IMG/VR virus record: IMGVR_UViG_3300021178_000033
Location: 1-30,637 of that record
DNA length: 30,637 bases
Strand: one strand, 5' to 3'
DNA from: a virus
Shown here: positions 1 through 30,637 of the stretch, piece after piece
How the letters are laid out: each line of letters opens with the position of its first letter
How positions within the stretch are numbered: the first letter of the stretch is position 1
The notes under the pieces: generated by a model
The model's database searches: none
Told to the model about the DNA's origin: nothing
What the model saw: only the letters and a program-made list of their open reading frames with translations
Program-made: the position numbers and the translations under genes

Positions 1-44
1 ACGGCTCCGGCGACGGCTCCGGCGACGGCTCCGGCGACGGCTCC
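1..44 (+). repeat. 12-bp tandem repeat inside a coding region
   Basis: Three full copies and a partial fourth of the unit ACGGCTCCGGCG run from the window edge. In the reading frame of the gene they encode alternating Gly-Ser-Gly-Asp. The array continues leftwards out of the window, so its true length is unknown. Such arrays readily change copy number by slippage. Confidence 0.9.
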
Positions 45-389
45 TACTGGTCAGAAACTATCCAATATTTTGCCGCGAAGTGGGATTCAGTGCAACGCGA
101 TCGGCTCCTAACGCTCCTCGAAGAAGGAGCGTTAGTCGCTTTTTGGCGTTCAAATCAGAGAGGCATGCCATCAAACGGAGGTGGTTCAATAGAGGCAGCC
201 AAGCCTGGCGTCATTCATACTGCGTTTGGGCCACTCCATCTCTGCGAAGCTGGTACCCTACACGCAACGCTTTTGCCACCGAAATGGAAAGGAGAGCGTT
301 GGTGGATTGTTGCCCTGACGGGGCAAGTTATCGGCAACGAAGAAAAGTACGGAGCGCTTCGTCGAGAGATCGTCGGTGAGGCGTTGTAG
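3..389 (+). CDS. C-terminal part of a Gly/Ser/Asp-repeat protein (5' truncated)
   Basis: The frame is open from the window edge to TAG at 387-389, so the start is outside. The visible part begins with Gly-Ser-Gly-Asp repeats and passes into a folded-looking, Trp-rich C-terminal region of about 110 residues with WSETIQYF near its start and KGERWWIVAL further on. Gly/Ser/Asp repeats followed by a short globular tail occur in phage and prophage hypothetical proteins, but I do not recognise this family. The in-frame ATG at 90 is probably internal, because the frame is open upstream and the repeats are coding. Function unknown. Confidence 0.7.
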   Translation, partial: GSGDGSGDGSGDGSYWSETIQYFAAKWDSVQRDRLLTLLEEGALVAFWRSNQRGMPSNGGGSIEAAKPGVIHTAFGPLHLCEAGTLHATLLPPKWKGERWWIVALTGQVIGNEEKYGALRREIVGEAL

Positions 390-400
390 GGGTGATAGGA

Positions 401-613
401 ATGAAGGTAGCGCTGACGATTTATTGGCTTTTTGGATGCGTTCTGTGGGGTGTCGTTACAGCCAGTGCGGTCAATCGGTGTCCACACGATGAGTTTCCGA
501 TTACCGTGAACGATGTTGCCGGGGTGGTGCTGTGGCCGGCTTTTATCGTCGGTGCTTTCTTTGTTGAAAAAGACAAACTTGAGTATCGTAAATGCCGAAC
601 GGAATCCCCATAG
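401..613 (+). CDS. small two-helix membrane protein
   Basis: Seventy residues beginning MKVALTIYWLFG. There are two hydrophobic stretches, roughly residues 3-24 and 40-56, separated by a short polar loop with Cys and His, and a charged tail ending near EYRKCRTESP. This suggests a small inner-membrane protein. The ATG at 401 has an adjacent GGTGATAGGA; a GTG at 392 would add three residues, so the start is uncertain. It begins 12 bases after the preceding stop, consistent with co-transcription. No family recognised. Confidence 0.55.
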   Translation: MKVALTIYWLFGCVLWGVVTASAVNRCPHDEFPITVNDVAGVVLWPAFIVGAFFVEKDKLEYRKCRTESP

Positions 614-727
614 GCGGCCGGCAGTGTCGAATCGAGCACGAACTGTGACTGTCCCAAACGGCACTGTCGAAAAGTAATGGCCGGTGGCTGATGCCGTCTA
701 TGGTGGTGTGTTGTCAGGGAGGATGTA

Positions 728-904
728 ATGAAGGTTGTTTTTCACTGGGAGCGTCATCTGGTAGCTCTCCGGCGCGATGAGTTTGATAAAATCCGCAAGG
801 AAAATCCTGATGTTGTCGGCTGCCCTGTTTATTGGCGATTCGATTCGTTGCCACCTGAGGTGTGGCCAAAACCATCGCCAGGAAACGAGGTTGTGGCGGA
901 CTGA
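728..904 (+). CDS. small hypothetical protein, 58 residues
   Basis: An ATG at 728 lies six bases after a strong AGGGAGG ribosome-binding site and opens a 58-codon frame ending in TGA at 902-904. The product starts MKVVFHWERHLVALRRDEFD and is charged in its first half and Pro-rich near the end (LPPEVWPKPSPG). The ribosome-binding site and the placement between + strand genes support it. No homologue recognised. The 114 bases upstream (614-727) show no other gene. Confidence 0.6.
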   Translation: MKVVFHWERHLVALRRDEFDKIRKENPDVVGCPVYWRFDSLPPEVWPKPSPGNEVVAD

Positions 905-906
905 CT

Positions 907-938
907 CCATTGACAATGGTGTCGGGTGTCTCCATATT
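907..938 (+). promoter_or_regulatory. candidate sigma70-type promoter with overlapping palindrome
   Basis: TTGACA at 910-915 is followed after 17 bases by CATATT at 933-938. A perfect palindrome, CCATTG-A-CAATGG (907-919), covers the -35 hexamer and could be an operator. The next gene begins at 968 behind GGAG. The -10 matches consensus at only four of six positions. Confidence 0.45.
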
Positions 939-967
939 TGACACTCTTTCAAACGGAGACCACCATT

Positions 968-1267
968 GTGGCAAGCAAAGCTGAACAACTGCGGGCAATG
1001 CGCGAGGCCAACGCCGAGGATCGCGCTGTCCCTGTAAAAGCAACAGAGACGCCGAAGCCAACACGGGCGCCGTCGCCACCAAAGCCAACCAAGCGGAAGG
1101 TGAAAGCCAGCAACGGCAGCGGCAAGCGCTTCGTTCCAAACAGAACGAAAGGCCGTCCGCACACCGCCAAGGCTCATCTCACCAACGAGGCCCGCAAGCC
1201 TTGGGAGGCGATGAAGATATCGAGGCGGACGTGGTACCGGAAGATGGCGAAGGAACTGGTGAAGTGA
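968..1267 (+). CDS. basic protein with HTH-like C-terminus
   Basis: The chosen start is GTG at 968, eight bases after GGAG (956-959). An in-frame GTG at 926 lies inside the promoter candidate and lacks a ribosome-binding site. The 99-residue product has a charged N-terminus, a long Pro/Lys/Thr-rich linker (about residues 25-45), and a basic C-terminal part containing RKPWEAMKISRRTWYRKMAK. That segment reads like a short helix-turn-helix ('KPWEA.G.SR.TWYRR') common in rhizobial small DNA-binding proteins. A DNA-binding role is plausible but inferred. It sits directly behind the promoter candidate, so it might regulate it. Confidence 0.65.
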   Translation: MASKAEQLRAMREANAEDRAVPVKATETPKPTRAPSPPKPTKRKVKASNGSGKRFVPNRTKGRPHTAKAHLTNEARKPWEAMKISRRTWYRKMAKELVK

Positions 1268-1371
1268 TGCCTGCCTCGCACTGTGGTGGCTTCCGTCCAG
1301 TCTCACTGATTGGCTTAGCGGGTTTGGTAAAAAGTGATCCAGATATTTTTGGCGCGCTATGGAGAAGAAAG

Positions 1372-1974
1372 ATGAGGATAACTAAAGCGCTGGCTGTTTG
1401 TTTGTGTTCGTTTGCGTTGTCTGTTCCCGCGTTTTCCCAGTCTGATACGGACACTCCCAAATCGGATACACCTAAGACTGATTTGCACAAATCGAAGTCG
1501 CGGGTAGTGATCGCAGAACGCAAGAGTGTTCTTGTTCCGATTCCGTTGCCGCGCCCACGACCGGAAACAACGACGCCGGCACGCGTGGTTGCCGATGTTG
1601 GGGCCTTGGACAAGATTTTCGATAATGTAACCAAGGCCAACGATAACGACCTTCGTTATGCCAAGATGATAGCAGAAAGTTCCGGTACTCCAGGAGGGCG
1701 TTTGCGAGCGGCGTGTTACGGTGGAATTATCGAGTTGAACACGATTCTCAACTCCAACGACGCCAATGCGTCGTCCACGCAAGTGACCTCATTCGAGCGT
1801 ATCTCGCAGATAGCCGATGCAATGAATCCTACATCATCTTTGATGACATCATGCGCTCCCGCTGCGGCTATTCCGCGAGTGGACGTGCTGACATACATCA
1901 ATGCAGCGGTTACCGGCGTTTCCGGATTGGGGAAATATCTGTCGTCACTGGGAGTCAAGATTCCCCAACAGTAA
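1372..1974 (+). CDS. exported hypothetical protein
   Basis: ATG at 1372 follows GGAGAAG (1361-1367). The 200-residue product starts with a classic signal peptide, MRITKALAVCLCSFALSVPA, with cleavage likely near Ala-Phe-Ser around residue 20-23. A Thr/Pro/Asp/Lys-rich low-complexity stretch (about 24-65) follows, then an Ala/Asn/Ser-rich globular domain with two cysteines (CYGG, SCAPAAA) that may form a disulfide outside the cytoplasm. The frame is open back to 1201, but that extension lacks a ribosome-binding site and would bury the signal peptide. Family not recognised; a periplasmic or superinfection-related role is only a guess. Confidence 0.65.
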   Translation: MRITKALAVCLCSFALSVPAFSQSDTDTPKSDTPKTDLHKSKSRVVIAERKSVLVPIPLPRPRPETTTPARVVADVGALDKIFDNVTKANDNDLRYAKMIAESSGTPGGRLRAACYGGIIELNTILNSNDANASSTQVTSFERISQIADAMNPTSSLMTSCAPAAAIPRVDVLTYINAAVTGVSGLGKYLSSLGVKIPQQ

Positions 1975-2000
1975 AAGTGTGATTGGATTGGTGGGTTGGA

Positions 2001-2198
2001 ATGATCCAGTGGCTTGTCCGCAAGATCAACGCTCGTCGGCGCAGGATCGACTTGGAGGTCCTGTGGCCGGCGTGTCGTGACAATGCACCGAACATTGATC
2101 GTGCCAGAGAAGTATTCTACCTTCATGCGGTGAGTGACGAGGCGTGGACAGAGTTGGGATTAATTGAGATAGGCAGGGTAATTGGGGAACTGAAATGA
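2001..2198 (+). CDS. small basic hypothetical protein
   Basis: Sixty-five residues starting MIQWLVRKINARRRRIDLEV, with a short amphipathic basic N-terminus followed by a mixed helical region. The ATG at 2001 has a G-rich leader (GGTGGGTTGGA). A TTG at 1983 is possible but weaker. Its TGA overlaps the ATG of the next gene as ATGA (2195-2198), indicating translational coupling. No family recognised. Confidence 0.55.
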   Translation: MIQWLVRKINARRRRIDLEVLWPACRDNAPNIDRAREVFYLHAVSDEAWTELGLIEIGRVIGELK

Positions 2199-2758
2199 CA
2201 GCCGTCACCGTTGATCTTGCCGACCTCGAACGCCTCGTGATGACGACTGGCGCCATCAAGGCCATCGAGCAAGCCATGCACCAGCGGCGCAATGATCCTT
2301 TCGTGCGTGAGCATCTGAACTTCACAGAGGCCCACGATCGCCTCGCAACCGCGATGCGTAATGCGCAGCGCTCGAAGAGTAGCAACAACACTCTGGTTGA
2401 GTTCGATGGTCAACTTGAGGATGATGAGGTGAAAGTGCTACTGCGGTTGAAGGATGCCGATCGTCAGGGCTGGTTCTACAAGATCGGCACAAAGGAAAAG
2501 CTCGGAAGCTACCTCAAGGATAACAAGCTGTCTGTCTTTGATCGTCTTTCTGCCAAAGGCATGTGCGTCATCGGCCAACTCTGTGAAGGTGCAGTCTTTG
2601 CCGGCGAGCCTGGGCCGCAGATACGTCCAACGCTCGGCTTTGCTGTGAAGGTCACAGATCGCGGCCGTGCCAAGGTGGCAGAGATGGAGGCTGCGGAGCG
2701 TAAGAATGATCTCGCTGCGCTTAGCGAACTTGCCATTCAGGAGGAACTGTCCAAATGA
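2195..2758 (+). CDS. hypothetical phage protein, 187 residues
   Basis: Starts MTAVTVDLADLERLVMTTGA. The sequence is mostly helical-looking and charged, with a central region (about residues 70-160) containing KDADRQGWFYKIGTKEKLGS and a 'VTDRGRAKVAEMEAAE' helix near the end, which resembles the wing and last helix of a winged-helix fold. No catalytic motif seen. It is coupled to both neighbours (ATGA upstream, ATGATG downstream). Function unknown. Confidence 0.65.
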   Translation: MTAVTVDLADLERLVMTTGAIKAIEQAMHQRRNDPFVREHLNFTEAHDRLATAMRNAQRSKSSNNTLVEFDGQLEDDEVKVLLRLKDADRQGWFYKIGTKEKLGSYLKDNKLSVFDRLSAKGMCVIGQLCEGAVFAGEPGPQIRPTLGFAVKVTDRGRAKVAEMEAAERKNDLAALSELAIQEELSK

Positions 2759-2961
2759 TGGATTTAATTGCACGATTGCGTAATCCGCGCTGGCTCGTCA
2801 CCAAAACGCCTGATGGTGAGGATCGGCGCCTTGATCAAACCGAGACTCTTGCTGCCATGCGCGAGGCTGCGGATGAGATCGAGCATTTGCGTGCTCTGGC
2901 CGGTTCTGTGTCGCGCGGCGAATCGTTCCAGGGCATCAAGAAGCAAGCCAAGGGCGTGTAA
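2755..2961 (+). CDS. small hypothetical protein with helical segment
   Basis: Sixty-eight residues starting MMDLIARLRNPRWLVTKTPD. The middle portion LAAMREAADEIEHLRAL looks like an amphipathic helix or short coiled coil. This 'M.DLI.RLR' plus 'AADEIE.LR' arrangement is typical of small phage proteins of unknown role. Start could be ATG 2755 or 2758. The stop TAA overlaps the next ATG as TAATG (2959-2963). Confidence 0.6.
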   Translation: MMDLIARLRNPRWLVTKTPDGEDRRLDQTETLAAMREAADEIEHLRALAGSVSRGESFQGIKKQAKGV

Positions 2962-3233
2962 TGCCCATTGCTATTGAGAACATCCGGGATCATCTTATGC
3001 CCGGCCTGTATCAGGTGGGTTATGGCGGATGGCAAGATGTGCCAAGGCAATGGGAGTCACTGTTTTCTGGGGTATTCGTGCCATCTAAGCCGCACATCTG
3101 GGTGCCAAAAATGCCGTTGTCTGTAGCGGTTGCTGCTGGTGTGGCGGCTGCGGTGATTGAGAATCCGATCATTACGCGGCGTTTCTGGAGTGGGTGGGGT
3201 CGCAAGCTTGATTTCAATGATGTAAATCAGTAG
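2961..3233 (+). CDS. hypothetical protein resembling the capsid N-terminal arm
   Basis: Ninety residues. The first 35 (MPIAIENIRDHLMPGLYQVG and onwards to QWESLF) align with the first 34 residues of the major capsid protein encoded at 26140: shared M-x-I, IRD-x-L-x-PGL, V, then P-x-x-W-x-x-LF, roughly 40% identical by eye. A hydrophobic Ala/Val-rich segment (about residues 52-66) and a basic tail follow. It overlaps the upstream gene (TAATG) and sits just before the small terminase. It may be a capsid-arm mimic or assembly factor, or a fragment of an old capsid gene; function unproven. Confidence 0.6.
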   Translation: MPIAIENIRDHLMPGLYQVGYGGWQDVPRQWESLFSGVFVPSKPHIWVPKMPLSVAVAAGVAAAVIENPIITRRFWSGWGRKLDFNDVNQ

Positions 3234-3243
3234 CTTCCATGCC

Positions 3244-3855
3244 ATGGCCAAGACAGTTCAAAAGAAGAAAGGCGGCGCCCCCAAAGGCAACAAGTTCGCT
3301 GTAGGCAACAAGGGCGGGCGCCCAACGTCTTATCGTCCAGAGTACATAGAACAAGCACGCAAACTATGCCAAATAGGTGCCACTGACGTAGAAATGGCAC
3401 AGTTCTTTGGTGTTCACATCGACACTTTTTATTTGTGGCGTTCCCTCTACCAAGAGTTTTCCGAGGCGATCACAGCAGGCAAGGCATTCGCCGATGAACG
3501 AATGAAGCGTTCTCTCTACCAAAGAGGCATCGGATACAACCTGCCCGTAGTGAAGATAGAAGAACGGCTACTCGGTAAAGGCAAGAATGCCAAGCTCGCC
3601 ATCGTCAAGCGGACCACATCAGCCGAGCACATCCCAGGCGATGTTGGTGCCCAGAAGATGTGGCTCTGCAATCGCCTTCCTAAAGAATGGCGCGACAAGA
3701 TCGAGCACACCCATGAGGCCGTCCGAGAGATTACCCCTGCCGAGGCGCTTGAGAACTTGGTTTCCATCCTCGTGCGTAACGGCGTCCAGATCGCACTGCC
3801 GTCGCCTACGATAGAGGGCGATAGCGAGGAACAGGAAACGGAGACGCAGACATGA
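3244..3855 (+). CDS. terS: terminase small subunit
   Basis: A 203-residue protein with a Gly/Lys-rich basic N-terminus (MAKTVQKKKGGAPKGNKFAV) and a helix-turn-helix around residues 37-70 (EQARKLCQIGATDVEMAQFF, then VHIDTFYLW). 'GATD.E.A..FGV...T.Y.W' is a hallmark of phage small terminase DNA-recognition subunits. The middle carries the usual KRTTSAEHIPGDVGAQKMWL region, and the tail is acidic. It would recognise the packaging site and recruit the large subunit encoded at 4613. Length is normal for the family. Its TGA overlaps the next start (ATGA at 3852). Confidence 0.85.
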   Translation: MAKTVQKKKGGAPKGNKFAVGNKGGRPTSYRPEYIEQARKLCQIGATDVEMAQFFGVHIDTFYLWRSLYQEFSEAITAGKAFADERMKRSLYQRGIGYNLPVVKIEERLLGKGKNAKLAIVKRTTSAEHIPGDVGAQKMWLCNRLPKEWRDKIEHTHEAVREITPAEALENLVSILVRNGVQIALPSPTIEGDSEEQETETQT

Positions 3856-4082
3856 GCGGTGCAACGTTCGATCGCGCTCAGCATGAATGGAAACAGGCCG
3901 CTTCGGTTGAGGCTGAGCTCCTGAAGCGCGTCGAGGCGGCTGAGGCCGAGCGCAACCGCCTCCGCGCTGAGTTGGCTATGGCCACGGAGGGCGCTGATCT
4001 CGGTCACGGCCGCAAATCGCATGATCTGGCCATCGTGCGCGCAATGAAGGCGCAGAAGGAAAGCAACAAGGGTTCAGCATGA
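3852..4082 (+). CDS. short coiled-coil protein
   Basis: Seventy-six residues starting MSGATFDRAQHEWKQAASVE. Residues about 10-45 have a heptad-like pattern of Ala/Leu/Val with Glu/Arg (VEAELLKRVEAAEAERNRLR), consistent with a coiled coil. It lies between the terminase genes and is coupled by ATGA overlaps on both sides. It may be a packaging accessory, but nothing in the sequence shows this. Confidence 0.6.
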   Translation: MSGATFDRAQHEWKQAASVEAELLKRVEAAEAERNRLRAELAMATEGADLGHGRKSHDLAIVRAMKAQKESNKGSA

Positions 4083-4375
4083 ACCGCCGTGGCATACTCC
4101 AGGCGCTTGCCGCGCTGCCGTTCCTAGGATGGCTCGGGAAAGCTGAGGCGATCGGTGTCGTTGATACGGCGATCCAGTCAGAAGGCGAGGTGGTGGTTAA
4201 GTGTGTCGAATGGCACTTTACCATAGGGTCAAATGTGGCGACTTGTTCGGATGGCAGTTTGCGGGTCTTCGATGCTCAGCAATCGTTGACACTGCCGGCA
4301 CCAGCCGCAGAGATATGGAAAGGTGTGATTGTGAGGAAAGCCATCCGCGCACAGCAAATGAAGGCCATCGCATGA
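4079..4375 (+). CDS. exported hypothetical protein with RR-type signal
   Basis: Ninety-eight residues beginning MNRRGILQALAALPFLGWLG, an arginine pair followed by a hydrophobic run and Ala-Glu-Ala, resembling a twin-arginine or Sec signal peptide. The mature part is small, with two cysteines (KCVEW, ATCSDGS). Overlaps its neighbours by ATGA. The phage also encodes another RR-signal protein at 6589. Function unknown. Confidence 0.6.
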   Translation: MNRRGILQALAALPFLGWLGKAEAIGVVDTAIQSEGEVVVKCVEWHFTIGSNVATCSDGSLRVFDAQQSLTLPAPAAEIWKGVIVRKAIRAQQMKAIA

Positions 4376-4608
4376 GCACGGAACCTGACGTTCTCGACAT
4401 ATCCGTTGAAGGCTATGTGTCCGAGAAGGAATGTGGTCATTTCAGCTTCGGCATTGAGATTGACTTGTGCCTCACAGAGCAAGAAGCGGATCGCGCCTGT
4501 TGCATGTTGCAGCAATTGCTAGCGGCCAACATGGGCTTTGTGCTAGGCAAAGACCTAACCATGGAGTCGGCTGAGGTAGTGCCGCCGGCTGGTTCTATGA
4601 TGAACTGA
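4372..4608 (+). CDS. small acidic hypothetical protein
   Basis: ATG at 4372 overlaps the previous stop (ATGA), which decides this start over the longer frame open from 4201. The 78-residue acidic product starts MSTEPDVLDISVEGYVSEKE and has three cysteines (one at ECGHF, two at CC) and the segment LCLTEQEADRACCMLQQLLA. No family recognised. It precedes the large terminase by four bases. Confidence 0.6.
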   Translation: MSTEPDVLDISVEGYVSEKECGHFSFGIEIDLCLTEQEADRACCMLQQLLAANMGFVLGKDLTMESAEVVPPAGSMMN

Positions 4609-4612
4609 CGCC

Positions 4613-6385
4613 GTGGACATTAGCGCCATTCTCACCTCTGTCATTGCTACTCTCCCGCCAGCAAGCAGGGTGGAGGCTGAGCTTGCACAGGACATATACG
4701 AGCTAGCAGATGAACGTGTGCGCTGCGAAGCATCGCTGTACGAGTTTGTGAGAAGCGCGTGGTCATCCATCGACAGTTCCGAGTTCCAAGACAATTGGGC
4801 CGTCGAGGCGTACTGCCAGCATCTCGAAGCGGTGACATATGGTGACATCAAGAGGCTTTTGAGCAATTTTCCGCCTCGCTGTTCTAAGACTCTCGTAACG
4901 TCTGTGTGTTGGCCGGCGTGGGTGTGGGCACAGTCAGATGTGACATATCTAAGCGGTCCGCAAGTGCGCTTTCTGTGTGGCAGCTATGGCGAGCGTCTAT
5001 CGTTCGAAGGCTCTAATATGTGCCGCCGGCTGCTCTTGAGTCCTTGGTATCAACGACTATGGGGCCATCGATTCTCGCTACGAGATGATCAAAATTCCAA
5101 GTCGAAGTTCGACAACACACAGAATGGCTCACGCTGTGCGACTTCGGTCGGCGGTTCTCTGCTTGGTCTCGGTGGTGACATAATTATTGTGGATGATCCC
5201 CACCAAACTGAAGAGGTGGAATCTGACGATGTGCGCGCCAAAACCATAGCGTGGTGGAATGAAATTCACACAACACGCTTGAACGATCCGAAAGACAGCG
5301 CCGTTGTTGTGGTGATGCAGAGGTTGCACAATAGTGACGTATCTGGGGTAATTCTGGATAGCGATGAAGAGTGGTGTCATTTTGTGATTCCAATGATCTT
5401 CGACGAGAAGCAAGTGCGCCGTTGTGTCACCGTTCCACTGCCGCAATATGACGCCGATGAGCCCTGGCAAGACGAACGCGAAGACGGCGACTTGATGTGG
5501 CCCGAGCGCTTCGGCCTCAAAGAGATCGAGGGCCTACGCAGGCTTGGGGATTGGTTCTGGTCTGGCCGCTATCAGCAATCCCCTGTGCCGGCCGGCGGCG
5601 GCATCATCAAGCGCGAGTTCTGGCAACCATGGGACAACGTCGAGGCGCAGCGGTACGGCTTAGAATGGACTGGCGCGCGTCGCGAGTTCCCTGACATTGA
5701 GTTGGTGGTTGCAAGCTTGGACACAGCTTATGGCGAGAAGGAGGAGAACGATTACAACGCGCTCACGGTCTGGGGCATATGGGTTCATACGATCCAAGTG
5801 CCTGGGGAGGATGGCGTCCCAGCTCGTAACTTAGTCGTAAACAGGCGGGCGATGCTAATGTTCGCTTGGGCAAAGCGGTTGCCACTACACACCCGTGAGG
5901 TGTTCGCTTACCCAAACGAGTCCAAGGCTGATTACGAGGCGCGCAAGAAGGAGAGCTGGGGGCTCGTAGAGTTGGTCGCCGATACATGTAAGCGTTACAA
6001 GGTGCGCCGGCTTCTGATCGAGGACAAGACGCGCGGTCGCGATGTGGCCAATGAGTTGAAGCGGCTGTACGCTCGTGACAACTGGGGCATCGAGCTAATA
6101 GTGCCGACGAAGGATAAAGTGACACGCGTTCACTCAATTGTGCCAATGTTCACCGATAACGCTGTGTGGGCGCCTGACACTAAATGGTCTGACGAGGTGA
6201 TTACGCAGGCGTCGTTGTTCCCGAAGGCGGAGCACGACGACTATGTTGACACAATTTCGATGTTCCTGCTATGGGCGAGGGAGAAGGAGTTACTCGTTCG
6301 CGCTGACGAGATGTCGGCCGCGCTGGAAGACGAGGCAATGTGGAAGCCGCACGAGGAAACGGTGGCCGAGGGATATGGGGTGTGA
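4613..6385 (+). CDS. terL: terminase large subunit
   Basis: A 590-residue packaging ATPase/nuclease, normal length. The start is GTG at 4613. Residues 86-93 (FPPRCSKT) occupy the Walker A position; the usual Gly before Lys is replaced by Ser, an atypical loop also tolerated in related terminases. IIIVDDPH (190-197) is Walker B. The nuclease domain shows SLDTAYG (Asp370), 'LIEDKTRG' and HDDYVDTIS (Asp542/543 and Asp546), the expected metal-binding acids of the RNase H-like fold. It pumps DNA through the portal encoded at 16743. Oddly, portal and terminase are separated by about 10 kb of accessory genes. Confidence 0.93.
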   Translation: MDISAILTSVIATLPPASRVEAELAQDIYELADERVRCEASLYEFVRSAWSSIDSSEFQDNWAVEAYCQHLEAVTYGDIKRLLSNFPPRCSKTLVTSVCWPAWVWAQSDVTYLSGPQVRFLCGSYGERLSFEGSNMCRRLLLSPWYQRLWGHRFSLRDDQNSKSKFDNTQNGSRCATSVGGSLLGLGGDIIIVDDPHQTEEVESDDVRAKTIAWWNEIHTTRLNDPKDSAVVVVMQRLHNSDVSGVILDSDEEWCHFVIPMIFDEKQVRRCVTVPLPQYDADEPWQDEREDGDLMWPERFGLKEIEGLRRLGDWFWSGRYQQSPVPAGGGIIKREFWQPWDNVEAQRYGLEWTGARREFPDIELVVASLDTAYGEKEENDYNALTVWGIWVHTIQVPGEDGVPARNLVVNRRAMLMFAWAKRLPLHTREVFAYPNESKADYEARKKESWGLVELVADTCKRYKVRRLLIEDKTRGRDVANELKRLYARDNWGIELIVPTKDKVTRVHSIVPMFTDNAVWAPDTKWSDEVITQASLFPKAEHDDYVDTISMFLLWAREKELLVRADEMSAALEDEAMWKPHEETVAEGYGV

Positions 6386-6391
6386 TGCGCT

Positions 6392-6592
6392 ATGACTAGA
6401 TTTCAGTTCCGGCTTATGGAAATGGTGTCTTGCTCTGTTGGGCTAATAATCGTTGATGGGCTGCTCCATCTTAGCGAAGGTAGGCCTTTTATGAGCGAGT
6501 TTCTGATAGGCGGGGCAAGTGCAGCATTTCTTCTCCGGGGTCTTGATGCGGTACGAGCGGCTACAGGTCAGTGGCCTGAAAATGGGCGGTGA
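6392..6592 (+). CDS. small membrane protein
   Basis: Sixty-six residues starting MTRFQFRLMEMVSCSVGLII, with two hydrophobic stretches (about residues 11-26 and 37-52) and a basic C-terminus. Its TGA region overlaps the GTG start of the next gene. Could be a holin-like or other small inner-membrane protein, but no lysis gene is visible nearby, so I leave it unassigned. Confidence 0.55.
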   Translation: MTRFQFRLMEMVSCSVGLIIVDGLLHLSEGRPFMSEFLIGGASAAFLLRGLDAVRAATGQWPENGR

Positions 6593-7266
6593 GTGTGATG
6601 ATAGATCTGACTAGGCGCTGGTTTCTGATCGGCACGGCGGCGGCGCTGGTTGCGCCGGCTTTGCCACCGATTGTGAGAAGCGATGCGGCACTGATACGGC
6701 TATCGCCGCGGTTCGATTTCCGTGCCATCAACGACTTCATGTTTAGCACGAAATATGTTCCGGGCGCTGGGCCGTCCATTTGCCGCGTATTCCGGCCTGG
6801 GTCTGACTTCGATGTGCACAAGATGATGATTGGTTCTGGCGGCATGTATCGCTATGTAGCGTTTCCTGGCGAAGAGTGGACATCTACTTCGGCGGCGCCG
6901 CTGGTCATGGAAGTAGATCCGGCGATCGGCTGCGACAGCATTCACATCATCTACAACGCTGACCGCCCTTCCGCTGAGGCGATTAGACGAGAGCACGAGC
7001 GCGTCGAGGCGTGTCCCGCATGTAAGGGGACAGGGTATAGGCAGAGGAAGGTGGTGGTTGTCCCAACAAACGGCATGGATGAGTGGGAGGCCGAGGAAGC
7101 GGCGGATGATCCGTGCCAGACGTGCGGCGGGTTGGACTACCGCATTACGCGAGGGCGGCTGTTCTGCGAGTCGTTTCAGTTCGGCCCGAACGGTGAGTCT
7201 CCTGTGGTGGAAGGCTATCCGTCCGCTCTTGATCCGCGTGACTCCGATTGGAGGCAAGCGGCGTGA
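6589..7266 (+). CDS. exported protein with twin-arginine signal and C-terminal CxxC pairs
   Basis: A 225-residue protein (GTG 6589; an ATG at 6598 is equally possible). LTRRWFLIGTAAALVAPALP matches the twin-arginine pattern RRxFL plus a hydrophobic core. The C-terminal third has CPACKGTGYR and CQTCGG, two CxxC pairs of the DnaJ zinc-finger type that would bind one metal ion. Tat export of a protein with a prefolded metal site is coherent. Overlaps both neighbours. No family recognised; the substrate or partner is unknown. Confidence 0.65.
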   Translation: MSVMIDLTRRWFLIGTAAALVAPALPPIVRSDAALIRLSPRFDFRAINDFMFSTKYVPGAGPSICRVFRPGSDFDVHKMMIGSGGMYRYVAFPGEEWTSTSAAPLVMEVDPAIGCDSIHIIYNADRPSAEAIRREHERVEACPACKGTGYRQRKVVVVPTNGMDEWEAEEAADDPCQTCGGLDYRITRGRLFCESFQFGPNGESPVVEGYPSALDPRDSDWRQAA

Positions 7267-7352
7267 TGGACATCTGGGCGGCCGGCGCCATTGGCTTTGC
7301 GATCGGTGTATTCTTCACAGGTGCAATGATCGTTGGGCTGATTGATGGATGA
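7266..7352 (+). CDS. very small membrane peptide, 28 residues
   Basis: ATG at 7266 shares its A with the preceding TGA (TGATG). The 28-codon frame encodes MDIWAAGAIGFAIGVFFTGA and ends LIDG, almost entirely a single membrane helix of small and hydrophobic residues. The overlap and membrane-like composition support it; nothing shows its function. Confidence 0.45.
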   Translation: MDIWAAGAIGFAIGVFFTGAMIVGLIDG

Positions 7353-7370
7353 CGCCGGGAGCACACGACA

Positions 7371-7973
7371 ATGAGCAAGAAGGCATTCGACAAGATCGCG
7401 GAGGGTCTGCGCGAAGCGCTTTCCGTCGCACGGGGAGAGGCGAAGCCTGCTAGGCTTCACATTCTGCCGGACAACGCTCCGCTCCACGTCATAGGTGTGA
7501 TCCGCGACAGAAACCTAGACAAGTCCAGTGCGATCACGGTGTTGTTCTCTGGGCCAATTGGTGACGCTGATCTGCGCGAGTTCCACGAATACGTCAGCAA
7601 GTGGCGTATCGAGATGCCGATAGGGGGGGCGATGACTGTATTGAATGCATTAGCACCTGGACCATGGACCGCCGACGAAGATTCGGTCGGCATGCATTGG
7701 ACGCACTCAGTGTCCGTGAAGGATGCGGACGGTTCAGAGGTTTGCGTTCTGACCAGAGGCTATGAAGGCGATCAAAATGGTGAGACTTGTCCATCTTGGC
7801 AGAACGCCAAGCTGATCGCCGCCGCGCCGGACCTGCTTGCAGCGCTAGAATGGGCGCTCGACAGGCTGTTGGATGCAAAAAACGTCTGTTACGGCGGCGT
7901 GACGATTGAGGAAATCAACGAACGTCGCGTCGCCGTTGCCAAAGCCACTGAAAAAACCACAAAGCCGGCTTGA
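7371..7973 (+). CDS. probable fusion of two small genes across a G7 tract
   Basis: A 200-residue frame of mosaic character. Residues 1-30 (MSKKAFDKIAEGLREALSVA, then RGEAKPARLHI) match the N-terminal helix of rhizobial HigA/XRE-type antitoxin-regulators, but the HTH that should follow is absent. Residues from Met88 on (MTVLNALAPGPWTADED to NAKLIAAAPDLLAAL) match a separate common phage family. The join lies at seven consecutive Gs (7623-7629). With six Gs the first part would end in TGA overlapping ATG 7632 as ATGA, the arrangement used throughout this genome. So two genes fused by one inserted base, a slippery tract or a sequence error are all possible. Confidence 0.6.
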   Translation: MSKKAFDKIAEGLREALSVARGEAKPARLHILPDNAPLHVIGVIRDRNLDKSSAITVLFSGPIGDADLREFHEYVSKWRIEMPIGGAMTVLNALAPGPWTADEDSVGMHWTHSVSVKDADGSEVCVLTRGYEGDQNGETCPSWQNAKLIAAAPDLLAALEWALDRLLDAKNVCYGGVTIEEINERRVAVAKATEKTTKPA

Positions 7974-8008
7974 CACAGATATAGGGGTTGTGCGACACGT
8001 CTGTCTGT

Positions 8009-8073
8009 GGGCGAGCCCCGCCGCAGTCGGTTATCAGTGGATGACAGTCCGATTGCACATCTTGTGTTCGCCC
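8009..8073 (+). ncRNA. Y RNA-like small RNA, copy 1
   Basis: A 65-nt structured element. The closing stem GGGCGA (8009-8014) pairs perfectly with TCGCCC (8068-8073). An asymmetric internal loop follows, GCCCCGCC on the 5' side and ACATCTTGTGT on the 3' side. The inner stem GCAGTCGG (8023-8030) pairs with CCGATTGC (8049-8056) and is followed by TTAT and a small hairpin. The same GCCCC / TCGGTTA / CCGA / TGTGT skeleton occurs in three other elements in this window. Position directly upstream of the Ro gene and shared architecture suggest a Ro-bound Y RNA. It lacks the tRNA-like domain. No convincing promoter seen; TTGACA at 7970 has no matching -10. Confidence 0.7.
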
Positions 8074-8081
8074 TCGGGAAA

Positions 8082-8206
8082 CTGTGAGCCCCAGGAAGTT
8101 CGGTTATCTAGCGGTCGTTGGTTCGAGTCCAACCGTGGAGTAATCTGCGTAGCTCAGTTGGTAGAGCATTAGACTACAACCCCGATCTTCGCTCATGTGT
8201 TCACAG
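8082..8206 (+). ncRNA. yrlA-like: Y RNA with circularly permuted tRNA-like domain, copy 2
   Basis: A 125-nt element. The closing stem CTGTGA (8082-8087) pairs with TCACAG (8201-8206), followed by GCCCC. The inner stem GAAG-T-TCGG (8095-8103) pairs with CCGA-T-CTTC (8182-8190). Inside is a tRNA in permuted order: 3' anticodon-stem strand TCTAG (8107-8111), five-base variable region, T arm GTTGG-TTCGAGT-CCAAC (8117-8133), acceptor stem CGTGGA (8134-8139) and TCTGCG (8144-8149) closed by GTAA, T8-A9, canonical D arm (8152-8167), then the 5' anticodon strand TTAGA (8169-8173). Y RNAs with tRNA-like modules encoded beside Ro are established in bacteria and phages (YrlA type). Confidence 0.88.
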
Positions 8207-8215
8207 CTTCTTGAG

Positions 8216-8231
8216 GGCCTTGTTGAAGGCC
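8216..8231 (+). promoter_or_regulatory. hairpin over the Ro ribosome-binding site
   Basis: GGCCTT (8216-8221) and AAGGCC (8226-8231) form a perfect 6-bp stem with a GTTG loop, ending seven bases before ATG 8238. The only Shine-Dalgarno-like sequence for the Ro gene, GAAGG (8225-8229), lies mostly in the 3' arm, so the hairpin should limit initiation. It could also mark the 3' border of the upstream Y RNA. No T-run follows, so it is not a standard terminator. Confidence 0.5.
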
Positions 8232-8237
8232 ACTAAA

Positions 8238-9911
8238 ATGGAAATATGGCGATCTATTCCAAGGTGGCCTGCTTATGAGGCCAGTTCACTTGGCAACATT
8301 ACCAAGCCAATTCCGCAGTCAGAGCCACTTGACGAGCGGCAGGTTCCCAACAATGCCGGCGGGCACGTCTACCAGATTGATGACTGGAAGCGTTTAGATC
8401 GCTTTCTGGTTCTGGGCAGCGATTCCAGCACGTACTACCAGAAGGCCGCCGATCTCACCCGAGAGAACGCCAAGTGCGTTGAACGCTGCTATGCGCTGGA
8501 TTCCGCGCGCACCGTAGCGCGTATTGTGGAAATCTCGGATGGCGGTCGTGCACCGAAGAACGATCCTGCCATCTTCGCTCTGGCGCTCGGCGCAGCCTCG
8601 CCTGACGTGCGAACGCGCCAGCTTGCTCTGGGGGCCTTGCCGCAGGTTTGCCGCATCGGCACGCATCTATTCCAGTTCGTGACGGCAGTCCGTGCCCTTG
8701 GTCGCGGCTGGGGCCGGACGCTGAAGCGCGCCGTGGCTCGGTGGTACGATGAGAAGCCGGTCGATGCTGTAGCGTATCAGGCGATCAAGTACCGATCGCG
8801 TGAGGGCTATAGCCACAAGCGGCTGTTGCAGACAGCGCATCCGTCAGGGGGCGTCGTCAACGAAGGTCGCAACTTTGTAATACCTCTCGTAAGTCCAAAG
8901 AGGGCTGACGAGATGATCTCTAGGGTGGCGCTGTACCGTTGGCTCTGCGAGAAGGAATTTAACGAGAACAACCTTCCTGTCATTGTTCAGGCGCATCGTG
9001 CCGCGATGGCATCGACGGATGTCAAGACTTGGGTGCAGGGTGTCGAGTGGCACAATCTTCCGTGGGAGGCGCTACCGACTGAGGCCAACGCCAAGCCTGA
9101 GGTCTGGCAGGCAATGCTGCCCAAGATGGGCTTGACTGCCCTCATCCGCAATCTCGGCAACATGACACGCATCGGTGCCATCACACCGCTGTCCGATCAC
9201 GAGCGCATTGCGGTTGAGCGCATCAAGGATCGTGATGCCTTGAAGAAGGCGCGCGTGCATCCATTCACGGTGCTCCAGGCGAAGGCGGTCTATGCGACGG
9301 GGCGGGGCGTCAAGGGCAGTGGAACATGGTCGCCATCGGCGCCGATTATCGCAGCGCTTGAGGACGCATTCTATGCGGCGTTCGACAACGTGGTGCCGAC
9401 CAACAAGCGCACGCTCATTGGGCTTGATGTGTCCGGCAGCATGAGTGCGCCATTCGGCGGCACTAGCATGAGTGTTGCAGAAGCCGCTGCTGCTATGTGC
9501 ATGGTCACCGTTCGCACCGAGCCGTGGACGATGATTCGTGGCTTTGCTACGGACTTCCGTGATCTCGGCATCACGGCAAAGGATAGCCTCGAAACGGTGT
9601 TGGCGAAGACGACTAGGCAGAACTTTGGTAACACTGACTGTGCTCTGCCGATGGTCTACGCGTGGCAGCACGACTTGAAGGTTGACGTGTTCTACGTTTT
9701 CACGGATATGGAGACATGGGCCGGCTCAGTGCATCCCATGCAGGCGTTGCGTGACTATCGCTGGAAGAGTGGCATTAATGCCAAGCTGATCACCGTGGCT
9801 ATGACCAGCACAGGCTTCAGTATCGCGGACCCGAAAGACGGATGTGCATTAGATGTTGTAGGGTTCGACTCTGCGGCGCCGGCTGTGATGGCGGACTTTG
9901 CGAGGGGATGA
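8238..9911 (+). CDS. rsr: Ro60/TROVE-domain protein (Rsr-type)
   Basis: A 557-residue Ro ortholog: a ring of HEAT-like repeats that binds Y RNAs and misfolded RNA ends, closed by a C-terminal von Willebrand A domain. IPQSEPLDERQVPNNAGG and YQIDDWKRLDRFLVLGSD are characteristic of TROVE N-termini. The VWA part has the MIDAS DVSGS (Asp397, Ser399, Ser401) and TDMETW (Asp490). In Deinococcus and Salmonella, Ro uses Y RNA to tether polynucleotide phosphorylase. ATG 8238 is chosen because upstream codons lie in the Y RNA. Residues 2-20 (EIWRSIPRWPAYEASSLGN) are not Ro-like but match NUMOD4 of homing endonucleases. Its stop overlaps the next gene. Confidence 0.92.
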   Translation: MEIWRSIPRWPAYEASSLGNITKPIPQSEPLDERQVPNNAGGHVYQIDDWKRLDRFLVLGSDSSTYYQKAADLTRENAKCVERCYALDSARTVARIVEISDGGRAPKNDPAIFALALGAASPDVRTRQLALGALPQVCRIGTHLFQFVTAVRALGRGWGRTLKRAVARWYDEKPVDAVAYQAIKYRSREGYSHKRLLQTAHPSGGVVNEGRNFVIPLVSPKRADEMISRVALYRWLCEKEFNENNLPVIVQAHRAAMASTDVKTWVQGVEWHNLPWEALPTEANAKPEVWQAMLPKMGLTALIRNLGNMTRIGAITPLSDHERIAVERIKDRDALKKARVHPFTVLQAKAVYATGRGVKGSGTWSPSAPIIAALEDAFYAAFDNVVPTNKRTLIGLDVSGSMSAPFGGTSMSVAEAAAAMCMVTVRTEPWTMIRGFATDFRDLGITAKDSLETVLAKTTRQNFGNTDCALPMVYAWQHDLKVDVFYVFTDMETWAGSVHPMQALRDYRWKSGINAKLITVAMTSTGFSIADPKDGCALDVVGFDSAAPAVMADFARG

Positions 9912-10081
9912 TGTGGCTTTTCCTTTCCTGGGTCGGAATGGTCGGCTCGCTCTGTGTGGGTGCGGTGGTGATAGCGACTCAAGATGAGACCGCTGCACTT
10001 GTTATGTTGGCCCTAATGCTGATGTGGATTGGTGCTGGCATTATTGTTATACGTCAACGACGACAAGGAGAACTTAAATGA
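9908..10081 (+). CDS. small membrane protein
   Basis: ATG 9908 overlaps the Ro stop (TGA 9909-9911). Fifty-seven residues starting MMWLFLSWVGMVGSLCVGAV, with two membrane helices (about 3-21 and 29-47) and a basic tail (RQRRQGELK). The frame is open back to 9842, but that would lie within the Ro gene. Coupled to Ro and to the next gene (ATGA at 10078). Function unknown; it could place Ro complexes near the membrane, which is speculation from position only. Confidence 0.55.
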   Translation: MMWLFLSWVGMVGSLCVGAVVIATQDETAALVMLALMLMWIGAGIIVIRQRRQGELK

Positions 10082-10473
10082 TCAAGAGCTTGATTGGGCG
10101 GCCTATCGTGTTTGTTTATGTGGTGCTGGCGCTGGCGGCGGGTGGTCTGCTGTGCTTTAGTCACTTTTCCAGTCTGGCTGAAGCGCCTGGGGAGCTGGCG
10201 GCGTGGGACATCCCGCCGACAGGGAGTACAAAAACACTGCACATGTACGGGATGGATGGGCCGATGAATTACAGGTTCTGGCCCTACCAGTTTAGTCCAG
10301 CAACTTACCGTCCCGGTCAGCTTGCAACGAAAGTTCAGCGACCTCGTCCGGTGCGGGAGGCGCAGATCCATAAGCCTGCTCCGAGTCTTGGAACTCTGAC
10401 GCTGGGCAAGATCGCGATGACTGTCATGTGCTACGTGCGCGGAGATGATATCCGTTGCCGGAGGAGTGCCTAG
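10078..10473 (+). CDS. hypothetical protein with N-terminal membrane anchor
   Basis: Strong AAGGAGA ribosome-binding site ahead of ATG 10078. The 131-residue product begins MIKSLIGRPIVFVYVVLALA, an uncleaved anchor or signal sequence (about 8-30). The remainder is aromatic- and Pro-rich (YGMDGPMNYRFWPYQFSP) with a basic middle and two cysteines near the end (MCYVRGDDIRC). Probably membrane-attached with an external domain. No family recognised. Confidence 0.6.
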   Translation: MIKSLIGRPIVFVYVVLALAAGGLLCFSHFSSLAEAPGELAAWDIPPTGSTKTLHMYGMDGPMNYRFWPYQFSPATYRPGQLATKVQRPRPVREAQIHKPAPSLGTLTLGKIAMTVMCYVRGDDIRCRRSA

Positions 10474-10510
10474 GACTTTGTGAGGATGAGGAGCAGCGGG
10501 AGATGAACAT

Positions 10511-10732
10511 ATGGCAGACTTAGAGGTCGCAGAAGGCATCTCTGGAACGTTTTACTATCATCTTGCGCACTCCAGGAATCTCTTTAGCCTGTGTGGTGCT
10601 CGCGTGATGCACACAAGTATTCCGGTGTCCGCGTGGGGTGCGTGCACTCACGTTGGTGAACGATGGTGTTCACGATGCAGGACACTTGCGCATGACACAC
10701 CGCTTGGCGGTTCACCGGATGAAGTGCTGTGA
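10511..10732 (+). CDS. small Cys/His-rich protein
   Basis: Seventy-three residues starting MADLEVAEGISGTFYYHLAH. It has HLAHSRNLFSLCGARVMHTS, then ACTHVGERWCSRC, giving several Cys and His spaced like a zinc-binding site. Small proteins of the form 'LCGARVM.T.IP...WG..S H..E.WC..C' are common in phages. Ribosome-binding site GGGAG (10497-10501). Role unknown, possibly nucleic-acid binding. Confidence 0.6.
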   Translation: MADLEVAEGISGTFYYHLAHSRNLFSLCGARVMHTSIPVSAWGACTHVGERWCSRCRTLAHDTPLGGSPDEVL

Positions 10733-10741
10733 GGAAGGACA

Positions 10742-11176
10742 ATGCGCTGTTACGTGTTTGACATTGATGGAACGCTCGCCGACATCACGCATCGCCTGCC
10801 GTTCATCCAGAAAGAGCCCAAAGACTGGGACGCGTTCTTTGACGCATGTTCAGAGGACAAGCCGATCCAGCACATGATCGAGGTGGCAAGGACGCTTTAT
10901 AGGTGTGATGCGGTCGTATTCGTGTCAGGCCGCGCCGAACGGTGTCGCAAAAAAACAGAGGTGTGGCTGATGGAGCATTTGTGGTTCTCCAATCGGCTCT
11001 ACATGCGTGGGAATGGCGATCATCGCCCTGACAATGAGGTCAAGAGCGAGTTGCTGGATCAGCTTCTGGCGGATGGCTACGAGCCGCAACTTGTGTTTGA
11101 TGATAGAAAGGTTTGTGTTGACTTTTGGCGCAGCAGAGGGATTCCTTGCGCTCAAGTCGCCCCAGGTGATTTTTGA
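10742..11176 (+). CDS. HAD phosphatase resembling the T4 Pnkp 3'-phosphatase domain
   Basis: A 144-residue HAD-superfamily phosphatase. Motif I is FDIDGTLAD (Asp7, Asp9), motif II VSGR (61-64), motif III Lys101, and motif IV FDDR (Asp120, Asp121). The end, with Trp129 and CAQVAPGDF, closely follows the end of the phosphatase half of T4 polynucleotide kinase-phosphatase (W.R.G..C.QVA.GDF), which removes 3' phosphates or 2',3'-cyclic phosphates from broken RNA. No kinase domain is attached. Next to Ro, Y RNAs and tRNAs, an RNA-repair role is attractive, but nucleotidase activity is an alternative. Ribosome-binding site GGAAGG; stop overlaps the next start. Confidence 0.8.
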   Translation: MRCYVFDIDGTLADITHRLPFIQKEPKDWDAFFDACSEDKPIQHMIEVARTLYRCDAVVFVSGRAERCRKKTEVWLMEHLWFSNRLYMRGNGDHRPDNEVKSELLDQLLADGYEPQLVFDDRKVCVDFWRSRGIPCAQVAPGDF

Positions 11177-11409
11177 TGACAGCCATTGCAAGTGAGGTGG
11201 TTTCTCGTCTTCTGGACCTTTGGTCTGGCGAACACACTGACCGTTCGATTGCAGCGCAGCTCGGGATCACTCATAAGACAGTTGCCACATATCGGCAGAA
11301 GCATGGTCTGCCTCACTTGCAAAGCCTTCCGACCTGTAGTACATGCCTTCCTAGGCCCAGAAGCTGCTGTCTGCTGAGTTCCCCGCTTCCGCGTATCGCC
11401 ACCGGTTAA
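11176..11409 (+). CDS. small HTH protein
   Basis: ATG 11176 overlaps the previous TGA (TGATG). The 77-residue product begins MTAIASEVVSRLLDLWSGEH, and residues 21-45 (TDRSIAAQLGITHKTVATYR) form a clear helix-turn-helix of the resolvase/Hin type. The second half is Cys/Pro-rich (PTCSTCLPRPRSCC) and may bind metal or be poorly structured. The stop TAA lies within a strong RNA hairpin (11396-11424). Likely a small DNA-binding regulator; target unknown. Confidence 0.6.
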   Translation: MTAIASEVVSRLLDLWSGEHTDRSIAAQLGITHKTVATYRQKHGLPHLQSLPTCSTCLPRPRSCCLLSSPLPRIATG

Positions 11410-11424
11410 ATCGACCGGTGGCGA
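11396..11424 (+). terminator. strong hairpin, possible terminator or structured RNA start
   Basis: TCGCCACCGGT (11396-11406) pairs perfectly over 11 bp with ACCGGTGGCGA (11414-11424), with a seven-base loop. There is no T-run afterwards, so intrinsic termination is doubtful; it could be an RNA-processing or stability element at the junction of the coding run and the tRNA/Y-RNA island. Confidence 0.45.
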
Positions 11425-11617
11425 ATTGGCGCGAACGTTTCTGTATCTCGGGGAGTCAACCAACAACAAGGTCACAGAGTTAAACGGCAGAACGCCTCTG
11501 CCGATCAGGGCAGAGAAGACCGGGCTTCGCCTCTACCTTCCACACTATCCTGCGAATCCACGATCAGAACTGCCCTACGGCGCCGGATGTAAGCGCGTCG
11601 GGTTGTAGTTCATTTAC
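11425..11617 (+). other. intergenic stretch with further RNA structure
   Basis: No convincing gene. A 60-codon frame (11426-11608) starts at TTG without a ribosome-binding site and is not believed. A 7-bp perfect hairpin, CTCTGCC (11496-11502) with GGCAGAG (11509-11515), lies in the middle. Position between the long hairpin and a tRNA suggests transcribed, structured leader RNA. The shared motifs of the Y RNA family are absent here. Confidence 0.4.
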
Positions 11618-11689
11618 GCCCTCGAAGCATTGACGGTGATGCGCTGCTCTCGTAAGGCAGATAACCGGCTTCAAGCTCCGGCGAGGGCT
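11618..11689 (+). tRNA. tRNA-Thr(CGT), atypical
   Basis: A perfect 7-bp acceptor stem, GCCCTCG (11618-11624) with CGAGGGC (11682-11688). D stem GCAT/ATGC with GG in the loop. Anticodon stem CTGCT/GGCAG around CTCGTAA gives anticodon CGT (11651-11653). T loop TTCAAGC sits on CCGGC/TCCGG, where the last pair (53-61) is C-T instead of G-C. Position 8 is A and position 14 is T, the reverse of the canonical U8-A14. G1-C72 and C2-G71 fit threonine identity. Discriminator T followed by CCG, so CCA is not fully encoded. May be functional, degenerate or tRNA-like. Confidence 0.6.
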
Positions 11690-11734
11690 CCGATGGGTTC
11701 ATTGCTCGGCTACGCCAAGGGCGAAGGTCCGTTC

Positions 11735-11965
11735 ATGGATCGCATCCGTAATCACAATCGGTGCCACTATTATGCGTTAAGCGAGATTCGCCGGCACGTT
11801 CCAGTCTGGCGCAGACTCGCGCGAGCGTTAGGCTGGCGTCGTCCGTGGGATCAGAAGTTCATGGAACTGACGTACTCGGCCGACCGCGGCCTGTACCAGT
11901 TGTTCTATCATTACGCGAAGTCGGACCATTCTCGTCGTGGCGAGGATGGGAAAGAATGCCCCTGA
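11735..11965 (+). CDS. small basic protein between two tRNA genes
   Basis: The start ATG 11735 has GAAGG (11723-11727) seven bases upstream; ATG 11693 would place its ribosome-binding site in the tRNA-Thr acceptor stem. Seventy-six residues, starting MDRIRNHNRCHYYALSEIRR, strongly basic and aromatic (VWRRLARALGWRRPWDQKF). The last eight bases overlap the next tRNA. A nucleic-acid-binding role would suit the composition, but no family is recognised. Confidence 0.5.
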   Translation: MDRIRNHNRCHYYALSEIRRHVPVWRRLARALGWRRPWDQKFMELTYSADRGLYQLFYHYAKSDHSRRGEDGKECP

Positions 11966-12033
11966 AGCATTGGTGATGATGCGCGCCCCTTGTAAGGGCG
12001 ATAACCGGGTTTGACTCCTCGGCAAGGGCTCCA
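11958..12033 (+). tRNA. tRNA-Thr(TGT), atypical, encoded CCA
   Basis: Acceptor GCCCCTG (11958-11964) and CAAGGGC (12023-12029) with one C-A mismatch; discriminator T, and CCA at 12031-12033. D stem GCAT/ATGC. Perfect anticodon stem CGCCC/GGGCG around CTTGTAA, anticodon TGT (11991-11993). T stem CCGGG/CTCGG carries an eight-base loop, one too long. Like the copy at 11618 it has A8 and T14, and the two share GAAGCATTG and GATAACCGG, so they are diverged duplicates. Probably a phage threonine tRNA pair reading ACG and ACA, though structural defects leave aminoacylation uncertain. Confidence 0.6.
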
Positions 12034-12114
12034 TAATAGCACATTGGAAGATCGGCCGTGCTAGCTGCGTCCTACTCGGGCAAAAGTGCCCACGACTCAA
12101 TGCGTCACCAATAC
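12034..12114 (+). other. short structured spacer
   Basis: Contains inverted repeat TAGCAC (12037-12042) / GTGCTA (12058-12063) and a perfect small hairpin GGGCA-AAAG-TGCCC (12078-12091). It lacks the GCCCC and TGTGT motifs of the neighbouring Y-like RNAs. Possibly part of a long tRNA/Y-RNA precursor; no gene seen. Confidence 0.35.
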
Positions 12115-12177
12115 GGGCGAGCCCCAGGCATTCGGTTATCCCATGATAATGAACCGATCGCCGCTTTGTGTTCGCCC
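12115..12177 (+). ncRNA. Y RNA-like small RNA, copy 3
   Basis: A 63-nt element with the same skeleton as the copies upstream of Ro: closing stem GGGCGA (12115-12120) with TCGCCC (12172-12177); GCCCC next to the 5' strand and TGTGT next to the 3' strand; inner stem TCGG (12132-12135) with CCGA (12154-12157), extended after a two-base mismatch by GGC/GCC; TTAT paired with ATAA as a small apical hairpin. Only nine bases separate it from copy 4. It lacks a tRNA-like domain. It is 3.9 kb from copy 1 but on the same strand. Confidence 0.7.
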
Positions 12178-12185
12178 TCTTCGAT

Positions 12186-12275
12186 AGAACGAGCCCCTTG
12201 TGTTCGGTTACCGAATGTAGCCTCGACAGAGGTGGGGTGTCGAAACCCCGATCCGACGCAGCTTGTGTTCGTTCT
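12186..12275 (+). ncRNA. Y RNA-like small RNA, copy 4, with partial tRNA-like insert
   Basis: A 90-nt element. The closing stem AGAACGA (12186-12192) pairs perfectly with TCGTTCT (12269-12275), a different sequence from the other copies but still paired. GCCCC, TCGGTTA (12204-12210), CCGA (12253-12256) and TGTGT are all kept. Inside are two hairpins, CCTC-GACA-GAGG (12221-12232) and GGGGT-GTCGAA-ACCCC (12234-12249). The second resembles a T arm with a TCGAA loop, so this may be a reduced tRNA-like module. Confidence 0.65.
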
Positions 12276-12323
12276 TATGCCCTTTTCGGGCCAGTGGCGC
12301 CCGCCTACGCAAACAGGCAAAGC

Positions 12324-12659
12324 ATGAAAGTGATAGCCCAGAAAGTCGAGCAATCTGGCCCACCACTCTTCCGCCTCTACATCCACAGCGCCCCTCACAG
12401 GAGGATGCATCGTGTGGTGATCCAGCAATACCGGGAGAAGCTACGTCCGGCGTTCATGAAGCTGGGCGAGCCATTGCCGATCGACTACCCGATAGAGTTG
12501 TCGGTGGTGTTTGTGAATCCATCCAGCCCGGACCTCGGGAACTTGTACCTTGCCCTTGAGCAAGCGCTGGATGGCAAGACACTCAAGAAGCCCGGCATTC
12601 TGGCTGACGACAGTCTTATCCAGGTAGTGCGTCATCTATCGAAGATGTATGTCACTTGA
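12324..12659 (+). CDS. RusA-like Holliday-junction resolvase, catalytic residues altered
   Basis: A 111-residue protein from ATG 12324 (the frame extends upstream only through the Y RNA). The RusA pattern is visible: LPIDYPIELSVVFVNPSSPD, then DLGNLYLALEQAL and GILADDSLIQ. E. coli RusA cuts four-way junctions using Asp70, Asp72, Lys76 and a later Asp. Here the first Asp is present (Asp70), but DxD reads D-L-G (Gly72) and the Lys position is Leu76. The protein may be inactive as a nuclease, may bind junctions only, or may use other residues. Length fits the family. Confidence 0.75.
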   Translation: MKVIAQKVEQSGPPLFRLYIHSAPHRRMHRVVIQQYREKLRPAFMKLGEPLPIDYPIELSVVFVNPSSPDLGNLYLALEQALDGKTLKKPGILADDSLIQVVRHLSKMYVT

Positions 12660-12684
12660 CACTATTTGTCACGTAGCTTAGCAT
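12656..12684 (+). promoter_or_regulatory. candidate sigma70-type promoter
   Basis: TTGACA at 12656-12661 overlaps the stop codon of the RusA-like gene, and TAGCAT lies 17 bases later (12679-12684), matching consensus at four positions. It would drive the gene at 12718 and the following tRNAs. Confidence 0.45.
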
Positions 12685-12717
12685 TGTCCCAATGCCAGTT
12701 TAACAGGGATGTGTCAG

Positions 12718-13080
12718 ATGAGCGGTAGGCAAGATCAGGGTGTTCGGCAAATTCATCCCAAGTCCCTTGCCCTAATAGGCGATGAGGCGTGTCTGGAAAT
12801 GTTGGCTCTTGCACGAGACTTGCGCAGCGGCGCTGTGCCGCCGGAAGACTATAATCAGACTCGGTTAGGTTACCGGTGCGGAGCGTCATGCTGCATTGCA
12901 GGGCATTTGAGACGACGGCTGTCTTGGGAAACATACGCGAAGATAAGAGGTGGTTGGGTTGCATGCGACAACGGGATTGTGGATTTGTTTGCGTCATACC
13001 ATCCGTCTGATCCACACTTAGCCGCCGATGCGATCGAGCGGTTTGTGTTCGATTGTTCTGATGAACCTTGGAAAGTTTGA
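12718..13080 (+). CDS. hypothetical protein
   Basis: ATG 12718 has AGGGA eight bases upstream; ATG 12709 overlaps that site and is less likely. The 120-residue product starts MSGRQDQGVRQIHPKSLALI and has a central YRCGASCCIAGHLRRRL, a Cys-rich motif seen in small phage proteins of unknown function, then DAIERFVFDCSDEPWKV at the end. The stop codon abuts the first base of the initiator-like tRNA at 13081, so it is co-transcribed with the tRNAs. Confidence 0.6.
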   Translation: MSGRQDQGVRQIHPKSLALIGDEACLEMLALARDLRSGAVPPEDYNQTRLGYRCGASCCIAGHLRRRLSWETYAKIRGGWVACDNGIVDLFASYHPSDPHLAADAIERFVFDCSDEPWKV

Positions 13081-13155
13081 TGCGGGGTGGAGCAGCGGCA
13101 GCTCGTTCGGCTCATAACCGAAAGGTCGGCGGTTCGAGTCCGCCTCCCGCTTCCA
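13081..13155 (+). tRNA. tRNA-Met(CAT), initiator-like
   Basis: Acceptor TGCGGGG with TCCCGCT leaves position 1-72 unpaired (T-T), the defining feature of bacterial initiator tRNA. The D stem GAGC/GCTC contains A11-T24, also initiator-like. Anticodon stem TTCGG/CCGAA around CTCATAA, anticodon CAT at 13113-13115. Only two of the three initiator G-C pairs are kept: 29-41 is C-G rather than G-C. Canonical T arm GGCGG-TTCGAGT-CCGCC, discriminator T and encoded CCA. A phage-encoded initiator-like tRNA is unusual. Confidence 0.9.
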
Positions 13156-13161
13156 AGTCTA

Positions 13162-13248
13162 GGGCGAGTATGCAAGCGGCCAAAGCAGCTTGACTGTAAA
13201 TCAAGTCCCTTCGGGGTTCGGAGGTTCGAATCCATCCCTCGCCCACCA
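13162..13248 (+). tRNA. tRNA-Tyr(GTA)
   Basis: Acceptor GGGCGAG (13162-13168) pairs perfectly with CTCGCCC; discriminator A and CCA to 13248. T8-A9, D loop with AAGCGGCCAAA as in bacterial tyrosine tRNAs, anticodon stem CTTGA/TCAAG around CTGTAAA (GTA at 13196-13198), and a long class II variable arm (TCCC-TTC-GGGG). The T stem is GGAGG with CC-A-TCC, so one extra A bulges from the 3' strand. That bulge is odd, otherwise the gene is canonical. Confidence 0.9.
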
Positions 13249-13265
13249 ATTCTGAGGAAGCCAAA

Positions 13266-13484
13266 ATGGCGAAGATTGCCAAGTTCACAAGATGGGGCAT
13301 TACGCTTGAGCCCGGCGAGTCACCGTTCATGGTAGATATCGTGGCATCGCATGTCTTTGCGATGACGTTCTACCCTAAGTCTTCCTACGGCCCGAGAACC
13401 GAGATCATGTCTCCCCAAGGCTCGTGCATCTCTGTCTGTGAGACGCCGGGGCAGGTCACGGCAGCGCTGGGGCTTGATAAATAA
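13266..13484 (+). CDS. small hypothetical protein between tRNA genes
   Basis: Good GAGGAAG ribosome-binding site, ATG 13266, 72 residues starting MAKIAKFTRWGITLEPGESP. Beta-rich looking, with two cysteines (GSCISVCETPG). It stops three bases before the tRNA-Phe-like gene. No family recognised. Confidence 0.6.
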   Translation: MAKIAKFTRWGITLEPGESPFMVDIVASHVFAMTFYPKSSYGPRTEIMSPQGSCISVCETPGQVTAALGLDK

Positions 13485-13487
13485 TAC

Positions 13488-13560
13488 GCCTCGTAAGCTA
13501 ATCTGGTGAAAGCGCCGCGCTGAAGACGCGGAGAGCATCGATCGAAACGATGACGAGGCC
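13488..13560 (+). tRNA. tRNA-Phe(GAA), atypical
   Basis: Acceptor GCCTCGT (13488-13494) pairs perfectly with ACGAGGC (13553-13559). D arm GCT...AGC has CTGGTG in the loop. Anticodon stem CCGCG/CGCGG around CTGAAGA, anticodon GAA at 13522-13524. T stem CATCG/CGATG is perfect, but the loop is ATCGAAA, with A54 instead of T54; position 8 is A, not T. Discriminator C, no encoded CCA. Real cloverleaf geometry but several unusual invariant positions. The IS begins 24 bases downstream. Confidence 0.65.
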
Positions 13561-13575
13561 TTGCAAGCTGGCACC

Positions 13576-13583
13576 AATTAATA
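13576..13583 (+). repeat. left target-site duplication of the IS
   Basis: AATTAATA directly precedes the left inverted repeat and is exactly repeated at 15422-15429 directly after the right inverted repeat. Eight bases is the duplication length typical of the IS1595 family. Confidence 0.95.
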
Positions 13584-13607
13584 GGGATTTATATACTTGA
13601 CTCCATC
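13584..13607 (+). repeat. left terminal inverted repeat of the IS
   Basis: GGGATTTATATACTTGACTC and four more bases; the reverse complement of 15398-15421 with mismatches at two positions. The inner part supplies a promoter -35 hexamer. Confidence 0.93.
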
Positions 13608-13625
13608 CTCGTTTCGGGCTAGATT
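13597..13625 (+). promoter_or_regulatory. candidate transposase promoter
   Basis: TTGACT (13597-13602) lies inside the left inverted repeat, 17 bases before TAGATT (13620-13625). Transposase ATG is 13654. Overlap of promoter and repeat would let transposase binding repress its own transcription. Confidence 0.5.
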
Positions 13626-13653
13626 TTCGCCAGAAATTGAGGGAGATCGGGTC

Positions 13654-14580
13654 ATGTCCAAGTCCACCATTTCGACGTTCGAACTGTTCAAGAGGTTCCC
13701 GGACCAAGAAGCCGCGCGAGTCTACATTGAAGGTCGGTTGTGGCCGGCCGGCCCCAAGTGTCCTGTCTGCGGTCTCGGCGAGCGCATTTCGGTCAGGACA
13801 GGCAAGCCGGGCTTTTACCAGTGCGTCCAATGCAAGGAGGATTTCACTGTTCGCACTGGGACGATTTTCGAGCGTAGCCATGTCCCGTTGCACAAATGGC
13901 TTTACGCCATGTACCTGCTTGTGACGGCCCGCAAGGGCATATCGTCCATGCAACTCGCCAAGGAAATCGGGATCACGCAAAAGTCGGCTTGGTTCGTTCT
14001 GCACCGCCTGCGAGAAGCGTGCGGCGGTGACTTGACTATGCTTCAAGGGCTGATCGAAATTGATGAAACCTATGTCGGCGGGATCGAGGCCAACAAGCAC
14101 GAACACAAGAAGCTGAAAGCTGGGCGCGGCGCGGTAGGCAAGACGGCCGTCCTGGGGATGCGCGAGCGCGGGGGGCGGACCAAGGCGTTCACGCTCGCCA
14201 ACACGGACGCACAGACAATCCAAGACGTGATCGTGCAAAACGCCGCAGTCGGCTCGATGCTCCACACCGATGAGCATGGCGCTTACCGGGATATCGGCGG
14301 ACTGTTCTTCAAGCACGAAAGCATCAATCACAGCGCGGGCGAATTTGTTCGCGACGGCGTGACCACCAACTCGATTGAGAGCGTGTTCGCGGTTCTGAAA
14401 CGCGGGCTTGTTGGCGTCTATCACCATGTCACGCCGAAGCACCTCGGCCGCTATGTCGATGAATTTGCCTTCCGCTTGAACGAAGGCAATGTGGCGCGGC
14501 ATACGTTGGACCGCCTCGACAGTTTCGTTGACGGCGTTGCTGGCAAGCGGCTGACATACAAGGAACCGTCCGGTGGATAA
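13654..14580 (+). CDS. tnp: IS1595-family (ISXO2-like) DDE transposase
   Basis: A 308-residue transposase from ATG 13654 (a frame to 13597 runs into the inverted repeat). N-terminal zinc ribbon CPVC (Cys36, Cys39) and CVQC (Cys57, Cys60); an HTH-like region MQLAKEIGITQKSAWFVLHR; then the catalytic core with IEIDETYVGG (Asp137), MLHTDEHGAY (Asp206) and TNSIESVFAVLKRG (Glu242), with a normal lysine-rich stretch after the first Asp. All catalytic residues are present, so it is probably active. It acts on the 24-bp terminal repeats. Overlaps the passenger gene by eight bases. Confidence 0.93.
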   Translation: MSKSTISTFELFKRFPDQEAARVYIEGRLWPAGPKCPVCGLGERISVRTGKPGFYQCVQCKEDFTVRTGTIFERSHVPLHKWLYAMYLLVTARKGISSMQLAKEIGITQKSAWFVLHRLREACGGDLTMLQGLIEIDETYVGGIEANKHEHKKLKAGRGAVGKTAVLGMRERGGRTKAFTLANTDAQTIQDVIVQNAAVGSMLHTDEHGAYRDIGGLFFKHESINHSAGEFVRDGVTTNSIESVFAVLKRGLVGVYHHVTPKHLGRYVDEFAFRLNEGNVARHTLDRLDSFVDGVAGKRLTYKEPSGG

Positions 14581-15391
14581 TCCGTATTTTCTTGGCGCGC
14601 GCGCGTGTGTGTCTTTTTCGGGAGGACGCACAAGCGGATTCATGCTGCGGAAAATCGTCGATGCCCATGGCGGCACACTGCCGGATTACGTGCTGCCGCT
14701 CTTTGCGAATACTGGCAAAGAGCGCGAGGAAACGCTTCGATTCGTCCATGACTGCGGAACTAATTGGGGGGTGAAAATCCATTGGGTTGAATGGCGCGAT
14801 ACGGCGGAAGGCTTCGAGGAAGTCGGATACAACTCGGCCAGTAGGCGTGGCGAGCCGTTTGGCGCTCTGATCGCCAAGAAGAAAATGCCGCCCAATTGGC
14901 AGGCTCGTTTCTGTACGGAGTTCTTGAAGGTCCGCGCCATGGATGCGTTCATGACATCGCGCGGCTGGGCTCCATGCACCTATACCGTGGTCATAGGGCT
15001 TCGTTACGATGAAGGTCTTCGCATCTTCAAGATGCTTGAACGGAACGAGCGGGACGGTCGCCAGTGCATTGCGCCGATGTCTAAAGCGAAGGTGACGGAA
15101 CCCGACGTTCTCAGATTTTGGGGCGCGCAGCCTTTCGACCTCGCCTTGGAACCCGGAGAAGGCAATTGCGATCTTTGCTTTCTCAAGTCGCGAGGCTGTC
15201 GGAAAGAATTGATACGGCGACGGCCCGGTGCCGTGCAGTGGTGGAAAGATGCCGAGCAATCCGTCAACGGCTGGTTTGACCGCCGAGACAGCTACGCGGA
15301 TTTGGAGGCCGAGGTTCATCGATCACCCGACCTCTTTGGACCGCTTACGGTTGAGCATGACGCCGAATGTGGCTTGATATGCCAGTCTTGA
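14573..15391 (+). CDS. PP-loop ATPase (PAPS reductase-like), IS passenger
   Basis: A 272-residue protein starting at GTG 14573 and overlapping the transposase stop. SFSGGRTSG (Ser16 to Ser21) is the PP-loop that binds ATP pyrophosphate; VLPLFANTGKEREETLRFVH follows, as in PAPS reductase/DndC-type proteins. Later come KKKMPPNWQARFCTEFLKVR, VVIGLRYDEGLR and a CDLCFLKSRGC cluster that could hold metal. Family members adenylate or sulfurate nucleotides or other substrates; the reaction here is unknown. Being inside the inverted repeats it travels with the IS, where passenger genes are known in this IS family. It could offer host or phage DNA/RNA modification, which is speculation. Confidence 0.82.
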   Translation: MDNPYFLGARACVSFSGGRTSGFMLRKIVDAHGGTLPDYVLPLFANTGKEREETLRFVHDCGTNWGVKIHWVEWRDTAEGFEEVGYNSASRRGEPFGALIAKKKMPPNWQARFCTEFLKVRAMDAFMTSRGWAPCTYTVVIGLRYDEGLRIFKMLERNERDGRQCIAPMSKAKVTEPDVLRFWGAQPFDLALEPGEGNCDLCFLKSRGCRKELIRRRPGAVQWWKDAEQSVNGWFDRRDSYADLEAEVHRSPDLFGPLTVEHDAECGLICQS

Positions 15392-15397
15392 CGAGCC

Positions 15398-15421
15398 GAT
15401 GGACTCATGTATATAAATCCC
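15398..15421 (-). repeat. right terminal inverted repeat of the IS
   Basis: On the - strand it reads GGGATTTATATACATGAGTC and four more bases, matching the left repeat with two mismatches. It is followed immediately by the second AATTAATA. Confidence 0.93.
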
Positions 15422-15429
15422 AATTAATA
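15422..15429 (+). repeat. right target-site duplication of the IS
   Basis: AATTAATA, identical to 13576-13583. Removing the IS and one copy restores a continuous spacer between the tRNA-Phe-like gene and the gene at 15443. Confidence 0.95.
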
Positions 15430-15442
15430 AGGGAAGCAAACG

Positions 15443-15637
15443 ATGTGTCCAGAACTGGCTTATGGTCCGCTGTCATTGCTAGCGTTTATGCTTGGCATGG
15501 CGATTATTATCGGCGTTCTTGCAAACGCTGAGAGACAAGAGAGGCGTGATGCGCACGTATCCCCCTCGGCTACGAACCGAGACAAAGGTAACAGGAAGGA
15601 AGATGGGGGGGCAACTCCTCCCGTGCGCGCCAACTAG
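15443..15637 (+). CDS. small membrane protein, tail overlapping a tRNA-like gene
   Basis: GGGAAG precedes ATG 15443. Sixty-four residues; MCPELAYGPLSLLAFMLGMA and the next ten residues form one membrane helix, then a charged, low-complexity tail. From codon 37 onwards the coding region coincides with a tRNA-Arg-like element (15551-15632), so the tail may be accidental. The IS ended 21 bases upstream. Confidence 0.5.
   Translation: MCPELAYGPLSLLAFMLGMAIIIGVLANAERQERRDAHVSPSATNRDKGNRKEDGGATPPVRAN
15551..15632 (+). tRNA. tRNA-Arg(ACG)-like element without a D arm
   Basis: GCGCACG (15551-15557) pairs perfectly with CGTGCGC (15622-15628), followed by discriminator G and CCA (15630-15632). Anticodon stem CTCGG/CCGAG is perfect around CTACGAA, anticodon ACG at 15572-15574. 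T stem GGGGG/CCTCC closes a seven-base loop, GGCAACT. Only seven bases (TATCCCC) separate acceptor and anticodon stems, leaving no room for a D arm, while 23 bases sit where a 4-5 base variable region is expected. Three perfect stems plus CCA make chance unlikely; function as a tRNA is doubtful. Confidence 0.5.
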
Positions 15638-15650
15638 TCGGAGTTCGAAG

Positions 15651-15728
15651 GGAGATCGCCATATGAAAACGGTATATGATGGCTCTCATAAGGCCATGAG
15701 CCGGGATCGTCACCCGGACGCGCCACCA
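15651..15728 (+). tRNA. tRNA-Met(CAT)-like element with broken acceptor stem
   Basis: D-arm-like CATA/TATG with CGG in the loop (15660-15678), anticodon stem TGGCT/GGCCA around CTCATAA (anticodon CAT, 15687-15689), perfect T stem CCGGG/CCCGG with loop ATCGTCA, and A-CCA at the 3' end (15725-15728). The expected 5' acceptor strand is GGAGATC against ACGCGCC, only three of seven paired. Probably a degenerate tRNA or tRNA-like element. The A54 of its T loop is shared with the tRNA-Phe-like gene. A 24-codon frame from 15663 with GGGAG upstream is an alternative reading. Confidence 0.35.
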
Positions 15729-15967
15729 TGCCATTGACCTGGCGCGTGAATGGTGCCATCTATTGCGATATGGCAATTCGCCCTAAGCCTTGGCGCGTAA
15801 GGGTCATGCGCAAGATTGAGGCTTTCGTTGATGTTGAGGCCACCGATGTGGCCGATGCCGAGACGAAGGCTTCTCATGTCCCGGGGGTGGTGCACGTCTT
15901 CCCCAAGTCTGCACATCCCGTTGAGGTGAAGCTGTTCCCAGAGCATCAGGCAGTTGTGGAGGATTAG
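15728..15967 (+). CDS. small hypothetical protein
   Basis: Seventy-nine residues starting MPLTWRVNGAIYCDMAIRPK, with a basic first half (KPWRVRVMRK) and the segment FVDVEATDVADAETKASHV, a beta-alpha pattern. Its ATG begins on the last base of the CCA of the Met-like element. TAG is followed directly by the next ATG. No family recognised. Confidence 0.55.
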   Translation: MPLTWRVNGAIYCDMAIRPKPWRVRVMRKIEAFVDVEATDVADAETKASHVPGVVHVFPKSAHPVEVKLFPEHQAVVED

Positions 15968-16261
15968 ATGAAGCTGTTTGAGGCTTTCGATGGGTACATT
16001 TTTAGCTTTGGGTTCGACATGGTCCAGCGTAAGCCTGATCCGCATCGGATTTGCTGGTGCGATCCGAACGATAGGTCTTGGAGTCCAAGGCCGACAAATC
16101 TTGCTGGATCTATTTTTTGCGAGATGTTGACATTCCAACCGGAATTTGTCCGTCAGGTTAGTGGTTGCGTCGTTGCATATCAGCCAGGGTTGTGCTTTGA
16201 GTTGTATAACGTTGGTCCGCCGGACGTTTGGCGGTTGCACCCGTTGCGAGCGGAGGATTGA
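15968..16261 (+). CDS. hypothetical protein, 97 residues
   Basis: Starts MKLFEAFDGYIFSFGFDMVQ immediately after the previous stop. Aromatic and Cys-containing (ICWCDPNDRSW, IFCEM, GCVVAYQPGLC), probably a compact single domain. The stop TGA is followed directly by the ATG of the KTSC gene. No family recognised. Confidence 0.6.
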   Translation: MKLFEAFDGYIFSFGFDMVQRKPDPHRICWCDPNDRSWSPRPTNLAGSIFCEMLTFQPEFVRQVSGCVVAYQPGLCFELYNVGPPDVWRLHPLRAED

Positions 16262-16471
16262 ATGGAACGTAAGGATGTGGTGTCAAGCAACATCAAAAGC
16301 ATAGGCTATGACGCCGAGTCTCAGACGGTCGAGGTGGAGTTCAAGAACGGCGGCATCTACCAGCACCACGACGTTCCACAGGAAGCCTACGACGGCCTGA
16401 TGGCGGCGAAGTCGAAGGGTGGACACTACGCCGGCACGATCCGCGGCAAGTTCAAGCATACGAAGGTTTGA
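16262..16471 (+). CDS. KTSC-domain protein
   Basis: Sixty-nine residues. SSNIKSIGYDAESQTVEVEF, then FKNGGIYQHHDVPQEAYDGL and the Gly/Lys-rich end (GTIRGKFKHTKV) match the KTSC domain, a small beta-sheet domain found in phage and bacterial proteins and named after its conserved Lys-Thr-Ser-Cys region. Family function is poorly defined; nucleic-acid binding has been proposed. Complete length for a stand-alone domain. Confidence 0.88.
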   Translation: MERKDVVSSNIKSIGYDAESQTVEVEFKNGGIYQHHDVPQEAYDGLMAAKSKGGHYAGTIRGKFKHTKV

Positions 16472-16475
16472 GGCG

Positions 16476-16643
16476 ATGGCCACGACAACGGTACGCGACA
16501 TAGAGGCTCGCAAGGCTTTCGAGAAGTCGATCAGGGAAATGGCCGAGCAAACAATTGCGCAATTCGGGTCTGGCGAGGTCAGCGTGATCGAGCGTTGTCT
16601 CGGCAGCGATCAGCGTGCGGACTACGGCACCGCCGGAAGGTGA
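16476..16643 (+). CDS. small hypothetical protein, 55 residues
   Basis: ATG 16476 follows GAGGC and the KTSC stop by four bases. The product starts MATTTVRDIEARKAFEKSIR, a helical N-terminal half, then a short polar tail. The frame is open back to 16419, but that overlaps the KTSC gene. Last gene before the portal. Confidence 0.5.
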   Translation: MATTTVRDIEARKAFEKSIREMAEQTIAQFGSGEVSVIERCLGSDQRADYGTAGR

Positions 16644-16670
16644 GTGCGGCAACCGCGCAGGGATGATTTG

Positions 16671-16682
16671 CTAAAGTAGTCA
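16671..16682 (+). repeat. 12-base repeat upstream of the portal gene, copy 1
   Basis: CTAAAGTAGTCA here is repeated exactly at 25304-25315. Both copies lie in the two largest gaps between + strand genes of the structural module, ahead of the portal and the decoration-like gene. It may be a shared late-promoter or regulator site. Confidence 0.4.
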
Positions 16683-16723
16683 GATAATAGCTAAAGGTAA
16701 TGATCTTCTAACGGCTTAAGCTG

Positions 16724-16743
16724 TCGGGTATGGTCCTACCCGA
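16724..16743 (+). promoter_or_regulatory. hairpin at the portal start codon
   Basis: TCGGGTA (16724-16730) pairs perfectly with TACCCGA (16737-16743), loop TGGTCC. The last base of the stem is the A of the portal ATG, and no Shine-Dalgarno sequence is visible, so folding should control initiation. Confidence 0.5.
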
Positions 16744-19238
16744 TGGCCAATGTGTTCCCGCTTGACCTCCGCGGCAATTACCGGAAGCCCGCGCCAGCGT
16801 CCCCGTTCTCTGCGGGCGGGTCGAATGATGTTGTTGTTGCGCTTGGTGGCGATGAAGACAATGGGTTCGACGCTGACACCGGTACGACGCAAGTCCCATT
16901 GGCGGACGGCTCGCTAGAGGTCAGTCTTGGTCCGCCGCCGCTCAAGTCAGGAAAGGCCGGCGACGCCGATAAGTTCAACGCCAATCTCGCCGAGCACCTA
17001 ACCGACGGTACGCTATCGCAGATAGCCGAAAAGCTCCTCCTCGGCATCGAGCAGGACGACCAGAGTCGATCCAAGTGGCTCGACAATCTCTCCAATGGCA
17101 TTTCCCTTCTTGGCCTTGAGGTGAAGCAGCCTCGTGGCGCCGCTGCGTCCGGTGGCAATCCGCAAGAGGGAACGTCTACCGTCGATCACCCTCTGTTGCT
17201 TGAGGCCGTGCTTCGCTTCCAGGCCAACGCCCGCGGCGAGTTGTTGCCGAGCGACGGGCCGGTCAAAGTGCGTAATGACGGCGAGGGCAATTCGCTTGCG
17301 GCACAGTTGGCGACAGCGCTCGAAAAAGACCTCAACCACTACCTGACAAAGACGGCCAAGGAGTACGTTCCTGACACCGATCGCATGCTGTTGATGCTCG
17401 GTTTCTGCGGTATTTCCTTCAAGAAGGGCTACCACGATCCCGTCAAGCGCAGGCCGGTCATCGCCAGCATTGATGCCAAGGATTTGATCGTCAGTAACGC
17501 TGCGACAGACGTTGATGGTTGTGGGCGCGTTACGCATCGCATCATGATGCGGCCGAGCCTGATCAAGCGCATGCAGTTGGTTGGCGCGTATCGCGACATC
17601 TATCTGTCACCGATATCATCGGTGCCAGTGATGGCCAATGCGGTCGATAACAAGATCAATCAGGTTCAGGGCATCGCGCCGGCCAATTACATCGAACCTG
17701 ATGACCAAGAGCGCGAGTTCTACGAGTGCTACTGCGAGATCGAGATTCCTGGCTTCGAGCACGAGCTTGATGGCGAGCCAACAGGATTGCCGCTTCCGTA
17801 CAAGGTCGTGATCGACAAAGAGTCACGTCAGATTCTCGAAATCCGCCGCAACTGGGATGAGGATGACGAGTTCTGTATGCCGCTCAATCGCATTGTGGCG
17901 TACATCTTCATCCCCGGATTTGGCTTCTACGGGATCGGCCTTCTCAACATTCTCGGCAATGCAACGAAGGCGGTCACGGCCTCATGGCGATTGATGATCG
18001 ACGCCGGCATGTTCGCCAACTTCCCCGGATTCTTGTATCTCAAGGCGTTTGCGAAGCAGTTGACCAATCAATTCCGCGTTGCGCCCGGTTCTGGCGTTGC
18101 CGTCGATACGACCGGAAACGACATCCGCACCGCGGTTATGCCTCTGCCGTACAAAGACCCCTCCGCCGTTTTCATCCAACTTATTGAGAATATTGCGCAA
18201 ACGGCGCAGCGCGTCGGTGGCACAGCGGAGCTTCAGATCGGTGAGGGCAAGCAGGACGCACCGGTTGGCACTACGCTTGCGATGATCGAGCAGGCAACCA
18301 AGCTCATGTCGGCGGTGCACAAGCGCTTGCATCATAGCCAGGGCGTCGAGTTCGGGATGCTGAAAGAGCTTCTGATGGAAGATCCTGCCGCGCTCTGGCG
18401 TCATAACAAGAAGAGCAAGGTGCTGAAAGCGCTGATGCGGCAGACCGGACAGCAACAGATTGCCGAACAACAGGAACAGGCCGAGGAACGGCACCGTTCT
18501 ATGTTCATTGCGGCACTGAATGACTGTGAATTAGTGCCGCGCGCCGATCCGAACACGTCGAGCCAGACCGAGCGCTACCTGAAGGTCGTGGCTATGCGTC
18601 AGATGGCGCAGACCAACCCGCAGATCGACATGAACAAGGTCGATCAGTTTGCGTTCCAGGTGATGGGAATTGACGACGGCGACCAGTTCTTCCGGCCGCC
18701 GCCCGCGCCTGGATCGCAGCCGCCGAGCCCAGAGGAAATGACGGCCCAGGCAACGATGCTCGCGGCCCAGGCGCGCATTCAGGAAGCTCAGACGAAGGCC
18801 GCCGATGCGACGGCTCAAGCGCAGGCAAGTCAGGCCGAACTCGCCTCGAAAGAGCGCATCGCGCAGCTTGGTGTGTCGCGCGAACTCGTCATTCACCAGT
18901 CAGACCAGGATCGCGCTAGCCGTGATATGGCGTTCAACAACCAGCAAAAGTCGGTTGATCGGTTGCACAAGTTGGCGCTTGCCACGCAGCAAAGTCGCGC
19001 TACGGCGGCAGAGGGTGTTGCGGATCGGCGGTTCCAATTGGTAAACGAGGGCTTGCGTCGTCAGCATGAGATGGCACAAGATGGTGTGGCCAAGCAGCAC
19101 GAGCACGTCCAGGGCGGCTTAGATCGTCAGCACGAGGCGCTACAGAGCGATGCGCAGCGCCAGCATGATGCCGCGCAGGCCGACATGCAGCGTCAGCACG
19201 ATCGTGCGATGCAGCCGAAAGAGGGAGTTGCGCCGTGA
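16743..19238 (+). CDS. portal protein (P22-like)
   Basis: An 831-residue protein, large but fitting P22-type portals, which form the dodecameric ring for DNA entry and exit. The core (about residues 100-620) has IVSNAATDVDGCGRVTHRIM, EREFYECYCEIEIPGFEHEL, the LNRIVAYIFIPGFGFYGIGL wing-to-stem region and PVGTTLAMIEQATKLMSAVH, all typical. The C-terminal 200 residues are Gln/Ala-rich, ending in a helical barrel-like tail with repeated RQHE/RQHD units every 7-11 residues. It docks the terminase encoded at 4613. The start lies in a hairpin without a clear ribosome-binding site. Its TGA overlaps the next GTG. Confidence 0.92.
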   Translation: MANVFPLDLRGNYRKPAPASPFSAGGSNDVVVALGGDEDNGFDADTGTTQVPLADGSLEVSLGPPPLKSGKAGDADKFNANLAEHLTDGTLSQIAEKLLLGIEQDDQSRSKWLDNLSNGISLLGLEVKQPRGAAASGGNPQEGTSTVDHPLLLEAVLRFQANARGELLPSDGPVKVRNDGEGNSLAAQLATALEKDLNHYLTKTAKEYVPDTDRMLLMLGFCGISFKKGYHDPVKRRPVIASIDAKDLIVSNAATDVDGCGRVTHRIMMRPSLIKRMQLVGAYRDIYLSPISSVPVMANAVDNKINQVQGIAPANYIEPDDQEREFYECYCEIEIPGFEHELDGEPTGLPLPYKVVIDKESRQILEIRRNWDEDDEFCMPLNRIVAYIFIPGFGFYGIGLLNILGNATKAVTASWRLMIDAGMFANFPGFLYLKAFAKQLTNQFRVAPGSGVAVDTTGNDIRTAVMPLPYKDPSAVFIQLIENIAQTAQRVGGTAELQIGEGKQDAPVGTTLAMIEQATKLMSAVHKRLHHSQGVEFGMLKELLMEDPAALWRHNKKSKVLKALMRQTGQQQIAEQQEQAEERHRSMFIAALNDCELVPRADPNTSSQTERYLKVVAMRQMAQTNPQIDMNKVDQFAFQVMGIDDGDQFFRPPPAPGSQPPSPEEMTAQATMLAAQARIQEAQTKAADATAQAQASQAELASKERIAQLGVSRELVIHQSDQDRASRDMAFNNQQKSVDRLHKLALATQQSRATAAEGVADRRFQLVNEGLRRQHEMAQDGVAKQHEHVQGGLDRQHEALQSDAQRQHDAAQADMQRQHDRAMQPKEGVAP

Positions 19239-19471
19239 GCTATGAGATTTACGGCCTTCCATCGCAGCCTCACAAGTGGCGTTTGGGGTGGGTGACATTT
19301 TTCAGGTTGCTCAGATCCCAGAGACGAAAGAAGCATGGGGCTGGCAAGGCACCTTGGCTTCAGGCCATCTATGTTGCCGCGTGCGGTCAATATCTCGTTG
19401 ATCATCAGCATCGTTGTCCTGGTCGTATACCATGGCATGGCCGGTTGGCCCAATTCATAGGTGGACGATGA
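19235..19471 (+). CDS. small basic hypothetical protein
   Basis: GTG 19235 overlaps the portal stop and the stop overlaps the next ATG (ATGA, 19468-19471), both in the style of this genome. Seventy-eight residues starting MSYEIYGLPSQPHKWRLGWV, rich in Arg, Lys and His. A nested frame at 19335-19460 encodes 41 residues with a good membrane helix and could be the real gene instead, or in addition. Confidence 0.45.
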   Translation: MSYEIYGLPSQPHKWRLGWVTFFRLLRSQRRKKHGAGKAPWLQAIYVAACGQYLVDHQHRCPGRIPWHGRLAQFIGGR

Positions 19472-19731
19472 TCGAGCCTGCGAAAGAGGTTGATGAAGTG
19501 ACCTTTCAACTGAATTGGCTGAGAGAGCATGAGGACGCGAATCCTCTGGCGATTGTTGCCAATCAACGGAATCGAGCAGAGGAACATGAGTCTCGTGCGC
19601 GCTCTGGTTTGGACCAAAGTGTGGAGCACAAACGGCAAGCAGACCTTTACGGAGTGCTGGCTGACGCGACACAGCGCTACCATGATGAAGCGCCGTCTGT
19701 AGTGCGTGAAAAGTGGAGGCCGTTTCCATGA
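19468..19731 (+). CDS. small helical hypothetical protein
   Basis: Eighty-seven residues starting MIEPAKEVDEVTFQLNWLRE; the start is chosen for the ATGA overlap. Rich in Glu, Arg and Ala with helical periodicity (ANQRNRAEEHESRARSGLDQ). Coupled downstream as well (ATGA, 19728). No family recognised; position just after the portal suggests a head-assembly accessory. Confidence 0.55.
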   Translation: MIEPAKEVDEVTFQLNWLREHEDANPLAIVANQRNRAEEHESRARSGLDQSVEHKRQADLYGVLADATQRYHDEAPSVVREKWRPFP

Positions 19732-19904
19732 CCTATCCAGTTCCCGAGGCGAGCTACAAGCACGCACCTAAGTTCATCGATCGGATGAAAGAGGCCGAAG
19801 CAAAAGAGCATCGGCCGTATCAGCAAGAGTCGCCGGTCCCTGAGACCGACTTCGCGACGAAGACGCCGGAAGACGTGGCACCGTTGCCCGTTAGGAGGGA
19901 ATGA
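19728..19904 (+). CDS. small hypothetical protein, 58 residues
   Basis: Starts MTYPVPEASYKHAPKFIDRM by ATGA overlap. Proline- and charge-rich, probably largely unfolded. Its end carries the AGGAGG ribosome-binding site of the next gene. No family recognised. Confidence 0.55.
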   Translation: MTYPVPEASYKHAPKFIDRMKEAEAKEHRPYQQESPVPETDFATKTPEDVAPLPVRRE

Positions 19905-20068
19905 TGGCTGTTCAAGCAGCGTTTTTGCCGAAAGCATTGGGGTCTGGTGAAGTCGAGGGTCGATACCGGTATCGTGACGTTCCAAACGGGAAAGATGTGT
20001 CTCCCCAGAACGAGAGTGGCAATAAGGAGAGCGACGATGGCGCATCCGAACAAAAAAGAAGCAAGTGA
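19904..20068 (+). CDS. small hypothetical protein, 54 residues
   Basis: A textbook AGGAGG (19893-19898) lies five bases before ATG 19904, which shares its A with the preceding TGA. The 54-codon frame encodes MAVQAAFLPKALGSGEVEGR and ends in a polar Ser/Asn/Asp/Lys-rich tail. It overlaps the next gene by 32 bases. The ribosome-binding site is the main support. Confidence 0.55.
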   Translation: MAVQAAFLPKALGSGEVEGRYRYRDVPNGKDVSPQNESGNKESDDGASEQKRSK

Positions 20069-20816
20069 CGGCGCTTCTGCCAAGCTTCACCGCCTCACGC
20101 GCAATTATGGTGCTGCATCGAAAGACAATGTGCCCGGCGAGAGCAATCGGCTCAAGATGAACGGGCCGGAGGGTGACATCGGCTTTGGGGCCGATGTCAG
20201 CAATCCGCGCGTTCGCAATGATCGCATTGCACGCCGTCCGATGAAGTCGAATCCTCCAAAGCATCGCGACGGCGGCTCCGTGCTCGCAAGGGCCAAGGGT
20301 GGCCGTGCCGGCAAGGGCAAGGGCCATACCCACGTCAACGTCATTGTGGCTCCACAGGCGGGTGGTGGCGGGGGTGGTCCGCCGCCTATGCCGCCGGCTG
20401 GTGGACCGCCGATGCCGCCTCCACGGCCTCCTATGGGCGCTGGCGTGCCTCCCGGCTTGCCGCCCGGTATGCCGCCACCCGGCGCGATGCACCCTGGCAT
20501 GCCCCCAGGCATGCCGCCTCCTGGCCTACCTCCAGGCGCGATGCCACCGCCCGGTGGAATGCCGCCCGGCTTGCCGGTGCGCAAGCGCGGCGGTCGCGTC
20601 CACGGCGATGCCAAGGAAGATCGCGGCTTGATCAAGAAGGTGCTCAAAGAGGAAGGCTTGAAGCCGGCCGATCATGCCCACCATCGCGCGAGTGGTGGCG
20701 TTCTCCCTGGTGGGAAACACCAGCATTTCGGTGGCCACAGCGGCATGGGCCGGCTGGAGAAGATGGGCAAGAAGGCGCCGCCGCTTCAGAAGCCGGAGGC
20801 GGTTGGCACGATATGA
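20037..20816 (+). CDS. Pro/Gly/Met-rich repeat protein with basic ends
   Basis: A 259-residue protein from ATG 20037 (AAGGAG seven bases upstream). Residues about 1-110 are polar and basic (KHRDGGSVLARAKGGRAGKG). Residues about 110-190 are almost purely Gly/Pro/Met (repeats such as GMPPPGAMHPGMPPGMPPPG), an extended or disordered linker. The C-terminal part contains RKRGGRVHGDAKEDRGLIKK, sharing GGRVHG with the protein at the right edge of the window. Gly/Pro linkers with basic ends suit virion proteins that bind DNA or tether parts, but this is inference. Confidence 0.65.
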   Translation: MAHPNKKEASDGASAKLHRLTRNYGAASKDNVPGESNRLKMNGPEGDIGFGADVSNPRVRNDRIARRPMKSNPPKHRDGGSVLARAKGGRAGKGKGHTHVNVIVAPQAGGGGGGPPPMPPAGGPPMPPPRPPMGAGVPPGLPPGMPPPGAMHPGMPPGMPPPGLPPGAMPPPGGMPPGLPVRKRGGRVHGDAKEDRGLIKKVLKEEGLKPADHAHHRASGGVLPGGKHQHFGGHSGMGRLEKMGKKAPPLQKPEAVGTI

Positions 20817-21262
20817 GCAAACCGATCCTCTGTTGCGACTTTGATGGTGTAATTCACAGCTACACCAGCAAGTGGACTGATGAAGCTACCATTTCCGATC
20901 CACCTGTGCCTGGAGCTTTGCGTTGGCTGTGGGCAGCGACGGAATGGTGGGACGTGCAGATTTACAGTAGTCGCTCCAAATCATCTGCTGGCGTTTCTGC
21001 CATGCAGTCATGGCTCGAAACTCACGCGGCGCATGAATGGGGCGATCTCGATTTTGCACGTCAATTCGTCGCTGCGTTCAAATTCCCAACACAGAAACCG
21101 GCCGCTTTTTTGACAATTGACGACCGTGCCGTTTGTTTCGAAGGAGATTGGGGAGAACTTGATCCATGCGAGTTACTGAACTTCAGGCCATGGAATAAGC
21201 GAGAGCCGCTTGGCGCTACGGTGCGTCGTCTTGGCATAGCGTTCCCGTTGGTAAAGGTATGA
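20813..21262 (+). CDS. HAD-superfamily hydrolase
   Basis: A 149-residue HAD protein. Motif I is CDFDGVIHSY (two Asp), followed by VPGALRWLWAATEWWDVQIY, motif II YSSRS, and the motif IV-type TIDDRAVCFEG. Similar small HAD phosphatases recur in phages and probably act on nucleotides or nucleic-acid ends. It differs clearly from the Pnkp-like phosphatase at 10742. Coupled by ATGA to both neighbours, inside the structural module. Confidence 0.78.
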   Translation: MSKPILCCDFDGVIHSYTSKWTDEATISDPPVPGALRWLWAATEWWDVQIYSSRSKSSAGVSAMQSWLETHAAHEWGDLDFARQFVAAFKFPTQKPAAFLTIDDRAVCFEGDWGELDPCELLNFRPWNKREPLGATVRRLGIAFPLVKV

Positions 21263-21468
21263 TCGACTCGTTCCACATCGCACTGCATCGGATGATCAGC
21301 GAGGAGATCGCCAGTCGCATGACGAACTTGGCGGCTGGCGCCGCCGCTGATTACTCGGCTTACCAGAAGCGAGTCGGTGAGATAACGGGATTCAATGCGG
21401 TCCTGGCCATGTGTCAACAAATCGAGGAAACGCGTTACGGTAGTCCGAAAGAGGGAGATGAACTCTAA
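21259..21468 (+). CDS. small phage protein
   Basis: Sixty-nine residues starting MIDSFHIALHRMISEEIASR, predominantly helical, with AYQKRVGEITGFNAVLAMCQ then QIEE near the end, a pattern ('Y....G.I.G...A...C..IE') common in small phage proteins encoded next to head genes. Overlaps neighbours by ATGA and TAATG. Probable head-assembly accessory. Confidence 0.65.
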   Translation: MIDSFHIALHRMISEEIASRMTNLAAGAAADYSAYQKRVGEITGFNAVLAMCQQIEETRYGSPKEGDEL

Positions 21469-21878
21469 TGCCGTTTATGCTGATGGAACACGAGAACGAT
21501 CCTCGTCAGGTGATTTACAAGAAGATCGGGATGAAGAAGCTGGGAGAACTTCCTGGTTTCAAGCTCTTGCGCAACGACGTATTGCTCGGCGTGTACGAGA
21601 GGCCGGAGAAGACGAAGAGCGGCATCCATCTACCGGATTCGACGCGTAATGAAGATTCCATGCAAGGCAAAGCAGCGCTGGTCTTGGCTCTTGGACCAAC
21701 CGCCTTTGTGTCTGACGAGCATGTCACCTTTCACCCAGAACAGAAGGTCGGAGTTGGCGACTGGGTGTCGATTTGGGTTAGCGATGGTCGCAAGATCGTA
21801 ATAAATGGGCAACTGTGCCGGATCATTAGAGACCAAGACGTGGTGCTTTCTATACCATCGCCTGATTCGGTGTGGTAA
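21468..21878 (+). CDS. GroES-like co-chaperonin
   Basis: A 136-residue protein. GFKLLRNDVLLGVYERPEKT, KSGIHLPDS, then AALVLALGP, VGVGDWVSIW and INGQLCRIIRDQDVVL follow the Cpn10 pattern (P..DRVLV...E...T.GGI..P, V.AVGPG, V..GD.V....., ....DI). Phage co-chaperonins such as T4 gp31 replace GroES on host GroEL to fold the major capsid protein. It lies upstream of scaffold and capsid genes, in keeping with that role. About 35 residues longer than GroES, with an extra N-terminal segment and insertion. Confidence 0.85.
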   Translation: MPFMLMEHENDPRQVIYKKIGMKKLGELPGFKLLRNDVLLGVYERPEKTKSGIHLPDSTRNEDSMQGKAALVLALGPTAFVSDEHVTFHPEQKVGVGDWVSIWVSDGRKIVINGQLCRIIRDQDVVLSIPSPDSVW

Positions 21879-21884
21879 ATCTTC

Positions 21885-21919
21885 GGGGCCACAAGAACGC
21901 TGTAACGTTCTGCGGCCCC
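21885..21919 (+). terminator. strong hairpin after the co-chaperonin gene
   Basis: GGGGCC (21885-21890) pairs with GGCCCC (21914-21919), and inside it AGAACG pairs with CGTTCT around CTGTAA. The two stems are joined by short unpaired ACA and GC. It begins six bases after the stop codon. No T-run follows, so it may be a factor-assisted terminator or an RNA-processing site. Confidence 0.5.
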
Positions 21920-21928
21920 TAACCAAAG

Positions 21929-21946
21929 CGATCAATGGAGTGATCG
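21929..21946 (+). promoter_or_regulatory. hairpin enclosing the ribosome-binding site of an HNH gene
   Basis: CGATCA (21929-21934) pairs perfectly with TGATCG (21941-21946). The loop ATGGAG holds the GGAG ribosome-binding site, and ATG 21947 follows the stem directly. Confidence 0.55.
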
Positions 21947-22534
21947 ATGGCTACAGAGAAGTTATGTGCAGTCGGCGGATGTGGCAAGCCTACGATCTGT
22001 AAAGGTCTGTGTAATTCTCACTATCTCCGCAAGCGGCGATACGGTGCCCCAAGTTATGTTGCAACTAGGAAAACGAGGAGATTTATTGAGCAGGCCCTTG
22101 CCTATGAGGGTGACAATTGTCTGTTTTGGCCATACAGCAAAAAATACAAGCCATACATTCGTGATGAAGAAGGAAAGCTCATTCCTCTTACGAGGTTTGT
22201 GTGTAGAAAGGCGCATGGTAATGAGCCGACGCCAAAACATGAGGCGGCTCATTCGTGCGGTAATGGTCAGAAGTTGGCTTGTTGCAATACAAAGCACCTT
22301 CGGTGGGCTACGAGAGTTGAAAATCAAGCTGACAGATTGGAGCACGGAACGCACAATCGTGGCGAGAAATGCGGCTCTGCCAAGCTCTCTGAAAGAGATG
22401 TTCGTAACATTCGGGGACTGTTGGCGGCTGGACTCGGCTGTTATGAAATTGCCGAAGATTATTCGATGTCTGCCGGCGCTATCTATCACATTTTACGTGG
22501 CACAACATGGGCATGGTTAGATCAAGGAAGCTAA
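21947..22534 (+). CDS. HNH homing endonuclease
   Basis: A 195-residue protein. The N-terminus has CAVGGCGKPTICKGLCNSHY, a zinc-binding module (Cys7, Cys12, Cys18, Cys22, His25). The centre holds the HNH part (HEAAHSCGNGQKLACCNTKH, then LRWATRVENQADR), and the C-terminus, KCGSAKLSERDVRNIRGLLA, is the DNA-binding helix-turn-helix common in phage HNH enzymes. Such free-standing genes spread by cutting uninvaded relatives. It separates the co-chaperonin and scaffold genes. A hairpin over its ribosome-binding site should hold down its expression. Lower G+C-looking codons than its neighbours suggest transfer. Confidence 0.88.
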   Translation: MATEKLCAVGGCGKPTICKGLCNSHYLRKRRYGAPSYVATRKTRRFIEQALAYEGDNCLFWPYSKKYKPYIRDEEGKLIPLTRFVCRKAHGNEPTPKHEAAHSCGNGQKLACCNTKHLRWATRVENQADRLEHGTHNRGEKCGSAKLSERDVRNIRGLLAAGLGCYEIAEDYSMSAGAIYHILRGTTWAWLDQGS

Positions 22535-22537
22535 GCG

Positions 22538-23632
22538 ATGGCCGAAAACGAAACTGTTGAACTTGAAGACGACGCCGAGGTTGTTATCGACTTGCCAGAT
22601 GATGGCGGCGGCGATCAGACCGGGGACAAAGGCGAAGCCGCAGCGGCGCTTGCCGACAGACAGGAAGAGGCCGCCGATGCGCTCAAGGAAGATGCCAGCG
22701 AAGCTCTCGCACAAGCGATCCGAACTGCGGAAGAAGCTAAGCGAGCTGCTGAGGCTACAGCGGCGTCTGAGCGCTCTCGGCGTGAGGATGCCGAGAGGCG
22801 AGCCGCGCAGCGTGAGGCCGAAGCGCAAGCCGCGGTAGAGCGAGCTGAGACCAGCGAGATAGCTGTCATCACGCACGGCATTGAGGCTGCAACGCGAGAA
22901 GTCGCGTCTTATGGTTCGGCCTTCCAGAAGGCGATGGAAGACGGCGAGTTCGCCAAGGCAACAGAGGCACAAGTTGCGCTCGGCAAGGCCACGTCGAAGC
23001 TTGACAGGCTGGAAGCGCAGAAGGCCGACTACGAGTCGGGTAAGACGAAACGGGCTATGCCATCGCGCGATACCGGCGGCCCTGTCGAATCCACCGCGCC
23101 GTCACGTCAGAACGTGGTCGAAGCATATCTGTCTGGCTATGATCTACAGGCGCAGAACTGGCTACGCTCGCATCCCGAGTGTTTGCCGCCGCGCGTTCGG
23201 ACGCCAGATGGTGCAGTCCTCGAACTCGGTGGCGACCAGAAGAAACACAACATGATGATGGCTGGTCACCACGATGCGCTGGCCAAGGGCTATGCGCTCA
23301 ACTCGGAAGATTACTTCCGCACGATCGAGGAACACACTGGTCATCGCAAGGCGGCCGAAACTACTGCCGCGACGAACAACAACAAAGGAGGCGTTGTGCC
23401 TGAAAGCAGAGCGGCGCGAACGCGTCCTGCGTCGCCATCGGCGCCGGTCAGTCGCAGCGAGACACCCGGCGAATCGCCGAGGTCGCCAACGCGAGTTACG
23501 CTGAACAGGGATCAGCAAGAGGCCGCGCGCATCAGTTACCCGCACAAGTCAACGAAGGAAGCCTACGCTCTCTACGCCAAGGAACTGATCGAGGCGCAGA
23601 AGGAAGGCAAGATCGGGAGGCTGACACATTGA
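22538..23632 (+). CDS. scaffold-like head assembly protein
   Basis: A 364-residue protein with an acidic N-terminus (MAENETVELEDDAEVVIDLP), a long Ala/Glu/Arg-rich coiled coil (about 40-115), a middle region with YLSGYDLQAQNWLRSHPECL and a Pro/Ser/Thr-rich linker. It ends in LNRDQQEAARISYPHKSTKE, then AYALYAKELIEAQKEGKIG, the short C-terminal helix by which phage scaffolds typically bind capsid protein. Its location before the capsid gene fits. The same C-terminal motif recurs in the protein at 24700. Confidence 0.75.
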   Translation: MAENETVELEDDAEVVIDLPDDGGGDQTGDKGEAAAALADRQEEAADALKEDASEALAQAIRTAEEAKRAAEATAASERSRREDAERRAAQREAEAQAAVERAETSEIAVITHGIEAATREVASYGSAFQKAMEDGEFAKATEAQVALGKATSKLDRLEAQKADYESGKTKRAMPSRDTGGPVESTAPSRQNVVEAYLSGYDLQAQNWLRSHPECLPPRVRTPDGAVLELGGDQKKHNMMMAGHHDALAKGYALNSEDYFRTIEEHTGHRKAAETTAATNNNKGGVVPESRAARTRPASPSAPVSRSETPGESPRSPTRVTLNRDQQEAARISYPHKSTKEAYALYAKELIEAQKEGKIGRLTH

Positions 23633-23925
23633 GTACGACAGCGGTTACTGAAATAGGCAAGTGCCGTTGGTGCGGCATGATCCATGGGCCGATGTGCCCG
23701 AGCGTCAAGGCCATTGAGTATCATGCTGACGGCGTGACGGTTAAGCGTGTTGAGTTTGTCCATGCTGGATATGGCACGATTAACTCAGGTAACGTCCGGC
23801 TACAACCAACAACCCCACCAACGATCGCTGAATTGGAAGCCATCCTCAACAGTGAGGATGATCGCAAGGTTTGGATCAATACAGATGGGAGCGTGACCGT
23901 AAATGAACCAAGCACAGCCAGGTAA
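23629..23925 (+). CDS. small zinc-ribbon-like phage protein
   Basis: Start TTG 23629 overlaps the scaffold TGA. Ninety-eight residues; GKCRWCGMIHGPMCPSVKAI near the N-terminus offers three Cys and a His for metal, followed by IEYHADGVTVKRVEF, a pattern very common in small phage head-region proteins. It overlaps the next gene by 23 bases. Function unknown. Confidence 0.7.
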   Translation: MSTTAVTEIGKCRWCGMIHGPMCPSVKAIEYHADGVTVKRVEFVHAGYGTINSGNVRLQPTTPPTIAELEAILNSEDDRKVWINTDGSVTVNEPSTAR

Positions 23926-24460
23926 GCGCCCACAGGGAGCGCCAGCGGCGCCGATCGCGCCAAGTCGCGGCACACAGCACGTCCCCGAGCACAAAGCCGC
24001 CGGCCCGGAGCCCCAGCACGATCCTGTGCACGCGCACGTCCAGCGCATCAGGCGCCGCCGCGGTGGTGCTGGCCAGGACAATCCGTTCGAGCTTCCGATG
24101 GATCAAATCCCGGAAGGGTCGAGCTACGAGTGGAAGCGTTGGAGCAACGTCGGCGCGCAGGACCCGTTCTACATCGCCTCGATGCGTGACCAGGGTTGGG
24201 AGCCTGTCGATCCCAAGCGTCACCCCAATTGGGTTCCGCCCGGCTATAACGATCCGTACATCCTCAAAGGCGGCATGATCCTCATGGAAAGGCCGATGGA
24301 GTTGACGGAGGAGGCGAAGCGCGAAGCGCGGCAGGCTGCTCAAGCGCAGATATCCTTCCAGGAACAGCGTCTCGGCATCACCCCCAAAGACACTCTCAGC
24401 CGCGATCTCGTGAAGCCCAAGATCGTGAAAGAGATTGGCCGGATGGTCGTCGAGGACTGA
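23903..24460 (+). CDS. conserved phage structural-region protein
   Basis: A 185-residue protein. A Pro/Gly/His-rich disordered N-terminus (MNQAQPGKRPQGAPAAPIAP) leads to a basic RIRRRRGG patch, then the conserved domain MDQIPEGSSYEWKRWSNVGA through GWEPVDPKRHPNWVPPG to GGMILMERPMELTEEAKREA. This domain accompanies head genes in many phages; its role is unknown. The domain is duplicated, diverged, in the gene at 24700. Confidence 0.72.
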   Translation: MNQAQPGKRPQGAPAAPIAPSRGTQHVPEHKAAGPEPQHDPVHAHVQRIRRRRGGAGQDNPFELPMDQIPEGSSYEWKRWSNVGAQDPFYIASMRDQGWEPVDPKRHPNWVPPGYNDPYILKGGMILMERPMELTEEAKREARQAAQAQISFQEQRLGITPKDTLSRDLVKPKIVKEIGRMVVED

Positions 24461-24488
24461 GCGTTCAGCCGCATCCGAGGACTGGGTC

Positions 24489-24689
24489 ATGTCCCGTAAG
24501 AAGCCTGAACCAAAGCGCCTCAAGCACCCCGTCACCACATGGTTGACGGATGGCGACTACGATGCGCTCAAATACGTTGCGCAGTGCCACGGCGTAGCCG
24601 CATCGTCGTACATGCGTGCCGTGATCATTGACGCCTTGGCGGATGAAAAGCCGATGCGGGATCAGCGGGTGTTGATGGCGACGGCGTGA
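24489..24689 (+). CDS. ribbon-helix-helix-type DNA-binding protein
   Basis: ATG 24489 follows GAGGA. Sixty-six residues, basic N-terminus (MSRKKPEPKRLKHPVTTWLT), then VTTWLTDGDYDALKYVAQCH and GVAASSYMRAVIIDALADE, the beta strand plus two helices of a CopG/Arc-like fold ('..V.....D...L...A...G.S.S.Y.R..I...L'). Probably a small repressor or nucleoid-type protein acting as a dimer; operator unknown. Confidence 0.7.
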   Translation: MSRKKPEPKRLKHPVTTWLTDGDYDALKYVAQCHGVAASSYMRAVIIDALADEKPMRDQRVLMATA

Positions 24690-24699
24690 GGAAGACTTT

Positions 24700-25299
24700 A
24701 TGACATTTGAGATTCCGTCTGATCGTATTCCTGAAGGTTTGAGTTACGAGTGGAAACGTTGGTCTGTCATGGGTGATCATGACCCATCCGACTTAGCCTC
24801 GCTAAGGCAGAGGGGATGGGAGCCTGTAAGCCCCAAAGACCAACCAAGTTTAGTGTCGCCTGAACATCATGGTCCCCACATCATTAGTGGCGGCATGATT
24901 CTAATGCAGCGGCCCATTGAACTTACCGAGAAGGCCAAAGAAGAATCTAGGAAGCTGTTTCTGGACACGATGGCCACACTGAAACGAATCCTAGATGGAG
25001 AAGGAGAAGGGTTTTCGGATTTTAGATACAAGACGGAGTCTGATCGCCTTTGGCTCGACAAAATTCTTAATGTTGACGACGCAACGGAGGAGGATGGCGG
25101 TAGTGGGACTGTCATTATTACAGTCCCGGCACGTGTGCACCTTAGTTTTGATCAGCAAGACGCGGCTCAAGTAACCTACCCTGGTGTAAGTAAAACGAAG
25201 GCGCATGTAGCGTATGCTCGGGAACTTGTTCAGATGCAGATGAATCGGTTGGATTTGTATTCAACGCTATTAAAGGCTCTGTTGAGTGTTAGGAGTTGA
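24700..25299 (+). CDS. chimeric protein built from two neighbouring domains
   Basis: A 199-residue protein with a GAGGAAG ribosome-binding site. Residues about 4-85 (FEIPSDRIPEGLSYEWKRWS through GGMILMQRPIELTEKAKEES) align with the domain of the protein at 23903, roughly 55% identical by eye. The C-terminal part, RVHLSFDQQDAAQVTYPGVS then AHVAYARELVQMQ, aligns with the end of the scaffold protein at 22538. Between them lies an acidic, unrelated segment. It therefore looks like a recombined paralog that could join the capsid-binding tail of the scaffold to the second protein's domain. Lower G+C than the originals. Confidence 0.72.
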   Translation: MTFEIPSDRIPEGLSYEWKRWSVMGDHDPSDLASLRQRGWEPVSPKDQPSLVSPEHHGPHIISGGMILMQRPIELTEKAKEESRKLFLDTMATLKRILDGEGEGFSDFRYKTESDRLWLDKILNVDDATEEDGGSGTVIITVPARVHLSFDQQDAAQVTYPGVSKTKAHVAYARELVQMQMNRLDLYSTLLKALLSVRS

Positions 25300-25303
25300 T
25301 TGT

Positions 25304-25315
25304 CTAAAGTAGTCA
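25304..25315 (+). repeat. 12-base repeat, copy 2
   Basis: CTAAAGTAGTCA, identical to 16671-16682, five bases after the stop of the chimeric gene and ahead of the decoration/capsid genes. Confidence 0.4.
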
Positions 25316-25521
25316 AGCCATTGCCCCATTGTATGTTCCTAAAAACATCCTGTAGTATGCCGCAGTTCCTGACGCACCACGAGATGTGTCAGAGGGGTTG
25401 ACCGCGCTGGTTGCCCGGATGCCAAGGCCCGCCGCGTCGGGTTCATAAAGCTTCCATCCTAAACCACAGGCTGATTCTGTTTGGTGTCGCGTGTGCGCGA
25501 ACCGAGCTGCTGAGGTCAACG
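25316..25521 (+). other. 206-base gap before the decoration gene
   Basis: No + strand gene is supported. There is an imperfect hairpin around CCTGAC (25370-25375) / GTCAGAGG. A - strand frame (25313-25519) has protein-like composition but lacks a start signal and context. Probably a leader or promoter region for the decoration and capsid genes. Confidence 0.35.
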
Positions 25522-26136
25522 ATGGCGAACACTGCTGGTTTCTTCGGATTTCGCAGGTGGGGTGTAGCCTCGGGGCCGCCCAACTTTGCGTTCAACTCTA
25601 ATCCTCCGTACCGCATCGCGGCAGGGTATGCCACGGCGATCTTCTTCGGCGATGCTGTTCGCATGAACACAACCGGACCATCAGGATTCATAGAGCAATG
25701 GACTCATGGAGATGGCGCCACGGCTGCAAAGATACTGGCCGGCATCTTTGTCGGTTGCCAGTACTTCTCGACCGGTCAGCAAAAGACGGTCTGGAACCGT
25801 TACTGGCCAGGGAGCGATGCGACCGGCGATGTGACGGCGTACGTCGTCGATGATCCGGCAGCCCAGTGGGTTGTTCAGGCCAATGCCGGGCCGATCAACT
25901 ACACGAGCATTGGGGCAACTGCCGACATCCCGTCTGCTGCTCCTACCGGGAACACTACAACTGGAATTTCCGGTATGTCGTTGGACACGCCAACGACAAC
26001 GAACACGTTTCCGTTCAAGGTGATGAATCTGATTACTACGCCGCCCACTGCGAACGGCTCCGACATCACGACAGCGAACAACTACGTGGTCGTGTCCTTC
26101 AACAACTTGCTTGGCAGGTCGCTGTTCGGAGTCTGA
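25522..26136 (+). CDS. probable head decoration/stabilisation protein
   Basis: A 204-residue protein from ATG 25522 (GAGG upstream). It starts MANTAGFFGFRRWGVASGPP and is rich in Ala, Thr, Gly and Asn, nearly without charge clusters, with many short beta-type segments (YRIAAGYATAIFFGDAVRMN, GIFVGCQYF, VVDDPAAQWVVQANAG). That composition and its place four bases before the capsid gene fit a decoration or capsid-stabilising protein. No precise family recognised. Confidence 0.65.
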   Translation: MANTAGFFGFRRWGVASGPPNFAFNSNPPYRIAAGYATAIFFGDAVRMNTTGPSGFIEQWTHGDGATAAKILAGIFVGCQYFSTGQQKTVWNRYWPGSDATGDVTAYVVDDPAAQWVVQANAGPINYTSIGATADIPSAAPTGNTTTGISGMSLDTPTTTNTFPFKVMNLITTPPTANGSDITTANNYVVVSFNNLLGRSLFGV

Positions 26137-26139
26137 TCC

Positions 26140-27066
26140 ATGGCTATCAACGTCGCCGCAATCCGCGATCTTCTCCTTCCTGGCCTTCGTGGCGTGGTCG
26201 GAGAGTACAAGCAATGGCCTGCCATCTGGCCAAAGCTGTTCGACCAGGGCAAGTCGGAACTCAGCCAAGAGCGCACCGCGTCGATGCGCTTCCTGCCGCT
26301 CGCGCAGCTCAAGACTGACGGTGGCCAGACGGCGTTCGACAACAACGCTGGCGAGGCTTTCGTCTACAACCAGCTTCACACCGGCATCGGCCTTGGTTAC
26401 GCGATCACCCGCAACACGATCAGCGACAACCTCTACAAGGCGCAATTCCGGCCGTCGAATCTCGGTTTGCAGCGCAGCTTTGCGCAGACCAAGGAAATCT
26501 ACGCCGCAGCCGTCTTCAACAACGCAACCACATTCGACACTACGGTCGGTGGCGATGGTGTGTCCCTGTTGAATACCGCGCATCCGCTGCCAGCCGGCGG
26601 GTCTGGTCCCGCGACCTGGGCAAATACGCCAACGACTCAAGTGGACCTCAACGAGACCACCTTGCTCAATGGCATGATCGCCATCCAGACCGGCCTCTAC
26701 GACAACGCCGGCCTCCGTATGATGGCCACGGGCAAGGTGCTCGTCATCCACCCGAACAACGAGCCCGTCGCGATTCGCCTCATCCGCGCCGAGCTTCGCC
26801 CAGGCACCGCGGACAACGATCCGAACGTCATTCCGTCCGTTGCCGGCGGTATCAGCGAATATGTGAAGAACGTCTTCTTCACGTCGCCCTTCCCCTGGTA
26901 CATCAAGACGGACCAGCCGGGCTTGCTCTACCTCGAACGCGAGCCGTTCGAGATCGACATGCAAGTCGATTTTACGACGGATAACTTACTTGTCAAGGGC
27001 TGGGAACGCTACTCGTACAACTACAACGACCCGCGCAGTTTGTGGGGCTCGACGCCAACATCGTAA
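26140..27066 (+). CDS. major capsid protein (Mu gpT-like)
   Basis: A 308-residue protein starting MAINVAAIRDLLLPGLRGVV behind GGAG. Features of the Mu gpT-type HK97-fold capsid family: FDNNAGEAFVYNQLHTGIGL, LGLQRSFAQTKEIYAAAVFN, NTAHPL, LYDNAGLRMMATGKVLVIHP, then 'NDPNVIPSVAGGISEYV', and the ending DNLLVKGWERYSYNYNDPRS. Length and position after the decoration gene fit. It forms the shell, presumably folded with the GroES-like protein encoded at 21468. No N-terminal prodomain is evident. Confidence 0.85.
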   Translation: MAINVAAIRDLLLPGLRGVVGEYKQWPAIWPKLFDQGKSELSQERTASMRFLPLAQLKTDGGQTAFDNNAGEAFVYNQLHTGIGLGYAITRNTISDNLYKAQFRPSNLGLQRSFAQTKEIYAAAVFNNATTFDTTVGGDGVSLLNTAHPLPAGGSGPATWANTPTTQVDLNETTLLNGMIAIQTGLYDNAGLRMMATGKVLVIHPNNEPVAIRLIRAELRPGTADNDPNVIPSVAGGISEYVKNVFFTSPFPWYIKTDQPGLLYLEREPFEIDMQVDFTTDNLLVKGWERYSYNYNDPRSLWGSTPTS

Positions 27067-27249
27067 TGGCATCAATCACTTAACTGTGGCGAACGGTGAC
27101 AAGTGGTGCCACTAAAATAGTGTCGGAAAACTAGGGCGGCAAAGAAAGTCCAAATAGACCATGGTATGTCGGTTGTGGTGCCTCCCAAAAGCGGTACGTA
27201 TTTTACTTGACAAAGATGTTTTAATGGCTTAACTGGCGTCCATCAATAG
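27067..27249 (+). other. spacer between capsid gene and HNH gene
   Basis: No gene. TAATGGC and TTAACTG(T)GGCG occur in the same order at 27064-27091 and 27222-27238, an imperfect direct repeat of the capsid 3' end. Two overlapping small palindromes, AGTGG-TG-CCACT (27102-27113) and CACTA-AAA-TAGTG (27110-27122), may be a terminator or binding site. TTGACA at 27207 lacks a good -10. Confidence 0.4.
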
Positions 27250-27254
27250 ATGGA
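27239..27254 (+). promoter_or_regulatory. hairpin containing the start codon of an HNH gene
   Basis: TCCATC (27239-27244) pairs perfectly with GATGGA (27249-27254), loop AATA. ATG 27250 is inside the 3' arm and there is no Shine-Dalgarno sequence. Confidence 0.5.
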
Positions 27255-28323
27255 GCCATTGGAGATGAGAAAGAAACAAGGTCGGCCGACGCGCGAAAGG
27301 CTTAAGGAGCTGTTTGACTATGATCCTCAGACGGGAGCATTTACGCGCAAAGCTCCTGGCAGGACATGGTCTTGGAGTGGCCACAGGAAATACGGTGCGG
27401 TTGGCGCTGGCAGAGTGACAGAACTTGGCAACGTGATGATTGCTGTTGATGGACATAGCTTTAGCGGCGGACCTCTGGCGTGGTTTTATATCCACGGCAA
27501 ATGGCCTCGGCGCGTTAGGTACGTCAATGCCGACCCTACCGATTTGAGGATTTCGAATATTGAGGAACTTAATCGGAAGGGCAAAGACATCAAGGCAACA
27601 GTGTTGACCTTGGAGAGGTTGAAAGAGTGCTTGGATTATAGTCCTGAGACTGGCTTGTTTAGCTGGAAGTTGTCGTCAGCTTTGCATGACGTTGGGGATA
27701 GGGCTGGTGGTCGTCACGGTGCTGGTTATCGGCACATTGGGTTGGATTACAAGCGCTATCTTGAGCATCACTTGGCGTGGTTTTACATGACCGGCGAATG
27801 GCCGCAGCACGAAATAGATCATGTAAATCGTGTTCGCGATGACAATCGTTGGTCGAATTTGAGGGATGTTAGCAAAAGCGACAACAGCCACAACAAGCCG
27901 TTGCATTACCGCAGCAGCAGCGGATTCCCTGGCATTTATCCTCATGGCAACAAATTTAGGGCGCGAATAGAGATACACGGTCTTGTCTTCGATCTTGGTA
28001 GATTTCGAACAGTAGCCGAGGCTCGTGTTGCTAGGCTTCTTGGCGAGATAGAGCACTTTGGCCGCTGCACGACTTTTGATCACCATCGTGATGGCCAGTT
28101 GCCATCCATCGACGGTGGGTCGGTGCGAATTGAACTGTACACGTCTGATATTCGTGGCGGTCGCTATGATAGTCTGACTGTGTATAATCATCATGGAGTC
28201 CCTTTCCACGTAAAGGGGCCGGATACGATCTCTGGAATTATAGCTGCGTGGACGTTGGACAGAGATGAAGCCGCCCATTCTTCCGATGCCGACGCATCGC
28301 GAGGTTTGGAGTCTGACCGATGA
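27250..28323 (+). CDS. HNH-AP2 homing endonuclease with duplicated domain
   Basis: A 357-residue protein (ATG 27250; ATG 27265 possible). It has two tandem HNH_3-type units. The first (about 15-115, from RERLKELFDYDPQTGAFTRK) has lost the catalytic motif: the HxxDH position reads RRVRYVNAD. The second (about 120-225) is intact: WPQHEIDHVNRVRDDNRWSN, LRDVSKSDNSHNK. An AP2-type DNA-binding domain follows (SGFPGIYPHGNKFRARIEIH, DLGRFRTVAEARVA). The C-terminal 80 residues are of unknown type. Inserted between the capsid gene and the next structural gene; the stop overlaps a duplicate of that gene's start. Confidence 0.87.
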   Translation: MEPLEMRKKQGRPTRERLKELFDYDPQTGAFTRKAPGRTWSWSGHRKYGAVGAGRVTELGNVMIAVDGHSFSGGPLAWFYIHGKWPRRVRYVNADPTDLRISNIEELNRKGKDIKATVLTLERLKECLDYSPETGLFSWKLSSALHDVGDRAGGRHGAGYRHIGLDYKRYLEHHLAWFYMTGEWPQHEIDHVNRVRDDNRWSNLRDVSKSDNSHNKPLHYRSSSGFPGIYPHGNKFRARIEIHGLVFDLGRFRTVAEARVARLLGEIEHFGRCTTFDHHRDGQLPSIDGGSVRIELYTSDIRGGRYDSLTVYNHHGVPFHVKGPDTISGIIAAWTLDRDEAAHSSDADASRGLESDR

Positions 28324-28331
28324 GTGCAACT
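28308..28331 (+). repeat. duplicated gene start, copy 1
   Basis: Twenty-four bases beginning GGAGTCTGACCGATGAGTGC recur at 28340-28363 with two T-to-C differences, offset by 32 bases. Each copy contains a ribosome-binding site GGAG and ATG plus three codons. Copy 1 opens an 11-codon frame (MSATPGSEPDR) that ends on the second start. Confidence 0.85.
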
Positions 28332-28339
28332 CCCGGATC

Positions 28340-28363
28340 GGAGCCTGACCGATGAGCGCAACT
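28340..28363 (+). repeat. duplicated gene start, copy 2
   Basis: Second copy, containing the functional GGAG and ATG 28352 of the structural protein gene. Confidence 0.85.
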
Positions 28364-29638
28364 ATCAATTCCGGCCCGTTCGTCAGTGCTGGGCAACTCT
28401 TGGTGCCGTTCACCTCGGGCACCAATACTCCGGTTCCTGTTGGAACCTCGGAGTTCAACACCGATGCGGGGCCGAGTCTGAGCTATCAGGGCGATGGCAT
28501 CCTTGATTGCCGCTACTATGTCCAAAAGGACTATGGCGCCGGTCGCCAAGGTATCGTCTACGCCCACCTCAATAGCCCGTACATTCTTTCGTGCGATGCG
28601 GTTCCGGCAGCGAGTGCGGCTACGCCCGTCAACATCGCTGCGGCCGCTGCCCTTGTGAGCGGCACGCCGATGGTTCTGGCTGCGGCCTCGGCGGGCATTT
28701 CGACGGCGGTGCCGTTCTATCCGTTTCAGTCGAATACGCTTGTGCTCGCGAACATTGCGCTTGATTTCGGGTTCATGGCGGCGGCTACCAATGCCGCCAA
28801 TGACACGTTCAGCATCAATGGTACCGTCACCGCGACTGCATCGAGTTTGGCGGCTGCCTCAAACTTCTATCCTGGGCAATGGCTCGTGCTGCCGAACGCG
28901 ATTGCGGCCGGCGCGAGCGCGCTGATTTGCTATGTGGTGTCGGTGAGCGGCACGACTATTACGCTGTCGGCGGCCCCGACTCAGACGACAACCACGCAGA
29001 TGGTTGGCACGGCCAACATTCCGAACAGCTCTTGGCTGGGAAATCCCACGCCTACCGGTGCCTTCCCGTATCTTGCCGGCGGCATTGGTGGCTTCCTCGA
29101 TCCGAAGCAGTCGATTGCTCGTGGCGTCGGCATCGTGGCCACAGCCGGCGGTACGGCTACCCTGCAAATCCAAGGGTGGGACATTTATAATCAGCCGCAG
29201 ACGGAAAACATCGTCGCAAACGGTGCGACCGCTGTGTATGGAAAGAAGACTTGGAAATACATCCAGGCGGTTGTTCCGCAGGCCACTGACGCTGGCCACA
29301 CCTACTCTGTCGGCACGTCGGACTTGTTCGGTTTTGTCGTCAGGACAGATCGGTGGGAGTACACGAACGAATTTTGGAACGGCTCGTTCATTACTGCAGC
29401 CGGACCAGCAACGACTGGCACATGGACCAAGGCCGATCTGACAAATCCGGCTACCAGCACCACAGGCGATGTACGCGGCACGTTCCAACCGAGCGCTCGT
29501 GGCCCATCGGCGACGCCGACCGGGCAGGTTGCGAATGGTACGGCGCGTTTGGCTTTGTTTACCTCGATCCCGCTCTACAACCTGATTTCGGCTACGCCGT
29601 TCAATCCGGCGCCGCTTTATGGCGTGGTGCCACAATGA
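28352..29638 (+). CDS. virion structural protein
   Basis: A 428-residue protein starting MSATINSGPFVSAGQLLVPF. Rich in Ala, Thr, Gly and Ser with many short beta-type segments, a long Ala-rich central part (VNIAAAAALVSGTPMVLAAA) and the segment DLFGFVVRTDRWEYTNEFWN. Such neutral, beta-rich proteins directly after the capsid gene are usually capsid-associated or fibre-like virion proteins. The Ala-rich middle may be an inserted Ig-like domain. GGAG eight bases upstream. Its end overlaps a convergent HNH gene by 38 bases. Confidence 0.68.
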   Translation: MSATINSGPFVSAGQLLVPFTSGTNTPVPVGTSEFNTDAGPSLSYQGDGILDCRYYVQKDYGAGRQGIVYAHLNSPYILSCDAVPAASAATPVNIAAAAALVSGTPMVLAAASAGISTAVPFYPFQSNTLVLANIALDFGFMAAATNAANDTFSINGTVTATASSLAAASNFYPGQWLVLPNAIAAGASALICYVVSVSGTTITLSAAPTQTTTTQMVGTANIPNSSWLGNPTPTGAFPYLAGGIGGFLDPKQSIARGVGIVATAGGTATLQIQGWDIYNQPQTENIVANGATAVYGKKTWKYIQAVVPQATDAGHTYSVGTSDLFGFVVRTDRWEYTNEFWNGSFITAAGPATTGTWTKADLTNPATSTTGDVRGTFQPSARGPSATPTGQVANGTARLALFTSIPLYNLISATPFNPAPLYGVVPQ

Positions 29639-30275
29639 CGATTGAGCCACGCCGTTTCCCAGGTCCCCATCCACGATGCGGTGTGGTTAGCGTTTTTTCC
29701 ACTGACCACTTCATGCGCGAGATTCTGAAGCTAATTATGTCTTGGTTCAGTCCTGTTTCGCGTGCCCATTGTGCGATTGTCATTGATTTTCCAGAAAAGA
29801 TAAGAACAGTGTTGTTTCGCTTATTGTTTGCTTGCTCAATGCGAGTAGCCCATCGGCAGTTGTCTTTGCAGTATGGACCATCGTTGTTTCGTCTGTCGAT
29901 CTGGTGCTGCGGTGACGGCCGCTTGCCCATGTCAGACAAAAATTGTGGGAAGGAATCCCATGATGGATCGACGGTTATGCCTCGGCCACCGTATCTGTCA
30001 TACGCTTCATGGTTGCGGTTAAAACACCGCTTCCTCATGTCCGTCCACAATTTCCACTCTGTCGTATTGTGTAGACCGTGTTTAGTGGCAGAGCGGCTTT
30101 GTTTTGCTCTGGTAACACAAGTGCAAGATGTACTCTTAAATCGAGTCAGATTGTTCTCAAAGCAAATTACCTTGGCACCGCAAATGCATTGGCATAACCA
30201 TTGTCTTCTGTTGCGTTGCTCTTCGGTACGAGATAGTACCGTAAGAGAACCAAATTTCTGGCCCATCTCAATCAT
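29601..30275 (-). CDS. HNH homing endonuclease, reverse strand
   Basis: The only convincing - strand gene. About 225 residues from ATG at 30275-30273: MIEMGQKFGSLTVLSRTEEQ, a Cys cluster (WLCQCICGAKVIC, SCTC) likely binding zinc, then the family signature EWKLWTDMRKRCFNRNHEAY, DRYGGRGITVDPSWDSFPQF, HQIDRRNNDGPYCKDNCRWA and TRIEQANNKRNN. The C-terminal QWARETGLNQDIISFRISRM is a DNA-binding helix-turn-helix. It overlaps the end of the structural gene at 28352. Inserted against the direction of transcription, so it needs its own promoter. Confidence 0.88.
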   Translation of the reverse strand: MIEMGQKFGSLTVLSRTEEQRNRRQWLCQCICGAKVICFENNLTRFKSTSCTCVTRAKQSRSATKHGLHNTTEWKLWTDMRKRCFNRNHEAYDRYGGRGITVDPSWDSFPQFLSDMGKRPSPQHQIDRRNNDGPYCKDNCRWATRIEQANNKRNNTVLIFSGKSMTIAQWARETGLNQDIISFRISRMKWSVEKTLTTPHRGWGPGKRRGSIVIVAPRHKAAPD

Positions 30276-30293
30276 ACGGCATTCTATGCCGTA
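30275..30293 (-). promoter_or_regulatory. hairpin at the start codon of the reverse HNH gene
   Basis: TACGGCA (30275-30281) and TGCCGTA (30287-30293) form a perfect 7-bp stem with a five-base loop, ending on the first base of the ATG (read on the - strand). Confidence 0.5.
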
Positions 30294-30376
30294 CACGGTT
30301 GGGGAAGTCAAGATAGCCTGATCGCGCGCAGGGTAATTCGCGCGGCCGAGCCCACGGAACCGGGTGGAGTAGCGAA

Positions 30377-30637
30377 ATGTCAAGGCTACGTCATGGGGCC
30401 AAGCACCGGATGGCCGGTGGCCTTACCTCCAAGCCGCAATGGAATGCGGGCGGGTCGCAGAATGCGGCCAAGGAGGCTGAGGAGAAGAAGAAGGGTGGGC
30501 GCGTCCACGGTGAGGGCGAGCACGCCAAGAAGCGGCACGACCGTCCGAAGCGCGAGCGCGGCGGTGTCGTTCAGCGCGCCAAGGGCGGCGTTGTCGGCCA
30601 TGCTGGGCATCATCCCTACGGCAAGGACAACGATGGC
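30377..30637 (+). CDS. basic protein with GGRVHG motif (3' truncated)
   Basis: ATG 30377 follows GGAG; the frame runs off the window after 87 codons. It starts MSRLRHGAKHRMAGGLTSKP and is very rich in Lys, Arg, Gly and His (EEKKKGGRVHGEGEHAKKRH, then GGVVQRAKGGVVGHAGHH). GGRVHG, and RAKGG, are shared with the protein at 20037, suggesting a family of basic virion or DNA-binding proteins. The frame is intact to the edge; the end is not visible. Confidence 0.65.
   Translation, partial: MSRLRHGAKHRMAGGLTSKPQWNAGGSQNAAKEAEEKKKGGRVHGEGEHAKKRHDRPKRERGGVVQRAKGGVVGHAGHHPYGKDNDG

Follow-up and report, generated by a model that had tools for sequence, protein, structure and literature searches.

The window analysed here is the whole 30,637-base IMG/VR virus record IMGVR_UViG_3300021178_000033 (positions 1 to 30,637), which on the evidence of its terminase, portal and head genes is a tailed phage. 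A stretch of 11.7 kb in this soil phage is identical to part of a 36.5 kb contig in the same collection, and megablast of the region against phages gave no match. When portal and terminase are compared, several phages of alphaproteobacteria, such as those of Roseobacter, Pelagibacter and Caulobacter, are among the named phages closest to it. An IS1595-type transposase gene is found inside the phage at 13597-14580 (Pfam DDE_Tnp_IS1595, E 1e-42), adjoined by a PAPS reductase-like gene; the transposase is absent from the related loci compared, which may end short of that position. In addition, phosphoheptose isomerase-like and GroES-like genes lie at 20813-21875 (PHROGs). The region around the Ro gene contains the following features, where R1 denotes a covariance model of the Ro-docking base shared by the Y RNAs:

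7970..8003, + strand: conserved upstream element TTGACACAGATATAGGGGTTGTGCGACACG, candidate phage promoter region (near-identical in the related locus L002)
8009..8073, + strand: Y RNA 1 (RNA1), 65 nt, lower stem GGGCGAG/UUCGCCC, upper stem GCAGUCGG/CCGAUUGC, UUAUC loop motif (model R1)
8082..8207, + strand: Y RNA 2 (RNA2), 126 nt, lower stem CUGUGAG/UUCACAG, upper stem GAAG-U-UCGG/CCGA-U-CUUC, UUAUC (Rfam YrlA match)
within 8082..8207, + strand: tRNA-like module of RNA2 after UUAUC, T-arm GUUGGUUCGAGUCCAAC, hairpin, D-arm GUAGCUCAGUUGGUAGAGC
8216..8231, + strand: hairpin GGCCTT/AAGGCC between RNA2 and the Ro start (seen in the sequence)
8238..9911, + strand, ATG to stop: Ro60/TROVE and vWA protein, 557 amino acids (Pfam and structure homology)
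8241..8300, + strand: NUMOD4-like N-terminal extension of Ro, probable homing endonuclease remnant (Pfam NUMOD4)
8820..8822, + strand: codon CGG, Arg195 (Asp181 in Xenopus Ro), the switched residue (alignment of 169 Ro proteins)
10742..11176, + strand: PNKP-type 3'-phosphatase domain gene (Pfam HAD_PNKP, E 2.3e-34)
12114..12178, + strand: Y RNA 3 (RNA3), GGGCGAG/UUCGCCC, UUCGGUUAUC (R1, conservation)
12186..12275, + strand: Y RNA 4 (RNA4), 90 nt, GAACGAG/UUCGUUC, UUCGGUUACC (R1 in the identical contig)

The Ro protein is a full-length member of the Ro60/TROVE family, as the initial annotation had proposed from its MIDAS motifs. The TROVE (HEAT ring) domain (PF05731, E 1.6e-42) and the Ro60 vWA domain (vWA_Ro60, PF25045, E 3.3e-61) both score over their cut-offs, and the alignments with D. 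radiodurans Rsr (2nvo, E 1.4e-122) and Xenopus Ro (1yvp, E 1.6e-110) are nearly full length, covering about 530 residues. The MIDAS of the vWA domain is represented by DVSGS and TDMETW, which are conserved in the alignment. The Y RNA-binding residues are also present, with KYRSREGYSHKRLLQTAH of the window aligned to KYKQRNGWSHKDLLRLSH; in Xenopus Ro, K170 and R174 are presumably such residues. Another Y RNA-binding residue of Xenopus Ro is H187 (PMC11277228). Two properties of the protein had been overlooked, namely the replacement of a nearly invariant aspartate by arginine in the Y RNA-binding stretch, which is discussed below, and the NUMOD4-like N-terminus, in which the first 20 residues match Pfam NUMOD4 with 22.5 bits (E 1.4e-4; cut-off 23.4). 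Since the related loci L002 and L018 carry a third Y RNA at the position of the NUMOD4-like piece, and Ro of L002 starts with MKYAK..., the invasion of a homing endonuclease followed by a deletion probably replaced a Y RNA and became fused to Ro in the window lineage.

The element TTGACACAGATATAGGGGTTGTGCGACACG is near-identical in L002 despite the divergence of the flanking gene, which makes it a candidate phage promoter region; a sigma-70 scan called no promoter at 7970..8003, and a sigma-70 and terminator scan around the window Y RNAs returned nothing useful. The hairpin at 8216..8231 places its 3' strand at the ro ribosome-binding site, and GGCC...GGCC hairpins occur at a similar place, after the last Y RNA, in L113, L114, L115, L002 and L018. 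It is possible that such hairpins exert translational control or act as a processing site.

Two structured RNAs ahead of Ro had been recognised in the initial annotation, and both (8009-8073 and 8082-8207, starting no more than about 230 bases before the ATG of Ro) are confirmed as Y RNAs, but the window contains at least four, as RNA3 and RNA4 further downstream had been missed. The latter two are located between the PNKP-type gene and a tRNA cluster that follows them. Rfam calls no Y RNA in the window at gathering thresholds, and therefore relaxed thresholds and a purpose-built model were needed. RNA1 is found by R1 with 52.0 bits and E 3.8e-12, the training set having contained the L002 copy of RNA1 and other relatives with the window RNA1 itself left out; it is conserved in L002 and L018 and has a fold z of -2.4. 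RNA3, which is conserved in the same two loci (fold z -3.6), scores 62.2 bits, but the window copy is itself one of the training sequences. RNA4 reaches 41.9 bits (E 2.5e-9; fold z -3.0) in the identical contig at G008:10193-10282, which is outside the training set. On the window R1 recovers RNA4 only in part, and it misses RNA2 because of the long distal insert in this RNA. The search with the YrlA family model that had been suggested does detect RNA2 at 8097-8191 (E 1.6e-7 in 431 nt), with 40 bits, which is below the RF02553 gathering cut-off of 69. This alignment runs through a T-arm and then a D-arm in the same order as the YrlA model, and a basal stem that bears a tRNA-like T-arm/D-arm module lies next to ro in the window, as RNA2, and also at related loci. 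Furthermore, the RNA2 homologues in L002 and L018 have stems that are changed yet still paired. The four RNAs differ in their distal domains: RNA1 and RNA3 have short loops, RNA2 has a tRNA mimic and RNA4 has a branched domain.

Common to all four is a docking base that consists of a lower stem of 7-8 bp, the Ro recognition site, an upper stem of nine positions, which often holds a U-U mismatch, and UUA(U/C)C. A DNA pattern from the window (GAGCCCC...TCGGTTATC) scanned over 2.9 million viral contigs gave 28 stretches, and 26 contigs matched the RNA motif pattern, 10 of them Ro-positive and 16 without Ro. L099 and L117 were dropped as false positives, and most hits without Ro have no lower-stem partner or no conserved 3' motif. 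Real-looking Y RNA units were seen in three contigs with no detected Ro, L107 1146-1278, L119 1023-1131 and L123 1484-1551 (reverse complement), which are fragments of 16.6, 4.1 and 38.6 kb, respectively; the Ro gene may lie off the contig or Ro may be supplied by the host. With a lower-stem partner required as well, a script gathered about 37 units from about 16 contigs, at one to five per Ro gene, with the unit of L102 at 553 left out for a wrongly assigned 3' arm. Five tandem units with entirely different distal domains adjoin a single Ro gene in L121 at 12538-13130 (reverse complement), and by this script the array is the longest in the lineage of the window.

Covariation supports the shared structure, as 93.3% of the docking base is paired over 31 related phage units, doubly changed cells number 96 as compared to 30.1 +/- 5.8 in shuffles, the covariation score is 0.514 versus 0.189 in shuffles, and sliding the partner by one column destroys the signal. 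The covariation of the lower stem (P1) is partly selected because its mates were picked by complementarity. The outer four pairs of the upper stem (P2) were not picked in this way, and 93 of their 124 instances are paired, when compared to a shuffled mean of 65.7 and to 10,000 shuffles of which none was as high. The shared docking base is not due to chance, and with its covariation and its position beside ro it defines these RNAs as bacterial and phage Y RNAs in the broad sense. The distal domains of the units are about 15 to 85 nt long, and the tRNA-like module is present in a part of them only. When R1 was run on 39 Ro loci of phages and bacteria, 56 of the 57 non-training matches at E up to 0.05 were on the Ro strand and 55 were within 1.1 kb of Ro, and across whole records of up to 132 kb every significant match was either near Ro or part of the RNA3/RNA4 pair.

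Both partners of the particle are altered at one position. Among 169 Ro proteins, 156 have Asp at the position that corresponds to Xenopus Asp181, 12 have Arg and one has Thr, and all Arg-type proteins belong to one clade of 13 members that includes the window. At the RNA position that follows the bulged C in the recognition site, 98% of the 337 motifs at loci with Asp-type Ro have G, and every one of the 31 motifs at loci with Arg-type Ro has C; an opposite-strand control found 18 motifs against 374. Two 'G' calls at Arg loci were due to a wrong register in GGGGCCGAGCCCC and are gone when the nearest register is used. The switched base is directly 3' of the bulged ninth nucleotide of GGUCCGA (animal site GGUCC-G), and this ninth nucleotide has been reported as critical for Ro60 binding (PMC11277228). 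As an independent check, a degenerate-codon scan of viral contigs for His-Lys-Arg Ro yielded 12 contigs, the same 10 Ro-positive ones as the RNA-motif scan plus L019 and L024, whose RNAs are also of the GAGCCC type, so that all 12 have C-type RNAs. Arg-type Ro also occurs in records filed as bacterial (Bradyrhizobium sp. C9, Alienimonas and an Armatimonadota MAG), not all of which were traced to prophages.

The match between residue and base might be a mere lineage marker that involves no functional contact, considering that one clade supplies most of the association and that other RNA positions are clade-specific too (position 6 changes from G to A). This explanation is made improbable by L021, the sister of L019 inside the Arg clade, which has Asp again together with Y RNAs that read GAGCCG, with G again, and has thus reverted at this position in Ro as well as in its RNAs while retaining the other marks of the Arg clade (GAG, Lys163). 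Two changes are needed on the tree in every bootstrap sample (0 of 200 with only one), the AU test rejects the Arg rows held as one clade (p 0.0125), and the placement of L021 has a support of 95/85; the switch rests on these two phylogenetic events. The matched replacement of Asp by Arg in Ro and of G by C in the RNA argues that the window Ro very probably binds the window Y RNAs with altered specificity, and we infer that Arg195 may be in physical contact with the switched base.

The UUA(U/C)C motif links these RNAs to others in bacteria and animals. Permuted T-arm/D-arm modules that were found independently of the motif (n=117) are preceded by GGUUA(U/C)C in 75 cases and by UUA(U/C)C in 86, and UUA(U/C)C occurs in 33 of the downstream control windows, which often hold the next RNA. 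In the nematode sbRNAs, UUA(U/C)C likewise forms the 5' end of the loop (PMC4450293). The nematode sbRNA and vertebrate Y RNA family RF01656 also resembles the window RNAs in a lower stem with a bulged C and an upper stem of about nine positions with GC clamps, whereas the window RNAs fall short of the model: RNA1 and RNA2 gave no match up to E 10 (gathering cut-off 38). A Ro-side RNA in a Chloroflexota genome (L159) does match RF01656 above the cut-off, with 43.5 bits and E 1.1e-5 in 58.5 kb, other bacterial matches are just below it and all beside Ro, and two Gordonia phages match weakly. The Gordonia phages GMA2 and Sixama (L004 4806-5351, L006 4968-5972) carry a YrlA-type RNA downstream of Ro in a tRNA array with tmRNA, and a Pistol ribozyme was called in L004 at 5527-5583. 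Bacterial Y RNAs have been described as not homologous with vertebrate Y RNAs (PMC4726728), and convergence on Ro binding is a possible source of the UUA(U/C)C likeness. On the whole, we lean towards the view that a Ro lineage exchanged Asp181/G for Arg/C, and once changed back, to give orthogonal pairs with several exchangeable Y RNAs insulated from host Ro60, and that bacterial and phage Y RNAs share a UUA(U/C)C architecture with metazoan Y RNAs and sbRNAs, against the non-homology view.

A phage Ro with Y RNAs is a kind of system that is already known (Chen 2014, as cited in a passage of PMC12282133), and 361 GenBank phage records encode Ro. The general statements of the initial annotation, that Y RNAs are encoded near Ro60 in many bacteria and phages and that Ro with Y RNA can redirect polynucleotide phosphorylase, agree with PMC12282133, PMC7790460 and PMC8394870. 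Salmonella YrlA (RF02553) has the same T-arm then D-arm module on a Ro-binding stem beside ro, while RNA2 of the window differs in its lower stem, in the recognition site GAGCCC and in having UUAUC, which is absent from the YrlA consensus. Actinobacteriophages (mycobacteriophages, Gordonia and Streptomyces phages) encode Ro proteins of about 35-45% identity and Ro-proximal YrlA-type RNAs, mostly with GGUUA(U/C)C, but their Ro has the canonical Asp, their RNAs have G at the switch position, and their gene surroundings are different. The D. radiodurans Rsr-Y RNA-PNPase complex (RYPER) also combines a Ro ring with a Y RNA, whereas the window phage has no fewer than four Y RNAs, which vary in their distal domains. 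Similarly, the Listeria phage CKA15 encodes a candidate Ro, an Rsr homologue, upstream of which lie strongly transcribed RNAs that have been proposed to be Y RNAs (PMC12282133); transcription was shown there with the structure undefined, while here the structure is defined from sequence data. In the literature searched, which did not extend to the Wolin group's principal papers on Y RNAs, we found no description of the Asp/Arg-G/C switch, of a set of four Y RNAs or of the sbRNA match.

We consider it somewhat probable that the phage makes its own Ro ribonucleoprotein, in which one Ro60 ring would be served by at least four Y RNAs as private, exchangeable adaptors, with PNPase as a partner. A phage-owned particle had been the central proposal of the initial annotation, and its predicted formation and cognate pairing are well supported by the covariation, by the proximity and strand bias of the RNAs and by the matched protein and RNA switch. 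With its recognition switched, the particle would be private, neither taking Y RNAs from the host Ro60 nor losing them to it, and one Ro ring could use the different Y RNAs as interchangeable adaptors. RNA2, with its tRNA-like module, would bring in a tRNA-binding partner from the host, for which PNPase is the likeliest candidate by comparison with the RYPER complex of D. radiodurans. The tRNA-like domain of YrlA is the PNPase-binding part (PMC8394870), and by analogy RNA2 probably tethers PNPase. During infection Ro, RNA2 and the partner might process structured or damaged RNA, while the short Y RNAs would stabilise Ro and gate its cavity; these activities are envisaged by analogy with RYPER (PMC8394870). 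As possible roles of the particle, the initial annotation had suggested the steering of host RNA decay, the protection of phage RNA and the handling of damaged tRNA.

Two other functions have to be weighed, both of which are less supported than a phage-owned Ro particle. The tRNA-like Y RNA might be a decoy or sponge for host tRNA-binding or tRNA-cleaving defence proteins that shields phage and host tRNAs, an unlikely role to which several observations nevertheless lend themselves: RNA2 has T- and D-arms with no anticodon arm, acceptor arm or CCA end, tRNA genes and the PNKP phosphatase are near by, and the tRNA-like domain of YrlA has been suggested to be able to inhibit an anticodon nuclease (PMC7790460). 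Three of the four window Y RNAs have no full tRNA-like module, and thus a decoy role cannot account for the whole set; moreover, a simple decoy would need no Ro. Alternatively, the Ro ribonucleoprotein and the PNKP-type phosphatase may form an RNA-repair set that mends cleaved tRNAs, since the HAD_PNKP gene is 0.8 kb downstream of Ro and close to it also in L002 and L018, Rsr and Y RNA occur in the RNA-repair operons of some bacteria (PMC7790460), and jumbo-phage Ro proteins have been classed under RNA repair (PMC7824862). This is doubtful, as among 10 Ro-encoding related records, some of them fragments, RtcB is found in none, RNA_ligase in one and the PNKP phosphatase domain in five, the PNKP domain adjoins Ro in the closest trio only, and more than 3,300 phage records have a PNKP domain whether or not they encode Ro.

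Ro60, which is a major autoantigen, and the Y RNAs have been conserved all the way from bacteria to humans. A natural switch of a residue together with a base provides a direct and cheap test of the Ro/Y RNA partnership as well as ready-made orthogonal pairs. The shared UUA(U/C)C and the match of a nematode model in bacteria reopen the question of how metazoan and bacterial Y RNAs are related. If the reading of a phage-owned Ro particle is true, phages would maintain Y RNA adaptors of their own, as a set on a single Ro ring.

What the first reader, a model, noticed from the sequence alone, without database searches (positions are those of the whole stretch)
8082..8206. A circularly permuted tRNA inside a Y RNA
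T arm, acceptor stem and D arm occur in the order 3' half then 5' half. The acceptor strands pair (CGTGGA/TCTGCG) and are joined by a GTAA (GNRA-type) tetraloop, and the anticodon stem (TTAGA/TCTAG) is the junction to the Y-RNA stem, with no anticodon loop. Canonical D-loop and T-loop bases are all present. This should fold as a tRNA mimic and may be recognised by host tRNA-modifying or -processing enzymes.
Basis: partly seen in the sequence, partly recalled or inferred. Interest (0 to 1): 0.85.

Follow-up and report, generated by a model that had tools for sequence, protein, structure and literature searches.

The report
Phage Y RNA with tRNA-mimic domain
A virus of bacteria carries, next to its Ro60 gene, a small RNA whose tip is a tRNA shape with its two halves swapped; the feature is real and conserved, but it belongs to a class of bacterial and phage RNAs (YrlA-type Y RNAs) already described.

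Summary
At 8107-8173 lie, in this order, a T arm, an acceptor stem capped by GTAA, U8-A9 and a D arm, closed by a 5-bp helix and set in a Y-RNA stem (8082-8206). A geometric scanner finds it once in the window and never in 100 Markov windows. Rfam's YrlA model finds it at 40 bits, E 1.3e-7. It stands 31 bases before a Ro60 gene (8238-9908). The same permuted module occurs at 84 of 169 phage, viral and bacterial Ro60 loci, with compensatory changes in acceptor and T stems and closing helix, and with the tRNA-specific 15-48 tertiary pair co-varying, 66 of 75 against 37 expected. So it almost certainly folds as a tRNA mimic. This is the known YrlA class of bacterial Y RNA, whose tRNA-like domain, modification by DusA and TruB, crystal structure and presence in phages are published. 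Small additions: the window holds four Y RNAs, only this one with the tRNA module; the 'anticodon stem' is the weakest part; the nearest designs (6-bp acceptor, GNRA loop) are in Methylobacterium. Verdict: real, new member of a known kind.

The parts
8082..8206 (+). Y RNA with tRNA-like domain (YrlA type); basal stem possibly extends to 8070-8218
   Evidence: RF02553, 40 bits, E 1.3e-7 over 8097-8191; Ro-stem motif GAGCCCC..CGGTTATC..TGTGTTC with pairing outer stem
8107..8173 (+). circularly permuted tRNA-like domain
8107..8111 (+). closing ('anticodon stem'-like) helix, 5' strand TCTAG
   Evidence: helix 1: 5 pairs, each with compensatory changes, 74% of cells paired; absent in register in L002
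8117..8133 (+). T arm, GTTGG TTCGAGT CCAAC
8134..8149 (+). acceptor stem CGTGGA/TCTGCG capped by GTAA (GNRA) tetraloop
   Evidence: helix 3: 6 of 6 pairs with compensatory changes
8150..8167 (+). U8-A9 and D arm GCTC AGTTGGTA GAGC
8169..8173 (+). closing helix, 3' strand TTAGA
8009..8073 (+). second Y RNA, without tRNA-like domain (GGGC stem, CGGTTATC motif)
12115..12177 (+). third Y RNA, short
   Evidence: (z -3.9)
12186..12275 (+). fourth Y RNA, with two hairpins in place of the tRNA domain
   Evidence: (z -3.4)
8238..9911 (+). Ro60 ortholog (TROVE + Ro60 vWA), 557 aa, stop codon included
   Evidence: PF25045 E 3.8e-61, PF05731 E 2.3e-42; 361 phage records

Best explanation
This is a phage-encoded YrlA-type Y RNA, partner of the phage Ro60 protein encoded just downstream. 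Its basal stem with the GGTTATC-containing internal loop binds Ro60 (inferred from conservation in all four Y RNAs and in relatives). Its tip folds as a tRNA-like body in which the two halves are in swapped order, the acceptor end being closed by a tetraloop and the anticodon end opening into the Y stem (fold shown comparatively). The tRNA-like tip most likely acts as the effector module that brings Ro60 together with a host RNA enzyme, as published for bacterial Y RNA and PNPase, so that the phage steers RNA decay or RNA quality control in the infected cell (inferred by homology; this step alone about 0.5). Modification at the T and D loops by host TruB and Dus enzymes is likely (inferred).
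For: Rfam YrlA match E 1.3e-7; adjacency to Ro60; the same permuted module at 43 of 89 phage/viral and 41 of 80 bacterial Ro60 loci; compensatory changes at 14 of 20 pairs, covariation score 0.560 against 0.169 in shuffles; 15-48 Levitt pair 66/75 against 37 in shuffles, 0 of 10,000 reaching it; closest relatives L135 and L134/L002 keep the RNA in the same place; YrlA domain layout, DusA/TruB modification, PNPase tethering and phage occurrence in the literature.
Against: Score is below Rfam's gathering cut-off (40 against 69 bits). Minimum-energy folding prefers another fold by 2.4 kcal/mol and gives the closing helix about 3%. Expression, Ro60 binding, partner enzyme and modification were not tested. 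The scanner selects for acceptor, T and D pairing, so covariation there is partly by selection, although the 15-48 pair and the closing helix were not selected for. Shuffles do not correct for relatedness.
Confidence: 0.93

Rival explanations
1. The tRNA-like tip is a decoy: it competes with tRNA for host anticodon nucleases or other tRNA-acting enzymes, protecting phage translation, with Ro60 as carrier.
For: The authors of PMC7790460 propose that YrlA could competitively inhibit an anticodon nuclease; the phage carries four ARAGORN tRNA calls and a PNKP-type phosphatase domain protein at 10742-11173, an RNA-repair-like setting.
Against: The module has no anticodon loop, the part such nucleases read; no RNA ligase was found among the ORFs scanned; nothing here tests competition.
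Confidence: 0.12
2. It is the junction of two neighbouring ordinary tRNA genes (3' half of one, 5' half of the next), not a mimic.
For: Scanning other viral contigs by pattern alone finds several junctions of this outline, some next to ordinary tRNA genes.
Against: ARAGORN finds no tRNA at the site or within 120 bases of it; there is no anticodon arm on either side, the spacer is 4 bases, and the halves pair with each other with covariation.
Confidence: 0.01
3. A permuted tRNA gene as in some algae and archaea, whose precursor is circularised and matured to a functional tRNA.
For: Same order of halves.
Against: No anticodon loop, no CCA-equivalent spacer in the window copy, embedding in a Ro-binding stem, and location beside Ro60.
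Confidence: 0.01

Closest known systems
YrlA, bacterial Y RNA (Rfam RF02553; Chen et al. 2014; Wang et al. 2018, PDB 6CU1, as cited in PMC8394870)
   Same: Basal stem, Ro60/Rsr partner gene nearby, T arm - acceptor - D arm in permuted order, capped acceptor
   Different: Phage genome; different stem sequences; 6-bp acceptor with GTAA loop; scores below the Rfam gathering cut-off
Y RNAs at Ro60 loci of Methylobacterium/Methylorubrum (L228, L247, L248, L262, L267, L276, L283, L288)
   Same: Same 6-bp acceptor with GNRA tetraloop and same T/D arms; L288 even has GTAA
   Different: Cellular; basal stem sequence differs
Y RNAs of actinophages (Bixzunavirus, Gordonia, Microbacterium, Streptomyces phages; L004-L009)
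   Same: Permuted tRNA domain beside a phage Ro60 gene
   Different: Mostly longer acceptors or other loops, closing helix mostly 2-3 bp
Permuted tmRNA (RF04321)
   Same: Permuted halves of a tRNA-like domain
   Different: No tag reading frame; no Rfam match in the window

Membership tests
Bacterial Y RNA with tRNA-like domain (YrlA type) | encoded next to a Ro60/Rsr gene | tested here: met
   Ro60 at 8238-9908, 31 bases downstream
Bacterial Y RNA with tRNA-like domain (YrlA type) | long stem pairing the 5' and 3' ends with conserved Ro-binding internal loop | tested here: met
   shared motif in four RNAs of the window with different, self-complementary outer stems; binding itself not tested
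Bacterial Y RNA with tRNA-like domain (YrlA type) | domain resembling D, T and acceptor arms of tRNA, in permuted order | tested here: met
Bacterial Y RNA with tRNA-like domain (YrlA type) | dihydrouridine and pseudouridine by Dus and TruB | not testable with these tools
   substrate positions present in sequence; shown for Salmonella YrlA
Bacterial Y RNA with tRNA-like domain (YrlA type) | tethers Ro60 to PNPase or another effector | not testable with these tools
   published for bacterial Y RNA
Rfam RF02553 (formal curated family) | score at or above the gathering cut-off of 69 bits | tested here: not met
   40 bits; other Ro60-linked phage Y RNAs also fall short at 28-47 bits, so the model is narrower than the class
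Permuted tRNA gene | anticodon loop and maturation to a tRNA | tested here: not met
   no anticodon loop; no ARAGORN call at the site
tmRNA (including permuted form) | tag reading frame and tmRNA model match | tested here: not met
   no tmRNA in the window

The most novel reading that the evidence does not exclude
A phage set of one Ro60 and four Y RNAs, only one with a tRNA-like tip, works as a swappable kit: the shared stem loads Ro60, and the different tips bring different host enzymes or tRNA-targeting nucleases under phage control during infection, the tRNA-like one acting as decoy or recruiter.
Probability: 0.15. Interest if true: 0.6.

Novelty: new member of a known kind. Interest (0 to 1): 0.3.

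Why it matters
The class is known, but what phages gain from Ro60 and tRNA-mimic Y RNAs is not. A compact phage locus with four Y RNAs, one of them a tRNA mimic, is a tractable place to ask. Practical point: such RNAs are missed by Rfam's cut-off and sometimes mis-called as tRNAs.

Tried and rejected
Thermodynamic folding as proof: not decisive. Tandem-tRNA junction: rejected. A single-protein scan of genomes found no Ro60 relative; the alignment query did. Promoter and terminator scans around the RNA were uninformative; a stretch TTGACACAGATA(T/A)AGGGG upstream is conserved in L002 and L135 but has no clear -10 box. The primary YrlA papers (PMC4201824, PMC6281776, PMC6047535) are not held, so they are cited through papers that quote them.

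Full report
What is there. The window is a 30,637-base viral record with terminase, portal and a weak major-head-protein match; terminase and portal relatives include phages of Roseobacter, Paracoccus and Caulobacter. At 8238-9908 it encodes a 557-residue Ro60 ortholog (TROVE and Ro60 vWA domains; 361 phage records have a relative). Just before it lies the RNA that was reported.

The permuted order T arm (8117-8133), acceptor stem with GTAA loop (8134-8149), U8-A9 (8150-8151), D arm (8152-8167), framed by TCTAG/TTAGA (8107-8111/8169-8173) and a 5-base variable loop (8112-8116), is exact. A scanner for this geometry hits the window once and 100 Markov windows not at all. Rfam's YrlA model aligns over 8097-8191 with E 1.3e-7 in a 351-base search, though below its curated cut-off.

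Is it a fold or a coincidence of letters? Thermodynamics alone is undecided: the cloverleaf-like form is 2.4 kcal/mol above the minimum, and its closing helix has about 3% probability. Comparison decides. From 169 Ro60 loci of phages, viral contigs and bacterial genomes the scanner finds the permuted module in 43 of 89 phage/viral and 41 of 80 bacterial loci (score 14 or more). In an alignment of 14 of them (chosen for short loops and similar acceptors, including the window and its closest relatives), 14 of 20 pairs have compensatory changes; covariation is 0.560 against 0.169 for shuffles and at most 0.156 for slid partners. Acceptor and T pairing were partly selected by the scanner. The closing helix and the tertiary 15-48 pair were not: the closing helix in canonical register averages 2.08 pairs against 0.85 with shuffled partners, and the Levitt pair (G15-C48 or A15-U48) is present in 66 of 75 against 37 expected, never reached in 10,000 shuffles. 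Relatedness is not corrected for, but the modules come from very diverse hosts. The locus L135 (74% Ro60 identity) changes two of five closing pairs on both sides while keeping them (A-U to G-C, U-A to A-U).

The 'anticodon stem' is the least constant part: 2-3 pairs is commonest, 5-6 in a minority that includes the window, and L002, the closest relative by Ro60 sequence after the identical contig L001, has none in register. The GNRA cap is one of several: of 44 tetraloops, 19 are GNRA and 9 UNCG; other loops are 3 to 36 bases. The nearest designs, 6 bp plus GNRA, are in Methylobacterium and Methylorubrum, in line with an alphaproteobacterial host, which remains a guess.

Surroundings. Four RNAs of the window share GAGCCCC-(3 to 9 bases)-YGGTTAY ... 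TGTGTTC closed by outer stems of different sequence that each pair with themselves: 8009-8073, 8082-8206, 12115-12177 and 12186-12275. Different stems with the same internal motif are what a Ro60-binding stem should show. Only 8082-8206 carries the tRNA-like module. In relatives L134 and L135 the basal stem of this RNA is 17 uninterrupted pairs; here it is the same with one mismatch, reaching 8070-8218, so the mature RNA may be longer than stated. It then overlaps by four bases the 3' strand of the first Y RNA (8070-8073), so the two outermost stems exclude each other in one transcript.

Comparison with the known. PMC8394870 describes YrlA as a Y RNA with a large end-to-end stem and a domain like the D, T and acceptor arms of tRNA, modified by DusA and TruB, binding Rsr through the stem and PNPase through the effector domain, with crystal structure 6CU1. 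PMC7765460 notes YrlA in phages, citing Sim and Wolin 2018. PMC7790460 cites Chen et al. 2014 for the tRNA-like domain and suggests it may inhibit an anticodon nuclease. Rfam's own YrlA consensus has the same permuted order. The finding is therefore a new, unannotated member of a known class, not a new kind.

Mechanism. Shown here: conserved fold and link to Ro60. Inferred: Ro60 binding by the basal stem; recruitment of a host enzyme such as PNPase by the tRNA-like tip; modification by host tRNA enzymes. Less likely: decoy for tRNA nucleases.

Noticed in passing
8009-8073, 12115-12177, 12186-12275: Three further Y RNAs without tRNA-like module, sharing the Ro-stem motif.
   Followed up: partly
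L007 2171-2237: GenBank 'tRNA-Asn' of Microbacterium phage SM23 overlaps a YrlA-like RNA (2207-2272) and probably is its T arm mis-called; ARAGORN makes similar calls over T arms at several other Ro60 loci, e.g. L200, L206, L226, L263, L283.
   Followed up: partly
L135 3326-3458: A third Y RNA just before Ro60 has a T arm and capped acceptor-like stem but no D arm: a partial tRNA mimic.
   Followed up: no
L137, L138, L216 acceptor loops: Loops such as ACTTAC or ACCTAC after GGTCC resemble a tRNA 3' end followed by a tRNA 5' half (GGGCCGGTAGCTC), hinting that the permuted module arose from adjacent tRNA genes.
   Followed up: no
10742-11173: PNKP-type phosphatase domain protein (PF25109) downstream of Ro60: possible RNA-repair link.
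   Followed up: no
13597-14577: IS1595-like (ISXO2) transposase gene inside the phage contig, next to the tRNA genes.
   Followed up: no
L008 5027-5083: Pistol ribozyme between tRNA-Trp and tRNA-Gln genes of Gordonia phage GMA2, downstream of its Ro60 and Y RNA.
   Followed up: no
L006 4468-4889 and L008 4306-4717: tmRNA matches, absent from the annotation shown, beside Ro60 in Gordonia phages Sixama and GMA2; in GMA2 an annotated hypothetical protein (4359-4490) lies within it.
   Followed up: no
L031 5626-5697: Permuted tRNA-like module with ACTTCAC loop, possibly a permuted tmRNA.
   Followed up: no
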